DNA of 64,000 nucleotides from Ferrimonas lipolytica (GTDB taxonomy: Bacteria; Pseudomonadota; Gammaproteobacteria; Enterobacterales; Shewanellaceae), in contig NZ_CP051180.1 in the NCBI RefSeq assembly GCF_012295575.1, forward strand, positions 2,108,001-2,172,000, read 5' to 3'. How positions within the stretch are numbered: position 1 is the first letter of the stretch; every line of letters starts with the position of its first letter. Of this stretch, positions 1 to 64,000 are shown one piece after another. The notes beneath the pieces were generated by a model that was given only the letters and a program-made list of their open reading frames with translations, was not told the origin of the DNA and searched no databases. Both the position numbers and the translations under genes were made by a program.

Positions 1-420
1 GTGTTAGCGGTGTTTGCCAGTGCTCACACCGATCAGCTGCAAGATGGCATAGAAGCATTAAGCACACAGCCATGGCAGTTGAGCCAGCATGCCAATCGCA
101 TCGGTTTACGACTTTCCGGCCAACCACTCAACCATAGTCGGTTAAATGACATGCCCTCAGAGCCGGTATTGCCTGGCACGGTGCAGTTACCACCCAACGG
201 ACTACCACTGATTCTAGGTGCCGATAGTCAATCAACCGGTGGCTACCCTAAAGTTGCTCAGGTATGTGAAAGCAGCTTAACCACCTTAGCGCAGTTACGC
301 CCCAACCAAGAGTTATGGTTCGAGCCAATCAGTTTAGAAGAAGCAAAACTTAGGCAGAGACGCCAGCAACGTCATTTAAAAATACTGCGCCAAGCGGCTC
401 ATGCTAAATGGCTACAATGA
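1..420 (+). CDS. pxpC: 5-oxoprolinase subunit C, 3' part (AHS2/KipA carboxyltransferase-type)
   Basis: Partial gene: the reading frame is open from the window edge and only the last ~139 residues are present. The segment near residues 55-90 (LPGTVQLPPNGLPLIL, then a TGGYPKVAQV stretch) is typical of the C-terminal half of the AHS2 domain in biotin-dependent carboxyltransferase-like proteins. With PxpA and PxpB this protein forms the ATP-dependent 5-oxoprolinase that opens pyroglutamate to glutamate in the cytoplasm. Its stop codon overlaps the start of pxpA in an ATGA arrangement, so the two are translationally coupled. The pxpB gene is expected just upstream, outside the window. The GTG at base 1 should not be taken as the true start. 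Confidence 0.85.
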   Translation: MLAVFASAHTDQLQDGIEALSTQPWQLSQHANRIGLRLSGQPLNHSRLNDMPSEPVLPGTVQLPPNGLPLILGADSQSTGGYPKVAQVCESSLTTLAQLRPNQELWFEPISLEEAKLRQRRQQRHLKILRQAAHAKWLQ

Positions 421-1157
421 CCAAGCTGGATCTTAATGGTGACATTGGTGAGCAGGCTGGCGACGATGCCGCTTTGTTGCCGTTATTGAGTTCAGCCAAT
501 ATATGCTGCGGTAGCCACGCGGGAAATACGGCACACACCTTAGCTACTATTACACTCGCGCAGCAACACCAGATCGCCATTGGTGCGCACCCAGGCTACG
601 ACGACCGCGCTAATTTTGGCAGGCTTGAACTTAATCTCAGTAATAAACAGATCCTCGATTCATTGCAGCAACAGTTGGCACTATTCACCACATTAATCGA
701 TTCAGTTGGCGCCACGATGCACCATATTAAGCTTCATGGCGCGCTCTACCATCGTGGTAATCATCAAGTCACTTTGGCAGAGCAGATCTGCGCTTGGTTA
801 GTAACGACATACCCAAACTGCATGCTCTATTGCCAAGCCCAAAGCCCACTGGTAGCAATAGCCACCGCCCATGGCCTGTCGATAAAGCAAGAGGGCTTTG
901 CTGACCGACGCTACCTCAATAGTGGCTTGCTAGCACCTCGAACCATGGCAGGCAGCTGCATCGCTGAGCCGCAGCAAGTATTGACACAGGTGCAACAGAT
1001 GGTGGAGCAGCGCAGCGTTACTACGATAAACGGCCAGCAACTGCCGTTAACCGTGGATACCCTCTGCCTCCACGGTGATAGCATCACAGCTTTAGAGTCT
1101 GCCCAGAACATTCACCGTTGGTGCGCTAACAACAACATTGTTATCGACGCTAATTGA
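417..1157 (+). CDS. pxpA: 5-oxoprolinase subunit A (LamB/YcsF family)
   Basis: The protein is about 246 residues and starts TKLDLNGDIGE, the usual opening of PxpA. It also has an ICCGSHAGN motif near residue 30 and a KLHGALYH motif near residue 105, both hallmarks of the LamB/YcsF metal-dependent deacetylase-like fold. Its role is cleavage of 5-oxoproline together with PxpB and PxpC. I chose the ATG at 417 because it overlaps the pxpC stop as ATGA and gives the standard N-terminus; an in-frame ATG at 408 would add only three residues. No terminator with a U-tract follows, only a perfect palindrome at 1174-1193. Confidence 0.92.
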   Translation: MTKLDLNGDIGEQAGDDAALLPLLSSANICCGSHAGNTAHTLATITLAQQHQIAIGAHPGYDDRANFGRLELNLSNKQILDSLQQQLALFTTLIDSVGATMHHIKLHGALYHRGNHQVTLAEQICAWLVTTYPNCMLYCQAQSPLVAIATAHGLSIKQEGFADRRYLNSGLLAPRTMAGSCIAEPQQVLTQVQQMVEQRSVTTINGQQLPLTVDTLCLHGDSITALESAQNIHRWCANNNIVIDAN

Positions 1158-1173
1158 TCTTCATTAGCGCGAA

Positions 1174-1193
1174 CACTTAACAATTGTTAAGTG
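1174..1193. repeat. 20-bp perfect palindrome downstream of pxpA
   Basis: CACTTAACAA followed directly by its reverse complement, 17 bases after the pxpA stop codon. It has no GC-rich stem and no T-run, so it is a weak candidate for an intrinsic terminator. It could equally be a protein-binding site. The function is unknown. Confidence 0.4.
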
Positions 1194-1273
1194 GCTAACA
1201 ACATACGGTAAATCGAATCAATATCAACATTAGACTTAACTAATTTAATGGCTATGTGGTAGCCTCAAAAAAA

Positions 1274-1566
1274 GGCTATGTCGTAGTTAGCTGTTGAAGC
1301 TTATCTTAGGCCTTTGGCTTCACCGATTTCGGTGCTTTTAGGGGACTATGTCGCGGTGGCGACGGTACATTCTTGTATGCATTAGCGGGGAGCTTCGCCC
1401 CCTTTGGAATCCCCCTTTGCCTTAGGTCGCAGTCCAAAACGCTTCGCTGAACTGCTCCAATGCGGCAGAAGATCAATAGCGTTAGTGCTTTACCCTTTGT
1501 ATCAAAACTTGCCTAGCCAGTGCTTTAACAGCCTTAGAAAGAACAACACTTAATTGGTACACAGCC
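1274..1566 (+). mobile_element. MITE-like element, copy A (full length, ~293 bp)
   Basis: One of eight copies of a dispersed non-coding repeat in this window. It begins GGCTATGTCGTAGTTAGC and ends TTAATTGGTACACAGCC; the ends are imperfect inverted repeats. It is flanked on both sides by the identical 8-mer CAAAAAAA (1266-1273 and 1567-1574), as expected for a target-site duplication. It occupies most of the spacer between pxpA and the CoA-disulfide reductase gene. The short reading frame on its minus strand is broken by a stop and is not a gene. No transposase is present. Confidence 0.85.
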
Positions 1567-1593
1567 CAAAAAAAACACTCCAAGGAAAAGATT

Positions 1594-3297
1594 ATGACCA
1601 AAATTGTCATTGTGGGAGGCGTCGCTGGTGGGGCCTCCGCTGCAGCTCGTGCTCGCCGCCTATCGGAAAACGCTGAAATTATTATGTTTGAACGCGGCCC
1701 CTTCGTCTCATTTGCTAACTGTGGCTTGCCGTACCACATTGGTGGCGAAATCACCGACCGAAGTAAACTGCTATTACAAACACCAGCAAGCTTCCGAGCT
1801 CGTTTCAACGTAGACGTTAGAGTGATGAGCGAAGTAATTAGCATCGATCGCACCAATAAATCCGTCACCGTTACTAACCTCAAAGATGGTAGCGACTATA
1901 CCGAACACTACGATTACTTATTGCTTAGCCCCGGAGCCGCCCCGTTTGTGCCGTCTATCCCGGGCATCAATAATCCATTAACACACTCACTGCGTAACAT
2001 TCCCGATATGGATAAGATCCTGCAAACTTTGCAGGTAAATAATGTCGAGCATGCCACTGTGGTTGGCGGCGGTTTTATTGGTCTTGAGATGATGGAAGCT
2101 TTTACCCATCTTGGCATCAAGACCACATTACTTGAGCTTGCCGATCAAGTTATGAGCCCAGTTGACCGTGAGATGGCGGGGTTTGTTCATAGTGAGATTC
2201 AAGCCAAAGGTGTCGATCTTCGCCTTGGTACCGCTCTAACGGCCGTCGAGTACGTTACCGATAATTACATCGCCACTGAAGAAGCAGGTGAAACCATTGC
2301 ACACCAACACATTAATGGCCACCTGCAGTTATTGCTTAGCAATAACCAAACTCTCAATACCGATATGTTAATCATGGCGATAGGTGTACGCCCAGAAACA
2401 TCATTGGCTGAACAGGCCGGTCTAAAATTGGGGACCCGTGGCGGAATATTTACCACGCCAACCATGCAAACCAGCGATCCCTTCATCTATGCCGTCGGCG
2501 ACGCAGTGGAGCAATCGGACTTTGTGACTGGCAAAGCCAGTCTGGTCCCACTAGCTGGCCCAGCGAACCGACAAGGGCGCATGGCTGCTGACAATATGCT
2601 TGGAGGTAGTGCTAGCTATCAAGGGACTCAAGGCACCGCTATCTGTAAGGTATTTGATCTCGCAGTAGCTTCAACAGGAAAAAATGAACGCCAACTGCAA
2701 CAAGAAGCGATGCAATACGAGAAAGTCTATGTTCACAGTGCTAGCCACGCTAGCTACTATCCTGGTGCCGAGATCGTTTCGCTGAAACTGCTATTTTCAC
2801 TGACCGATGGCAGCATACTCGGCGCACAAGCGGTCGGAAAAGACGGAGTCGATAAACGTATCGACGTCATCGCCGTTGCCCAGCGAGCCGGTATGACGAT
2901 AGAGCAACTACAGCATCTCGAGCTTACCTATGCGCCGCCATACGGTTCAGCTAAAGACGTAGTAAACCAAGCCGCTTTTGTGGCCAATAACATTCTCTCC
3001 GGTCTCACTCAACCCATTCATTTCCATCAACTCGATGAGTTAAATAACGACCAGTTATTACTGGATGTTCGCAGCCCAGGTGAATTAGAACGAGTCGGCT
3101 TTATCGACGGCAGCATCAACATTCCGGTAGACCAGTTAAGGCAGCGCATGGCTGAACTGCCAAAGGACAAGGAGATCATTGTCATCTGCCAAGTCGGACT
3201 GCGTGGTCATGTTGCCCAACGCCAATTGGTTAACCGTGGCTATCGTGCTCGCAACTTAATTGGTGGTTATAAAACTTATGCTGCAGCAACGCAGTAA
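1594..3297 (+). CDS. CoA-disulfide reductase with C-terminal rhodanese domain
   Basis: FAD/NAD(P)-dependent pyridine nucleotide-disulfide oxidoreductase of 567 residues. The N-terminal Rossmann motif is IVIVGGVAGGASAAAR. The motif SFANCGLPY places the single redox cysteine at Cys43, as in CoA-disulfide reductases that use one Cys rather than a CxxxxC pair. A second nucleotide-binding GGG motif lies near residue 155. The last ~100 residues form a rhodanese domain with the active-site loop IVICQVGLRGH (Cys532). In the Shewanella homologue Npsr this architecture acts as an NAD(P)H-dependent persulfide/polysulfide reductase. A role in sulfur or CoA persulfide metabolism is therefore likely here, but the exact substrate is inferred. 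An AAGGAAAAG ribosome site precedes the ATG. It stands alone, with MITE copy A directly upstream. Confidence 0.9.
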   Translation: MTKIVIVGGVAGGASAAARARRLSENAEIIMFERGPFVSFANCGLPYHIGGEITDRSKLLLQTPASFRARFNVDVRVMSEVISIDRTNKSVTVTNLKDGSDYTEHYDYLLLSPGAAPFVPSIPGINNPLTHSLRNIPDMDKILQTLQVNNVEHATVVGGGFIGLEMMEAFTHLGIKTTLLELADQVMSPVDREMAGFVHSEIQAKGVDLRLGTALTAVEYVTDNYIATEEAGETIAHQHINGHLQLLLSNNQTLNTDMLIMAIGVRPETSLAEQAGLKLGTRGGIFTTPTMQTSDPFIYAVGDAVEQSDFVTGKASLVPLAGPANRQGRMAADNMLGGSASYQGTQGTAICKVFDLAVASTGKNERQLQQEAMQYEKVYVHSASHASYYPGAEIVSLKLLFSLTDGSILGAQAVGKDGVDKRIDVIAVAQRAGMTIEQLQHLELTYAPPYGSAKDVVNQAAFVANNILSGLTQPIHFHQLDELNNDQLLLDVRSPGELERVGFIDGSINIPVDQLRQRMAELPKDKEIIVICQVGLRGHVAQRQLVNRGYRARNLIGGYKTYAAATQ

Positions 3298-4096
3298 CTG
3301 TCACAAATAGAGCCATGGCCGTCATTCTCGGAGGCGGCTATAGCTACCGTTCTGGTTGTCATTGACTTGATGTTAATCGCAAAAAATTAAGCTATTTAAT
3401 TGAAATTAAATAAATTAACAGACGTTAGAAAACTAACTCATTATTAACTAATTAACGTCTGAACATGCCGGTTACTAAAATGGCAAAGCGGATAAACAAT
3501 GAGTCCAGTTCTATCGATTTACTATCGATACTGCCAATCAAAATACTACGACAATCAGCAGATAAGGGAGTACCTAACAAAACCACTTGCTGCAGCAGTT
3601 AGCGATGTCATGTACAGCACTGAAGTCTCCACCTCGCGCCGGAGATCGAGTAACCGTCTCGGGCATTGTGCCGTACTAACCATTTAATGGCCTACCTAAT
3701 AAAGTAAAAATTTTCAAAAAAATGATTAAGTTAACGGTAATCAATTATCAATTAATGGATGATGTGATTGCTAATATCCTCATTGTGCGCATAGCACAGT
3801 CAAGGGTTGTTTGATTATCTCTTTAAATTTTACTGGGTTCATCAGTTTGAATTTGCAAACTCTACCACCAAGACAGCCCGAAGGGACTGCCACCAGCGTA
3901 AGCCGACAAGCAACAAGGCTGATCTGAGTAGTGAGGCATTATTTTGTTTCGCTTATCATTGCCATCACCATCGGTCACTTAGTATCACCAGTGGCAAGTA
4001 TGGCCATTCTGTTAACTCACTATATGCTGATAAGAGACGACTGATCGGTACCGGAGCAACCGCACAGTTCATCGTCTGAAATCTAACCTGTAGCAA
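3298..4096. other. ~800-bp spacer without a convincing gene; possibly decayed
   Basis: AT-rich region between the CoA-disulfide reductase and arsR. Reading frames at 3499-3687 and 3807-4079 have no good ribosome site and no recognisable domain, so I do not call them. There is an inverted repeat with 9-bp arms, CAGACGTTA and TAACGTCTG, at about 3419-3461. Two short protein-like stretches appear in frames broken by stops: one ends LKSPPRAGDRVTVSGIVPY near 3601-3680, and one is the hydrophobic frame at 3931-4044. This suggests degraded genes. Confidence 0.4.
3931..4044 (+). CDS. possible small membrane peptide or gene remnant (37 aa)
   Basis: A GTG-initiated frame of 37 codons encoding a hydrophobic segment (FVSLIIAITIGHLVSP) that would form one membrane span and has a charged tail ending IRDD. 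There is no clear Shine-Dalgarno sequence, and an in-frame stop lies just before the GTG. It overlaps a longer but unconvincing frame. It could be the end of a decayed membrane-protein gene rather than a functional small protein. Confidence 0.2.
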   Translation: MRHYFVSLIIAITIGHLVSPVASMAILLTHYMLIRDD

Positions 4097-4396
4097 TCAA
4101 CAGTTAGGGCTTTCATCTAAGCAGCATTCTGACTGCAAGAATTCGATAACCTCATTAAGCTGTTCAAACTGCGCCACACAGTAAAGTGTTCGCCCCTCTC
4201 TTCGTTGGGTAATCAGCCCTGCAGAGGTCAAACTCGACAGGTGGTGCGAGAGGGTCGAGCCTGGGATCCCTAATTGTTGCTGTACTTCACCCACCGCAAT
4301 GCCTTGGAAGCCTGACTTAACCAGTCGCTTAAAGATCGCCAACCGGGTTGGATGGCCTAACTCTTTCAGTGCTTTAGCTGTCGCTTCTAGCTCCAT
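4097..4396 (-). CDS. ArsR-family winged-helix repressor
   Basis: 99-residue metalloregulator. Residues ~10-85 form the ArsR winged helix: LGHPTRLAIFKRLVKSG, a recognition helix around GSTLSHHLSSL, and a wing RREGRTLYC. The classic ELCVCDL arsenic-binding motif is absent. A Cys cluster at the C-terminus (ECCLDESPNC) and the Cys in the wing could form the metal(loid) site instead, as in some Acidithiobacillus- or Shewanella-type ArsR proteins. It is divergent from a permease gene, and two matching operator boxes lie between them, so it probably represses both itself and the permease. The inducer (arsenite, organoarsenical or another thiophilic metal) cannot be told from the sequence. Confidence 0.88.
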   Translation of the reverse strand: MELEATAKALKELGHPTRLAIFKRLVKSGFQGIAVGEVQQQLGIPGSTLSHHLSSLTSAGLITQRREGRTLYCVAQFEQLNEVIEFLQSECCLDESPNC

Positions 4397-4418
4397 TGGT
4401 ATGACTCCTAAATAATTA

Positions 4419-4442
4419 ATATTTCGACAATAGCAGAAATAT
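4419..4442. promoter_or_regulatory. putative ArsR operator box 1 (regulator-proximal)
   Basis: ATATTTC-N10-GAAATAT, 22 bases upstream of the ArsR gene start. Its half-sites and spacing are identical to those of the box at 4468-4491. Its position suits autorepression. Confidence 0.65.
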
Positions 4443-4460
4443 GTTGATCGCTCTAGCGTA

Positions 4461-4498
4461 AAACTCTATATTTCCAATATTCTAGAAATATAGAGTTT
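4461..4498. promoter_or_regulatory. putative ArsR operator box 2 (permease-proximal)
   Basis: Perfect 14-bp arms AAACTCTATATTTC and GAAATATAGAGTTT around a 10-base spacer. The core ATATTTC-N10-GAAATAT occupies 4468-4491. It ends six bases before the permease start codon, so bound repressor would overlap the start region. The two boxes are 49 bp apart centre to centre. Confidence 0.72.
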
Positions 4499-4504
4499 AT
4501 AACT

Positions 4505-5413
4505 ATGAACCTCGCTGCATTGCAACAAACCGCTGAAATGTTCCTGTTTCTCGCGACTGAACTTACCCTTCTGTTCTTGATCATCAGCTATGGTGTTGGA
4601 GTGCTGCAGGAGTACATACCACCAGCAAAGATCCAATCTATCTTGGGTGCCAAGAAGGGCAAAGGTTACGTTATGGCGGCACTATTAGGGGCAATCACTC
4701 CTTTTTGCTCCTGCTCAACTATTCCTTTCCTGAAGGGCTTGTTACGAGCAAAAGCCGGATTCGGCACCATGATGGTATTCCTGTTCGCGAGCCCATTGCT
4801 TAACCCCATAATAATTGGTCTCTTTCTGGTGACCTTTGGTTGGCAAGTAACCCTGTTTTACTTCGCTGTCGCGATGGGGGTGTCGCTGTTTGCGGGTATC
4901 ATTTTGGAGCGTCTTGGTTTCGAACGTTTTATCAAACCTGAAGCATTGGAGGCCGCTAAACCAAGTTGCTGTGGTAGCAGCTGTGGCGGTAACAGCAAAC
5001 CAATTAGCAAGTGGGTAAAGATTTGGCGTGCAACTTGGAAAGACTTTAAAACCGTACTGCCCTACCTTGCTGCTGGTGTAGCGCTAGGTTCATTGATTTA
5101 CGGCTTCTTACCAGCGGAATGGGTAGCCAGCGTAGCCAGCAAAGACAACCCATTTGCTGTACCAGTATCTGCGGTAATTGGCATTCCACTGTACATCCGT
5201 GCTGAGGCAGTTATCCCTCTGTCAGCAGCCCTTGCCGCCAAAGGCATGAGCTTGGGTGCAGTAATGGCATTGATTATCGGCAGCGCCGGCGCAAGTTTAA
5301 CCGAGGTTATCTTGCTGAAGTCTATCTTCAAGAACCAATTGGTTGCTGCATTTCTAGTAGTGATTATTGCTATGGCCATCAGCGCCGGTTACCTCTACGG
5401 CTGGCTGTTCTAA
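4505..5413 (+). CDS. permease of the DUF318/ArsP family
   Basis: Inner-membrane permease of 302 residues with about eight hydrophobic segments. The signature TPFCSCSTIP near residues 73-82, with its Cys pair, is the substrate-binding motif of the DUF318/ArsP family, whose members export trivalent organoarsenicals or related thiophilic compounds. A central cytoplasmic loop near residue 155-165 is Cys-rich (PSCCGSSCGG), which suggests metal(loid) or thiol binding. The C-terminal half repeats the fold, with IPLYIRAEAVIPLS and GSAGASLTEV. It is divergent from an ArsR regulator with an operator at the start codon, so it is probably induced by its substrate. The substrate itself is unproven. Confidence 0.85.
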   Translation: MNLAALQQTAEMFLFLATELTLLFLIISYGVGVLQEYIPPAKIQSILGAKKGKGYVMAALLGAITPFCSCSTIPFLKGLLRAKAGFGTMMVFLFASPLLNPIIIGLFLVTFGWQVTLFYFAVAMGVSLFAGIILERLGFERFIKPEALEAAKPSCCGSSCGGNSKPISKWVKIWRATWKDFKTVLPYLAAGVALGSLIYGFLPAEWVASVASKDNPFAVPVSAVIGIPLYIRAEAVIPLSAALAAKGMSLGAVMALIIGSAGASLTEVILLKSIFKNQLVAAFLVVIIAMAISAGYLYGWLF

Positions 5414-5439
5414 ACAGCACGGCCTATAACAAGACCAAA

Positions 5440-5716
5440 GGCTGTGTACCAACTAAGTGTTGTTCTTTTCAATGCTGTTAAAGCACCGCCTAGGCGAGTG
5501 TTGATACAAGGGCAAAGCACTACCGCCGTTGCTCTTCTGCCGCATTGGAGCAGTTTTGGGCTGCGACCTAAGGCAAGGGGGCTTTCAAAGGGAGCGGAGC
5601 TCCCCCTAATGCATACAAGAATGTGCCATCGCCACCGCGACATCCTCCCCAAAAGCACCGTAATCGGTGAAGCCGAAGGCTTGATATAAACTTCAACAGT
5701 TAACTGTGACACAGCC
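5440..5716 (-). mobile_element. MITE-like element, copy B (reverse orientation)
   Basis: Nearly full-length copy of about 277 bp, inverted relative to copy A. The left edge is GGCTGTGTACCAACTAAG and the right edge ends AACTGTGACACAGCC; 18 of the first 23 positions match between the ends. The flanking 8-mers AGACCAAA (5432-5439) and AAACCAAA (5717-5724) differ at one base. The right edge lies directly against the terminator hairpin at 5722-5755, and the duplicated target overlaps the A-tract of that hairpin. Confidence 0.85.
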
Positions 5717-5721
5717 AAACC

Positions 5722-5755
5722 AAAACACCCAGTACAGCAATGTACTGGGTGTTTT
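5722..5755. terminator. bidirectional intrinsic terminator between permease and S9 peptidase
   Basis: A perfect 15-bp stem, AAAACACCCAGTACA and its complement, closes a GCAA tetraloop and has A- and T-tracts on either side. It serves the convergent permease (+) and peptidase (-) genes. Confidence 0.85.
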
Positions 5756-5796
5756 GTTATGTCAAATTTAGCTCTGCTGAGCTACACATTTGGCCA

Positions 5797-7866
5797 TCAT
5801 TGCTCAGAGTACTTATCAAACCACGCCAAGATGTAAGCGACCTTTTGCATCAGGTTGCTCGGCCGAGCCGTAATACCATGACTGGCGCCGGGAATGCGCA
5901 CCATTGCAGTATCAACATGGTTTAACTGCAAGGCTTGATAGTATTGCTCGGTTTCACTAATTGGGGTGCGATAATCGACCTCGCCAGTTAACAGCATCGT
6001 TGGTGTAGTAACGTTACCCACCAACGATAATGGCGAGTGTTGCCAAAGGTGATCGGCAATGGTCCACGGCTTAGCAGACATCCAATACTGAGAAAAATAA
6101 GGGTACATATCGGCAGTGAGGGTAAAACTCATCCAGTTAATCACCGGTTTTGCCACCACTGCCGCTCTAAAACGATCGGTCTTGCCAACAATCCATGCCG
6201 TCAGGGTGCCACCGCCAGAACCACCGGTGACGAACAACTGCTCCTCATCGATATAGCCCTTGGCTTGCACCACATCAACAACGTCCATCAGATCGTTGTA
6301 ATCCTCAGACGGATAGTTGTGATGAATAAGATTGGCAAACTCACTGCCATAAGATGAACTGCCACGAGGATTAGCCCACACCACCACATAACCTTGTGCC
6401 GCCATTAGCTGCACCTCCATTGAGAAGTTAGCACCATACGCCGCGTGGGGGCCACCGTGGATCTCTAAAATCAGTGGATAACGTTTGGTTGCATCAAAGT
6501 TCGGTGGCAATGCAACCCAAGCGTCAATTGCGCGGCCATCGACACTGGATTTGAGCTCCAGTGATTGCACCGGTGCAACGCTGCGCTGGCGCCACAGATC
6601 TTGATTCAACTGAGTTAACTGCTTGATTTTCCCTCGTGTATTCACAACACTTAAATCTGCTGGGCTATGGCTATCGGCCCCAGTAAAAACCACTTTGCCA
6701 TCAGCGGCGGTAAAATCTCCACTGGCGTATGGCCGCCCAAGTGACTGCCCCCCAAGCTCGACATCCAGCGTGGTCAGTTTCCCTTTCAACGTTACCAGTG
6801 CCACCTTGGTTGTACCATGATCAACAAAGCTCAAATAGATCGATTTACCATTATCACTCCACTGGATCTTATTGATGGGGCGATCCAACGTTGGGGTTAG
6901 TTCGCGCTTATCACTTCCGTCAACGTTCATAACGAAAACCGTGGGATTAACATGGCTCATGTTGCTGTCAGGCAGCTGTAAGTATGCGACTAACTTACCA
7001 TTTGGGCTTAAGGCCGGGCTCGACTCGACACCACTATGGTTCGTTAGCGCGCTGATTTTTTTGGTCGTAATATCGACGGTGAAGATGTCACCTTGCCGTG
7101 ACCGCATCTGCCAGTCGCTATGACGATCACCGGCAAAGATGATCTGGCTGCTATCTGCTGACCATACCAGTCCGCCCCCATGAGGGTAATCTCCACTGGT
7201 AAGTTGAGTCGGTGTCCCGCCGTCACTAGGCACTATATAGATCTGTCGTTGCCCCGATTTGTGATAGCCGCCGCCATCACTGCGGTAACGGACCGAATCA
7301 ATATAAGTAGCCGAGTCAGCCCAATCAGCCCCTTTAGGGGGTTGAGGCATATCTATCGCTAAACGGCTTGGTTTGGCAGGAGTAAACATCGAAAATGCGA
7401 GCCAGTGTCCATCCGGCGACCAGCTCAAGCTGCTGGGACTCGCGGTTAGATCGGCAATACGGGCGGTATTGCCACTTGTCAGCCAACGCACGTAAAGTTG
7501 AGTCGAGCCCTCAACAGACGACAAATAGGCGAGCCGCTCACCATCGGGACTAAAGCGAGGCTGTCGATATTGTACTGCCCCACTGAGCAGCGGTTGATGA
7601 GCTGAACCATCGATATTGAGCTGCCATAGATTGCTGCGGCTGGCATCGCTCATCACATCATAACTGCGGCGCTCATAGACGACCTGCCTACCATCAGGAC
7701 TGATTTGCGGCTCAGCTGCGTATTCCAATGCGAATACATCAGTGAGCGTCAGCGGAGTCATGGCTTCAATGCTGGCAGCGTTGCCGTCAGTTTGCTCATT
7801 TAAGTTGGGGTTCGCATGGCTGTTGGCAGCTACTGCCATAGCGATAAGGGCAATCCAAGGTTTCAT
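5797..7866 (-). CDS. exported S9-family prolyl oligopeptidase-like peptidase
   Basis: 689 residues beginning with a Sec signal peptide (MKPWIALIAMAVAANSHA). Residues ~40-400 carry repeated WD40/TolB-like beta-propeller blades (SPDGRQVVYERR, SPDGERLAYLS, SPDGHWLAFS). The C-terminal alpha/beta-hydrolase domain has the nucleophile motif GGSGGG (Ser near 551), an acid in GEVDYRTP (Asp near 629) and a His in GASHGI (near 662). This is the dipeptidyl/acylaminoacyl peptidase type of S9 enzyme. It probably trims peptides in the periplasm or outside the cell. It is a single-gene unit, flanked downstream by a strong terminator. The exact specificity cannot be told from sequence. Confidence 0.9.
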   Translation of the reverse strand: MKPWIALIAMAVAANSHANPNLNEQTDGNAASIEAMTPLTLTDVFALEYAAEPQISPDGRQVVYERRSYDVMSDASRSNLWQLNIDGSAHQPLLSGAVQYRQPRFSPDGERLAYLSSVEGSTQLYVRWLTSGNTARIADLTASPSSLSWSPDGHWLAFSMFTPAKPSRLAIDMPQPPKGADWADSATYIDSVRYRSDGGGYHKSGQRQIYIVPSDGGTPTQLTSGDYPHGGGLVWSADSSQIIFAGDRHSDWQMRSRQGDIFTVDITTKKISALTNHSGVESSPALSPNGKLVAYLQLPDSNMSHVNPTVFVMNVDGSDKRELTPTLDRPINKIQWSDNGKSIYLSFVDHGTTKVALVTLKGKLTTLDVELGGQSLGRPYASGDFTAADGKVVFTGADSHSPADLSVVNTRGKIKQLTQLNQDLWRQRSVAPVQSLELKSSVDGRAIDAWVALPPNFDATKRYPLILEIHGGPHAAYGANFSMEVQLMAAQGYVVVWANPRGSSSYGSEFANLIHHNYPSEDYNDLMDVVDVVQAKGYIDEEQLFVTGGSGGGTLTAWIVGKTDRFRAAVVAKPVINWMSFTLTADMYPYFSQYWMSAKPWTIADHLWQHSPLSLVGNVTTPTMLLTGEVDYRTPISETEQYYQALQLNHVDTAMVRIPGASHGITARPSNLMQKVAYILAWFDKYSEQ

Positions 7867-7982
7867 CCGTGATCCTTAACTCTTTGATTTAATGCAAAGT
7901 ACAGTAGTGACCAGCATCACCATAACGATGAATAAAGGCAACTTTTGGCTACGACTAATCTGTTAGCAAATGTCATAACGCA

Positions 7983-8014
7983 ACAACGCCACCGCAAAAA
8001 TGAGGTGGCGTTGT
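7983..8014 (-). terminator. intrinsic terminator after the GGDEF-EAL gene
   Basis: 11-bp perfect arms ACAACGCCACC and GGTGGCGTTGT, 29 bases beyond the stop codon of the minus-strand gene. The T-tract is weak. Confidence 0.6.
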
Positions 8015-8042
8015 AAATCAACATTGGTTGGTGCGGCTTAGC

Positions 8043-10340
8043 CTAAAGTGGAGTTTGTTGCCGCAATAGTGCCTCAAACTCTTCTGCTGGCAATGGTTTG
8101 CTATAGAGGTAACCTTGTCCGAATTGGCACTGATGTTTGGTAAGAAAATCCGCTTGCCACTGCGCTTCAATACCTTCAGCAACGACTTTAAGATCCAGTG
8201 CCGCGGCCATAGCCAGAATCGCTTTAACCAGCGCCTGATCTGGCTCATTGTGTTCCATATGTTGTAAAAACGAGCGGTCAATTTTGAGCTTATTGAAGGA
8301 GAAACGCTGCAGATAACTAAGCGCCGAATAACCGGTACCAAAGTCATCAATCGATAGTTGTGGCCCCAACGCTTGCAGTTGTTGCAGTGTCTGCCGCAGC
8401 TCGCCGCTTTCACTGATAAGCAAGCTTTCAGTCACTTCAATATCCAATCGTTTTGGGTCTAAGCCAGTACTACTTAGGATTCGCTCAATCTTCATCAGCA
8501 GTGGTTCGCATTGACGAAATTGGACACTAGAGAAATTAACCGCAACGCTGATTGGCGCAATCGATTGCCATGCCTGAGCGTTAATACATGCTTGTCGGAG
8601 AGCTTGTTCACCCAGTTGGTTAATCACTCCGGTACGTTCAGCCAACGGAATAAACTCCGTTGGTGAAACGAAACCTAGCTCAGCGTCATGCCAGCGCATC
8701 AAGGCCTCTACTGCAATGATCTTACCGCTTGCCAGTTCAACTATGGGTTGGTAATGAAGTTCCAGCTCATTGTTGTTAAGTGCTTTGCGTAAGCGGCTAT
8801 CCATTAACAGCTTTCGCTGAACTCCATGGCTCATGCTGCTATCAAAGAAACGGTAACCATTACGGCCACTATCTTTAACCTGATGCAACGCTGAGTCGGC
8901 ATGTTGAACCACGGTTTCTGCGGTATGGCCATTGCAGGGGTAACTGGCAATGCCGATGCTCGCGGTGACGAAAAATTCTGTTCCGTCCACAACAAATGGT
9001 TGTTCAAATACTGACAGGATCTCGCTAGCGCACGCCCCAGCGACATCCCTACTCTCTATACAAGGAGAGATAATCACAAACTCATCACCACCAAAACGGG
9101 CTACGGTTTCTTCTTTACGCATCAACCCTTGCAGACGTTCGCTGGTTTGCTTGAGTACCTCATCGCCAATGAAGTGCCCTTTAGAGTCATTGATCTGTTT
9201 GAAATGATCGATGTCCACCAATATCACCATGATGGAATTTTTACTCGCATCCCATTGATTAATCAGCTGTTGCAGTAACTCTTGTGCACAGGTTCGGTTC
9301 GCTAAACCTGTCATCGCATCGTGATTGGCTTGATAGACCAGCTGTTGCTCCGACTCAACACGTCGTGCTACTTCTACCGAAAGTTGGTTGTTGCGTACCG
9401 CTAATTCATGCTGCTGCCGCTCGGACAAGTCGATCTCAGTTCGCAGAACAATGTTGGAGTTATTGATTTTGATCAGATAGAAAAAGCCACCTAAAACCGG
9501 AAAGGCCAGCAATGAAATTGCAGCGATAAACCACGATGAAGTAAACAGATCATGTTGAGATATAGGTTCAAATATCCCAATAATTGAGTAATCAGTATCA
9601 CCAACTTTGCTACTGATGCTCACATTGCTAGCGGCGTTTTCAGCGAACTGCTTAACGAACGAGTTCCAGCCAACGACACGACCGCTACCCGTCTGCAAGG
9701 CGAGGAAACTGCCGTAGTTTTCATGCTCCTGAGCCGCTAGCCCTTGAATAATTACCTCATTGTTAATATCGGCTATCAACAACGCTACCGCTTTATCAAA
9801 GTGATAAACCTTTTGGACCAAACGCAGTTCCGCCCCAAGGCCCTTCTGAACCGAATACAATTTGTGGCCTTCTTTGCCGTATAACAGCTTAGCAAAAGGG
9901 ATGTAACTCAGATCTGAGGGTTGACTTGGATGGCTATCAATAATGACCTGCTGATCAAACGATACCAACTGCAGTCGCTTATATTTGCAGGCATCACCGA
10001 CACGTTTATCCGCTAACGTTTTGCTAAAAAGTAGGTCAACATTGAATAGGCTCGCCCCCAACCCATACTCCATCGACATACCCGAGGCCCGGTTAGCAAA
10101 GAAGCTCTGCACACTTTTATCGGCAGCGAGATGGGCAAGTTCCTCCTTATTGACCATGTAGTTGCCGTACAAATTACGACTGTAGTTGTTCACCTTTAGG
10201 TGCAACTCATTCAACTGCGCTTCCTTCAATCGATTTTGTCCGATATGGGTAAGCCCAAGCAGGATCAATAGATAGGCGATCAATAATATACCGGCCGACG
10301 TAATCGCAATCTGATTTTTTCTGAAATTAAAGATGCTCAT
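8043..10340 (-). CDS. membrane GGDEF-EAL cyclic-di-GMP protein
   Basis: 765 residues. A membrane span at ~11-31 and a second near 270-290 enclose a ~240-residue periplasmic sensor region of no obvious named fold. The cytoplasmic part has a GGDEF domain with the intact motif RFGGDEF (near 417). It is followed by an EAL domain with VEALMRW (near 546), NFSSVQFRQ, and IDDFGTGYSALSYL. Both catalytic motifs look complete, so it could make, degrade or switch between the two activities. The RxxD product-inhibition site before GGDEF is not canonical (RKEE). It starts 8 bases after the stop of a periplasmic solute-binding protein gene, suggesting that the bound ligand controls this enzyme. Confidence 0.93.
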   Translation of the reverse strand: MSIFNFRKNQIAITSAGILLIAYLLILLGLTHIGQNRLKEAQLNELHLKVNNYSRNLYGNYMVNKEELAHLAADKSVQSFFANRASGMSMEYGLGASLFNVDLLFSKTLADKRVGDACKYKRLQLVSFDQQVIIDSHPSQPSDLSYIPFAKLLYGKEGHKLYSVQKGLGAELRLVQKVYHFDKAVALLIADINNEVIIQGLAAQEHENYGSFLALQTGSGRVVGWNSFVKQFAENAASNVSISSKVGDTDYSIIGIFEPISQHDLFTSSWFIAAISLLAFPVLGGFFYLIKINNSNIVLRTEIDLSERQQHELAVRNNQLSVEVARRVESEQQLVYQANHDAMTGLANRTCAQELLQQLINQWDASKNSIMVILVDIDHFKQINDSKGHFIGDEVLKQTSERLQGLMRKEETVARFGGDEFVIISPCIESRDVAGACASEILSVFEQPFVVDGTEFFVTASIGIASYPCNGHTAETVVQHADSALHQVKDSGRNGYRFFDSSMSHGVQRKLLMDSRLRKALNNNELELHYQPIVELASGKIIAVEALMRWHDAELGFVSPTEFIPLAERTGVINQLGEQALRQACINAQAWQSIAPISVAVNFSSVQFRQCEPLLMKIERILSSTGLDPKRLDIEVTESLLISESGELRQTLQQLQALGPQLSIDDFGTGYSALSYLQRFSFNKLKIDRSFLQHMEHNEPDQALVKAILAMAAALDLKVVAEGIEAQWQADFLTKHQCQFGQGYLYSKPLPAEEFEALLRQQTPL

Positions 10341-10348
10341 TACCTAAA

Positions 10349-11275
10349 TTAACTGGCGCCGTTCTTAAGAAAGTAGTCACTATAGAAATAAAACACTGAG
10401 GGGTAATGTTTCTTTACCAGTTGATGAAAACTGCCATCAGCTCTGATCTTGGCTAGATATTGATTGAAGGCATGGCGCAATTTAGGTGAATTTTTACGAA
10501 ATCCCATCGCCATCTCTTGCTCCAATGAGATTGGCCCCACGACCTTGATCTCTCCCGGCCACTTTTCTAAGGCAACTAAGGTATCTGCAACGTCTAACAA
10601 GGTGGTTTCAGCATCATTATTCATAATCGCCGGTACCATCTCGTTCAGTTTGCGCTGTTTAACCGGCAAGATAACGTTGGCACCGGTTGCATCAAGGTCA
10701 TACAGATCAGGGTCTAGACATGACTGACGCATAGCCAATACGTCTTTGTTTTGCAGTAATGCTTTTACTGCGCTTACGTCAGTCACGATTGAACCCGACG
10801 GTTGCACCGGTTGTAGATCGGAGTCGGCTCGCGCCACCAACCACACTGCCGAAGGGAAATAGGAATCGGAATAATCCAACACACCGTAGCGCCAGTCGAG
10901 AACAGTTAGGCCATTGGCGATAACGTCTCCTTCAATCACCACATTGGCCCCCCGTGACAGTTTACCGCCAACAAACAACGCCTCTTGTCCCGTTAGTTTG
11001 CCAAAAGCGTTCTGCCAGGTAGCGTTAACATAGTGATAATCGATACCAAGATGTGCCGCAAAGCCTTTCATAAGCTCCACATCAAGGCCTTCTAATATTT
11101 GTTGTGAGTCATCATCGTAATATGAAACAAAATTGGCATATGGAATGCCGATATGTCGCAACTGTCCAGCTTCGATAATCTCATCAAGATCGCGCGCGTG
11201 GGTATTAATAGTGCCCATAAACAACACGCCGACCAAAAAACGTACCAAATAGTGATGGGTAAATATAGTTTTCAT
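10349..11275 (-). CDS. family-3 periplasmic solute-binding protein (no ABC transporter adjacent)
   Basis: 308 residues with a Sec signal peptide (mature protein begins near ARDLDEIIEAG). It has the SBP_bac_3 pattern: a start strand LRHIGIPYANFVSY, LEGLDVELMKGFAAHLGI, a hinge, and a C-terminal stretch LRHAFNQYLAKIRADGSFHQLVKKHY. Such proteins bind amino acids or similar small solutes. No permease or ATPase gene lies nearby. Instead the gene is followed after 8 bases by a GGDEF-EAL gene, so it is better read as the ligand sensor of a signalling pair than as a transporter subunit. The ligand is not identifiable. Confidence 0.85.
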   Translation of the reverse strand: MKTIFTHHYLVRFLVGVLFMGTINTHARDLDEIIEAGQLRHIGIPYANFVSYYDDDSQQILEGLDVELMKGFAAHLGIDYHYVNATWQNAFGKLTGQEALFVGGKLSRGANVVIEGDVIANGLTVLDWRYGVLDYSDSYFPSAVWLVARADSDLQPVQPSGSIVTDVSAVKALLQNKDVLAMRQSCLDPDLYDLDATGANVILPVKQRKLNEMVPAIMNNDAETTLLDVADTLVALEKWPGEIKVVGPISLEQEMAMGFRKNSPKLRHAFNQYLAKIRADGSFHQLVKKHYPSVFYFYSDYFLKNGAS

Positions 11276-11572
11276 TATGTCATCAATATGTAAATAACAT
11301 TGCCTTTATGGCTATGTCGTAGAGCTGTATTGGCTGAATAGTTATCTAATTTTGTTGCCAATAGTTACGTTGGTGCCGTTAGTGTATGTGCGAACAAAAC
11401 ACTGTCATAGAAACTTTTTTATTATTTTATGAGTTTGATTCAAAGGGATTTTATTGCCGTGCTCTATGTCGCAAAAATTTATTACGCAAACCGGAACTCA
11501 GTGTTCTCTGGGGAACAGTGACAATAAGAGATGCCACCGGCTGCGGTGGCATCTCACAGACAAACTCTGCCT
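11276..11572. other. intergenic region with a MITE-end remnant and a terminator
   Basis: Upstream region of the binding-protein gene. At about 11310-11333 the sequence GGCTATGTCGTAGAGCTGTA closely resembles the left end of MITE copy A, but the rest of the element is missing. A terminator hairpin lies at 11528-11555. I see nothing else in it that I can support. Confidence 0.45.
11528..11555 (-). terminator. intrinsic terminator of the aminotransferase gene
   Basis: 12-bp GC-rich stem GAGATGCCACCG with a four-base loop, located 18 bases beyond the stop codon on the minus strand. The following T-tract is short. Confidence 0.65.
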
Positions 11573-12982
11573 TTAGCTCATTTCGTCAAATAATTCTCGC
11601 ATTGCTCTCACTAAGCCACGAACATCATCTTCACTATGGAATAAATGGGTGGAAATCCGCAGTGCGTAAGTTTTAACGTTATCCGCCTTAGCGAAATAGA
11701 AGTCCGTTGTGCGAACAATATAGCCGTACTCTTCGCGCAAGCGATCTCTAAACAATTTGAGCGTATCGCCATCAGCTTGATCGTTAAACGGGTTAACGGT
11801 GGTTAAACCACTGCTTAGCTCAAGCTGCTTTGGTGAGTAGATGTATGCATCTGGGAAGCTCTGCTCTAACTCACTCTTACAAAGGGTACTCAGATGCAGA
11901 ACCCGCTCCTCAATCACGTCACGGCCTATCTCATCCCACATCACACAGGAGTCAACCAGCGCCTGTTTTGCTGGATAGTGATCGTTACCAACATACTGCA
12001 TAGTATCAGCAGCATTCATACCGTAGTGCGCGAGTGAAGAGTTGATGTAGGAGAACGGATTAGCACGCTCTGGCCAATATTCGCTGATACGACTGCAGTT
12101 ATCGCGAACATACAGAATGCCAGTCGCTCCCGGGCCACACTGCCATTTATGGCCAGCACCAACATAGAAGTCACAATCCATGTCGTGGAAATCCAGATCT
12201 AACATGCCAATGCCGTGGGCGCCATCAACCAAGGTTGGGATCTGGTTTGGTACCGCAACCTCGTTACAAATACGCTTCGCTGGTAAGGTCGTACCTGTCT
12301 TGTAAGTAATATGAGAGAAGGTGATTAACTTAACGCGGTCACCATACTCAGCTACGGCATCAGCAAATAGCTGAACAAATTGATCTTCAGTTATCTCGTT
12401 ACGGCCGTTGTACACTGGGATATCCAACTCAACCACTTCAACATCATAACGCTGAGCAATAACGTGCAATGGTGACAGTGCGGCAATGTGCTCATGGTGA
12501 GTAGTAAGCACCACATCACCAGCTTCAAACTGCAAACCGTGAATAACACTGCACATGCCGTCGGTAGTGTTACGGCTTAATACAATTTCGTGAGTCTCAG
12601 CACCAAAACCACCAGCAACGGTTTCAACCATAGCTTCCATGTGCGGCCAAGGGCCAAACATATCCAACATATCGTACGGGTGTTTAGCAACAATCAAATT
12701 GTTGTCAGTGAAGGTTTCCAACACATCACGAGGCATTGAACCGGTAGAGCCGACATTCATGTAAGTGGTACGTTTATCTAAAACGAACTCTTTAGCAATC
12801 TGCTTCCAATATTTTTCGTTTGGTTTTGACGGTTTATGCGGTTTGTGGGGTTTATGCGATTTAGCCTGTACAGAACCACTAAATGCCAACGCCCCTACCG
12901 AAGCCAAAGCGGCACCAGTGGATGATTTCAAAAAGTTACGGCGGGCAAGCAAGGTATTTGAGCTGTCTTGTGTTGCAGTCAT
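11573..12982 (-). CDS. Tat-exported aminotransferase class V (isopenicillin-N-epimerase-like)
   Basis: 469 residues. The N-terminus has a twin-arginine signal (ARRNFLKS at residues 13-20, then a hydrophobic run ending SGSVQA), so the protein is folded with its cofactor and exported by Tat. A short KPHKPHKPSKP repeat forms a basic linker after the cleavage site. The body is a fold-type I PLP enzyme: SRNTTDGMCSVIHGL, a TTHHEHIAAL segment, VDGAHGIGMLDLD with the cofactor Asp, and the Schiff-base Lys in GAGHKWQCGPG (near residue 277). The family includes isopenicillin-N epimerases and cysteine desulfurase-like enzymes. The true substrate in the periplasm is unknown. It is a single gene with its own terminator. 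Confidence 0.88.
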   Translation of the reverse strand: MTATQDSSNTLLARRNFLKSSTGAALASVGALAFSGSVQAKSHKPHKPHKPSKPNEKYWKQIAKEFVLDKRTTYMNVGSTGSMPRDVLETFTDNNLIVAKHPYDMLDMFGPWPHMEAMVETVAGGFGAETHEIVLSRNTTDGMCSVIHGLQFEAGDVVLTTHHEHIAALSPLHVIAQRYDVEVVELDIPVYNGRNEITEDQFVQLFADAVAEYGDRVKLITFSHITYKTGTTLPAKRICNEVAVPNQIPTLVDGAHGIGMLDLDFHDMDCDFYVGAGHKWQCGPGATGILYVRDNCSRISEYWPERANPFSYINSSLAHYGMNAADTMQYVGNDHYPAKQALVDSCVMWDEIGRDVIEERVLHLSTLCKSELEQSFPDAYIYSPKQLELSSGLTTVNPFNDQADGDTLKLFRDRLREEYGYIVRTTDFYFAKADNVKTYALRISTHLFHSEDDVRGLVRAMRELFDEMS

Positions 12983-13172
12983 CTTTCATGTCCTTAAAAG
13001 AGAAATGCGCCAATATTGATCGAGTTATTAGCTTAATTTGGCGAACAACGACTTTAAGCATTAACGACTACCATTCGCACCCCATTAAGCCCATAACCAT
13101 GACCGACCTCTAAAAACCAGCAGCTACCACCAAAAATAATTGCCTGTTGCCAAACAACAGGGCAGGCAAGCA

Positions 13173-13199
13173 AAAACGCCACTGAAATAGTGGCGTTTT
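13173..13199 (-). terminator. intrinsic terminator downstream of hemH
   Basis: Perfect 11-bp stem AAAACGCCACT/AGTGGCGTTTT around GAAAT, 29 bases past the hemH stop. The A/T tracts would allow it to work in both directions. Confidence 0.75.
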
Positions 13200-13227
13200 A
13201 ATTAAGAGCAATGGTTAGTAAAGCGGG

Positions 13228-14241
13228 CTAACTGCCGTTCCAATTACCGGCATTGAGGGTAACGAGTTGCGCCATCATCTCAATATGATCGCTATTGTCG
13301 TTAAGGCAAGGCACAAAGTTATAGGACTCACCGCCAGCATCGAGAAACTCTTTTTTACCTTCAATCGCTAACTCTTCTAACGTTTCCAAGCAATCCACGG
13401 AAAACGCTGGAGAGATAATGTCGATTTTGGTGGTGCCCTGCTTCGGCAATGCTTCAAGGGTTTCATCGGTATAGGGTTGTAACCATGGCTCCTTGCCAAA
13501 CCGAGATTGGAAACACAGCAGCCATTGTTCTGCAGATAGCCCTAATGCGCTAGCGAGTGCCTTAGCGGTCGCCTCACAGTGGTCACGGTAGAGATCGCCT
13601 TCAGTGATGTATCGTTCTGGCACACCGTGGAATGACATCAATAGCTTTTGGCCTCGACCATGCTCAGCCCAGTGGCTTTCAACGCTAGTTTTAAGCGCAT
13701 CGATGTAGCTTGGTTCTAGGTGATAATCGCGGATCAGTCGATACTCTGGCAACGCCCGTTGCTTAGCAAAAATCTTCGCTAAGCCATCAACCACCGCACC
13801 GGTGGTTGAGCAGGAGTATTGCGGGAACAACGGCAAAATAACCACTTTATCAACCCCTGCTTGCTTCAGCTTGTCTAAGCCTTCAGCCATGCCTGGTTTA
13901 CAGTAGGTCATGCCCAGTTGTACTGGGATATCAGTGCCAGTTTGTTGTTTCAGCTTGGCGGCTAGGGCATCGCGCTGCGCCATGCTTATCACTTTCAGCG
14001 GTGAGCCCTGCTCACTCCATATCGATTGATACGCCTTAGCGACTCGCTTCGGTCGAGTATTCAAGATGATGCCGTGCAAAATTGGCTTCCATTGCCAGCG
14101 GGGCAGATCCACTACTCGCGGGTCGCCTAAAAAATCTTTTAGAAAACAACGTACGCATTCTGGCGTCGGTTTACAGGGAGTGCCGAGATTTACCAGCAGC
14201 ACACCATAGCTAGGCTTTGTCATTCTTTTCAACACTTCCAT
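13228..14241 (-). CDS. hemH: ferrochelatase
   Basis: Inserts Fe2+ into protoporphyrin IX at the last step of heme synthesis. It is about 337 residues, with VLLVNLGTP at the N-terminus, the metal-site motif LLMSFHGVP (His), CFQSRFGKEPWLQPYTDE and SPAFSVDCLETLEEL. All are standard for the family. The longest frame starts MEVLKRMTKPS. An internal ATG at 14223, six codons in, gives the more usual N-terminus (MTKPSYGVLLVN) and may be the real start. It follows adk on the same strand after a spacer with a probable terminator, so it may be transcribed separately. Confidence 0.95.
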   Translation of the reverse strand: MEVLKRMTKPSYGVLLVNLGTPCKPTPECVRCFLKDFLGDPRVVDLPRWQWKPILHGIILNTRPKRVAKAYQSIWSEQGSPLKVISMAQRDALAAKLKQQTGTDIPVQLGMTYCKPGMAEGLDKLKQAGVDKVVILPLFPQYSCSTTGAVVDGLAKIFAKQRALPEYRLIRDYHLEPSYIDALKTSVESHWAEHGRGQKLLMSFHGVPERYITEGDLYRDHCEATAKALASALGLSAEQWLLCFQSRFGKEPWLQPYTDETLEALPKQGTTKIDIISPAFSVDCLETLEELAIEGKKEFLDAGGESYNFVPCLNDNSDHIEMMAQLVTLNAGNWNGS

Positions 14242-14281
14242 TCGAGAAACTGCGACAAGACTAGCACCAGTTCAAATAACA

Positions 14282-14308
14282 AAAAAGCCCGCCGAAGCGA
14301 GCTTTTGA
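14282..14308 (-). terminator. probable terminator after adk
   Basis: Imperfect hairpin AAAAGCCCGC-CGAA-GCGAGCTTTT with A- and T-tracts in the adk-hemH spacer. The stem carries a mismatch or bulge, so termination may be partial. Confidence 0.5.
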
Positions 14309-14332
14309 TTTCAACCAGTATTGCTGTTGGCT

Positions 14333-15022
<690 letters not shown>

Positions 15023-15093
15023 TCACAGGCGACCGTAATAGTGAAGACCAAAGCCATCACACTTTGGTCATAGATCCATCAATTGCATCAATT

Positions 15094-15942
15094 TTAATAC
15101 AATAAACCATAGAATTTGCGACGATAGCTACTGGCCACCGGATCGGCGCTACCCAACGCGTTAACGATATCTAAAAAGGTTTTACGCATATCGCCGTCAG
15201 CGGCATCTAAACGCATGCGCAAAACATCAAACAGTTGCGCCAACGCTTCCTCATTTCGACCCGCTTGATGCAGTGCCTTGCCAAGCTCCACAATCAAGCT
15301 GTGGTTGTCTGGTTCAGCGGCTAACTGTTGCTGCAAATTACGGATCTCAGGGGTATCGGCTGACTCTTTCAACAACGACAACTGCGACATCAACCCAGTG
15401 TAGCGGCTGTCTTGATCTTCCAACTTGACCAAGGCCAATAAAGTTTCGGCTTCTTCAGTTTTTTTCAAGCCGAGCAGCGCCTGCGCCAAGCTCAGCAAGG
15501 TGGCACCGTTTTGCTCTGCCGCCAGCGCTTCACGCAGCAACAGTACTGCTTGATCAAACTCCCCCGCATCGAGCAATGGTAACGCCTGCTCAAGCTTTAA
15601 CTGCCATTCTGCAGGCAAGTGTTTAGCTAGCATGGTTTCTACAGCAATTGCCGGTTGCGGCCCGGCAAAGCCATCAACCGGTTGGCCATTGCTCAGCACC
15701 AACACCGTTGGCAAACCTTGAATACGGAAATACTGCGCCAACTCCATCTGGGTATCACAATCGACATTGGCCAGCACCAGATGAGTTGGGTATATTTGCG
15801 CCTGCGCTTGCAGGGCGTTGGTGATCTCGGCACATTCAGGAACCTGCGCAGAGTGGAAGTTCATTACCACTGGACGAGATTTCGAAGCTTCCACTAACTG
15901 CTGAATGTTCTGGGCGTTGGCGTTAAAAATGTTATCTGACAT
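15094..15942 (-). CDS. cnoX: thioredoxin/TPR co-chaperone CnoX (YbbN)
   Basis: About 282 residues. Residues ~1-110 form a thioredoxin fold whose active-site position reads SAQVPEC instead of WCGPC, so it lacks a classic redox CxxC. The rest is TPR-like helical repeats (LLREALAAEQNGATLLSLAQALLG and similar). In E. coli CnoX (YbbN) holds unfolded, oxidised substrates and hands them to GroEL/DnaK. I chose the ATG at 15942 (MSDNIF), preceded by AGAGCCAAG. The longer frame to 15972 runs back into the htpG terminator stem and is unlikely to be translated. It lies directly after htpG, a sensible chaperone neighbourhood. Confidence 0.9.
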   Translation of the reverse strand: MSDNIFNANAQNIQQLVEASKSRPVVMNFHSAQVPECAEITNALQAQAQIYPTHLVLANVDCDTQMELAQYFRIQGLPTVLVLSNGQPVDGFAGPQPAIAVETMLAKHLPAEWQLKLEQALPLLDAGEFDQAVLLLREALAAEQNGATLLSLAQALLGLKKTEEAETLLALVKLEDQDSRYTGLMSQLSLLKESADTPEIRNLQQQLAAEPDNHSLIVELGKALHQAGRNEEALAQLFDVLRMRLDAADGDMRKTFLDIVNALGSADPVASSYRRKFYGLLY

Positions 15943-15961
15943 ATCTTGGCTCTGATAAACA

Positions 15962-15986
15962 AAGCCCCGCACGGTGGCGGGGCTAA
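15962..15986 (-). terminator. intrinsic terminator of htpG
   Basis: GC-rich stem AGCCCCGC/GCGGGGCT with a six-base loop, followed on the minus strand by TTGTTT. It lies 11-35 bases beyond the htpG stop codon and just ahead of the cnoX ribosome site. Some read-through into cnoX is possible. Confidence 0.75.
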
Positions 15987-15996
15987 AAAGGCTGAA

Positions 15997-17898
15997 TTAC
16001 TTACTTAAGTCCAACAACAAGGTGTTCAGCTGAGCGACAAACTCGGATGGGTCTTTCAAGCTACCGCGTTCCGCTAGGGTTGCTTGTGACAACAACAGAT
16101 TAGCCCACTGGTCGAAGCGTGCTTCGTCCTGTTCGTCCGCCAACTTCTGCACCAACGGATGTTCGAGGTTCAGTTCAAACACCGGAGTTTGCTCTGGAGC
16201 TTCTTGCCCCATCGCTTCCATCATCTTCACCATCTGCGACGACATGTCATGCTCGCCGGCAACAATACAAGCAGGAGAGTCAGTCAAACGTTGGGAGATC
16301 TTCACCTCTTTTACCTTGGCGCCCAAGGTGGTTTGGAAACGCTCCAACAGTGGCTTATTCTCTTCCGCCTGCTTGTCTTGCTCAGCTTTCTCTTCGTCGG
16401 ACAGATCATCCAGACCAAGATCACCTTTGGTTACCGATACCAGTTGTTTGCCATCGAACTCCGTCAGGTGCGACACCAACCACTCGTCGATACGCTCAGA
16501 CAGTAGCAGTGTTTCGATTCCCTTCTTCTTCAACAACTCAAGATGTGGGCTGTTCTTAGCGGCATTGTAGCTGTCTGCTACGATGTAGTAGATCTTGTCT
16601 TGGCCTTCCTTCATGCGTTCGATGTACTGAGTTAAGCCCACAGTCTCGGCAGAGGAATCGTTATGAGTAGAAGCAAAGCGTAACAGCTTGGCGATCTTCT
16701 CTTTATTAGCCATATCTTCCGCTGGTCCCTCTTTCAGAGCATTACCAAACTGGCTCCAGAAGGTGTTGTACTTGTCTTCGTCTTTCGCCAGCTTATCCAG
16801 CATCCCCAGTACACGCTTGGTCAGTGCAGTACGCAGTGATTGGGTTACTTTGTTGTCTTGCAACAGCTCACGGGATACGTTCAGTGGCAGATCGTTAGAG
16901 TCGATCAGGCCCTTCACGAAACGAAGATACTGCGGCAAAAACTGCTCTGCTTCATCCATGATGAATACACGCTGCACGTACAGCTTCAAGCCATGCTTGT
17001 TGTCGCGGTTCCACATGTCGAATGGAGCCTTAGCTGGGATGTACAACAACGAGGTGTACTCCTGCTTACCTTCGACCTTATTATGCGACCAGCTCAGCGC
17101 GTCTTCCCAATCATGCGAAACGTGCTTATAGAATTCTTGGTACTGCTCATCGCTGATGTCAGATTTAGACTGAGTCCACAGCGCAGTTGCCTTGTTAACC
17201 GATTCCCACTTACCTTCGGTCGCGGGGATGGTTTCACCCTCTTGTTCACGCTCTGCTTCGCCCTCTTGCCACATCTCTACTGGAATGGAGATATGATCGG
17301 AGTATTTAGATACGATCGCTTTTAGGCGGTAATCATCGAGGTACTCTTGCTCATCTTCGTTAAGGTGAAGAATGATGTCGGTACCTCGGCCAGCTTTTTC
17401 AATCTCAGCAGTAGTGAATTGACCTTCGCCATTAGACTCCCACTGGACCGCTTGAGCTTCACCGGCAGCTCGGGTGTTTACAGTTACCTTGTCAGCCACA
17501 ATAAAGGCTGAGTAGAAACCAACACCGAATTGCCCAATCAGCTGTGAATCTTTAGCTGCGTCACCGGACAGGTGTGAGAAAAACTCAGCAGTGCCGGATT
17601 TTGCGATGGTACCCAAATGGTTGATCACGTCATCTTTGGTCATGCCGATGCCGTTATCAGAGATGGTCAGAGTGCCCGCGTCTTTGTCTACTGACAAACG
17701 CACACGTAACTCACCGTCACCTTGGTAAAGATCGGCATTAGACAGCGCCTTGTAACGCAATTTATCCGCTGCATCAGCGGCGTTGGATACCAGCTCACGC
17801 AGGAAGATCTCTTTATTGGAATACAGTGAGTGGGTTACTAGCTTCAGTAGCTGGGCAACTTCTGTCTGAAAACCGTGGGTTTCTTGCTGCACGGACAT
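15997..17898 (-). CDS. htpG: Hsp90-family chaperone HtpG
   Basis: 633 residues, the normal bacterial Hsp90 length. The N-terminal GHKL ATPase domain has [11 protein letters not shown], the ATP-site motif [12 protein letters not shown], and [11 protein letters not shown]. The middle domain has [25 protein letters not shown] and the conserved Arg region NVSRELLQ. The C-terminal dimerisation domain completes the protein. It refolds or holds client proteins in the cytosol. A strong AGGAGA ribosome site precedes the ATG. A near-consensus sigma-32 promoter lies about 45-70 bases upstream, so it should be heat induced. Confidence 0.98.
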
Positions 17899-17942
17899 GG
17901 GTTTCTCCTGAAAAACATACGCAAAATAATGTGTCTCAACAG

Positions 17943-17970
17943 AGATGGGGACAGCATTTTATTTTTCAAC
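17943..17970 (-). promoter_or_regulatory. sigma-32 (heat shock) promoter of htpG
   Basis: Minus strand: GTTGAAA (-35, 17964-17970), a 13-base spacer, then CCCCATCT (-10, 17943-17950). The known sigma-32 consensus is CTTGAAA-N11-16-CCCCATNT, so only one base differs. The spacing equals that of the lon promoter in this window. Confidence 0.8.
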
Positions 17971-18029
17971 AGTTATCACAAGAATTAGCTAATTACTGAT
18001 TCCATTAAACGTACGCCAGCTTTAACTAA

Positions 18030-18558
18030 GGTGCTTTACTGGGGTTACGTTACGGTGGCGACGGCCGCCAAAGAGGAGCTTCGCATCTTTGGTCCCCCCT
18101 TTTTGCCTTAGGTCGCCGCCCAAGCGCTTCACTAGCCTGCTCCAATGCAAGCAAAGCTCAAAGGTAGCAGTGTTTTATTCTTTGTATCTACTATTTATCT
18201 AGGCTGTGTCACAGTTAGCAGTTGAGGTTTATATCAAGCCTTCGGCTCTACCGATTACAGTACTCTTAAGGGGTTATGTCGCGGTGGCGACGGCACATTG
18301 TTGTATGCATTAGGGGGGGGGGGAGCTTCGCCCCCCCCTTTGGAATCCCCCTTTGCCTTAGGTCGCAGTCCAAAACGCTTCGCTGGACTGCTCCAATGCG
18401 GCAGAAGATCAACGGCGGTAGTGCTTTCCCCTTGTACCAAAACTCGCCTAGCCGGTGCTTTAACTGTATTAGAAAGAACAACACTTAATTGGTACACAGC
18501 CTTTATTTAGCCCGTGCTTTAACACTATTGAAGAGAACAACAGTTAGTGGTGTTTACC
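18030..18558 (+). mobile_element. old MITE copy, split by a nested younger copy
   Basis: Diverged copy in two pieces, 18030-18201 and 18502-18558. The left piece keeps the GGTGCTTT, GCGACGG, GCCTTAGGTCGC, CTCCAATGC and TTTGTATC landmarks in the family order. The right piece continues with GCCCGTGCTTTAACACTATT and GAGAACAACAGTTAG. The outer ends are eroded, and its true left boundary is unclear. The younger copy at 18202-18501 interrupts it precisely, with a duplicated 8-mer. Its right edge touches the stop codon of the truncated regulator gene. Confidence 0.75.
18202..18501 (+). mobile_element. MITE-like element, copy C (nested, full length, 300 bp)
   Basis: Begins GGCTGTGTCACAGTTAGC and ends TAATTGGTACACAGCC. 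The flanking 8-mers TTTATCTA (18194-18201) and TTTATTTA (18502-18509) match at seven of eight positions. It carries an expanded internal hairpin: 11 G at 18313-18323, AGCTTCG, then 8 C; other copies have about 4 and 5. It lies within an older copy of the same family, the clearest sign in the window that the element moved. Confidence 0.88.
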
Positions 18559-18559
18559 A

Positions 18560-19381
18560 TTAATTATGAGGTTGTATTTGCCACAATGCAGCATTAGCTA
18601 GCACCGTCTCATCGAGCGGAGAAAGCATCAGTTGCAAACCATCAAGCGGCAAGCGGCTTTCACGCCGACGTTCGTCGCAAGCTCGCAACTGTGCTTGCTG
18701 GATAAGCCGATTCACCATCGGCTCTGCGGTTTCCATCCGCCCTTGGCGCAGTACAATATTAGTAGCTTGGCTTAGGTAAGATTTCATCGCATGGTTCATA
18801 TAAGCGGGGATGCCATTGGCTCGTACCACCGCTTGCGGGATTGCGGCATTAAGCAGCCCTTGTTGTTGTAAGCGCTGTTCTACCTGTTCAAACAGCAACT
18901 GCGTTAACGCCAAAGCACTGCGAAGGTGTTCAATCAGCAGAGATAGCGACTCCAACTGCTCGGGGCTAAAATCCCCCAGCTGTGGGCGCCGATGCAACGT
19001 TAAAATGCTCTCGCCTGAGGTGTTGGAAAGTACGCTGCCAATATGAAAATGACTCTGCAAATTCAACCAAAGTCCTTCAATATTACTTTGAATGCGCTGT
19101 TGGCTCAGCTGTTCATCCACCGATACCAAGCGGTTATGCTGGTTACTGGCGGTTTGGTACCACGGGTCGTTGTTGCGAACTGAAAGATAACGTTCAAGAT
19201 GGTTGCGGTGGATATCGTCACCGCAGGCTATTGGCAGTGTAGTTGTGCCCCACATATGTGCCAAAAAGCCACCGCATGCCCCCATTTGCAGCCGTAACTG
19301 CTCCAGCCATTCGTACCAACATCCATCAATCGCGGCGTCGTAAGCCCCTTCAATCAGAGCCCCAATATTCTCTTCAGTCAT
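18560..19381 (-). CDS. LuxR-type regulator lacking its HTH domain (probably truncated)
   Basis: About 273 residues from the ATG at 19381, which has AAGGA seven bases ahead; the longer GTG start at 19399 is less likely. The N-terminus (ALIEGAYDAAIDGCWYEWLEQL) and the following ~240 residues resemble the sensory part of LuxR-family regulators of ~360-380 residues (for example LTLHRRPQLGDFSPEQLESLSLLIEHLRSAL). In those proteins a C-terminal LuxR helix-turn-helix of ~65 residues follows. Here the frame stops at LWQIQPHN, exactly where an old MITE copy begins. The htpG promoter lies on the other side of the repeats, and no HTH coding sequence remains. It is probably a pseudogene, or a regulator that can no longer bind DNA. 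Confidence 0.65.
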   Translation of the reverse strand: MTEENIGALIEGAYDAAIDGCWYEWLEQLRLQMGACGGFLAHMWGTTTLPIACGDDIHRNHLERYLSVRNNDPWYQTASNQHNRLVSVDEQLSQQRIQSNIEGLWLNLQSHFHIGSVLSNTSGESILTLHRRPQLGDFSPEQLESLSLLIEHLRSALALTQLLFEQVEQRLQQQGLLNAAIPQAVVRANGIPAYMNHAMKSYLSQATNIVLRQGRMETAEPMVNRLIQQAQLRACDERRRESRLPLDGLQLMLSPLDETVLANAALWQIQPHN

Positions 19382-19616
19382 ACACGTTCCTTGTGACACG
19401 TTACCAACCGTTGTGAGACGACAAACCTAACGGGATCGATGCCACGAAACAATACTCTAAAGGAAGATTTTTAAGCCGAACAAATAGAGCCAATAGGCTG
19501 ATTCGAAAGCATAATTATGGCTATTGCGGCAAAACGTTAGTACAGAAGATGTATACAACCTAAAAACGCCATTCGAACAACCGACTAACGACCAATATTC
19601 AGAGTTTACGTCGGCA

Positions 19617-20228
19617 CTATGTTAATGCCGATAAGTAGTCTGGAACCTTGGCTTTAGGTGTTTTGCTCAGTGTATGCATCTGCTTGAATGTCATTTTAGT
19701 GTCACAATCTGCCAGCATCGCCAACCACAACTTAGCCGTCATTTCCGCATCGGCTAACGCTCGGTGAAACACACCATCGTGCTGAACACCTTTGTATTCC
19801 ACTAAGGTGCCAAGTTTATGGTTAGGTGCATTAGGATAGATCCTGCGACCAATCAGCAACGAGCAAACAAAGCTACCTTGGTAATCACGGCTAATTGCAG
19901 CGAGCTCGGCATCTAAGAACTTCTGATCAAATGAAGCGTTGTGCGCCAGCATATTGCAGCCTTGAATAAAGTCAGCAAAACGGTGCATCACCTCGGCACA
20001 AGCTGGCGCGCCAGCTAACATGCTGTTGCTAATGCCAGTATAGCTTTCAATAAAGCCACTCACCCGAAAGCCCGGATCCATCAATTCACTGAAGCGATCC
20101 ACCACCTGACCATCAACCAACTTAACCGCACCAATCTCAATCGCCCTATCACCCTGTTTTGGTGATAAACCGGTGGTTTCAAAATCGAGTACAACAATGG
20201 TATTAGCGGCGAGATGAGATAAAGACAT
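19617..20228 (-). CDS. DnaQ-like 3'-5' exonuclease (DEDDh)
   Basis: 203 residues forming one exonuclease domain. Exo I is VVLDFETTGLSP (Asp/Glu), Exo II is MLAHNASFDQKFL (Asp), and Exo III is FHRALADAEMTAKLW (His and Asp), giving the full DEDDh set of metal ligands. It would remove nucleotides from single-stranded 3' ends. It lacks a polymerase or UvrC-like GIY-YIG domain, so it is a stand-alone enzyme like other small PolC-type/ExoX relatives rather than the replicative epsilon subunit. It is divergent from the curli genes and has no operon partner. The 217-base spacer to its downstream neighbour holds nothing I recognise. Confidence 0.88.
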   Translation of the reverse strand: MSLSHLAANTIVVLDFETTGLSPKQGDRAIEIGAVKLVDGQVVDRFSELMDPGFRVSGFIESYTGISNSMLAGAPACAEVMHRFADFIQGCNMLAHNASFDQKFLDAELAAISRDYQGSFVCSLLIGRRIYPNAPNHKLGTLVEYKGVQHDGVFHRALADAEMTAKLWLAMLADCDTKMTFKQMHTLSKTPKAKVPDYLSALT

Positions 20229-20459
20229 AACAATGAGGAACCTTAAAACAGAATGGTTGGCAGCTTAACTGAGCAACCGCTATCTGCACAGCACGTCTGT
20301 TGGTAGGATAATTGAATCAACCCATCCAGTGAGTTAGATCACACTTTTACCATTGGCCTAGCCCATTTGCTTTTGCCGCAGACTGAATAACCCAAATGGG
20401 CGATATAGGTGCCATTTACGCCCCGTTATTCTCAACCTAATCAAGTTGAGGGTAACCCG

Positions 20460-20870
20460 ATGCTGTTGACTAAGCCTCTGTCGTTTAAATACTTATTGAT
20501 CGCACTGGTAGCCGTATTTTCGACATTGGTTGCGCCTGCCAAATCAGCCAACGAAATCGAGCTTGATGGGATTCTCATCGATCGCACTATCACCCGCTTT
20601 GGCCAAGATTTTATCTACTACTACGGGGGATATTGGCGGGACCTGCCCGGCACCACCGGTTTTTCCGTCACTATTTACGAAACTGTTTATCCGCAAGCTG
20701 GCACCAAATTGTGGATCGACGTTAACCAAACTACGGTGTACCAAACCTACTTCGGCCGTCGACAGATCGAGATGAAAGAGCGTGCCGATCAAGCCATGCG
20801 CATAACCATCGAACACGTCGCCCGAGTGAAATCTGAAGTGATGTTAGGAAAAGGCGAAGAGCGCTGGTAA
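20460..20870 (+). CDS. csgE: curli assembly protein CsgE
   Basis: About 136 residues. The start at 20460 has GAGGG ahead of it and gives a Sec signal peptide (MLLTKPLSFKYLLIALVAVF...APAKSA). A longer frame from 20409 adds an unlikely N-terminus. The mature part (ELDGILIDRTITRFGQDFIYYY, then TGFSVTIYETVYPQAGTKLWID) matches CsgE, the periplasmic cap that recognises curlin subunits and directs them to the CsgG pore. It is first in a csgE-csgF-csgG run with short spacers, 16 bases to csgF. Confidence 0.92.
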   Translation: MLLTKPLSFKYLLIALVAVFSTLVAPAKSANEIELDGILIDRTITRFGQDFIYYYGGYWRDLPGTTGFSVTIYETVYPQAGTKLWIDVNQTTVYQTYFGRRQIEMKERADQAMRITIEHVARVKSEVMLGKGEERW

Positions 20871-20886
20871 CGCCAAGGAGAGCGTA

Positions 20887-21273
20887 ATGAAAAAGGAACT
20901 ACTGTTAACGTTAACGTGTTTATCGTTACCACTTAGTGCAACGCAAATTACCTATACCCCAGTCAACCCTAGCTTCGGTGGCAATGCCTTAAATGGCACA
21001 TTTTTACTCAGCAAAGCGCAATCTCAAAATGACCATACCGAAGACTATGAAGAGGCGAGCTTTGTAGAACAGTTTCAAGATGCATTAGAGCGTAACCTTC
21101 TATATAGCTTAACCAGTGATATTGCCAATGGTGATTTTGCATCAGGCACTTACAATACTGGCGAATATATTGTGCAGGTAATCGATACCGATCCAGCCAA
21201 CGTTGTTGTCCAAATCACTGATATTGCTACCGGAGAAATGACCGAGATTATTATGCCGAGGATAACCTTATGA
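20887..21273 (+). CDS. csgF: curli assembly protein CsgF
   Basis: 128 residues with a signal peptide ending near SLPLSAT. The mature N-terminus contains YTPVNPSFGGNALNGTFLLSKA, the segment of CsgF that inserts into the CsgG channel. CsgF sits at the outer-membrane exit and helps nucleate fibres at the surface. The AAGGAGAGCGT ribosome site is clear. Its stop overlaps the csgG start (ATGA), so the two are co-translated. Confidence 0.94.
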   Translation: MKKELLLTLTCLSLPLSATQITYTPVNPSFGGNALNGTFLLSKAQSQNDHTEDYEEASFVEQFQDALERNLLYSLTSDIANGDFASGTYNTGEYIVQVIDTDPANVVVQITDIATGEMTEIIMPRITL

Positions 21274-22031
21274 GACTGGTTATTGCCGCTTTACTTGGTA
21301 GCCTTCTGATTAATGGGTGTGCGCTCGTACCCAAGCCTGAATTTGCCATCGAACCTGCCAAGATAGACCCGCCAAGTGAGCTCATTTTATCATTACAACA
21401 AGCTGAAACACCGCAGTATCCAATTCCTGTTGCCGTCTACGCATTTCGCGATCAAACCGGACAATACAAACCACAAGAAAACGTCAGTTCTTTCTCAACT
21501 GCGGTAACCCAAGGGGCCACCTCAATGTTGACCCAGGTGCTACTGGATACCCACTGGTTTAACCCCGTTGAACGCGAAGGGCTACAAAACCTATTAACCG
21601 AACGAAAGATAATTCGCCAAGGTTTACCAAAAGACAGCTCGGAAATGAAAAATCTATCCGATGCGAGACTGTTATTTGAAGGCGGTATCGTTGCTTATGA
21701 TACCGATTTCGAAACCGGTGGCATTGGCATGGAATATTACGGAATTGGTGCATCAGAGTTATTTAGAAAAGACCAAGTAACCCTCTACCTTCGGGCTGTT
21801 GATGTGCAAACTGGTAATATACTGATGTCGGTTTCGGCTACCAAAAATATATTCTCTCAGGAATTGAGAGCCGGATTTATGCGTTACGTAAGCTTAAATC
21901 GTTTAGCCGAAGCCGAAGCCGGTTACTCAACCAATGAACCGGTGCAAATCTGTGTAAAACAAGCTCTAGAAGTCGCTGTGCATGAGATTATAAAACAAGG
22001 AATAGCAAAGGGATTTTGGACAGCAAGCTAA
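21270..22031 (+). CDS. csgG: curli secretion channel lipoprotein CsgG
   Basis: 253 residues with a lipoprotein signal (LLINGC, lipidated Cys near residue 17). The body shows the CsgG pattern: VAVYAFRDQTGQYKP, a VTQGATSMLTQVLLDT helix, WFNPVEREGLQNLLTERKIIRQ, and the beta-hairpin segments that build the 36-stranded outer-membrane pore in the nonamer. It exports curlin subunits with CsgE and CsgF. It overlaps csgF by four bases and is followed by a terminator, so csgB/csgA have their own promoter. Confidence 0.95.
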   Translation: MRLVIAALLGSLLINGCALVPKPEFAIEPAKIDPPSELILSLQQAETPQYPIPVAVYAFRDQTGQYKPQENVSSFSTAVTQGATSMLTQVLLDTHWFNPVEREGLQNLLTERKIIRQGLPKDSSEMKNLSDARLLFEGGIVAYDTDFETGGIGMEYYGIGASELFRKDQVTLYLRAVDVQTGNILMSVSATKNIFSQELRAGFMRYVSLNRLAEAEAGYSTNEPVQICVKQALEVAVHEIIKQGIAKGFWTAS

Positions 22032-22054
22032 GTTCGACTTTATTAAAATCATTA

Positions 22055-22079
22055 ACGCCACATAACCGTGGCGTTTTTT
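22055..22079 (+). terminator. intrinsic terminator of the csgEFG operon
   Basis: Stem ACGCCAC/GTGGCGT followed by TTTTTTC, 23 bases past the csgG stop. Confidence 0.8.
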
Positions 22080-22245
22080 CAGGCTAACCCATAACCAATT
22101 CTGAAACCACTCAGGCTAACCCAACCCACACCTAATTAAACCCCAATTTAAACAATCACTTAATAGTAAGTAGAATGTATCCTTATAGGTAATATTATTC
22201 TTCGTTAGTACTAGCTAATCTCATGATTAGACTAAAGAGGTTGAT

Positions 22246-22743
22246 ATGAAGAAATCTTTACTTTACTTGCTAATTTTATCGCCAATGGTTACCGCAACAC
22301 CATTATCGTTAGCACTGCAAGCACTCTACGAGCAACAGAGCGTTACGCAGATGCTCAATGTAGAGCAATACAATGCAGCGACAATTAACCAAGTAGGGAA
22401 TAGTAACTTAGCGACAATAAGCCAATCTGGTGGATATCAAAACTTAGTTGCGATACTTCAATATGGAGACAATAACCAAACGTTAGTATCTCAAACAGGC
22501 AGAGGAAATGAAGCAATAACAGTTCAGTATGGAAACAGTAACTTTATTAGTCTAGAACAAACCGGCGAAAATAATCGTGCCTCGATAAACCAGATAGGAA
22601 ATGAACAGAGCTACTCATTAATTCAAACTGGTGAACATAACCAAATACAGATTAACGATTATGGCGTTGGTTTTTCAATCAATGAGCAACAAATATCACA
22701 AACTGGTGATTTTCAGCAACTCACGATAAATCACTACAAGTAG
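22246..22743 (+). CDS. csgB: curlin nucleator CsgB
   Basis: 165 residues with a signal peptide (MKKSLLYLLILSPMVTATP). The mature protein is a row of curlin repeats with the usual spacing of Gln/Asn and Gly: TINQVGNSNLATISQSG, ILQYGDNNQTLVSQTG, VQYGNSNFISLEQTG, INQIGNEQSYSLIQTG, then a C-terminal repeat ISQTGDFQQLTI. CsgB anchors to the cell surface and templates polymerisation of the major curlin. The gene is visibly more A/T-rich than csgE-csgG. A short inverted repeat, CTAATC-TCAT-GATTAG, lies ~20-35 bases upstream of the start. The next gene begins 13 bases downstream. Confidence 0.9.
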   Translation: MKKSLLYLLILSPMVTATPLSLALQALYEQQSVTQMLNVEQYNAATINQVGNSNLATISQSGGYQNLVAILQYGDNNQTLVSQTGRGNEAITVQYGNSNFISLEQTGENNRASINQIGNEQSYSLIQTGEHNQIQINDYGVGFSINEQQISQTGDFQQLTINHYK

Positions 22744-22756
22744 TGCTTAGGAGTAA

Positions 22757-24010
22757 ATGATGAATCGTAATTATAAATTAACTTTGATTGCAACTGCCAT
22801 TGCTACATTTGCCTGTGCTTCGTTCGCAGATGACAGCGTAACAATTGACCAGAAAGGTAACACCAACTACGCAAAGTATGACTCTGCTGTCGGAAACACG
22901 GCAACATATAAACAAGAAGGTAACAGCAACGAAACCGAGCTCTCTGTAACTGGGACAGAAAACTCTTTAACTGTTGATATACTCGGAGACCGAAATAAAG
23001 TTGGTGAAAGAGAAGGGTCTACAAGAACTGACTATATCACCGGTGATAGCAATACCGTTATCTATGACATTTCTGGAGATGATAATCAAATATCAACTAT
23101 CGTAAAAGGTAATGCTAACGAATTAATGTCTGATACAGTCGGTGACTTTAACACTTCAGCCTTTAAAGCCAAAGGGAATAATAATAAATTTACTGCCCTC
23201 GATACCGGTAACTCAAACAGAACAAATTTCAATGTGACTGGACATCAAAACAATATTAACTCCGATTCCAGTGGTTCTAACAACGTGGTAAATGTGGATG
23301 TAAACCCAACTATTGGTTGGTTCTATTACAAATCTTCAGAACTTAATGACATAGATATTTTAACCACAGGCGATGATAACATAACCAATATTTCAGCAAT
23401 AGGCTCGAACAATACTTCCTTTGCAAACACCAGAGGTGATTTGAGCGTAATCGACATTACCCAATGGGGTGATAACAATGAGGCTCGAGCTTATGTACAA
23501 GGAACTGGTAGCTCAGTCAGTATATTCCAGTGGGGTGACGATAACTATGTGATGGATGAGGCGAACGGTTATAGTTCAACCTCATTCACCAAAACAGTTC
23601 AATTGGGAGATAAAAACCATGCTGAAAGCCGAGTTAGCAGCAACGGAAGTTCTTCTATAGCTTGGCAATCAGGTTATGAAAACGAACTGCGCTTATATCT
23701 GATGGGTGATGAGTCTTCTGCACTAATTACTCAATTAGGTGAGAATAATAGTGTCAACGGTATGGGCCAACACTCCAGCGATGCACGTTACTTTGAAAGC
23801 AACGGCGGAAGCAACGATCTAATCGTTTCGCAGTTGGGCAACGACAATACCTTTATGGGTGATCAATCTGGTGATGGAAACTTGATTACGGTAACACAAC
23901 ACCAAATTGGTAACACTGCCACAGTACAGCAGTCGGGCATTAATAACTCAGCAACCATTACTCAAAATGGTTATGCAAATGAAGCATATGTTACACAAGG
24001 TAACTTCTAA
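22757..24010 (+). CDS. unusually long curlin major subunit (CsgA-like, 417 aa)
   Basis: A signal peptide (NRNYKLTLIATAIATFACASFA) is followed by ~390 residues of curlin-like beta-strand/turn repeats. More than 20 GxxN-type turns (GNSN, GDNN, GDDN, GENN) recur about every 11 residues, which means about 15 curlin repeats. E. coli CsgA is ~150 residues with five. Only the C-terminal repeats (ITVTQHQIGNTATVQQSG, SATITQNGYANEAYVTQG) keep the canonical Gln pattern. The N-terminal and middle ones are more Asp/Ser/Thr-rich. It is translated after csgB (AGGAG ribosome site) and ends at a shared terminator. The most likely role is as the main fibre subunit, but it could be an additional amyloid-like adhesin. 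Confidence 0.82.
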   Translation: MMNRNYKLTLIATAIATFACASFADDSVTIDQKGNTNYAKYDSAVGNTATYKQEGNSNETELSVTGTENSLTVDILGDRNKVGEREGSTRTDYITGDSNTVIYDISGDDNQISTIVKGNANELMSDTVGDFNTSAFKAKGNNNKFTALDTGNSNRTNFNVTGHQNNINSDSSGSNNVVNVDVNPTIGWFYYKSSELNDIDILTTGDDNITNISAIGSNNTSFANTRGDLSVIDITQWGDNNEARAYVQGTGSSVSIFQWGDDNYVMDEANGYSSTSFTKTVQLGDKNHAESRVSSNGSSSIAWQSGYENELRLYLMGDESSALITQLGENNSVNGMGQHSSDARYFESNGGSNDLIVSQLGNDNTFMGDQSGDGNLITVTQHQIGNTATVQQSGINNSATITQNGYANEAYVTQGNF

Positions 24011-24022
24011 CACCTAGGTGCA

Positions 24023-24049
24023 AACGGCTCCCAATAATCGGGAGCCGTT
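24023..24049. terminator. bidirectional terminator between csgA-like gene and csgD-like gene
   Basis: 10-bp stem AACGGCTCCC/GGGAGCCGTT with a loop of seven bases, between two convergent genes. A separate perfect 10-bp palindrome, CACCTAGGTG, lies just before it at 24011-24020. Confidence 0.7.
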
Positions 24050-24079
24050 AATTTAGTTGAAAATAGAATAACTATTATA

Positions 24080-24715
24080 TCACCACAACTTCCCAACCAA
24101 CTCAGCTCTATTACGCGTTTCCGTTTTTCTAAATACCGACGCTAAATGAGCTTTAACGGTGTTATCGCTAATAAACAGCTGCTTGGCGATCTCTTTGTTA
24201 CTTGCACCTGATGCAACTAGCCTTACTATGGTTTGCTCGCGTTCAGTCAACTTATCAATCCCTTCGCAATCGCAATGCTGCAAGCGACGATTGTCCAGCA
24301 ACAGATCTTTAAGTGCCATCTCAAGACTGAGGCGACTAAACCACAACTGCCCATCGAGCATCGCTTGAATCGCAGAAAGGCATTTTTCGTAACGCTCTTC
24401 TTGATAAATGAAGCCATGGCCTCCCTTCACTAACCAATATACTGGATCGATGCTATTACGCTGCACGTCAAATAGAGCCACTGCGTGGTGCTCCATAATC
24501 CTCTCAATCCATTTAGGTATACTTAAGGCGAGCCCTGGTAGTTGCTCAGCAGCAATTATCACTAGCATTTTCGGCGCTAGTTTCAGTTGAGCATCCAATT
24601 GCTGCTGATGCTGAACCTCAATTACCTCTAGTCCAGCAGAGCGGCACAGCTGCGGTAACGCAGAGATATGGCTCAGGCTATGTAGGAAGCAGATCCCTTT
24701 CAGTTTTCTATCCAT
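24080..24715 (-). CDS. csgD: CsgD/VpsT-like LuxR-family curli regulator
   Basis: 211 residues from the ATG at 24715, which has GAAGGAG ahead of it; an upstream TTG start would add a Cys-rich tail with no ribosome site. Residues ~1-120 are a receiver-like domain without an obvious phosphorylation Asp set. Residues 125-128 read WFSR, matching the W[FLM][TS]R c-di-GMP-binding motif of VpsT. The C-terminus is a LuxR HTH (LTEREQTIVRLVASGASNKEIAKQL). It lies convergent to the csgBA pair and probably activates curli genes. It differs from E. coli, where csgD is the first gene of csgDEFG. Confidence 0.85.
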   Translation of the reverse strand: MDRKLKGICFLHSLSHISALPQLCRSAGLEVIEVQHQQQLDAQLKLAPKMLVIIAAEQLPGLALSIPKWIERIMEHHAVALFDVQRNSIDPVYWLVKGGHGFIYQEERYEKCLSAIQAMLDGQLWFSRLSLEMALKDLLLDNRRLQHCDCEGIDKLTEREQTIVRLVASGASNKEIAKQLFISDNTVKAHLASVFRKTETRNRAELVGKLW

Positions 24716-24960
24716 CACAACTCCTTCGCAATGGCATCCACATTCCTCAGACAAACTGGCGAATTAGTGGAAATGTATTCGTTAGTACTTGTAACAGAGG
24801 CCATTTTTGAATGAAATTTAACCGGAAATACAATGCGATTTTCGCGACACAGATCACGCCGCGAGCGGCCAAACAAAACATTTCCTCATAAACAGACAAA
24901 GTGTCTCAACGGCAGTAGGATAGTCATAATCGTTTTATACTCAGAATATTAATCGCCTGT

Positions 24961-26175
24961 ATGCGCTTACTGCACACCTCAGATTGGCACCTAGGCCAAT
25001 ATTTCTACGGCAAGAGCCGTGCGCAAGAACACAACGCCTTCATTGACTGGCTGCTCAGCCAAATCGTCGATAATAAGGTTGATGCGCTCATCGTTGCCGG
25101 CGACCTATTTGATACCGGCACACCACCAAGTTACGCCCGCGCCATCTACAATCGCTTGGTTACCGCTATGAGTAAGCTTGACTGTCAGTTGGTGCTGCTT
25201 GGCGGCAACCATGACTCGGTTGCGGTGTTAAACGAGTCTAAAGCCTTACTCGCAGAATTAGGCACACACCTTACCGCCAATGCCAGCGACGACATCGATA
25301 GTCAACTGGTCGAATTAACCAATAGCAGCGGCGAAGCCATTGGCATCGTCTGTGCGGTTCCCTATTTGCGACCACGTGATATCCAACGCTCCAGTGCCGA
25401 TCAAAGCGCCAGCGATAAACAGTTACAACTACAGCTACAAATAGCTGAACACTACCAACAACTTTTTGCAGCAGCGCAGCAGATAAAAGCTGATCGGGCA
25501 TTACCAATTATTGCTACTGGCCACTTAACCACCGTTGGTGCCAGTAGTAGTGACTCGGTCCGCGATCTCTATATTGGCACCTTAGATGCGTTTCCAGCCA
25601 GCGCATTCCCACCAGCGGACTACGTCGCTCTTGGTCATATTCATCGCAGCCAGATTATTGGTGGGAATAACAGCATCCGCTATAGCGGCAGCCCTATCCC
25701 ACTTAGCTTTGATGAACTTGGAAGCGATAAAAAAGTTCTCTTGGTGGACGTCGACGCAGAGCAGCCCGCGGTGGTGACTGAGCTGGTTATTCCAACCTTC
25801 CAGCCGATGGCTCTTATCAAAGGCGACTTGGCTGACATTGAGCAACAGTTGCAGCAATTTACCGCAGCTGAGCAGATCACCTGGCTCGATATTGAGGTCC
25901 AGAGCGAAAGCTACTTATCTGACTTACAAGGGCGTATCGAAACCCTATGCCAAGAGCTGCCGGTTGAGGCACTGCTCGTGCGGCGGCAACGATTACTGCA
26001 GCGCGATAACCTGAGCCAGCAACATAATGAAACCTTGGCAGAGTTGAGCGTAAATGATGTATTTGCGCGTCGATTGGCGCAAGAACAGTTCGAAGGCGAA
26101 CACAATCAACAACGTAAACAGCGAATCGAACAGCACTTTGCCGCTACCCTAGCGCAGCTGGAGCAAACACAATGA
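24961..26175 (+). CDS. sbcD: SbcCD nuclease subunit D
   Basis: 404 residues with the Mre11-type metallophosphoesterase motifs: [10 protein letters not shown] (start), [24 protein letters not shown], and [10 protein letters not shown]. These give the two-Mn active site. The C-terminal capping region ([10 protein letters not shown]...) follows. With SbcC it cuts hairpins and DNA ends during repair. The gene overlaps sbcC by four bases (ATGA), so the two are co-translated. Confidence 0.96.
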
Positions 26176-29100
26176 AGATCCTTAGCTTGCGCTTTAAGAA
26201 TCTCAATTCGCTCAAAGGCGAATGGAAGATCGATTTTCGTGATGAGCCTTTTGCCAGCAATGGCTTATTTGCTATCACCGGCCCAACCGGAGCCGGTAAA
26301 ACCACTCTGCTCGATGCAATCTGCCTTGGCCTTTACCACGAAACCCCTCGACTCAAAGTCTCACCAACGCAAAACGAATTGATGACTAGACATACCTCCG
26401 AGTCTTTAGCCGAGGTAGAGTTTGAGGTGCAGGGGGCAGGCTATCGCGCTTTTTGGAGCCAACGCCGTGCCCGTGGCAGTGTCGATGGCAAGCTCCAAGC
26501 CCCAAGCGTAGAGTTGGCTCAGCTTAGCGACGGCAAGATTCTCGCAGACAAAGTAAAAGATAAGCTGCAGCTGGTGGCGTCGCTTACCGGGTTGGATTTC
26601 GGCCGATTTACTAAATCTATGCTGCTTAGCCAAGGTCAGTTCGCCGCATTCCTTAATGCCAGCGCCAACGATCGTGCCGATCTCCTTGAGGAGCTCACCG
26701 GCACCGAGATCTACGGCCAGATCTCCGCTCAAGTTTACGACAATGCCGCTCAGGCCAAAACTCAACTGGAGTTATTGCAAGCCAAGCTGCAAGGTATGGA
26801 ACTGCTCACTGAACAACAGCGTAGCGACAAGCAGGAGCAGTTGCAGCAGTTAGTTCAACTTACTGAGCAGCAGCAACTGCAGCTGCAACAAAGCCAAGCG
26901 GGTATCGACTGGTTACAGCAACAAGGGTCGCTTACCCAGCAACTTAACAACGCCGAACAACGATTCGAGCAGGCTAAAACGTCACTGCAACAACAAGCAT
27001 CAAGTCTGGCGCAACTCGAACGAGCTGAAGCGGCACAACCACTGCGCGCAGATTATCAACAACAGCAACAACTGCTAAAGCAACAACAACAACTGCTCGA
27101 ACAACAGCAACAGCAACAGCAGGCCGCAACGGCACTACAGCCACAATTGCAGCAACAGCAAAGCGCTCACCAACAAGCTGAACAAGCACTTACTTCGGCG
27201 CAACAGCAGCAACAACAACTGCAGCAGTTGATAGTTGAGCAAGTGGTACCACTAGACAACCAGTTGCAGCAGTTGGCACAAGTGCTAAGCGAGCTGCAAC
27301 AACAAGCCAATGATGGCAAATTGCAGCAGCAACAGTTCAAGCAACAACAGCGCAATGCAGAACAAGAATTAGCTCAACTTCTCCAACAATTACAGCTACA
27401 CCAGCAATACCTCAACGAGCACCAGTTAGACGAAACGCTCGCTGGCCAGCTGCCCGCTTGGCAGCAGCTTGCCAGCCAGTTAACACAGCTAACCGAACAG
27501 CTGCTAACGCTGCAACCCATTAGTGCCGATCAACTCGATGCGTTGCAACAGCAGATCGACCACGCTCAAGACGAGCTAAACAGTGCCGCCGCCGCCCAAA
27601 CACGCAGCCAACAGCAGTTACAGCAGCACCAACAGCAGTTGGACGACTTTCTGCAGCAACACCCAACGGTAGAGCGGCAACAACAACGGCAATATCTGCA
27701 ACAACTGCAGCAGCGCTGGCCTGAGCTAACCAAGCTGAGCAGCAACTATCTGCAGCTTCACCAAAGTGAGCGCAATAACCAGCAGCAACTGCAGCAATTA
27801 TTGAGCGCAAAAAACCAACTGAGCGAACAGATGGATGGCTGGCGGCAGCAGATGAAAAGCCTAACTCCGGAGCGTACCCGGTTGCAAAAGTTGGTTGATA
27901 TTGAGCGCCAGATCAACGATTTAAGCTTACAACGTCAACAACTTGAACCCGATACCCCCTGCCCTTTGTGTGGTTCACTAGAACACCCTTTGGTTGAACA
28001 ATATCAACAAGATCAGCAGTCGGATGCCGAGCACCAATTACAGGCATTGGAGCAGCAGTGGGAACAACTGAAAACCGATGGCTTACAGGCCAGAGCTAAG
28101 GTTGAACAAATTCAACAACAACTAGAGCAACTAACAGCCCAAGCCAATACTCAGCAACAGCAACTGCAGCAATTACAACGGCAATGGCAGCAGCTCCAAA
28201 CTCAGTTAACAATTGGGTTTGCTATCGACGATGTACCAGCGCAAGAGCTTGCTCAGCAGCAGTTAACTGAGCAACAACAAGCGCTAGAACAGCGGCAACA
28301 ACACAGTTCAGCGTTAGAGCAATCGGTACACCAAGCGACAGTTGCTCACAGCCAAGCGCAGCAACAACACAGTGGCGCTAGTAACAATCTAGTTAACGCG
28401 CAAACGAGCCTAGCTCACCTGCAACAACAGCAATCTGCGCAGCAAACACAACGCCAGGCGTTAACAGAGCAACAGCAGCAACTGCTGGTCAAGTGGCAGC
28501 AACAGCTACTTAGTTACCAGTTACAGTTGCCGGAATTAGACCAACTTGATGATTGGCTCAACGGGCTGCAACTGCGCGCAGATGCCTTCCGTTATCAGCG
28601 CGAACAACTGCAGCAACTCGACCAGCATAAAAATGGCTTAACTCAGTCGTTGCAGCACCTTGAACAACGACTGCAAGATAGCAATAGTGCTGTTGATCTG
28701 ATGCAAAGCAAACTCGCTAGCAATACCGAGCAACAGCGACAACAGCAGGCCAAACGACAGCTGTTGTTTGGCGATAAGCAGGTAGAAGCGGAACAGCAAC
28801 GTTGCCAGCTGTTGACTGAACATGCCAGTCGACAGCTGCAGCATAGCCAACAACAGTTACAACAATTGCAGCAACAGCAGAGCAGTATTGAGGGCCAGCA
28901 ACAGAGCCTACAGCACCAGCTTGAACAAACTGAGCAGCAACTATTGGAACACGGTGAAGCATTAACTCAAGCAGCCATTGCAGCTGGCTATGCCGATATG
29001 ACCGCACTGGCGGATGCGATGCTGGAGCTGACTGAGTACCAACGGTTATCGCAACTGCAACAACAGCTGCAACTAGCCATTACTCAGGCTGATGCTGGGG

Positions 29101-29873
29101 TAAAGCAACTGCATTCTCAACAGCAACAGCATCAGCTGAACCGCCCCAATAGCTTAGCGACACAGGCAAGCGCCGAACAACTCGGGCAACTTCAACAAAA
29201 TCACAGCCAATTAAGTAATGAGCGGGACGCTAGCCAACATCAACTTGGCCATATTAGCTCTGAGCTAGATAACGATAATCGTAAGCGTGCTCAGCAACAT
29301 TTGCTGCAACAAGATATCGCCACCAAGCAATTAAGTTACGATGATTGGGCTCATCTAAACAGCTTAATTGGCTCCCGCGACGGCGCCAAATTCCGTCGAT
29401 TTGCTCAGGGGCTAACCTTAGATCACCTAATCCACTTAGCTAATCGGCAGCTGGACAAACTGCACGGTCGTTATCAACTGACCCGCAAAGCTGGTGAAAC
29501 CCTTGAGCTGCTGGTTCTGGATACTTGGCAAGGCGATAGCAGCCGTGACACCAAAACCCTCTCTGGCGGTGAAAGCTTCTTGGTTAGTCTAGCGTTGGCG
29601 CTGGCGTTATCGGATCTAGTCAGTCACAAAACCCGTATCGATTCACTGTTCCTTGATGAAGGCTTCGGCACCTTGGATCCACATACCCTCGACACCGCTT
29701 TGGATGCCCTCGACCAACTTAACGCCAGTGGTAAAACCATTGGTGTTATTAGTCACGTTGAGGCTTTAAAAGAACGGCTACCGGTGCAGATTGAGATAGA
29801 GAAACAAGCGGGATTAGGAGTAAGTCGGTTAGCATCGCAATATCGCTTTAAAGCAGACGTGGTTAGCTCATAA
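26172..29873 (+). CDS. sbcC: SbcCD ATPase subunit C with a glutamine-saturated coiled coil
   Basis: 1233 residues. Walker A is GPTGAGKTT (residues 37-45). The C-terminal lobe has the ABC signature [20 protein letters not shown] and Walker [14 protein letters not shown]. Between them lie two very long coiled-coil arms that meet at a zinc hook CPLC (residues 597-600). These are the standard Rad50/SbcC parts. What is odd is the coil composition: long runs of Gln (such as QQQQQQQ), read mostly from CAG/CAA tracts, fill the a-g heptads on both arms. It works with SbcD in double-strand end processing and hairpin cleavage. The stop codon is followed by MITE copy D. Confidence 0.95.
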
Positions 29874-29887
29874 CGGCTGAAATCAAA

Positions 29888-30099
29888 GGCTGCTTACCAA
29901 CTATGTGTTGTTCTTGCCAATGCTGTTAAAGCACCGGCTAGGCGAGTGTTGATACAAAGGGTAAAGCACTATCGCGGTTGATCTTCTGCCGTATTGGAAC
30001 AGTCCAGCGAAGCGTTTTGGACTGCGACCTAAATTCCAAATGGGGGGCCCCCTAATGCATACAAGAATGTGCCGTCGCCACCGCGACATCCTCCCCGCC
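29888..30099 (-). mobile_element. MITE-like element, copy D (one end lost)
   Basis: Begins GGCTGCTTACCAACTATG, runs through the family landmarks to GCGACATCCTCCCC, then ends abruptly after GCC. About 70 bases of the expected far end are missing. The flanking 8-mers AAATCAAA (29880-29887) and CAATCAAA (30100-30107) still match at seven of eight bases. This suggests an internal deletion that spared the last three bases and the target duplication. It abuts the terminator at 30105-30138. Confidence 0.75.
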
Positions 30100-30104
30100 C
30101 AATC

Positions 30105-30138
30105 AAAAGTGCCGAGGCATCGCTGCTTCGGCACTTTT
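30105..30138. terminator. bidirectional terminator between sbcC and ruvX
   Basis: 11-bp arms AAAAGTGCCGA and TCGGCACTTTT. The A-tract on its left side overlaps the right target duplication of MITE copy D. Confidence 0.8.
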
Positions 30139-30181
30139 TGTTGAGCTAAATATGCACTGGATTAACTAAGCGCAGCGTTAC

Positions 30182-30601
30182 CTACGCACCGTACTGTGAC
30201 TCAAAGTAACTCTCTAAAATCACTGCCGCTGATTGCGCATCCACAGCGCCTTTAGTCAGTGACTTGTAACCACCTCGAGCGAACAGATCCGCCTTGGCAT
30301 CTACGGTAGTCAGTCGTTCGTCGTGGGTAATGGTTTCGACGCCATAGCGGCCAAACAAGCGGCCGGCAAACTTCTTCGCCAGTCGGGTAACCTCTTGCTC
30401 GGTACCGTCCATATTCAACGGCAAGCCCACCACTAATTTGTCTGGTTGCCACTCTTTAATGATCGCTTCGATCTGTTCCCACTGCGGAATTCCATCACGC
30501 GCTTTAATACCAATCAGTGGTCTGGCCGTGCCAGTAATGGTTTGTCCTACGGCAACACCAATGCTTTTGGTGCCAAAATCAAACCCAAGTAAGGTGCTCA
30601 T
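30182..30601 (-). CDS. ruvX: Holliday junction resolvase-like RuvX (YqgF)
   Basis: 139 residues. The RNase H-like fold shows [16 protein letters not shown] at the start (catalytic Asp), [13 protein letters not shown], and [10 protein letters not shown], with a [14 protein letters not shown]-terminus. The family is implicated in pre-16S rRNA 5'-end maturation. I use the ATG at 30601, which overlaps the yqgE stop as ATGA; the longer frame runs 22 codons back into yqgE and is not needed. It is the last gene of yciH-yqgE-ruvX. Confidence 0.94.
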
Positions 30602-31161
30602 GAGTGTCCTACGTCTGAAGAAAGTTGCCATACATCTATTCCCAATCGTGCCGTCGCTTGCTGCCACAGCTGTTCATGGGGTATGTCAAAAATAAGCTCT
30701 GGTTCCGCTGGAATGGTGATCCACGAATTATCGGCAATCTCCTGCTCCAGTTGACCTGCAGTCCAACCGGCATAGCCCAATGCCACCAAGTAATGCTCTG
30801 GTGGCGTTTCGCTGCCGATCAGGTTGAGAATGTCTCGAGAGGAGGTCAGCATAAGGTCATCAGCCAGCTGATGGCTTTGCTCTAACCCAGCGATGGCACT
30901 GTGCAGCACAAAGCCACGATCCGTTGCTACTGGACCACCCAGCATCACCTGATCGCTCAAGCCGGGCGGTAAGCTATACGGCTCCTGTTTAAGGCCTGTA
31001 GTTACCAACAATTGCGATAGGCTAATATCTACCGGTTGATTGATAATAAGCCCCATCGCTCCCTCTTCGTTGTGCTCGCACAAATAAGTTACTGAGCGAT
31101 TGAAGTACGGGTCTTCCAACGATGGCATGGCGATCAACAGGTGGTGATCCAAGCTTTGCAT
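30598..31161 (-). CDS. yqgE: UPF0301 protein YqgE (AlgH family)
   Basis: 187 residues with the family start [41 protein letters not shown] and the later [15 protein letters not shown] segment. The biochemical role is not established. It is almost always next to ruvX, and here the two overlap by four bases. Its ATG lies two bases after the yciH stop, so translation is coupled on both sides. Confidence 0.93.
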
Positions 31162-31163
31162 GG

Positions 31164-31493
31164 TTAGCCTCCAGCCAGTTTGACCTTATATTGGTGTTTC
31201 TCTAGCAGCACTTTCAGCTTGTCGCGGTCATCACCTTGGATCTCAATGTCGAACCCTTTGACGGCACCACCGCATCCCATCTTTTTCTTAAGTTCGCCAG
31301 CCAAGGTTTTTAATGCTTTGGCATCCAAGCCTAGCCCAGTAATCACCATTGCACCTTTGCCTTTGCGTCCTTTGCGCTCCATTTTGATTCGCACCACCCC
31401 ATCCCCTTGTGGCACCTGCTCAGTTGCTTGGGATTGATCAATACGGCCTGAATCGGTGCTATACACCAGTTGCGAGTTATCGTTGGACATCAT
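31164..31493 (-). CDS. yciH: YciH/SUI1-family translation factor
   Basis: 109 residues. The N-terminal ~30 residues look disordered (LVYSTDSGRIDQ). The SUI1 fold follows: VRIKMERKGRKGKGAMVITGLG, LKTLAGELKKKMGCGGAVKGFDIEIQGD. This is the bacterial relative of eIF1, with reported effects on initiation fidelity. An in-frame ATG at 31490, one codon in, is an equal candidate start. It is first in the yciH-yqgE-ruvX cluster. Confidence 0.92.
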   Translation of the reverse strand: MMSNDNSQLVYSTDSGRIDQSQATEQVPQGDGVVRIKMERKGRKGKGAMVITGLGLDAKALKTLAGELKKKMGCGGAVKGFDIEIQGDDRDKLKVLLEKHQYKVKLAGG

Positions 31494-31596
31494 AAAGTGC
31501 AGAATACAAAAATGAGAATAGGGCTAGATTGTAACAGATACATCTAGCTGCTCCAGCTCTCCCCCGCCCTACAACAAAAAATTAACGAGGTAGAAT

Positions 31597-32307
31597 TTGT
31601 CTTGGATTGGACGAGTGATGTCGACTATCGGCTTTAACGGCATTCGTGTTGATACCCTATTGGAGCAAGAGCAACATCACCCTGGTGAAACCCTGCATGC
31701 TCAAGTGAAAATCGACGGCGGCCGCAACGATTCCCGTATCGACGCAATCAAGTTCTCAGTATGGACCCAAGCGACCAACCAAACGCCGGTGCAGATAGCT
31801 CATTGTACCCTTGCAGAACAACTTACCATTGCCGCCAACAGCGAGCTGTTTATACCAGTAAAGTTGGCGCTACCGAGCTTTACTCCATTATCTGTCGGCG
31901 GAGTCAAAACCTGGCTGCAAACGGAGCTGGATGTACCAATGGCACCGGATCCACAAGACACCGACGCCATCGAGATTGTCGCAATAGAGCAGCAACAGCA
32001 AGTGTTTGCCGCCATGAGTGAGCTGTGTTTTACCCTAACTCATACTGAACTGGAGCCATTGCCGCAACAGAGCCGTTATCAGGTACCGTTTTTGCAGCAG
32101 TTCTATTTCGAGTCAGGCAAAGACTGCAACTACGCTGGAATTCTACAACTGGCGTGGGAACCAGATCGAAATGGGGTTGAGTTATTGGTTACCCAACAGA
32201 TGCCACTAGGGCAAAATCTCAACCATCGTCTCGACATTCGCGAACCGGTGCAGCCTCGCTTGGTCGCTCAACTAAACCAACTACTTGAGGCTAACCCTGC
32301 GGTTTAA
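31597..32307 (+). CDS. SpoOM-like arrestin-fold protein
   Basis: 236 residues. The pattern GFNGIRVDTLLEQEQHHPGETLHAQVKIDGG, with LPSFTPLSVGGVKTWLQTELDV in the middle, is typical of the Spo0M family, which has an arrestin-like beta-sandwich. In Bacillus it influences sporulation; in gram-negatives the role is unknown. The start is probably TTG at 31597, with GAGG seven bases ahead, because it gives the family N-terminus. The first ATG at 31618 would trim the opening helix. Its stop overlaps that of the convergent SYLF gene by four bases. Confidence 0.8.
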   Translation: MSWIGRVMSTIGFNGIRVDTLLEQEQHHPGETLHAQVKIDGGRNDSRIDAIKFSVWTQATNQTPVQIAHCTLAEQLTIAANSELFIPVKLALPSFTPLSVGGVKTWLQTELDVPMAPDPQDTDAIEIVAIEQQQQVFAAMSELCFTLTHTELEPLPQQSRYQVPFLQQFYFESGKDCNYAGILQLAWEPDRNGVELLVTQQMPLGQNLNHRLDIREPVQPRLVAQLNQLLEANPAV

Positions 32308-32840
32308 CGCTCTAATTTGGTGATCTTTGAGCCCTCAAAGGTCAGGTTATACATCAGCCCTTCATTGGAAAAGATAAAACCGATGATGGGCTGTTGCAGG
32401 GTGTTGCTATCGAGAGTTCCGCCAACACCTAAGGTCGCCAGTGCCACCGAGCCGTCGACCCCAACCTCCCAGCCGTCACTATTACGAAAGTTCGTCAAGG
32501 CCTCATCCGCCATAAACATAATGACCTGTGCTTTACGCTGTGCCCCAATCTGCAAACCAATGGATGCTGCCGCTGTGCTGTAGTAGGCGATATTACTGCC
32601 GCCAACGCGTAACGCGCCTTCGCCATATTCTCCGCCAATGACAAAGCCGCCTTTATATACTTCAGGGAATACCAACATCCCCTTAGCCTTGCCTGCCAGT
32701 TCTTTCGCCGCTGACGACTCCTTATAGAGCTCACCTAACGCTTCATTGACCATACTGTCAATCTCTTGCTTAGTGGCCGCTGGCGCGCTCACTGAAACCA
32801 GTACAGTCAACGCCATCACGCACCATTTCATCGCATTCAT
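32304..32840 (-). CDS. SYLF (YSC84) domain lipid-binding protein
   Basis: 178 residues with a signal peptide (MALTVLVSVSAPAA). The SYLF domain is recognised by KGMLVFPEVYKGGFVIGGEYGEGALR, YYSTAAASIGLQIGAQ and a glycine-rich VALATLGVGG segment. Eukaryotic members bind phosphoinositides. Bacterial ones are exported proteins of unclear role, presumably membrane- or lipid-associated in the periplasm. It overlaps the convergent Spo0M-like gene by four bases. The 137-base spacer to the next divergent gene holds its promoter region. Confidence 0.88.
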   Translation of the reverse strand: MNAMKWCVMALTVLVSVSAPAATKQEIDSMVNEALGELYKESSAAKELAGKAKGMLVFPEVYKGGFVIGGEYGEGALRVGGSNIAYYSTAAASIGLQIGAQRKAQVIMFMADEALTNFRNSDGWEVGVDGSVALATLGVGGTLDSNTLQQPIIGFIFSNEGLMYNLTFEGSKITKLER

Positions 32841-32977
32841 GGTTAATACTCCCTTGGTAAACCTGAATCTAGATTAGATGATGATAATGACGTTTGCCGC
32901 TAAAGCACTACTTGGGAACAAACTTCCGGTATATTAGGTCTTAACAATCATCCAACACTGATTTACGGAAGCTCACT

Positions 32978-33544
32978 ATGAAACGATTGCTTTTGATCTC
33001 GTTGGCATTCGCCCTTGGGGGTTGTGCCAATATTTCGACCGAAACAGATTACAACACCGAAGTCGACTTTAACGGCTATCAAAGCTGGGCTTGGGTTACC
33101 CCAACCGCCACAGCAAGTAGTGCTGCTTATCAGCAAAACGGCTTACAAGATCAACGGATCCGTGCCGCAGTTGCTAATCAGTTAGGGCAACAGGGCCTAC
33201 AGCAGGTTGAGTTAGAGCAGGCGGATTTACTGGTTAACTACCTCACCTCGGTAGAGAAGAAGGTCGATATTGACACCTTCTACAGCGACTTTGGTTACCA
33301 CCCTTACTATTACGGTAATCGCCGTTTTCATAGCAGCTACACCACCGAAACGCGAGTACGTGAGTACAAAGAAGGTACACTTGTGGTCGACCTGATCGAT
33401 GCCAAAAGTCGCCAATTGATTTGGCGCGGCAGTGGTACTGACACAATAAAAAAAGGCCTAACACCAGCGGAGCGAACCGTCGCGGTGCAGGAGGCGGTGC
33501 TAGCAATCTTAGGGCAATACCCGCCACAGCCTGAACAGCAGTAA
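32978..33544 (+). CDS. DUF4136 lipoprotein
   Basis: 188 residues with a lipobox LGGC (lipidated Cys near residue 16). Residues ~27-180 fit DUF4136: FNGYQSWAWVTP, a hydrophilic middle, a Tyr/His-rich stretch FGYHPYYYGNRRFHSS, and EGTLVVDLIDAKSRQLIWRGSGTDTI. It is probably an outer-membrane-anchored periplasmic protein of unknown function. A single gene; a short MITE copy and the ppiD terminator follow. Confidence 0.85.
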   Translation: MKRLLLISLAFALGGCANISTETDYNTEVDFNGYQSWAWVTPTATASSAAYQQNGLQDQRIRAAVANQLGQQGLQQVELEQADLLVNYLTSVEKKVDIDTFYSDFGYHPYYYGNRRFHSSYTTETRVREYKEGTLVVDLIDAKSRQLIWRGSGTDTIKKGLTPAERTVAVQEAVLAILGQYPPQPEQQ

Positions 33545-33561
33545 ACAAATAGGCATAAAAA

Positions 33562-33666
33562 GTCTGTACCACAGTCAAATGTTGAGATTTATGTCAAGCC
33601 TTGGGCTCTAGCGGTTGCGGTGCTTTAACAGCATTGGCAAGAACAACACCTAATTGGTACACAGCC
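33562..33666 (+). mobile_element. MITE-like element, copy E (internally deleted, ~105 bp)
   Basis: Both ends are present (start GTCTGTACCACAGTC, end AATTGGTACACAGCC) but the middle is missing. The junction is GGTGCTTTAACAGC. In full copies a GGTGCTTT lies ~60 bases from the left end and another before AACAGC near the right end. A deletion between those short direct repeats explains it. The flanks share ATAAAAA. It abuts the ppiD terminator. Confidence 0.78.
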
Positions 33667-33669
33667 ATA

Positions 33670-33699
33670 AAAAAAGCCACCGCATGCGGTGGCTTTTTT
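33670..33699. terminator. terminator of ppiD (bidirectional)
   Basis: A 30-base perfect palindrome with GCCACCGCA arms, preceded by A-tract and followed by T-tract. It serves ppiD on the minus strand and the DUF4136 gene on the plus strand. Confidence 0.85.
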
Positions 33700-33716
33700 G
33701 TCGCAGCTGCAAAAAC

Positions 33717-35579
33717 TTACTGCTGCTCAACAACCTGTGGGAATACCACATCAGCTTCAGCGCGTAAGCTGGCAATCAAGGCTTGGTAACTGGATTGTCC
33801 TAATTGTTGGCCTAAACGACCACGCAACATTTCCAGATCTTTTAGCTCTGCCGGAGCGTTAACCGCATCCAGAGCCATTACCGCAATATCACCGGTTGGC
33901 AATTTGATTGAAGCGATAGTCTCGCCATCAGTTGGCTTAGCCATCTTAAACAGTTCCATTACCATAGTGCTGTCTAAGATCCCGTTACCCATGCGGTTAA
34001 CGGCCTTTACTGATGTGCTGTCTGCCGGTGCAGTACCAGCTTTCCAATCGCTCAGCAGCTGGTCTGCTTGCTGCTGTGCCAAATCAGAGGCTTGCTGCTG
34101 CAGTAGTTGGGCAGAAATCTGCTCAGATACATCGGCAAATGGCAAGGTGCCAGCTTTTTGATAATCTTTAGCACGAACTACGATCATGTGGTTGGTGCCC
34201 AGCTCGATAACGTCAGAGTTCATCTTATCCAGTACTACTGAATCAGAGAACGCTGCAGCCAGCAGCTTAGGATTGTTCAATTTAGCCGGTGCTGTGTTGC
34301 GATCAAACATTGGGCTAGTTTGGATCTCAGCACCAATGGCTTCGGCAGTTTCCAGCAACGAATCTGGGATCTCAAAACTCACATCAGCCAACTGCTGTTG
34401 CAGGTCATAGAACTCCTGCTGAGCCTTATCGGCCGACAACGCAGCGTTGATCTCAGCCTGAACCTCTTCGAATGGACGCAAAGTACCGGCTTCAATCTGT
34501 TTGGCATTGACGATTTGGAAACCAAAGTCGGTCTCCAGAACCTCAGATACGCCACCTTGTTCCAATGCAAATAGAGCGTTGTCGAACTGCTCATCCATGG
34601 TGCCAGGAGTCATCCAATCCAGTTCACCGCCATTTTCTGCGGTAAATGAATCATCGGATTCTGCGACGGCTACATCAGCAAACGATTCACCAGCACGAAC
34701 ACGAGCCAACGCTGCTTCAGCGCGAGCTTTAGCGTCGTCACCTTCGAACAACATGTGAGCCGCTAGGCGACGCTCTGGCATGCTGTAAATGTTGCTTTGT
34801 GACGCATAGTAATCGCGAGCGTCTTGCTCATCGATCTCAATCTGTTTACTCAGCTCAGCAACATCCAGTTCGATGTACTCAAGCTGAACGCGTTCAAGTT
34901 GGACAAACTGCGATGGGTTGTTGTCGTAGTATGCCTGTGCTTCAGCCTCGCCAATGTTGATGCCGTCGCGGTACTCATCTGCAGCAACGGTAACGTAACG
35001 CATATCACGAGTTTGCTGTTGCAGGTTCGCTAACGCTTCAGCTTCAGCTTCGGTTGCAAACTCAGTACCCAGCAGACCCATCAACAATTGTTGGCGCGCC
35101 ATATCGGTACGCATCATGTCGCGGATCTGGCTGCCAGTTAGGTTGTTTTGACGCAGTACGGTTTGGTAATGCTCGTTGTTGAACTTACCGTCAACCTGAA
35201 ACTCTGGCATCGCCACAATTGCTTGTTGGATTTGGCTATCAGAAACGCGCAACCCCATGGCTGCAACTTTCTGATCAAGCAAGCGCTCAGATACCATGCG
35301 GTCTAATACACCTTGACGCATATTAGCCATGTAGGTTGGATCACCCATCAAGGTGTCAAACATCTCACCCATTTGTGAGCGCATGCGGTTTTGTTCATTC
35401 TGGAAGGCTTTATCCAGATCGTAGCGGCTAATTTCTTCGCCATTAACTATCGCTGCTACTTGGCCGGTATTGGTGCCAAGGTAGCTGTAAACGCCGGTCA
35501 GGGCGAACGACAGGATCACCAAACTGAGGATGATCTTCGCGCCTACGCCTTGTGAGCCTTCGCGGATCTTCTCAAGCAT
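33717..35579 (-). CDS. ppiD: periplasmic folding chaperone PpiD
   Basis: 620 residues. One membrane span (IILSLVILSFALTGVYSYL, ~15-33) anchors it in the inner membrane. A SurA-like N-terminal region (DLDKAFQNEQNRM, ...VSERLLDQKV) and a parvulin-like domain around residues 265-360 (AAHMLFEGDD, GESFADVAVAESDD, GGELDWMTPGTM) follow. It assists newly translocated proteins at the Sec translocon. It sits downstream of hupB in the conserved lon-hupB-ppiD order. Confidence 0.95.
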   Translation of the reverse strand: MLEKIREGSQGVGAKIILSLVILSFALTGVYSYLGTNTGQVAAIVNGEEISRYDLDKAFQNEQNRMRSQMGEMFDTLMGDPTYMANMRQGVLDRMVSERLLDQKVAAMGLRVSDSQIQQAIVAMPEFQVDGKFNNEHYQTVLRQNNLTGSQIRDMMRTDMARQQLLMGLLGTEFATEAEAEALANLQQQTRDMRYVTVAADEYRDGINIGEAEAQAYYDNNPSQFVQLERVQLEYIELDVAELSKQIEIDEQDARDYYASQSNIYSMPERRLAAHMLFEGDDAKARAEAALARVRAGESFADVAVAESDDSFTAENGGELDWMTPGTMDEQFDNALFALEQGGVSEVLETDFGFQIVNAKQIEAGTLRPFEEVQAEINAALSADKAQQEFYDLQQQLADVSFEIPDSLLETAEAIGAEIQTSPMFDRNTAPAKLNNPKLLAAAFSDSVVLDKMNSDVIELGTNHMIVVRAKDYQKAGTLPFADVSEQISAQLLQQQASDLAQQQADQLLSDWKAGTAPADSTSVKAVNRMGNGILDSTMVMELFKMAKPTDGETIASIKLPTGDIAVMALDAVNAPAELKDLEMLRGRLGQQLGQSSYQALIASLRAEADVVFPQVVEQQ

Positions 35580-35621
35580 CTGCCTTCTCTTTCTATGTAG
35601 TGGAGTTTATTTGTAACGCAA

Positions 35622-35649
35622 AAAAGCGCACCAATACGGATGCGCTTTT
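35622..35649 (-). terminator. terminator downstream of hupB
   Basis: AAAAGCGCA/TGCGCTTTT with a ten-base loop, in the hupB-ppiD spacer. Confidence 0.6.
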
Positions 35650-35733
35650 ATCTATCTTACAACATGGCTTTGCCACATCGCTAAAATAATAACGCCCAAG
35701 CCGTGACTTGAGCGATAGACGTTAAACTTAATT

Positions 35734-36006
35734 TTAGTTTACTGCGTCTTTCAGCGCTTTACCGGCTTTGAAAGCTGGGATTTTAGCTGCTGCGATTTTA
35801 ATCTCTTTACCAGTCTGTGGGTTACGACCAGTGCGCTCTGCGCGGTCACGTACTTCGAAAGTACCGAAACCAACTAGAGAGATTTTGTCACCGTTTTTCA
35901 GAGTCTCAGTAATTGAGTCAATGAAAGAGTCCAGTGCACGGCCAGCAGCCGCTTTAGAGATATCTGCGCCAGAAGCGATTTGATCGATTAGTTGAGATTT
36001 GTTCAT
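35734..36006 (-). CDS. hupB: DNA-binding protein HU-beta
   Basis: 90 residues, the exact HU length. [29 protein letters not shown] is followed by the beta-arm region [27 protein letters not shown] and the C-terminal [15 protein letters not shown]. It compacts and bends nucleoid DNA as a dimer. An AGGGGATGAA ribosome-site region precedes the ATG. A TATAAT -10 hexamer lies at 36025-36030, giving a very short leader. Confidence 0.97.
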
Positions 36007-36024
36007 TTCATCCCCTTGAATTCT

Positions 36025-36030
36025 ATTATA
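36025..36030 (-). promoter_or_regulatory. -10 element of the hupB promoter
   Basis: TATAAT on the minus strand, ~20 bases before the hupB start. I see no good -35 hexamer at 17 bases, so the assignment rests on the -10 alone. Confidence 0.4.
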
Positions 36031-36243
36031 CGCGCCGCCGTGAAATCCATATTTCAGCGCGGTCTGCGGTGTGTTTTATATCAAGCCTGAATAACAAGTT
36101 CAAGCACCAGCCAGACTGCTAATTCCTTTTATAGGATACGGCTAAAACCCAGTGAGGCTGGGCTTTCCAGCGCTTTCTAAGCTTCGATGCCTACACTACC
36201 ACGTATTTTTTCATTGAAAACCCTTTTTTCAACAAAAAAAGCC

Positions 36244-36271
36244 AAAAATGCGCCTGAAAAGGCGCATTTTT
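36244..36271 (-). terminator. intrinsic terminator of lon
   Basis: 12-bp perfect stem AAAAATGCGCCT closing a GAAA tetraloop and followed by T residues, 25 bases past the lon stop. Confidence 0.85.
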
Positions 36272-36295
36272 TAAAGAAAATTAGCAATTATTGAA

Positions 36296-38638
36296 TTAAC
36301 TACTAATACCCGTTGGCTCATCTTGCAGTGCTAAGGATAATACTTCATCGATCCAACGAACCGGTAACACTTCTAAATCAGCTTTAACGTTATCCGGAAT
36401 TTCTTTCAGATCACGTTCATTTTCTTTTGGAATTAGTACTCGTTTAATTCCACCACGGTGTGCTGCGAGTAATTTCTCTTTTAATCCACCAATGGGTAAT
36501 ACTTCCCCGCGAAGGGTAATTTCACCAGTCATGGCAACATCAGCACGAACTGGGTTACCGGTCAATGAGGACACTAAAGCGGTACACATAGCAATACCAG
36601 CAGATGGGCCATCTTTTGGTGTCGCACCTTCTGGCACGTGCACATGGATGTCGCGCTTCTCATAAAAGTCGGCATTAACCCGCAGCTTTTCTGCTCGTGC
36701 TCGAACTACTGTCATTGCCGCTTGAATCGACTCCTGCATCACATCACCTAAGGAGCCGGTATAGGTAAGCTTACCTTTGCCCGGTACCGAGGTGGTTTCA
36801 ATGGTCAAAAGCTCGCCGCCGACTTCTGTCCACGCCAGACCAGTAACCTGACCGACCTGATTACTCTCTTCTGCTTTACCGTAATCGAAGCGCTGTACCC
36901 CAAGGTATTCGCTCAGATTATCGCCGTTAATCACTACCGGCTTTTGCGCTTGCTTCAACAACAATTGTTTTACTGCCTTGCGGCACAATTTCGAGATCTC
37001 ACGCTCTAAGCTACGCACGCCAGCTTCTCGAGTGTAGTAACGGATAATGCCAATAATGGCGGAATCCTCAACGGTGATTTCACCGGACTTCAAACCATTA
37101 CGCTTGATCTGCTTATCCAATAAGTGCTGCTTGGAGATGTTCAGTTTTTCATCTTCGGTGTAACCAGAAAGGCGGATCACTTCCATGCGGTCGAGCAACG
37201 GACCGGGAATATTCATCGAGTTTGAGGTTGCCACAAACATCACGTCCGAAAGATCGTAGTCGACCTCTAAGTAGTGATCGTTAAAGGCGTTATTCTGCTC
37301 AGGATCAAGTACCTCTAACAATGCTGAAGCTGGATCGCCACGCATGTCTGAGCTCATCTTGTCAATCTCATCCAGCAAGAACAGCGGGTTCTTGACCCCA
37401 ACCTTGCTCATTTTTTGAATAAGTTTGCCTGGCATGGAACCGATATAAGTACGGCGATGGCCACGAATCTCTGCTTCATCACGTACGCCACCTAGTGCCA
37501 TTCGCACATATTTGCGGCCAGTGGCTTTGGCTATGGATTGGCCCAGTGACGTTTTACCCACACCAGGAGGCCCAACCAAACACAAAATAGGTCCTTTGAG
37601 CTGACGTACGCGTGACTGAACTGCGAGGTATTCAAGGATGCGTTCTTTGACCTTTTCCAAACCGAAGTGATCAGAGTCGAGCACATCACTGGCTACCGCA
37701 AGGTCTTTCTTAACCTTAGAGCGTTTGGCCCAAGGCACACCAATCATCCAATCGACATAGCTGCGCACGACCGTAGCTTCCGCTGACATTGGTGACATCA
37801 TCTTCAGCTTGTTCAATTCAGCAGTGGCCTTCTCTTCCGCCTCTGCTGGCATCTTCGATTCTTTGATCTTGTTAGCGAGCGCTTCAAACTCATCTGGTGC
37901 ATCGTCCAACTCACCCAGCTCTTTCTGGATGGCCTTCATCTGCTCGTTGAGATAATACTCACGCTGACTCTTTTCCATCTGTTTCTTAACACGGGTGCGG
38001 ATCTTCTTCTCCACTTGAAGAATATCGATCTCGGACTCCATGGTTGCCATTAGATATTCTAGCCGTTCGGAAACGTCAATCATCTCAACCACGGCCTGTT
38101 TTTCAGACAGCTTCAACGGCATATGTGCTGCCATGGTGTCAGCTAAGCGTGCAGCTTCTTCGATGCCGTTAAGGGAGGTTAATACTTCAGGCGGGATCTT
38201 CTTGTTAAGCTTGATGTAGCCTTCAAACTGATTGATGGCGGTGCGAACTAGCACCTCCTCTTCCTTCTCAGGGATCAGCTTGGAGGCGAGGAACTCGGCT
38301 TCAGCGACAAAGAACGGGTCGCTGTCGGTAAATTGGGTGATCTTGGCTCGTTGGCCACCTTCCACCAGCACCTTAACGGTACCGTCTGGCAGTTTTAGCA
38401 GCTGCAAAATAGAGGCGATAGTGCCTACGTGGTAGATATCGTCCTCTTGTGGATCGTCTTGATCCGCCTCTTTCTGAGCAACCAACAGTACCTGTTTGTC
38501 TTGCTCCATCGCTGCTTCTAAACAGCTTATCGACTTCTGCCGGCCGACAAACAGCGGGATCACCATATGGGGGTAAACCACCACGTCGCGTAGTGGCAAT
38601 ACCGGTATGACAACGTGATCGGTTCGCTCTAAGGTCAT
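36296..38638 (-). CDS. lon: ATP-dependent protease Lon
   Basis: 780 residues, standard LonA. The N-terminal substrate-binding domain starts [25 protein letters not shown]. The AAA+ module has Walker [10 protein letters not shown] and Walker [12 protein letters not shown]. The protease domain carries the Ser of PKDGPSAG and the Lys of [14 protein letters not shown], the Ser-Lys dyad. It degrades misfolded and regulatory proteins. A sigma-32-like promoter lies upstream, and clpX precedes it, with a terminator between. Confidence 0.97.
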
Positions 38639-38727
38639 CGCTCGATTCCTTTTGCTGCGGGGGAAATAGTTATAATTTCCAATCGATTATGGTTCTAATC
38701 TGGGATTGGATCTCATTATTACTCAGT

Positions 38728-38755
38728 ATATGGGGCTGATCTCATCCGATTCAAT
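38728..38755 (-). promoter_or_regulatory. sigma-32-like promoter of lon
   Basis: Minus strand ATTGAAT (38749-38755), 13-base spacer, CCCCATAT (38728-38735). This compares with the consensus CTTGAAA and CCCCATNT. The transcript would start ~80 bases before the lon ATG. Confidence 0.72.
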
Positions 38756-38767
38756 GAGGCATAACAA

Positions 38768-38791
38768 AAAAGGAGCCGATTGGCTCCTTTT
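38768..38791 (-). terminator. intrinsic terminator of clpX
   Basis: 10-bp stem AAAAGGAGCC/GGCTCCTTTT with a GATT loop and A/T tracts. It separates clpX from the lon promoter. Confidence 0.85.
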
Positions 38792-38846
38792 GCAAAACAG
38801 ATAAGGTGTTTTATACCTACCTGAGTAAAATCAACCTAGGTTGGAA

Positions 38847-40124
<1,278 letters not shown>

Positions 40125-40190
40125 TTACAACCCCTCATCCAGGCGCTCTACGGTATCTTTACAGTGTAAGCCAATGGTTAAGCTTTTGCT

Positions 40191-40808
40191 TTATTCAGCC
40201 GCACGACGAGACAATACTGAGTCAACTAATCCGTATTCTACGGCTTGGTCGGCACTCATAAAGTTATCACGGTCGGTATCGCGTTCGATGATTTCCATCG
40301 GCTGACCAGTGTGTTCAGCCAACAAGGTATTCAACTTGTGCTTAATGCCGATGATCTCTTGCGCGTGGATGGCGATATCCGAAGCTTGACCTTGGAAACC
40401 ACCCAATGGCTGGTGAATCATCACGCGGGCGTTTGGCAGTACATGGCGTTTGCCTTTCGCACCGCCAGCCAGCAGGAATGCACCCATGCTTGCCGCTTGA
40501 CCCATACATACAGTACTCACGTCAGGCTTGATGAACTGCATTGTGTCGTAGATAGACATACCTGCAGTGACTGAGCCGCCCGGAGAGTTAATGTAAAGGT
40601 AGATGTCTTTATCTGGGTTCTCTGACTCTAGGAACAGCAGCTGCGCCGTTACTAGGTTAGCCATGTGATCTTCTACTGGACCAGTTAAGAAGATGACACG
40701 CTCTTTCAACAGTCGAGAGTAGATATCATAAGAACGTTCGCCTTTGGCAGTTTGTTCTACCACCATTGGCACCAATGCGTTCATCGGGGAGTCTTGCAGA
40801 TACGACAT
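40191..40808 (-). CDS. clpP: ClpP protease subunit
   Basis: 205 residues from the ATG at 40808. The N-terminus [19 protein letters not shown] is the family norm. The catalytic Ser is in [12 protein letters not shown], the His in [11 protein letters not shown], and the Asp in [11 protein letters not shown] longer frame to 40829 begins with TTG and adds seven residues with no better ribosome site. The tetradecamer forms the proteolytic chamber of ClpXP. A strong hairpin separates it from tig. Confidence 0.97.
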
Positions 40809-40830
40809 AATTTGTTTATTCCCTAACAAA

Positions 40831-40864
40831 ATGGCTCGTATGGGACGAGCCTCATACGAGCCAT
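40831..40864 (-). terminator. hairpin between tig and clpP (terminator or attenuator)
   Basis: 12-bp perfect arms ATGGCTCGTATG and CATACGAGCCAT around a ten-base loop, followed on the minus strand by TTTTGTT. It ends ~22 bases before the clpP start. It overlaps a TATAAT at 40863-40868 that would otherwise look like a -10. It could terminate part of the tig transcript. Confidence 0.6.
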
Positions 40865-40905
40865 TATATGATTGGCCGAGGTGGCCAAGTCAAATCGAGC
40901 TAGAC

Positions 40906-42207
40906 TTAGCGCTGCTGATTCATGAACTCTTCAAAGTTCACAGCTTTCTCAGTAACTTTAGCTTCTGCCAGCAATGCGTCAACTGCTTGCTCTTCCAAAG
41001 CAACGTTGCGCATGTTCTGCATCATCTCTTCGTTCTGAGCGTAGTAGTCTACAACTTCCTGTGGATCTTCGTAGGCAGTAGCCATTTCAGCGATCAGAGC
41101 GTTAACGCGCTCGTCTTCAACCTTCAGCTCTTTGGTCTTGATCACTTCGCCTAACAGCAGGCCAACCTGTACGCGACGCTTAGCGTCTTCTTCGAACAGT
41201 TCAGCTGGCAGTTCTGGCATGTTTTGCGCCTGAGCACCGCCGAAACGTTGCATCGCTTGCTCACGCAGGGTCTTAACTTCCTGTGCGATCAGAGCAGATG
41301 GTACGTCTACATTGTTGGTTTTCAGCAGGCCGTCAATAACCTGAGTCTTGGTAGCGTTCTTCAGCGCTTGCTTCAGTTCGCGTTCCATGTTTTTACGAAC
41401 TTCGGTCTTCAGGGCTTCAACACCACCTTCAGCGATACCGAATTTAACAACGAAGTCGTCGTTCAATTCTGGCAATACCTGCTCGCTCACTTCAGTCAGA
41501 GTGATTTCGAACTTAGCTGCTTTACCTTTCAGGTTTTCAGCGTGGTACTCTTCTGGGAAGGTTACTTCGATGGTGAATTCATCACCAGCTTTGTGGCCTT
41601 TAACGCCATCTTCAAAGCCAGGGATCATACGGCCAGAACCGATAACCAGTTCGAAGTCGTCAGACTTGCCGCCTTCAAACTCTTCGCCGTCGATAGAACC
41701 AACAAAGTTCATTTTAACGCGGTCTTCGTCGCCAGCTTCACGCTCTACAGCGTTGAATTCAGCGTGCTGCTTACGCAGGGTATCCAGCATGATGTCAAGA
41801 TCGGCGTCGGTTACTTCACAAGTTGGTTGCTCAACTTCGATAGCATCCAGATCCGCCAAAGCAACTTCTGGGTACACTTCAAATACTGCAGCGAATTCCA
41901 GATCTTGACCTTCTTCAGTTTTGATAGGCTCAAAACGTGGCATGCCAGCTGGGTTAACTTTTTGGTCAACTACCGCTTTGAAGAAAGAGTTCTGCATTAC
42001 GTCACCCAGGATCTGAGCACGGATAGAAGCGCCAAAACGCTTCTTAAATACAGACATTGGTACCTTACCAGGGCGGAAACCATCCAGACGTACACGCTTG
42101 GATTCTTTCTTCATCTCTTCAGTCACTTTAGGCTCAAATTCAGCTGCAGCCACAGTGATGGTCATACGGCGCTCTAGGCCTTGAGTGGTTTCTACGGAAA
42201 CTTGCAT
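40906..42207 (-). CDS. tig: trigger factor
   Basis: 433 residues. The ribosome-binding signature is [16 protein letters not shown] (residues ~45-60). The FKBP-type PPIase domain lies around 150-245 ([22 protein letters not shown], ...[17 protein letters not shown]), and the helical C-terminal chaperone arms follow. It binds nascent chains at the ribosome exit. The ATG is preceded by a GAGGTAGCGTA segment. Confidence 0.97.
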
Positions 42208-42408
42208 TACGCTACCTCAAATACTCTCTGTTCTTTTAACGCTGCCGACACCTGTCAACAACGAATAATTCGATATTGGCGGGCAAAAAAGCCGCAAGCC
42301 AATGAGCCATACCGAAACACATAAAACGAATTCGAAGCAGTATTGTGCTGCCTTTTTTATCGTCGTATTCGGTACTTCAGGCATCGAAGCCTAAAATAAG
42401 GACGCGCC

Positions 42409-42437
42409 ATTATAGCGGCAGCTATGGAAAGAGTCGA
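42409..42437 (-). promoter_or_regulatory. sigma-70 promoter of tig
   Basis: Minus strand TCGACT (42432-42437), 17-base spacer, TATAAT (42409-42414). The -10 is perfect and the -35 matches consensus at four positions of six. It implies a leader of about 195 bases. Confidence 0.6.
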
Positions 42438-42637
42438 GGCAGCAGTAAATTCACAAATGACAAAGCAGATCAATGACAACATTGACCACAAAACAACCAA
42501 AATAAGAACAAAATGCGAGCAATTCTAGCGGACTAATCAGACGTTGTTCAATCTACTTAAATCATCACGATGTACGCAATGAGTTGGCGGAGAGGTTGTC
42601 ACCGACGATGACCACACAAATACTGAATTTTAGATGT

Positions 42638-42667
42638 AAAAAAGCCGCTATAAATAGCGGCTTTTTT
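42638..42667 (-). terminator. terminator of the tRNA operon
   Basis: AAAAAAGCCGCTA/TAGCGGCTTTTTT stem with a TAAA-like loop, just after the tRNA-His gene on the minus strand. Confidence 0.85.
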
Positions 42668-42673
42668 GAATGA

Positions 42674-42750
42674 TGGGGTGGCTAACGGGACTTGAACCCG
42701 CGACAACCGGAATCACAATCCGGGACTCTACCAACTGAGCTATAGCCACC
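42674..42750 (-). tRNA. tRNA-His (GTG)
   Basis: 77 bases including the encoded CCA. The acceptor stem GTGGCTA/TAGCCAC is preceded by an extra G(-1) opposite C73, the hallmark of tRNA-His. The anticodon loop is TTGTGAT, with anticodon GTG. T-arm GCGGG-TTCAAGT-CCCGT. It is the third gene of a Pro-Arg-His operon. Confidence 0.97.
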
Positions 42751-42762
42751 ACTGATACTTAT

Positions 42763-42839
42763 TGGCACGCCCGGCAGGATTCGAACCCGCGGCCATCCGC
42801 TTAGAAGGCGGATGCTCTATCCAACTGAGCTACGGGCGC
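42763..42839 (-). tRNA. tRNA-Arg (TCT)
   Basis: 77 bases with encoded CCA. The acceptor GCGCCCG pairs with CGGGCGT, with a closing G-U pair. The anticodon stem TCCGC/GCGGA holds loop CTTCTAA, with anticodon TCT, reading AGA/AGG. The T-loop is TTCGAAT. It is the middle gene of the operon. Confidence 0.97.
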
Positions 42840-42871
42840 AAAGTCTACGACTGCTGCGTACACTGTAAAAG

Positions 42872-42948
<77 letters not shown>

Positions 42949-43012
42949 AGAATGTTAAGACCCATAAATCATTCAGACTTACCGGTTGGCTTTCGCCTCT
43001 CAACGGGGGCGC

Positions 43013-43041
43013 ATATTAGCGATGAGCCCCGAGCGCGTCAA
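43013..43041 (-). promoter_or_regulatory. tRNA operon promoter with GC-rich discriminator
   Basis: Minus strand TTGACG (43036-43041), exact 17-base spacer, TATA-type TAATAT (43013-43018), followed directly by GCGCCCCC. A GC-rich discriminator after a near-consensus promoter is the pattern of stable-RNA promoters under stringent (ppGpp) control. Confidence 0.75.
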
Positions 43042-43166
43042 ACATTTTTTTGCGTTACTGATTCATTCGCTCACGCTTTAAACAGAAGCTGCTAACGAAA
43101 CGTGACAGATCTTTGGTTCAGCGGTAAACTGCGCGCGCCCTCACACCAAAATAGCACTGGATTAAA

Positions 43167-44021
43167 ATGACTGCTCAGATCATTGATGGTAAACGGATTG
43201 CCGCTGAAGTACGTGAATACCTCCAACAACAAACCACCCGTCGTGTTGCCGATGGCAAACGTGCACCGGGACTGGCAGTAATTTTAGTTGGCCAAGATCC
43301 CGCCTCTGGGGTCTACGTAAATAATAAGCGTAAAGCGTGCGAACAGGTTGGCTTTGTGTCACGCAGCTACGATTTGCCAGAAAACACTCGCCAAGACCAA
43401 CTGCTGGCATTAATCGACGAGCTTAACGATGCCAAAGACATCGACGGCATCTTGGTTCAATTACCACTGCCTGAACACATTGATAGTGCTAGCGTGATTG
43501 AGAAGATCAATCCAGATAAGGATGTGGATGGCTTTCACCCATACAACATCGGTCGCTTAGCTCAACGGATTCCGGTGCTGAGCCCATGTACTCCTAAAGG
43601 GATTATGACTTTAGTCCGCTCTACCGGTGTTCGCACTCAAGGCCTGCATGCGGTTATCGTTGGCGCTTCCAATATTGTTGGTCGACCAATGGGGTTAGAG
43701 TTGCTGTTAGCGGGTTGCACTACAACAACCTGCCATCGATTCACTAAGGATCTACAGCAACACGTCGCCCAAGCGGATCTATTGATTGTAGCGGTAGGAA
43801 AACCAGGTTTTATTCCTGGAGATTGGATCAAGCCTGGCGCCATCGTGATCGATGTTGGTATCAACCGCCTAGAGAACGGCAAGCTCGTTGGTGATGTAGA
43901 TTTTGAAACAGCTAAAGAACAGGCTGGTTTTATTACGCCAGTTCCCGGTGGCGTTGGTCCAATGACCATCGCCAGTTTGCTAGAGAACACACTCTTCGCT
44001 TGTGAACAGTACCATCGCTAG
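43167..44021 (+). CDS. folD: bifunctional methylenetetrahydrofolate dehydrogenase/cyclohydrolase
   Basis: 284 residues. The catalytic Tyr/Lys segment is [16 protein letters not shown] (~48-63), followed by [13 protein letters not shown] and [16 protein letters not shown]. The Rossmann part has [14 protein letters not shown], and the end is [19 protein letters not shown]. It interconverts 5,10-methylene- and 10-formyl-tetrahydrofolate using NADP. It is divergent from the tRNA operon, and a MITE and terminator lie at its 3' end. Confidence 0.97.
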
Positions 44022-44038
44022 ATATTGGTATAATTAAG

Positions 44039-44330
44039 GGCTGTGTCGTAGTTAGCTGTTGAGGTTTATATCATGCCTTCCGCTCTAACGATTGCAGTGC
44101 TCTTTAGGGGAGGATGTCGCGGTGACGACGGCACATTCTTGTATGCATTAGCGGGGAGCTTCGCCCTCTTTGGAATCCCCTTTGCCTTAGGTCGCAGTTC
44201 AAAACGCTTCGCTGGACCGCTCCAATGCGGCAGAAGAGCAACGGTGGTAATGCTTTCCCTTCGTGTCAAAATTCCCCTAGCCGCTGCTTTAACAACATTG
44301 GAAAGAACAACACTTAATTGGTACACAGCC
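44039..44330 (+). mobile_element. MITE-like element, copy F (full length, 292 bp)
   Basis: Ends GGCTGTGTCGTAGTTAGC and TTAATTGGTACACAGCC; 17 of the first 23 terminal positions pair as inverted repeats. The flanks TAATTAAG (44031-44038) and TAATAAAG (44331-44338) differ at one base. The right duplication overlaps the A-tract of the cysS terminator. It is a good reference copy. Confidence 0.87.
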
Positions 44331-44334
44331 TAAT

Positions 44335-44364
44335 AAAGAGGCCAGTCAATTGACTGGCCTCTTT
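44335..44364. terminator. bidirectional terminator between folD and cysS
   Basis: 30-base perfect palindrome with AAAGAGGCCAGTCAA arms. It serves folD (+) and cysS (-). Confidence 0.85.
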
Positions 44365-44398
44365 GGTTCGAGCTTTGCTGGTTAGTAAGTGTAGAAAC

Positions 44399-45778
44399 TT
44401 ACTTACGACGCCAAGTGGTGCCACTGGCGCTGTCTTCTAATACCACACCCAATGCGTTGAGCGCATCGCGAGCTTCATCGGCCTTACCCCAGTCTTTAGC
44501 TGCTCGGGCTTCGTTACGCTGCACGATCCACGCTTCAATCTGTGCGACTTCGTCATCATTGCCGCCCCCTTGTAAGAAAGCTTCAGGATCTTGACTAAGC
44601 AGGCCAAGGATCCCGGCAAGGTGAAGCATCAACGCCGCCAGCTGTGACGCTTTCGCAGCATCACCCTCTTTAACAGTATTGATCTCGCGCGCCAGCTCAA
44701 ACAGTACCGGCAATGCTTCGGCAGTGTTGATGTCATCATCCATGGCCGCATTAAAGCGAGCAACATAGTCATTGTCTAACTGAGCCTCTGCCGCTGGAGT
44801 AACGCCGCGTAAAGCGGTGTACAGTCGCTCTAATGCAGAGTGCGCTTGGCCAAGGTTCTCTTCTGAGTAATTCAGCTGGCTGCGGTAGTGGCTCGACAAC
44901 AGGAAGTAACGCACTGACTCTGCTGCATATTGCTCTAACACGTCACCGATGGTAAAAAAGTTACCTAACGATTTAGACATCTTTTCTTTATTCACTTGCA
45001 CCATGCCGGAGTGCATCCAGTAGTTAACGTAGTTGCCATTGTGCGCGCAGCAGCTTTGAGCGACTTCATTCTCATGGTGTGGGAACATCAAGTCGCTACC
45101 ACCACCATGGATATCGAACACTTCACCTAGGTGTTTGCCGTTCATGGCAGAACACTCGATGTGCCAACCCGGACGACCGGCCCCCCATGGGCTATCCCAC
45201 TGTGGCTCACCTGGCTTAGCACTTTTCCACAGCACGAAGTCCATTGGGTTACGTTTGGCAGTCTCTACCTCTACTCGGGCACCCGACTGCAACTGCTCTA
45301 GGTCTTGCTTAGATAACTTGCCGTAGTCATCGAAGGTTTTCACTTCAAACAACACATCACCATTACTAGCGTGGTAAGCGTGGCCTTTGTTCACCAGCTT
45401 TTGAATGATGTCGATGATCTCTGGCATGTGTCCCGTTACCGTTGGTTCCATATCTGGGCGCAACAGGTTCAAGGCATCAAAATCCGCGTGCATCGCCTTG
45501 GTGAAACGCTCAACCAGTGCGTCACAGCTTTCACCGTTCTGGGCTGCGCGGTTAATGATCTTATCATCCACATCGGTGATGTTACGGATGTACTTCACGT
45601 CCAAACCTTTGCTACGTAAATAACGCACAACAATATCAAAGGCGATGTAAGTACGAGCATGGCCGATATGACAGCGATCGTAGATGGTAACCCCACAAAC
45701 ATACATACCCACTTTACCGGGCTGAATTGGTTTGAATTCCTCTTTTTGTCTGGTCAGGGTGTTATAGATCTGCAGCAT
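44399..45778 (-). CDS. cysS: cysteinyl-tRNA synthetase
   Basis: 459 residues. Class I signature CHIGHART (residues ~35-42) and [12 protein letters not shown] (KMSKS). The zinc-site Cys in [10 protein letters not shown] and the later WHIECSAMN and [14 protein letters not shown] complete the usual metal ligands. It charges tRNA-Cys. Nothing unusual in length or motifs. Confidence 0.97.
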
Positions 45779-45997
45779 CGTTAGGCTCTTACTTAGGTCG
45801 TGAAGACGGAAAAATAGATTGAAAGACGGATACTATCACGCAATTGCTGTAGGTGGCATCGCTGCTATGGTCGATTTAAAGACGATCGCACCAAGATTAC
45901 CCAGGAATGCAGTAACGGTTTACCTCCGACCTTTTTACTCTCCGCCGGATTAGGTAAACTCTGTGCTTGCTTTATTCATTAAGAGACTGAGACCACT

Positions 45998-46492
45998 ATG
46001 GTTACTTTGCACACCAACCACGGCGACATCAAACTGCAACTCAATGCAGAAAAAGCGCCTATCACCGTTGAAAACTTCCTGAAGTACGCGAACGACGGCT
46101 TCTACAACGGCACCATCTTCCACCGTGTAATCGATGGTTTCATGGTTCAAGGTGGCGGTTTTGACGCCGAGATGCAGCAGAAGCCTTGCGGCGCTGGCAT
46201 CCAAAACGAAGCAGGCAACGGCTTATCGAACAAAACCGGTACCGTAGCTATGGCTCGTACGCCAGATCCACACTCTGCAACGGCACAGTTCTTCATCAAC
46301 GTAAATGACAATACCTTCTTGGATTTCAAAAACGAATCCATGCAAGGCTTTGGCTACTGCGTATTTGCTGAAGTAGTTGAGGGCATGGACGTTGTTGAGA
46401 AGATCAAAGGCGTTAGCACTGGTAACAATGGTATGCATCAAGACGTGCCACTGGAAGCCGTAGTAATTGAGAACGTAACCGTTGAAGGTTAA
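45998..46492 (+). CDS. ppiB: cyclophilin-type peptidyl-prolyl isomerase (PpiB, cytoplasmic)
   Basis: 164 residues with no signal peptide, so it is cytoplasmic. It has the cyclophilin core motifs [15 protein letters not shown] (active-site Arg), [22 protein letters not shown], and [16 protein letters not shown]. It speeds proline cis-trans isomerisation. It is divergent from cysS, and its stop codon overlaps the start region of lpxH by 11 bases. Confidence 0.96.
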
Positions 46493-47225
46493 TGCTCAAT
46501 CGACGGGGGGCAGCCCTGCCCCTCGTACTCTGTTTATCGGCGATCTGCACCTTAGCGCCGAACGTCCCGATATCCTCGCAGCCTTCGAACGCTTCTTGTT
46601 AACCCAACTTGATTACGCCGATGCGCTGTATATCGTTGGTGATCTATTCGAGATATGGATCGGCGACGATGACCGCAATGACTTTACCGACAGTGTTGCC
46701 GCTATGCTCAATCAAGCGAGCAAACAGCTGCCTATCTACTTCACTCATGGTAATCGCGACTTCGTACTAGGAAAACGTTTTGCTAAGCGGGCTGGAATGA
46801 CGCTGCTTCCGCAGGTACATAAGGTTGATCTTTACGGCGTTTCTACCGTCGTTCTGCACGGCGATATGCTCTGCACTGCCGACATCGAATACCAAAAATA
46901 TCGACGTCTGTGGCCCTTATACAAATTGCTTCCTATCTTCGTACCACTGTCTAAGCGCAAGCAGATGACCGCCAACGTCCGTACCCGCAGCCAGGCCAGA
47001 ACTCAGCAGCTAAGCAATGAGATAATGGATGTCACTCCGGCGGCGGTAGATAAGATGCTTAAAGATAACAACGCCCAGCAGATGATCCATGGTCACACCC
47101 ACAAACCAGCGATCCACGCTTTGGCTAACAACAAGCAACGACTAGTTGTCGGTGATTGGTACCAACAAGACAGCGTCTTAATCGTTACCCCAGCTGGGTG
47201 CGAACTGCTGAGCAAACCGCTTTAA
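46482..47225 (+). CDS. lpxH: UDP-2,3-diacylglucosamine hydrolase
   Basis: About 247 residues. Metallophosphoesterase motifs: [42 protein letters not shown], and [11 protein letters not shown]. It makes lipid X for lipid A synthesis at the inner membrane. The frame has no ATG before the TLFIGDLHL motif; the longest start is TTG at 46482, inside ppiB. An ATG at 46492 in the neighbouring frame would join this frame if the six-G run at 46504-46509 were one base longer. The start is therefore unsure. Confidence 0.93.
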
Positions 47226-47288
47226 CCCTTGTATATGCAGCTAAAGCGTATTAGCCGCAGTTACTCATAAGGCCACTCTAGCCCACCG

Positions 47289-48026
47289 CTAAGTTTCAGT
47301 AGGACTACCTGAATGGAAACGAAAACAATCGTCCTCGGCCTTTATTAACTCCGCCTCGATAACCCCTAACTGCTGCACCCGCGTTGCAATCGATGTATCG
47401 CTAATGCTTTGAGCCAAGGCCAAGTAGTCCTCAAAATGACGTGCCTCCGAACGAAGTAGTGACCAATAAAACGCCGCCAACTCGTCATCAACGTAATCAA
47501 TCATCGCCGCAAAACGCTCACAGCTACGTGCTTCAATATAAGCACCAACAATCAACATATCTACTTGTCGAGCAGGCTCATGAGTCCGGCATTGACGATG
47601 TAACGTCGGCGCATAACGGGACGATGACTGAAATGGGTAATCGACCTGCCTTGCTGCCATGATGGTCAAGACCTGATGAAAATGGTGTAGCTCTTCGCGG
47701 ATTAACATCACTAACTTTTCGACCAGCGGGTCATCGTAGCGAGTAAAATTTGGCCGAGTAATTGGAAGTTGCAAAAACTCGGCCACGGCAGTACGACCAT
47801 AAGCCGCATCCTCATAGGGTTTAATCCAATCAAGGCACGCCAGTGCAACTGGTTTAGGCCCGTATAACTTCAACATCCTCACTGCCGCTTGGGCAGCTTT
47901 GAGCTCACAATTGGCATGGTCAATAAGAATGGTATGCAGCTGGTTTGGCACCTGCTCCAACCAAGCCTTGGGCGTCTCACAGCGTAAGAAATTTCGAATC
48001 GGTTGCAGCAGCAATTCCATCTGCAT
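47289..48026 (-). CDS. miaE: tRNA-(ms2io6A37) hydroxylase MiaE
   Basis: 245 residues forming a ferritin-like four-helix bundle. The diiron ligands are in LIREELHHFHQVL (ExxH), IEARSCERFAAM, and LRSEARHFEDYLAL (ExxH). It hydroxylates the isopentenyl group of ms2i6A at position 37 of tRNAs reading UNN codons, using O2. AAGGA lies six bases before the ATG. It is a single gene on the minus strand. Confidence 0.93.
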   Translation of the reverse strand: MQMELLLQPIRNFLRCETPKAWLEQVPNQLHTILIDHANCELKAAQAAVRMLKLYGPKPVALACLDWIKPYEDAAYGRTAVAEFLQLPITRPNFTRYDDPLVEKLVMLIREELHHFHQVLTIMAARQVDYPFQSSSRYAPTLHRQCRTHEPARQVDMLIVGAYIEARSCERFAAMIDYVDDELAAFYWSLLRSEARHFEDYLALAQSISDTSIATRVQQLGVIEAELIKAEDDCFRFHSGSPTET

Positions 48027-48184
48027 CTATCCTTAAATTATGGTTATTGCGTCAACCAGCCGCGTTGACGTGTAAAGGTAATACTTGACGCAGGTTCAAC
48101 GATCGCCAATAACTAGTGTGCACAGTAGTTGTTTTGTCTGCGGTATCGACACCACGAGTGACCTGATAAAAAAGGACGATAACT

Positions 48185-48784
48185 ATGATATTGAATCATC
48201 TTTGGGGTTTATACGCGCATCCTAGACAAGAGTGGAAACTGATTGAACGAAGCCATGAAGGCATCTTTTCGAGTCTGATACACATCCTTGTTATTGCTCT
48301 AATTCCAAGTATTTGCACCTATTTTGCCACTGCCCACATTGGTTGGTCTATCGGTGCGGGTGATCCCATCCACTTAACCCGAGAAAGCGCTCAGATGATG
48401 GCAATAGCCATGTACTTCGCTTTAGTCTCAGGCGTATTTGCACTCGCCTATCTCACCCACTGGATGGCAAAAACCTTTGGCGCCAAGCCCCAATTTTCGC
48501 AAGCACTCGAGCTGGCTGCCTACACTGCCACCCCGATGTTTATGATGGGCTTTGCCACGTTATATCCCGTTTTGTGGTTTGTCATGTTGGCAGCATTAGC
48601 GGCCATCGCCTATTCGGTTTATCTGCTCTATTCAGGCGTACCAATCATTATGAATATTCCTGAAGAGCGTGGCTTTATTTACGCTAGCTCCGTTGTTACC
48701 TGTGGCTTAGTACTACTAGTGGGAATAATGGCTTCTTCAGTGATCCTTTGGAGCTATGGCTTCGGCCCGTCCTATATTGGCTAA
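48185..48784 (+). CDS. Yip1-family inner-membrane protein
   Basis: 199 residues with about five membrane spans (SLIHILVIALIPSICTYF, MYFALVSGVFALAYL, AAYTATPMFMMGFATLYPV, VMLAALAAIAYSVYLLY, and a C-terminal span). The N-terminus NHLWGLYAHPRQEWKLIER is the usual YIP1-domain opening in proteobacteria. The role is unknown, perhaps in membrane organisation or transport. AAAGGACGATA gives a good ribosome site. Confidence 0.88.
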   Translation: MILNHLWGLYAHPRQEWKLIERSHEGIFSSLIHILVIALIPSICTYFATAHIGWSIGAGDPIHLTRESAQMMAIAMYFALVSGVFALAYLTHWMAKTFGAKPQFSQALELAAYTATPMFMMGFATLYPVLWFVMLAALAAIAYSVYLLYSGVPIIMNIPEERGFIYASSVVTCGLVLLVGIMASSVILWSYGFGPSYIG

Positions 48785-48795
48785 CCACTAGGCTT

Positions 48796-48876
48796 AATAC
48801 AGCGCTATTTTGGGGTAACTTGGTTAGTCTCAGCTTGCTCAACATCAGCTAAACCAAATGTAGCGCTGGCAGTATT
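48796..48876. other. long imperfect stem-loop after the Yip1 gene
   Basis: Outer arms AATAC.AGCGCTA (48796-48807) and TAGCGCT....GTATT (48861-48876). An inner stem is TTGGTTAG (48820-48827) with CTAAACCAA (48849-48857, one bulge). It folds as a two-part hairpin. It has no T-run, so it may be a structured 3' end, a small RNA, or the trace of an old palindromic element. Confidence 0.35.
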
Positions 48877-48948
48877 TAATGCGTTGATATACCGAACCAA
48901 TGGTTATCGAGCTTACCGCTGCCAATGCAACCTATCCCCATTAAAATA

Positions 48949-49243
48949 GGCTTTGTACCAGCTAAGTATTGTTCTTTCCTGTGCTGTTAAAGCACCGGCT
49001 AGGCTAGTTTTGATGCAAGAGGAAAGCACTACCGCCGTTGCTATTCTGCCGCATTGGAGCAGTCCAGCGAACCGTTTTGGATTGCGACCTAAGGCAAAGG
49101 GGGGGAATTCCAAAGGGAGCGAAGCTCCCCTCTAATGCATACGAGAATGTGCCGTCGCCACCGCGACATCCTCCCCTAAAAGCACCGAAATCGGTAGAGC
49201 CGAAGGCTTGATATAAATCTCAACACTTAACTGTGACACCGCT
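48949..49243 (-). mobile_element. MITE-like element, copy G (reverse orientation)
   Basis: Begins GGCTTTGTACCAGCTAAG and ends CTTAACTGTGACACCGC, so the right tip is slightly degraded. The order of internal landmarks is intact (CACCGGCTAGGC, CTGCCGCATTGGAGC, GCGACCTAAGGC, CGCGACATCCTCCCC). I find no convincing duplicated 8-mer, so it may be older. It lies in the convergent Yip1-purF spacer. Confidence 0.8.
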
Positions 49244-49475
49244 AATCAGTACCTACCAGAAGCGGTAATGGCATCTCAAGCGGTAACCGATATTGGTTTG
49301 CTGGCATCTGTCGTGTTTATCGCTCTGCTTCCATGCAGCTAGAGCCTCTAACACACCAACATTGAGGTAGCACTGGATCGGCAACGCCTCAATTGTAAGT
49401 GACAACAAAAAACCGCCGCGAATTGTCGTTCGCGGCGGTTGCGGTAGCTCTACTAGCGTCTATGACCAAAAGGCA
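49244..49475. other. spacer before the purF 3' end
   Basis: Contains the purF terminator at 49413-49441 and otherwise no gene or repeat that I can support. Confidence 0.5.
49413..49441 (-). terminator. intrinsic terminator of purF
   Basis: AACCGCCGCGAA/TTCGCGGCGGTT, a 12-bp perfect stem with a short loop, then TTTTTT on the minus strand. It lies 35-63 bases beyond the stop codon. Confidence 0.8.
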
Positions 49476-50990
49476 TTATGGGTGACAAACGTTATGGATC
49501 TCTAGATTGCTACTCTGCTCACCGGCCTTAGCAGTCTTGGCATTGTCATTACGAGACTCATTCAGCTTATCCAGATAATTCTGATCCACATCAGCCGTAA
49601 CGTAGCGACCACTAAATACCGAAGTTTCAAAGTGAGCAATGCTTGGGTTTCCTTCACGGACCGCCGCTTCTAAATCATCGATATCTTGGAAAATCAGCCC
49701 ATCGGCGCCGATCTGACGACGAATCTCTTCAACATCGCGGCCATGTGCGATCAGTTCATTCGGACTCGGCATATCGATACCATAGACGTTAGGGAAGCGG
49801 ATCTCTGGTGCCGCTGACGCAAAGTAAACCTTCTTAGCTCCAGCATCGCGGGCCATCTCGATGATCTGCTCAGAAGTAGTACCACGCACAATTGAATCGT
49901 CTACCAGCAATACATTCTTGCCCTTAAATTCAACATTGATGGCATTAAGCTTGCGGCGAACGGATTTCTTCCTCTCAATCTGACCCGGCATAATGAAGGT
50001 ACGCCCAATGTAACGGTTCTTAACGAAGCCTTGGCGATACGGTAGGTCCAGTTCGTTGGCGATCTGCAAAGCGATATCGCACGAGGTTTCTGGAATTGGG
50101 ATAACCACATCGATGTCATTATCTTCCCACTCACGCTTTAACTTAGCACCAAGCTTGCGGCCCATGTTGACACGGCTGCCGTATACCGAGATGCCGTCAA
50201 TGGTTGAATCTGGGCGAGCAAAGTACACGTATTCAAAGATACACGGCACATGTTGTGGCTTGTGTGCGCACTGCTCGGTAAACAGATTGCCATCAAAATC
50301 GATAAATACTGCTTCACCTGGCGCTACATCGCGCATGGTTTCAAAGCCAGAAGCATCAAGTGCAACCGACTCAGACGCTACCATGTACTCGGTGCCTGCG
50401 GCAGTAACTTTTCGGCCCAATACCAGTGGACGAATACCAAATGGGTCGCGAAATGCCACCATGCCGATGCCGATAATCAACGCAACAGAAGCATAAGCGC
50501 CACGCACCTGCTCGTTAAGCTTGGTGACCGCGGTAAAGATCTGACTCGGTGACAACGTTAAGGTGTCGAATTTTTGCAGTTCATGAGCCAGCACATTTAG
50601 CATCAGTTCAGAATCAGAGCTGGTGTTGATGTGACGACGCATCACTGCCATCGATTCAATCAACTCATGGTAGTTCGTAAGATTACCGTTGTGAGCTAAA
50701 GAGATCCCAAACGGTGAGTTTACATAGAAAGGCTGAGCTTCTGAGGAGCTGGCGCTACCGGCCGTTGGGTAACGTACATGGCCAAGGCCAGTGTTACCTT
50801 GTAGACGGTGCATATGTTTAATTTCAAACACATCCTTAACCAGTCCATTGGCTTTTCGTAATCGAAACGCTTGGTCATCAACGGTTACGATACCTGCCGC
50901 GTCTTGGCCGCGGTGTTGTAAAACGGTCAGGGCATCATAGATCAGCTGATTGACCGGGGCGTGTCCAACAATCCCGACAATACCACACAT
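49476..50990 (-). CDS. purF: amidophosphoribosyltransferase
   Basis: 504 residues. The N-terminal nucleophile Cys2 ([10 protein letters not shown]) makes the glutaminase domain. The phosphoribosyltransferase domain has the PRPP loop [15 protein letters not shown]. It performs the first step of purine synthesis. It follows cvpA on the minus strand, as in E. coli. A hairpin at 51050-51070 lies in the spacer. Confidence 0.97.
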
Positions 50991-51049
50991 GTTAGAGAGT
51001 CCTCACAAAGGTCGATGTTCTATTTAGGGTTTTTCTTATAGGTATAAAT

Positions 51050-51070
51050 AAGGCAGGTTAAACCTGCCTT
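51050..51070 (-). terminator. weak hairpin between cvpA and purF
   Basis: AAGGCAGGTT/AACCTGCCTT over the cvpA stop codon, followed by ATTTATAC rather than a full T-tract. It may attenuate expression of purF. Confidence 0.4.
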
Positions 51071-51549
51071 GTGATGAAACTGGATGATTGTTCAATGTGT
51101 TCGAAAAACCATTGAATAACCACTTTGAACTCTGGGATTAGGGTTGAGTCTGTCCACCAATCTGAATCCGATAAGCCGGTAAAGGTATCAAGGAAAAACA
51201 GCACAGCTGCAACGACGAGAATGCCGCGCAGGCCACCAAAGCAGGCACCTAATAATCTATCGGTACCCGATAACCCGGTTTTATCCACTAACTGTCCAAT
51301 CAGGTAGTTAACCAAGGCACCAATAATGAGGGTGGCGATAAACAGGATAGCCGCGGCTGCGCCTAAACGAATGGTGTCATCACTTATCTGGGTTAAATAG
51401 ACCGCCAGATCTTCGTAGAAGCTGCTCGCAATGAAGAAGGCACCAATCCAAACCACTAAAGACATCGCTTCACGAGCGAAGCCTCGGATCAGGCTGATAA
51501 GAATGGATAGGCCAATAATAGCCATGATGGTGTAGTCAATCCAAAGCAT
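51058..51549 (-). CDS. cvpA: CvpA family inner-membrane protein
   Basis: 163 residues with four predicted spans (IDYTIMAIIGLSILISLIRG, SLVVWIGAFFIASSF, AAAILFIATLIIGALVNYLIG, GILVVAAVLFFLD). The conserved LLGACFGGLRG segment links spans three and four. It is needed for colicin V export in E. coli and contributes to envelope integrity. It sits before purF in the usual order. Confidence 0.93.
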   Translation of the reverse strand: MLWIDYTIMAIIGLSILISLIRGFAREAMSLVVWIGAFFIASSFYEDLAVYLTQISDDTIRLGAAAAILFIATLIIGALVNYLIGQLVDKTGLSGTDRLLGACFGGLRGILVVAAVLFFLDTFTGLSDSDWWTDSTLIPEFKVVIQWFFEHIEQSSSFITRQV

Positions 51550-51620
51550 GGGAGCAGTTCAGTCCTTTATTTTTGGGCGCGATTTTAGCAAACCCGTAGG
51601 GTATTAACACCCCTAATAAA

Positions 51621-51640
51621 AAGCTCGCAAATGCGAGCTT
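51621..51640 (-). terminator. terminator overlapping the dedD stop codon
   Basis: AAGCTCGC/GCGAGCTT with an AAAT loop, followed on the minus strand by TTTATT. Confidence 0.6.
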
Positions 51641-52205
51641 AAAGTTGAAGCGGGTCGTAGGCAACTACGGTGCCAGACATCTTCATTTTCTTAACCAGAT
51701 CGGTTCTTAGGGTTTCTACCCGTTGTTTATCTATCTCTGGACCAACAAATACTACCGTTAGCGCGCCATCAATAGGCTTGGCCGGAATGGTATAAGTTGG
51801 GTATTTCTGCTGCCGCAGCTTAGCAACCAGTCGTTTAACATTGTCGGCATTCTGGAAGCTACCCATACGGACACTCCAACCCGCTTTAACCGACGTTGAC
51901 TTAGGTTTGGTATTGGTTGCCTTAGCGACCTTCTTGTCAACCTTCAACGCCTCTACCTTTGCTACAGTTTGCACTGCAGCTGCTATCTCCGCGTCTGACT
52001 CAATCTCCCAACTTGGCTTGGTTAGCTCCTGAATCGGCTCAACCGACTCCACTTCCACGACTTCAACCGAAGGTCGCAGCGGGATAGTGGCAAACTGTTG
52101 CTCCAATGTGGCTTTTTCGCCATCAAGGATCTCCGGCAATACTAGTACGGCAACGGCAACTAACACCACTGTCCCTACTAGACGATTATGAAACGCACTC
52201 GCCAC
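51639..52205 (-). CDS. dedD: DedD-like SPOR-domain cell-division protein
   Basis: 188 residues from a GTG at 52205. AAGGAG sits eight bases ahead, and the start gives MASAFHNRLVGT, the family N-terminus. The longer TTG frame overlaps folC needlessly. A membrane span (LVGTVVLVAVAVLVLPEIL) is followed by a linker and a C-terminal SPOR domain (GWSVRMGSFQNADNVKRLVAKLR, ...VVFVGPEIDKQRVE) that binds denuded septal peptidoglycan. It lies two bases after folC. Confidence 0.92.
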   Translation of the reverse strand: MASAFHNRLVGTVVLVAVAVLVLPEILDGEKATLEQQFATIPLRPSVEVVEVESVEPIQELTKPSWEIESDAEIAAAVQTVAKVEALKVDKKVAKATNTKPKSTSVKAGWSVRMGSFQNADNVKRLVAKLRQQKYPTYTIPAKPIDGALTVVFVGPEIDKQRVETLRTDLVKKMKMSGTVVAYDPLQL

Positions 52206-52207
52206 CG

Positions 52208-53452
52208 TTATCTCCTTTGACGCCAATACTGCTTTGCTTGTGCCACAGTGTAAAAGGAGCCGAACAAAATCACCAGATCAGTGGCCGACGCATTTTCAAT
52301 GGCATGCTTAAAAGCAGCAGCAACCGAATCAAAACAATCGGCTTGCGGAAGTAGCTGTTGCATCGTTTCAGCGTTTGCCGCGCGAGCAACGTTTAGCGGC
52401 GCTATCAGCCATTGATCAACCAACGGCAGTAACGGGGCAATGCTGTTTTCCATGTCTTTATCACCGAGCATTGAGCAAACAGCGATAATTTTAGTCGCAG
52501 ACTGCTGTGCCAACCAAGTAGCCAAATAGCGTGCTGCTTGCGGATTATGAGCCACATCGATAACGATATTTTTAGCCAGTGACTCCAACCGCCCAGGAAC
52601 AGATACCTGCTCCAATGCAGACACTATCGCTGCGTCACTAACATTTAGCGGCAACAGCTGCAGTGCAGCAATCACTGCGCCGGCGTTATCCACTGGGATC
52701 TGAGGCAGCGGCAATCCATTGCACTCCATGTTACCCATGCGGAAACACCATGAAGAGTCGGCAACTTCAACGCTAAAGTCGTCATTACGACAAACTAGAT
52801 TAGCTCTGAGTTGGCGGGCTTGGGCTAATAGCGTTAGTGGAGGGTTGGGATCGCCACACACCGCGGGTTTGTTGGCGCGCATAATGCCCCCCTTCTCCAC
52901 CGCAACCAATTCACGGGTATCGCCAAGATAATCTTGGTGATCAAGATCGATGGTGGTGATAAGTGCTAGATCCGCATCAATGACATTGGTTGCATCAAGA
53001 CGACCACCAAGCCCAACTTCAAGCAGCACCACATCGGGTCTATGTTGCGCAAATAACCACAGCGCTCCTAGGGCCGAATACTCAAAGAAAGTTAAGCTAA
53101 CATCTGCCTGTGCCGCTGCTATGGCGGTAAAGGCATCTACATGGGATTGATCGCTTAGCTCGTTACCATCAATACGGACTCGCTCACGATAGTGCTCAAT
53201 GTGAGGAGAACTGAATACACCAACTCGATAACCCGCATTGGTGAGGATCTGTTCCAGCAAAGCACAACTGGTGCCTTTGCCGTTGGTACCGGCAACGGTA
53301 ATAACGGTGCTATCTGGCAGAGCCGTTAAGTTAAGCTGGCTAGCGACTTGTCTTAAGCGGGTTAGCCCAAGATCAATTTCGGAAGGGTGAAGCGATAGAA
53401 TATGTTCCAACCACTCCGCAAGGGAGTGGTTGGCAGTAAGCCGTTGGCTCAT
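52208..53452 (-). CDS. folC: folylpolyglutamate/dihydrofolate synthase
   Basis: 414 residues. The P-loop is [18 protein letters not shown] (~50-67), and [24 protein letters not shown] and [16 protein letters not shown] are standard Mur-ligase-type motifs. It adds glutamates to folates. The start overlaps the accD stop by four bases (ATGA). Confidence 0.95.
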
Positions 53453-54381
53453 TGCTGAGGCTTCTCAACGTCTTCAATAATAGGTTCAACTACGTCATCT
53501 AAACTATCTTGCTCATCGGTGCCGTCGGTTGCCAATTTATGAGTGAACTTAGCCAGCAAACGCGCTAAGGTGTCGCGCATTTCGCGGCGGTCGACAATCA
53601 TGTCGATAGCCCCTTTTTCCAGCAAAAATTCACTGCGCTGGAACCCTTCTGGTAACTTTTCTCGCACGGTTTGTTCAATCACCCGTGGGCCAGCGAAACC
53701 GATCAAAGCTTTCGGTTCTGCGATGTTCAGATCACCCAGCATCGCCAAACTAGCAGATACACCACCCATGGTTGGATCGGTCAACACCGAGATATAGGGG
53801 ATGCCGCGATCGCGCATTTTCGCAAGTGCTGCTGAGGTTTTTGCCATCTGCATCAACGAGAACAACGCTTCTTGCATCCGCGCGCCGCCGCTGGCTGAGA
53901 AGCAGATCAGTGGGATGTTCTCTTGCAGAGCCACATCAACCGCTCGAACGAAACGGGCACCAACAACCGAAGCCATTGAACCGCCCATAAAGCTAAATTC
54001 AAACGAAACCGCGACAACCGGCATGCCTTTTAGATCACCACGCATGGCGATCAGAGCATCTTTTTCGCCACTGCTTTTGGTTGCTTGGCTGATGCGATCT
54101 TTATACTTCTTTGAATCTTTAAACTTCAGCTTATCTTGCGGTTCAAGCTCTTCACCTAATTCGCTGCTGGTGTCGTTATCGAGCAGTTGTAGCAAACGCT
54201 CGCGAGCGTTGATGCGCATGTGGTTGTCACACTTAGGACAAACCTCAAGGTTGCGCGCTAACTCAGCGCGATACAAAATCTGGTCACACTCGGTGCACTT
54301 GCTCCAAACCCCTTCCGGTACGCTTCGGCGTCGATCGGAAACCGCTTGGCTTTTCGGCAATATTTTAGTTAACCAACTCAT
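53449..54381 (-). CDS. accD: acetyl-CoA carboxylase carboxyltransferase subunit beta
   Basis: 310 residues. A C4 zinc ribbon ([12 protein letters not shown] and [11 protein letters not shown], residues ~27-53) is followed by the crotonase-fold carboxyltransferase domain with [20 protein letters not shown] and [17 protein letters not shown]. It makes malonyl-CoA with AccA. The acidic C-terminal tail ([18 protein letters not shown]) is a natural extension. It is followed by folC. Confidence 0.96.
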
Positions 54382-54595
54382 TTTGGCCTTGTCTCCATCT
54401 GGGCAATAGGGACCATGTTTACGTTTTTATTCGTAAGGTAGGGCAAAGTCACTACCAAGTTCATGGCCTTGCAGGCGAGATTCTGTCAACTACGACAGGG
54501 AATAACGGTCATTAAACCACAAGCTACTAAGGGCTTCTAACGAAAACTGGTCGTACCCGCCGTTTTGCACAGGTTCGCCACCAGTTCGTAGCAAA

Positions 54596-55390
54596 TTAAC
54601 GCAAACTATCTGGTAGGAATAAAGGACCGGGGGTGCTTTTCGGAATATTGAACTCAGCAGGGTAATCCACCTCAACCAAGTACAGTCCTTCCGCCTTCGC
54701 GGTTGCTCCAGCAATGTTCCGGTCTTTGGCAGCCAACAATTCAGCAATCCACTCAACCGGCTTATTGCCCATGCCCACTTCCAGCAATGAGCCTACGATA
54801 TTACGCACCATATGATGAACAAAGGCATTGGCCTTAATATCCACCACGATGTACTCACCGAAGCGATCTACATGGATATGATGCACGTTGCGCCATGGGC
54901 TATGGGATTGACACTGGATCGCGCGAAATGAGGTGAAATCGTTCTCTCCCAACAACGCTTGCCCGGCCAACTCCATCCGTTTTTCATCCAGTTGATGATA
55001 GTAATGACTTACTCCATGACGGAGGATTCCCGGGCGCAGGCGGTGATTGTAAATAACGTAGCGATAACGTCGGGCAGTAGCGCTAAAGCGAGCGTGGAAG
55101 TCATCACTTACTGGCTGTGCCCAACGCACGGCGATATTGTCTGGTAGGTTGGCGTTGGCGCCTAGAGTCCACGCAGCCGGACGACGATCAAACTGTGCAT
55201 CAAAGTGAACCACTTGGCCTGTACCATGAACACCCGCATCCGTTCGACCTGCACACAACACATCAACAGGATGGTTAGCCACCTTGGCTAATGCCTCTTC
55301 CAGCTTCTGCTGCACCCCGATCACTTCACGTTGTTTTTGCCAACCGAAGTAGCCGTGTCCATCGTATTCAATGCCCAAAGCAATGCGCAT
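54596..55390 (-). CDS. truA: tRNA pseudouridine(38-40) synthase
   Basis: 264 residues from the ATG at 55390, which has AAGAGG ahead; a longer frame adds 24 unlikely residues. The motif [20 protein letters not shown] opens the protein. The catalytic Asp is in [15 protein letters not shown], and [17 protein letters not shown] is characteristic. It modifies U38-U40 in tRNAs. The 214-base spacer to accD has no gene. Confidence 0.96.
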
Positions 55391-55514
55391 GTGTTCACCT
55401 CTTAAAAAATCTAGGCGCGGAGTATACCAAATCTTAGCTTGACGTGGAGTAAGCCAAACCAACGAAAACGGCGACCTTTAAGGTCGCCGTTAGAATTACT
55501 TAGCTGGTTAGCTC

Positions 55515-57065
55515 TTACAGCTGTTTTAGCAAGCTGTCCGCTTCATTACGCTGCGCCTCATTACCTTCCGTTTTAACCTCTTTCAGCAATGCTTTGGCAC
55601 TATCGACATCTTCAATCTCAATATAGGCTCGAGCCAAATCGAGTTTGGCGCTATAGCCACCATCATCACTGAGAGGATCAGATGCTGGGGCAATGGTGTC
55701 GGCTTCGGTATCGGACATCGACATACCTGGGCTGTTCTCACTTTCAGCCAGCAGCTTATCAATATCGATAAATTCATCATCACCGAAGGCAGAGTTATTA
55801 TCTGCCTTTGGTGGTTCTGACGCCGCCGAAATCTCTGCAGTTGACTCAGCCAATGCTTGCTCAAAGTCGCTATTGTCGCCGTATATCGCTTCCGATTCTG
55901 CGTTGGCCGCGTTCAGCTCTTCATCCTTAAGCAGATCATCCAACGACATCACGTCATTATCTTCATCTACAGATTGTTCTGACTCTGCCAAAGAGGTCGC
56001 CGTTGGCATCACTGGGGCGGGCGTAGACTCAGCTACTGCTTGAGTTTGAACTACCGGTGAAACCGGCTCTGGCACCATCTCAGTTAATGGATCTAACGGA
56101 GTTGAGATAGGCTTGATCATCTCACCATCCTGGATTGGATTAGGCGAAATAGGACGATGGCGGCGACGCATCACAAACCACAATAGGCCAATGATTAACA
56201 ATATACTCAATGGCCCAATGGTCACTAACGCTAAGGTATTTTCACCGAGACTTTGCCAGAACGACGGAACAGGCTCCTGTTCAGGCTCATTAACTACAGG
56301 GCTGTTGGTTACGGCTTTAGGCAGAGGCTCAAAGCGCTGTGCATCAAGCTCCTCCTCAAGCATCCGATTAACCGATTGTTGATCATCCAATGCGATTTGC
56401 AGCACTGACAACTCTTGCGATAGCTGCTGTAACTGGCGTTGCAATATCGCGTTTTGTTCAACCATCAACGCCATCTGTGCGGCATTAGCATCGAGCTCAG
56501 CGCGCAGATTTTGTAGCTGCAGCACTGTATCTTTTTGACTGTCTAAATCATTAGCTAGACGCTTGTTCTCTTGCTGAAGTTGCGCCAGTTGCTGCTCAGT
56601 GTTACCCGCCGGCTCTGCGGCGGCTTCAATCTGCTTAACTGGAAGCGCTACCGGCTTAGCTGGTTTTACCTCATCGGTTGGCACCCAATTGGAATCGTGG
56701 TTCTTCGCTTGTTGTTTCGCCTCGCTGGCGGGATAACCCATCATCACATCACGGGTTGGTATCGTGAGCACATGATTACGTTCAAGCGAGTTAAAGTTTT
56801 CGGAAGTAAAGGCGTGAGTGTTCGCGTCAAATAACGCCTGCATCACTTGATACACGGTTACCTGTGTATCCGGACGCACCTTAGTCGCAATGCGCCATAA
56901 CGTATCGTTTCGTGTAGTTGGGCCATATTGACCTAGGGCTTGTTTTTCTACCTGTACCTTACCGTCCGGCCCAGACAACAACAGTGTCTGCGCTGGCGCA
57001 ACGGCAGAAAACAGCATGCCAGATAATAACAAGGCGCGAGTCGCGCAACGACAAAGATGACTCAT
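55515..57065 (-). CDS. fimV: FimV/HubP-like polar landmark protein
   Basis: 516 residues with a signal peptide (LLLSGMLFSAVAPAQ). The LysM-like FimV N-terminal domain is at ~45-115 (YGPTTRNDTLWRIATKVRPD, TVYQVMQALFDANTHAF). A coiled coil follows at ~155-235, then a membrane span near 275-296 (VTIGPLSILLIIGLLWFVM). A long acidic cytoplasmic tail ends in the conserved C-terminal helical domain (AKLDLARAYIEIEDVDSAKALLKEV). Homologues mark the pole and recruit motility and chemotaxis partners. It is shorter than the ~1000-residue forms of some Shewanella/Vibrio species because the acidic repeats are few. Confidence 0.9.
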   Translation of the reverse strand: MSHLCRCATRALLLSGMLFSAVAPAQTLLLSGPDGKVQVEKQALGQYGPTTRNDTLWRIATKVRPDTQVTVYQVMQALFDANTHAFTSENFNSLERNHVLTIPTRDVMMGYPASEAKQQAKNHDSNWVPTDEVKPAKPVALPVKQIEAAAEPAGNTEQQLAQLQQENKRLANDLDSQKDTVLQLQNLRAELDANAAQMALMVEQNAILQRQLQQLSQELSVLQIALDDQQSVNRMLEEELDAQRFEPLPKAVTNSPVVNEPEQEPVPSFWQSLGENTLALVTIGPLSILLIIGLLWFVMRRRHRPISPNPIQDGEMIKPISTPLDPLTEMVPEPVSPVVQTQAVAESTPAPVMPTATSLAESEQSVDEDNDVMSLDDLLKDEELNAANAESEAIYGDNSDFEQALAESTAEISAASEPPKADNNSAFGDDEFIDIDKLLAESENSPGMSMSDTEADTIAPASDPLSDDGGYSAKLDLARAYIEIEDVDSAKALLKEVKTEGNEAQRNEADSLLKQL

Positions 57066-57138
57066 TGGATATCTATTCCACAGTAAAACAGGGGGCAGAG
57101 CCCCCCTGTTAATTCCTTTTTAGCTTAGATTCAGCATA

Positions 57139-58149
57139 TTACAGATAGTCGCGGATAAGAAGCTCTGCAATCTGTACTGAGTTTAATGCGGCACCTTTGC
57201 GAATGTTGTCGGCCACAACCCATAGGTTCAGATCGTATGGACGAGCTAGATCTTGGCGAACACGGCCAACGTAGACGTCGTCATTGCCCTGAGCATTACC
57301 AAATGGGGTTGGGTAATCCTCATCATCGGCCATCAAGGTGATGCCTTCGGCTTGCTCAAGCAGAGATTTCGCTTCATCCGCCGAGGTTGGCTGGCGTGTC
57401 TCGATATGAATGGCTTCAGCGTGACCGTAGAAAACCGGTACCCGAACAGCAGTGGCATTAACCTGAATGGATAAATCACCGAAGATCTTTTGAGTTTCCC
57501 AGACCATCTTCATCTCTTCGCGAGTAAAGCCGTTGTCCATGAACTGGTCAATCTTTGGTAATACGTTAAAAGCAATCTGATGCTCAAAAACGTTAGCTTC
57601 CGCTTGCTGTGCATTCAACAACTGACTGCATTGCTTAGCTAACTCTTCGATGGCACTGCGGCCTGCGCCAGAAACTGACTGGTAGGTCGCCACATTGATG
57701 CGGTCGATGCCGTAGTGATCGTGCAACGGCTTAAGCGCGACCACCATTTGAATGGTGGAGCAGTTAGGGTTGGCAATAATATTACGGTTACGGAACTCCG
57801 CCAGTGCACCAGGGTTAACCTCTGGCACCACTAATGGGATCTCTGGATCGTTGCGGAAATGACTGGTGTTATCGATAACCACACAACCGGCATCAGCAGC
57901 TATGGGAGCCCACTTCTCGGATACACTGCCACCGGCACTGAATAACGCAATCTCAACTTCATTCCAGTCGAAACTTTCTACGTCAATCACATCCAGCGTT
58001 TCCCCGTTAAAGCTAACGGTTTTACCAACGCTATTGCTGCTGGCCAGCGGGATAAGTTTGGCAACCGGAAATTCGCGCTGCTCTAAAATCTCTATCATTG
58101 TTTGGCCCACTGCTCCAGTGGCGCCTAAAACCGCGATGTTATATGCCAT
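57139..58149 (-). CDS. asd: aspartate-semialdehyde dehydrogenase
   Basis: 336 residues. N-terminal NADP motif VLGATGAVGQTMIEIL, then SAGGSVSEKWAP and DNTSHFRNDPEIPLVVPEVN. The active-site Cys is in NPNCSTIQMV, and HAEAIHIET carries the substrate-binding His. The intact catalytic Cys suggests a true enzyme of the Asd2 type rather than the inactive Usg homologue. It makes aspartate semialdehyde for Lys, Met and Thr. It lies between pdxB and fimV on the minus strand. Confidence 0.95.
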   Translation of the reverse strand: MAYNIAVLGATGAVGQTMIEILEQREFPVAKLIPLASSNSVGKTVSFNGETLDVIDVESFDWNEVEIALFSAGGSVSEKWAPIAADAGCVVIDNTSHFRNDPEIPLVVPEVNPGALAEFRNRNIIANPNCSTIQMVVALKPLHDHYGIDRINVATYQSVSGAGRSAIEELAKQCSQLLNAQQAEANVFEHQIAFNVLPKIDQFMDNGFTREEMKMVWETQKIFGDLSIQVNATAVRVPVFYGHAEAIHIETRQPTSADEAKSLLEQAEGITLMADDEDYPTPFGNAQGNDDVYVGRVRQDLARPYDLNLWVVADNIRKGAALNSVQIAELLIRDYL

Positions 58150-58162
58150 GATTGACGTTCTC

Positions 58163-59263
58163 TTAAATGGTAAAACCTAACTCACTCAACGTTGTAGCCA
58201 TGCCAGCTGGGGCACCAATAATACGTTGAGCACTAAACTCTCGTCGCGCCAAATTGGCTTTGCGGCGAGCATCAAAACCGGTTGGTAAAGCGCTTCTAAA
58301 GCGCAGATCTTCTTGCGCTATGTCATATACGGTGGCGCAGATCTGCGCCAACCATTGTTGCTCTAGCTGCGCGGGAGCCGTAACCACAGGCAAGGGCTCC
58401 ACATCAATCAGCTCGGCCAGCGTCGGGGTTGTTTGTTTCCCTTGATACAATGCCTGATGCAGCATCTGGCTACCACGGATCTTGCCTTCAACGGAATAAC
58501 CGGCAATGTGCGGCGTAGCAATCTCTGCCAGTGCCACCAGCTCCATCATAGGGGTGGGTTCATTCTCCCACACATCAAGCACTAAACGCAGTGTTGGTTG
58601 CTGTTGTTTGTAATTAATAAGCGCTCGATTATCAATCACTTCACCACGACTAGCATTGATAAGCCAGCAGTTTGCTTGCAACTGACTGAGTCGTTGATTA
58701 TCCAGTAAATAAAACGTATCGCTGCTGAGCGGTACATGCAGTGTAATCACATCACATTGCGCTATTATTTGCTCGAGTGAATACCACTGCCCTGCGTCTC
58801 CTCGCTGTTGTCGTGGCGGATCACAACACATGATCGTATAACCAAGGGCTCGCAAGCGCCGCGCTACTGCAGTACCGGTATTACCAAGGCCAACGATTCC
58901 GATGGTTTTGGTTTGCAGATCCTCATCAGAACGCTGTGCCAGCAACAGCAGTGATGATAGTACGTATTCACCTACCCCTTGCGCATTGCAGCCAGGGGCG
59001 TTGCTCCAACGCACCCGACGCTCCTCAATCTGCGGAATATCAAAATGATCGGTACCAATAGTTGCGGTGCCGATAAACTCGAGATTTGGCGCAGCATCGA
59101 GTAACGCGGCATCCACCTTAGTTACCGAACGCAACAACATCACTTTGGTGCTGTCATCAACATGATGCGGGTCGATATCGCGGCCAGGAAAGGTTTTGAT
59201 GTCACCATAATCGGCAAACAATGGCGCCAATGCAGCCATGTTTTCGTCGGCAATAATGGACAT
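58163..59263 (-). CDS. pdxB: erythronate-4-phosphate dehydrogenase
   Basis: 366 residues. D-2-hydroxyacid dehydrogenase fold: NAD motif GIVGLGNTGTAVARRL, catalytic Arg in NASRGEVIDNRALI, and His in ATPHIAGYSVEGK. A C-terminal PdxB dimerisation domain of about 80 residues follows. It works in vitamin B6 synthesis. It is 13 bases upstream of asd, so the two may be co-transcribed. Confidence 0.95.
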   Translation of the reverse strand: MSIIADENMAALAPLFADYGDIKTFPGRDIDPHHVDDSTKVMLLRSVTKVDAALLDAAPNLEFIGTATIGTDHFDIPQIEERRVRWSNAPGCNAQGVGEYVLSSLLLLAQRSDEDLQTKTIGIVGLGNTGTAVARRLRALGYTIMCCDPPRQQRGDAGQWYSLEQIIAQCDVITLHVPLSSDTFYLLDNQRLSQLQANCWLINASRGEVIDNRALINYKQQQPTLRLVLDVWENEPTPMMELVALAEIATPHIAGYSVEGKIRGSQMLHQALYQGKQTTPTLAELIDVEPLPVVTAPAQLEQQWLAQICATVYDIAQEDLRFRSALPTGFDARRKANLARREFSAQRIIGAPAGMATTLSELGFTI

Positions 59264-59352
59264 TCTGATGTTCTAACGAGGGATTGGGTAAAGCAGTGTA
59301 ACCGATGCAGGCTCGGGGTGCAGCCCGAGCCTGATGGAGAAGGTGTTAACGT

Positions 59353-60576
59353 TTATTTGTAGCGCGTTAATACCAAGGCAGCATTGGTGCCACCAAAACC
59401 AAAACTGTTGCTCATTACAGTATCAAGCTGCACATCTTTGGCGACGGTAATGATTGGCATCCCTTCCGCTTTTTCATCGAGCTGGTCAACGTTGATGCTT
59501 GGTGCAACAAAGCCATGCTTCATCATCAACAAGCTGTAGATCGCTTCATGTACACCGGCAGCACCAAGGGCGTGACCGGTCATCGCTTTGGTGGCGCTGA
59601 TCATTGGCATGTCATCACCAAAAACCTCGGCAATGGCGCCAAGTTCTTTGGTGTCGCCTACTGGAGTAGACGTACCGTGGGTATTCAAGTACTGCACCGG
59701 TGGCGCACCGGCAGCTTTCGCTTCCGCTAACGCAATATTCATGCAGCGCACTGCCCCTTCGCCTGACGGCGCCACCATGTCCATGCCGTCTGAGTTGGCA
59801 CCATAACCAACAATCTCAGCGTAGATGTGAGCACCACGTGCTAACGCATGCTCCAGCTCTTCAACCACAACCATGCCGCCGCCACCAGAGATGACAAAGC
59901 CATCGCGCGCAGTATCGTAAGTACGTGAAGCTTTAGTTGGATCGTCATTGTACTTGGTAGACAACGCGCCCATGCCATCAAACCCCATTGCTAGGGTCCA
60001 GTGCAGCTCCTCTGAGCCACCGGCAAAGATAACGTCTTGCTTGCCTAGCTGGATCTGCTCAACCGCATGACCAATACAGTGAGCACTGGTGGCACAAGCA
60101 GAGGAGATCGAGTAATTGATGCCTTTTATCTTAAACGGTGTTGCCAAACAGGCAGATGCAGTAGAAGACATAATACGCGGCACCAAGTATGGACCAACAC
60201 GACGAACGCCTTTAGCACGCAGGGTATCAGCGGCCTGTACTTGGTTCAGTGACGAAGCACCGCCACAGCCAGCAACAATGCCTGTGCGTGGGTTGCTCAC
60301 CATTTCTGGCGTTAGCTTGGAATCTTCAATCGCTTGTTCCATCGACAAGTAAGCGTACGCCGCAGCATCGCCCATAAAACGCATCACTTTGCGGTCGATG
60401 TGTTCAGCTGGATTGATTTTCAGATCACCCCATACTCGACTACGTAACCCAAGCTCTTCAAATTGCTCTGAGTAGCTGATACCACTTCGTCCAGCGCGCA
60501 GTGATTCTGTCACTTCATCGGCGTTGTTGCCGATGCTGGAAATCACACCGATACCAGTAATGACCGCTCTTTTCAT
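59353..60576 (-). CDS. fabB: beta-ketoacyl-ACP synthase I
   Basis: 407 residues. KAS catalytic triad: Cys in [12 protein letters not shown] (~162), His in [13 protein letters not shown] (~297), and His in [12 protein letters not shown] (~332). The start [20 protein letters not shown] is the FabB norm. It elongates unsaturated fatty acid intermediates. It is divergent from mnmC, with both promoters in the 93-base gap. Confidence 0.96.
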
Positions 60577-60669
60577 TGATTCATCCTAAAAATAATATGT
60601 TGTGCTAACGCCGCTATCCTAGCGCGAAGCGAATTAGCAACTGGTCGGCTTTCCTGTTACCACGTTACA

Positions 60670-62661
60670 ATGGCACCAGTTTTCACTATCGAAATAGAAG
60701 CCGTGAGCCAGATTACCCCTGCTGAGATCGATTGGTCAGATCCCGCCGCACCACTTGCTGCCAACTTTGGCGATTTCTACTTTTCCAAAAAAGACGGCAT
60801 TGCCGAGACCGACTATGTGTTTCTGCAACACAACCAATTGCCACAAAGATGGATACAGCATCAACGTGACTATTTTTGTGTTGCCGAGACCGGTTTCGGC
60901 ACTGGTCTAAATCTCATGGTGTTATGGCGACATTTTCGGGTATTTCAACAGCAATACCCGAAAAATCGCTGCCAACGGCTGCATTTTGTCAGTTTCGAGA
61001 AACATCCGTTGAGCGAAACTGATCTCAACCGAGCTCATCAACAGTGGCCGGAATTTGCGGAAATGGCCGCGCAGATCCGCGCTAACTACCCACTGCCAAT
61101 AGACGGCTGCCACCGGATGGTGCTGGACGATGGCAAGGTTATCGTCGATCTATGGTTTGGTGATGTACTGGCGCAATTGCCAAAACTCTCCACCGGCAAC
61201 AACGGCATTGTTGATGCGTGGTTTTTAGACGGTTTTACCCCAAGTAAGAACCCCGATATGTGGCAACCGCAACTGTACCAACAGATGGCACGCCTCTCAC
61301 GCCACGACGCAACTGTTGCTACCTTCACCGCCGCCAGTGCGGTTCGCAAAGGCCTTATCGCAGAAGGTTTTGCGATGCAAAAAGACCAAGGTTTTCGTGG
61401 AAAACGCGAAATGATCTTTGGCCAACGCAACAGTGAGGGGTCAACAAACGCCGCTCCCTCTCCTTCACAGGTCGCTGTTGTCGGCGCAGGAATTGCCGCT
61501 GCCAGCACCGCGCTAAGCTTAGTGCGCCGTGGCATCAAGGTTAATCTTTATTGTAAGGATGAACAGCCGGCCGGGGGCGCATCAGGCAACCGCCAAGGGG
61601 CGCTTTACCCGCTACTGAATCTTGCCAACGACGGTATGTCGCAATTCTTCCAGCAAGGATATGTATTTGCCCGCCAAGCGTTAAACCAGCTGAGTCAAAA
61701 TCACCATATTGACCATCAATGGTGCGGCGTGTTGCAACTGGCACCCAATGCGACAATAACAAAACGAATTGAAGGCTTAAGCCACTATCCATGGCCGACA
61801 GAGTTAGCTCACGGTGTTACTGCAGAACAAGCTAGCCACATTGCCGATATAGATATACAGCAGCCCGGTTTATTCTACCCATATGGTGGTTGGCTTAATC
61901 CCGCTCAGCTAACAGCAGCAATTATCGCGCAAGCCACTAAATCAGGGTTGTTAGCCTGTCATTTTCAACACCAGCTGAATCGATTAGCGCAACAACGCGA
62001 TGGCTGGCAACTGCAGTTTGCAAACCATAAACAAACAGTAACAGCGAACAGTGACGCGGTAGTTTTAGCAATGGGACACCATAGTGTTGGCTTCGAGCAA
62101 ACCAAACCGTTACCGCTTAATCCAGTTAGAGGGCAGATTGCCTACCCGCCGGAAAAACCACTAACGGCACCACTAAAAACCGTGCTGTGTGCTGATGGTT
62201 ACCTAGTACCCAGCCTTAATGGGCGACTAACCTGTGGTGCCAGTTTTGGCCGTGGCGACGATAGTTGCAAATGGCGATCTGAGGATAAGATCGAGATTGA
62301 TGCCCGAATGGATAACAGCTTTGGCCGCTACGTTTGGCGTACACAACTGCAGCAGGATGACCACGGCCGTGCTTCCGTTCGCGCTGCAGTGAGAGATCAT
62401 CTGCCATTAGTTGGGCCAGTTTTAGATTGGGATTTGGTGGACAACAATACACCGATTAACGACCCACCGTTACAGCAAGGGCTGTTTATACTGGCAGGAC
62501 TTGGCTCTCGTGGCTTATGCAGTGCGGGCTTGAGCGCTGAGCTATTAACAAGCCAAATGTTAGACGAACCTAGACCGTTAGCTGAAGATCTACAGAAGTT
62601 ATTGGCACCGGGAAGGTTTTGGCTGCGTAAGATCGCCAAAGGTCAACCATTACCAAAGTGA
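60670..62661 (+). CDS. mnmC: bifunctional tRNA U34 methyltransferase/oxidoreductase MnmC
   Basis: 663 residues, a normal length. The N-terminal half is the SAM-dependent MnmC2 methyltransferase (NFGDFYFSKKDG, VAETGFGTGLNLMVLW, WFLDGFTPSKNPDMW). From ~270 the FAD-dependent MnmC1 oxidase starts with VAVVGAGIAAASTALSLVRRG and GGASGNRQGALYP. It completes the 5-methylaminomethyl-2-thiouridine at wobble positions. Single gene. Confidence 0.96.
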   Translation: MAPVFTIEIEAVSQITPAEIDWSDPAAPLAANFGDFYFSKKDGIAETDYVFLQHNQLPQRWIQHQRDYFCVAETGFGTGLNLMVLWRHFRVFQQQYPKNRCQRLHFVSFEKHPLSETDLNRAHQQWPEFAEMAAQIRANYPLPIDGCHRMVLDDGKVIVDLWFGDVLAQLPKLSTGNNGIVDAWFLDGFTPSKNPDMWQPQLYQQMARLSRHDATVATFTAASAVRKGLIAEGFAMQKDQGFRGKREMIFGQRNSEGSTNAAPSPSQVAVVGAGIAAASTALSLVRRGIKVNLYCKDEQPAGGASGNRQGALYPLLNLANDGMSQFFQQGYVFARQALNQLSQNHHIDHQWCGVLQLAPNATITKRIEGLSHYPWPTELAHGVTAEQASHIADIDIQQPGLFYPYGGWLNPAQLTAAIIAQATKSGLLACHFQHQLNRLAQQRDGWQLQFANHKQTVTANSDAVVLAMGHHSVGFEQTKPLPLNPVRGQIAYPPEKPLTAPLKTVLCADGYLVPSLNGRLTCGASFGRGDDSCKWRSEDKIEIDARMDNSFGRYVWRTQLQQDDHGRASVRAAVRDHLPLVGPVLDWDLVDNNTPINDPPLQQGLFILAGLGSRGLCSAGLSAELLTSQMLDEPRPLAEDLQKLLAPGRFWLRKIAKGQPLPK

Positions 62662-62781
62662 TTGAACCAATAATGGTTAAAACAAAGCGATAGCTAAGTG
62701 GGATTATCGATGCACCAGACTCAACGCTGGGCATCGAAATATCGTATTAGCACGCTACCGTCATCAGGCCGTGCTAGCTAC

Positions 62782-63030
62782 TTAGATGTAAAAGGCTTCA
62801 ACGGTGCCTTTACGGGTAAGCAGCATCGGTTGACCACGACGATCTAGTGCTTTAGGAGAGGCAACTTTTACCCAGCCTTCGCTAATGCAGTATTCCTCTA
62901 CATCATTACGCTCTTTGCCGTTCAAGCGGATACCAATTTCATGCTCAAAACACGCTTCCACATAATGTGGGCTGCGCGGGTTGCTTGAAAGGTGGTCAGG
63001 TAATGCTGGTTTTGCAGTGGTATCGGTCAT
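62782..63030 (-). CDS. DUF3297 family protein
   Basis: 82 residues. LPDHLSSNPRSPHYVEACFEHEIGIRLNGKERNDVEEYCISEGWVKV fits DUF3297, a short family of unknown function common in gammaproteobacteria. No signal peptide, so cytoplasmic. Single gene. The 282-base spacer that follows contains only the DUF885 terminator. Confidence 0.85.
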   Translation of the reverse strand: MTDTTAKPALPDHLSSNPRSPHYVEACFEHEIGIRLNGKERNDVEEYCISEGWVKVASPKALDRRGQPMLLTRKGTVEAFYI

Positions 63031-63236
63031 GTTGCTGGCCTTAAGTACGTATAAAGGCGGTCATTGTAGGTAATGGGCGCCCTGCCCTCAAGGGATCTCG
63101 TAGAAAATGGAGATCACCGGTTTGGGCTAGAACAACAAATTCGTGAACGGACTTACAGGCCCCATAGCTGACGGTATGACTTTAGAGTATTGCAACAAGT
63201 TAAGTAGATTCAACTGACCTTTGGTTGCTGCCAAAA

Positions 63237-63270
63237 CATCACCCTCAGCCCGTGCGGATTGAGGGTGATG
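63237..63270 (-). terminator. terminator of the DUF885 gene
   Basis: 11-bp perfect stem CATCACCCTCA/TGAGGGTGATG with a 12-base loop, then TTTTGGC on the minus strand. Confidence 0.7.
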
Positions 63271-63312
63271 CCGACATACAATTGAGGCTGCCTAGATCGT
63301 AACTTACTGTGG

Positions 63313-64000
63313 CTATGCGCTTTGCTGTTGCTTAACCCACAAATCGATTTTATTTTCCAGCAATGCCATTGGCAACGAGCCTGACGAAAGTACCTGATTA
63401 TGAAAATCACGTAGGTCAAACTTATCACCCAATTGAGCTTCAGCATCCGCGCGCAAGCGCAAAATCGTTAGCTGACCAACCTTATACGACAGTGCTTGCC
63501 CCGGGATCGCCATATAACGTTCTACCTCAGCAATTACATCGGTTTCTGCCAAGGGACTGTTATCAAGCATGTATTGGATAGCCTGCTCACGGCTCCAACC
63601 TTTAGCGTGTAAGCCGGTATCGACCACCAAGCGCATCGCTCGCAGCATCTCATCGGAGAGTTTGCCAAAATACTGGTAGGGATCGTCAAACAGTCCCATC
63701 TCAATGCCAAGATATTCAGAGTACAGTGCCCAGCCCTCTTCGAAGGCAGTATAGCCGCCAAAACGCTGGAAACTCGGTATACCTTCTAGTTCTTGCTTAA
63801 TCGCAATCTGAAAATGGTGTCCTGGTGACGCTTCATGCAGCGATAGCGTGGTCATCCCCCACTTTGGCTGTGCCTTCAGGTTGTAGGTATTAACGTAAAA
63901 TACCCCTGGGCGACTGCCATCAGGTGCTGGCGCTTGATAGCTGGCGCCAGCAGCCGACTTCTCCCGAAACGGCTCAACCGCCTTAACCACGTAATCGGCC
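63313..64000 (-). CDS. DUF885 family peptidase-like protein, 3' part
   Basis: The frame is open to the window edge; the last ~229 residues are present and the true start is outside. The conserved segment TLSLHEASPGHHFQ contains a His-rich metal-binding motif, followed by FEEGWALYSEYLGIEMG (EGW motif), and GQALSYKVGQLTILRLRADAEAQLGDKF. This is the DUF885 family, whose members resemble zinc metallopeptidases and are often exported. The substrate is unknown. Confidence 0.88.
   Translation of the reverse strand, partial: ADYVVKAVEPFREKSAAGASYQAPAPDGSRPGVFYVNTYNLKAQPKWGMTTLSLHEASPGHHFQIAIKQELEGIPSFQRFGGYTAFEEGWALYSEYLGIEMGLFDDPYQYFGKLSDEMLRAMRLVVDTGLHAKGWSREQAIQYMLDNSPLAETDVIAEVERYMAIPGQALSYKVGQLTILRLRADAEAQLGDKFDLRDFHNQVLSSGSLPMALLENKIDLWVKQQQSA

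Follow-up and report, generated by a model that had tools for sequence, protein, structure and literature searches.

A putative IS1595-type miniature element inserted in an older copy of its own family upstream of htpG in Ferrimonas lipolytica

The gap upstream of htpG in Ferrimonas lipolytica holds two copies of one short repeat, and the question raised by this locus is whether the inner copy entered the outer one by transposition. The locus was studied within a window of 64,000 nucleotides (the whole stretch of DNA that was analysed), for which an earlier note had described a 300-bp copy at 18202-18501 interrupting a diverged, collinear copy. This description was borne out by an nhmmer search with a profile built from family copies of the same Ferrimonas genome. 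The segment 18202-18501 was recovered over the full model length (1-292) as a member of the family, with 346 bits, and independent matches on the same strand were found on both of its sides. The left-hand match of the older copy covered 18005-18189 (model 33-230, 70.6 bits; 78.2 bits with a refined model) and the right-hand match 18508-18550 (model 240-282, 19.9 bits; 21.2 bits with the refined model). The older copy starts at about 17972-18005 and ends at about 18557; its right inverted repeat is decayed, and the decay of its 5' inverted repeat and of its own target duplication is too advanced for exact placement. The composite consists of the following parts:

18005..18201, + strand: older copy, left piece (model ~33-238), ending in target-site copy 1; nhmmer, 70.6/78.2 bits
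18194..18201, no strand: target-site duplication copy 1, TTTATCTA; from the sequence, 7/8 against copy 2
18202..18501, + strand: younger full-length copy with inverted repeats GGCTGTGTCACAGTTA...TAATTGGTACACAGCC; 346 bits, 95% to consensus
18502..18509, no strand: target-site duplication copy 2, TTTATTTA; from the sequence, 7/8 against copy 1
18508..18557, + strand: older copy, right piece (model 240-292); 19.9-21.2 bits (18508-18550), extended to 18557 by pairwise alignment

Excision of the insert and one 8-mer restored the family order, as had been proposed: the joined older copy scored 115.8 bits, compared with 78.2 and 21.2 bits for its pieces apart, and no gap was present in the alignment at the junction. 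The proposed duplicated 8-mer stood in part. The sequences TTTATCTA (18194-18201) and TTTATTTA (18502-18509) do flank the insert, but the duplication is imperfect, with one base different and seven of the eight positions identical. A flank match of at least 7/8 arose by chance in 2.3% of cases when unrelated flanks of the same AT-rich family were compared. The insert is thus bounded exactly by its terminal inverted repeats (TIRs) and a target-site duplication (TSD), and the outer copy is collinear once the insert is removed, as in a nested self-insertion.

The repeat family has a non-coding consensus of about 292 bp with inverted-repeat ends, and a transposase gene is absent. Its left end is GGCTGTGTCRYAGTTARSTGTTG, and its right end is the imperfect inverse, GGCTGTGTACCAACTAAGTGTTG. 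The 8-mers immediately outside the ends, which are strongly AT-rich, matched at 82% of positions in 48 full-length copies, compared with 41% between unrelated copies; among the lengths of 2-12 tested in these 48 copies, a comparable excess was seen at none other than 8. A total of 68 clusters were found in the 804 kb sampled (the window together with 37 stretches from spaced positions), which extrapolates to approximately 350 loci per genome, or about 2.3% of the sequence. Family sequence lay 98% outside predicted genes and made up about 11% of non-coding DNA, both fractions being based on gene calls by a simple longest-ORF rule. Exact matches to the 16-base TIR numbered 322 in the genome and zero in a reversed control. 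Besides the composite, the window contained six further family copies:

1274..1566, + strand: full-length copy, TSD CAAAAAAA 8/8; profile search and flank comparison
5440..5716, - strand: full-length copy, TSD 7/8; profile search and flank comparison
29888..30116, - strand: truncated copy (model 40-292); profile search
33562..33666, + strand: internally deleted copy of ~105 bp (model 3-59 and 244-292); profile search
44039..44330, + strand: full-length copy, TSD 7/8; profile search and flank comparison
48949..49243, - strand: full-length copy, TSD past recognition (3/8); profile search and flank comparison

A reading of the full-length copy as a structured RNA was dropped, since its predicted fold was no better than that of shuffled sequences (z −0.78).

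One recognisable IS1595-family element (PF12762) was identified in the genome as a candidate partner, at G000:C1:3637558-3638586. It is 1029 bp long, is broken by stops, and has TIRs GGCTGTGTCTTAATTA/GGCTGTGTTTGAGTTA and flanks TATTAAAA/TATTAAAG (7/8); its ends read GGCTGTGTCTTAATTAGCTGTTG and GGCTGTGTTTGAGTTAACTGTTG. A further remnant at G000:C1:3351122-3351479 keeps just both ends of the transposase gene, and the search for an intact transposase in this genome returned only broken or partial IS1595 copies. Intact 1023-bp copies of the insertion sequence (IS) occur in the sister species G008; their ends are of the same kind, and their TSD matches at 8/8. Their 315-aa transposase matched the IS1595 model NF033547 at 1.3e-54, and also contained an IS1/IS1595 zinc-binding domain. 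The IS and the repeat agreed at 19-21 of 23 positions at the left end and at 16-17 of 23 at the right end, and had nothing in common in the interior, beyond about 24 bp at the ends. Since both the terminal repeats and the duplication length match those of an IS1595-family IS, the repeat can be assigned on sequence grounds to an IS1595-type family of miniature inverted-repeat transposable elements (MITEs). It combines the traits of such a family: short length without a transposase, shared TIRs, an 8-bp TSD and many dispersed copies.

The assignment agrees with what has been published on related systems. IS1595 elements usually carry flanking 8-bp duplications, and an N-terminal zinc finger is present in those outside the IS1016 group (PMC8101967); in the candidate partner, likewise, the IS1595 DDE domain is accompanied by a zinc-binding domain at the N-terminus. 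Unlike an IS1595-family IS, the Ferrimonas MITE is devoid of transposase, and the partner IS is broken in this genome. The 8-bp repeats of ISApl4 are rich in A/T (PMC12561309), as are the 8-bp target duplications of the family described here, and the TIR of ISApl4, GGGGCTGTACTAGA, likewise has GGCTGT at its start. MITEs of IS1595 elements are already known from ISHwa6 of Haloquadratum walsbyi (165 bp, 25-bp inverted repeat, 8-bp direct repeat; PMC3852290). The ISHwa6 MITE is similarly short and non-coding, with 8-bp direct repeats and with inverted repeats common to an IS1595 element. In contrast, the Ferrimonas family is about 292 bp long, resides in another host, has an interior unrelated to the IS found, and occupies an estimated ~350 loci, compared with seven copies of the ISHwa6 MITE. 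Prokaryotic elements lying one within another have been termed 'Russian dolls' (PMC3852290); here, however, the two are members of the same family, and the interrupted copy is plainly the older one.

The kind of element is already known, and the family seems to be a new representative of it that is confined to the genus. In Ferrimonas it reaches a high copy number, and in this genome the source of its transposase is no longer intact. A strict core match was found in none of 295 other genomes of the order (congeners were not among them), and searches of plasmids and phages revealed no similarity. No mention of miniature inverted-repeat transposable elements was found in the Ferrimonas papers searched. 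A separate, diverged family is present in the congener G010 (loci L031-L045); it shares the core (GTTATGTCGCGGTGGCGACGGCAC...) and the GGCTGTGT ends, and the core was seemingly better kept between G010 and Ferrimonas lipolytica than the regions beside the ends.

The composite around 18202-18501 is very probably a nested MITE pair, in which a non-autonomous IS1595-type element of ~292 bp lies in the same orientation inside an older, decayed family copy. Judging from the matching ends and the TSD length, an IS1595-family transposase acting in trans may have catalysed the jump. It would have cut with an 8-bp stagger after binding to the GGCTGTGTC...GTTG ends, with the older copy serving as an AT-rich, non-coding landing target, and the transposase gene would since have decayed in the Ferrimonas lipolytica genome. 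Nesting is an ordinary, expected behaviour for such elements, and the composite can be explained without invoking a function.

The two copies differ greatly in age. The insert is 95% identical to the consensus and the outer copy about 75%, a figure to be read beside its bit score, since shuffled sequence under the same gapped alignment already gave 63%. The inverted-repeat-exact ends, the family-type 8-bp duplication, the restored collinearity and this large age gap all fit two separate rounds of transposition, so that the repeated rounds put forward in the earlier note are supported. The evidence clearly points to at least two rounds of family activity with substantial decay between them. In seven congeners, which are related species rather than strain-level genomes, the gap between htpG and orf279 was about 80-105 bp and held neither copy; an allele with the older copy by itself was seen in none of them. 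This marks both insertions as lineage-specific, without thereby displaying the intermediate allele. Because the gap is element-free in all seven, both insertions probably postdate the divergence from G010, the nearest of them (HtpG 94% identical). Within the genome itself, the role of the empty site is played by family copies at other loci that no insertion has interrupted.

Three other explanations were weighed. The outer pieces might be chance similarity or conserved promoter sequence surrounding the insert rather than a family copy; the left piece is indeed just about 75% identical to the consensus and can hardly be aligned over its first ~40 positions. The joined copy nevertheless aligned with an E-value of 2.7e-37, far from the random-level alignment that had been set as the test of the older copy, and the same gap in the seven related species is without such sequence, which leaves this explanation with a negligible probability. 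A composite formed by recombination between family copies or by their tandem duplication, instead of by transposition into a copy, would be in keeping with the tandem arrays in the genome, of whole elements at L066 9390-10299 and of the core at L067 8357-9755, and with chimeras that have two left ends (L063 9297-9661, L070 5140-5454). However, both breakpoints fall exactly at inverted-repeat ends, an 8-bp target duplication is present and the outer sequence is intact, none of which is expected from homologous recombination; we consider such an origin extremely unlikely here.

A special mechanism by which the family prefers to insert into its own copies could be suspected, since 0.8 Mb of sequence contained two complete composites and several others that were adjacent or recombined. 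If elements land at random in non-coding DNA, however, as many as five or so self-hits are predicted for 46 full-length copies. With family sequence forming some 11% of the non-coding target, the self-insertions are not above random expectation and self-targeting is not needed, so that such a preference is highly improbable. Insertion of a younger MITE into an older one by ordinary transposition remains the preferred reading.

The self-insertion at 18202-18501 is not unique in the genome. A second composite was found at L108 13163-13708 (G000:C1:1813163-1813708), with both target duplications recognisable (inner TSD 6/8; outer TSD 7/8, TAAATAAC/TAAATAAA); when joined, its outer copy scored 171.6, compared with 130.8 and 35.2 apart. 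The chimeric copies at L070 5132-5462, which lies within a perfect TAACAAAT duplication, and at L063 9297-9661 each combine a pair of left ends with a single right end, and are probably nested insertions that would have been shortened later by recombination. If inner and outer copies recombined after a self-insertion, this could, more tentatively, have given rise both to two-left-end chimeras and to the tandem arrays of element and core, a scenario that we regard as possible though rather doubtful. The L066 array (G000:C1:909390-910299) comprises three whole elements head to tail with 300-bp spacing, joined by AAATAAAA and with TTTTTGTT outside on both sides. The L067 array (G000:C1:1003357-1004755) consists of about eight element cores without inverted-repeat ends (model ~65-254, ~185-bp period), and is located directly downstream of a gene whose large, lipoprotein-like product carries CxxCH haem-binding motifs.

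A predicted htpG promoter motif on the minus strand (17943-17969) immediately adjoins the decayed outer copy. This motif, TTGAAA-N13-CCCCATCT, which we take to be sigma-32-like from its presumed consensus, looks intact beside the older copy, so that the insertions upstream of the putative promoter seem to have been tolerated. Elsewhere in the window, an Rfam match to Vibrio RNA AS7 (RF02819, 111 bits, minus strand) was recorded at 1616-1784, within an opposite-strand ORF (1594-3297).
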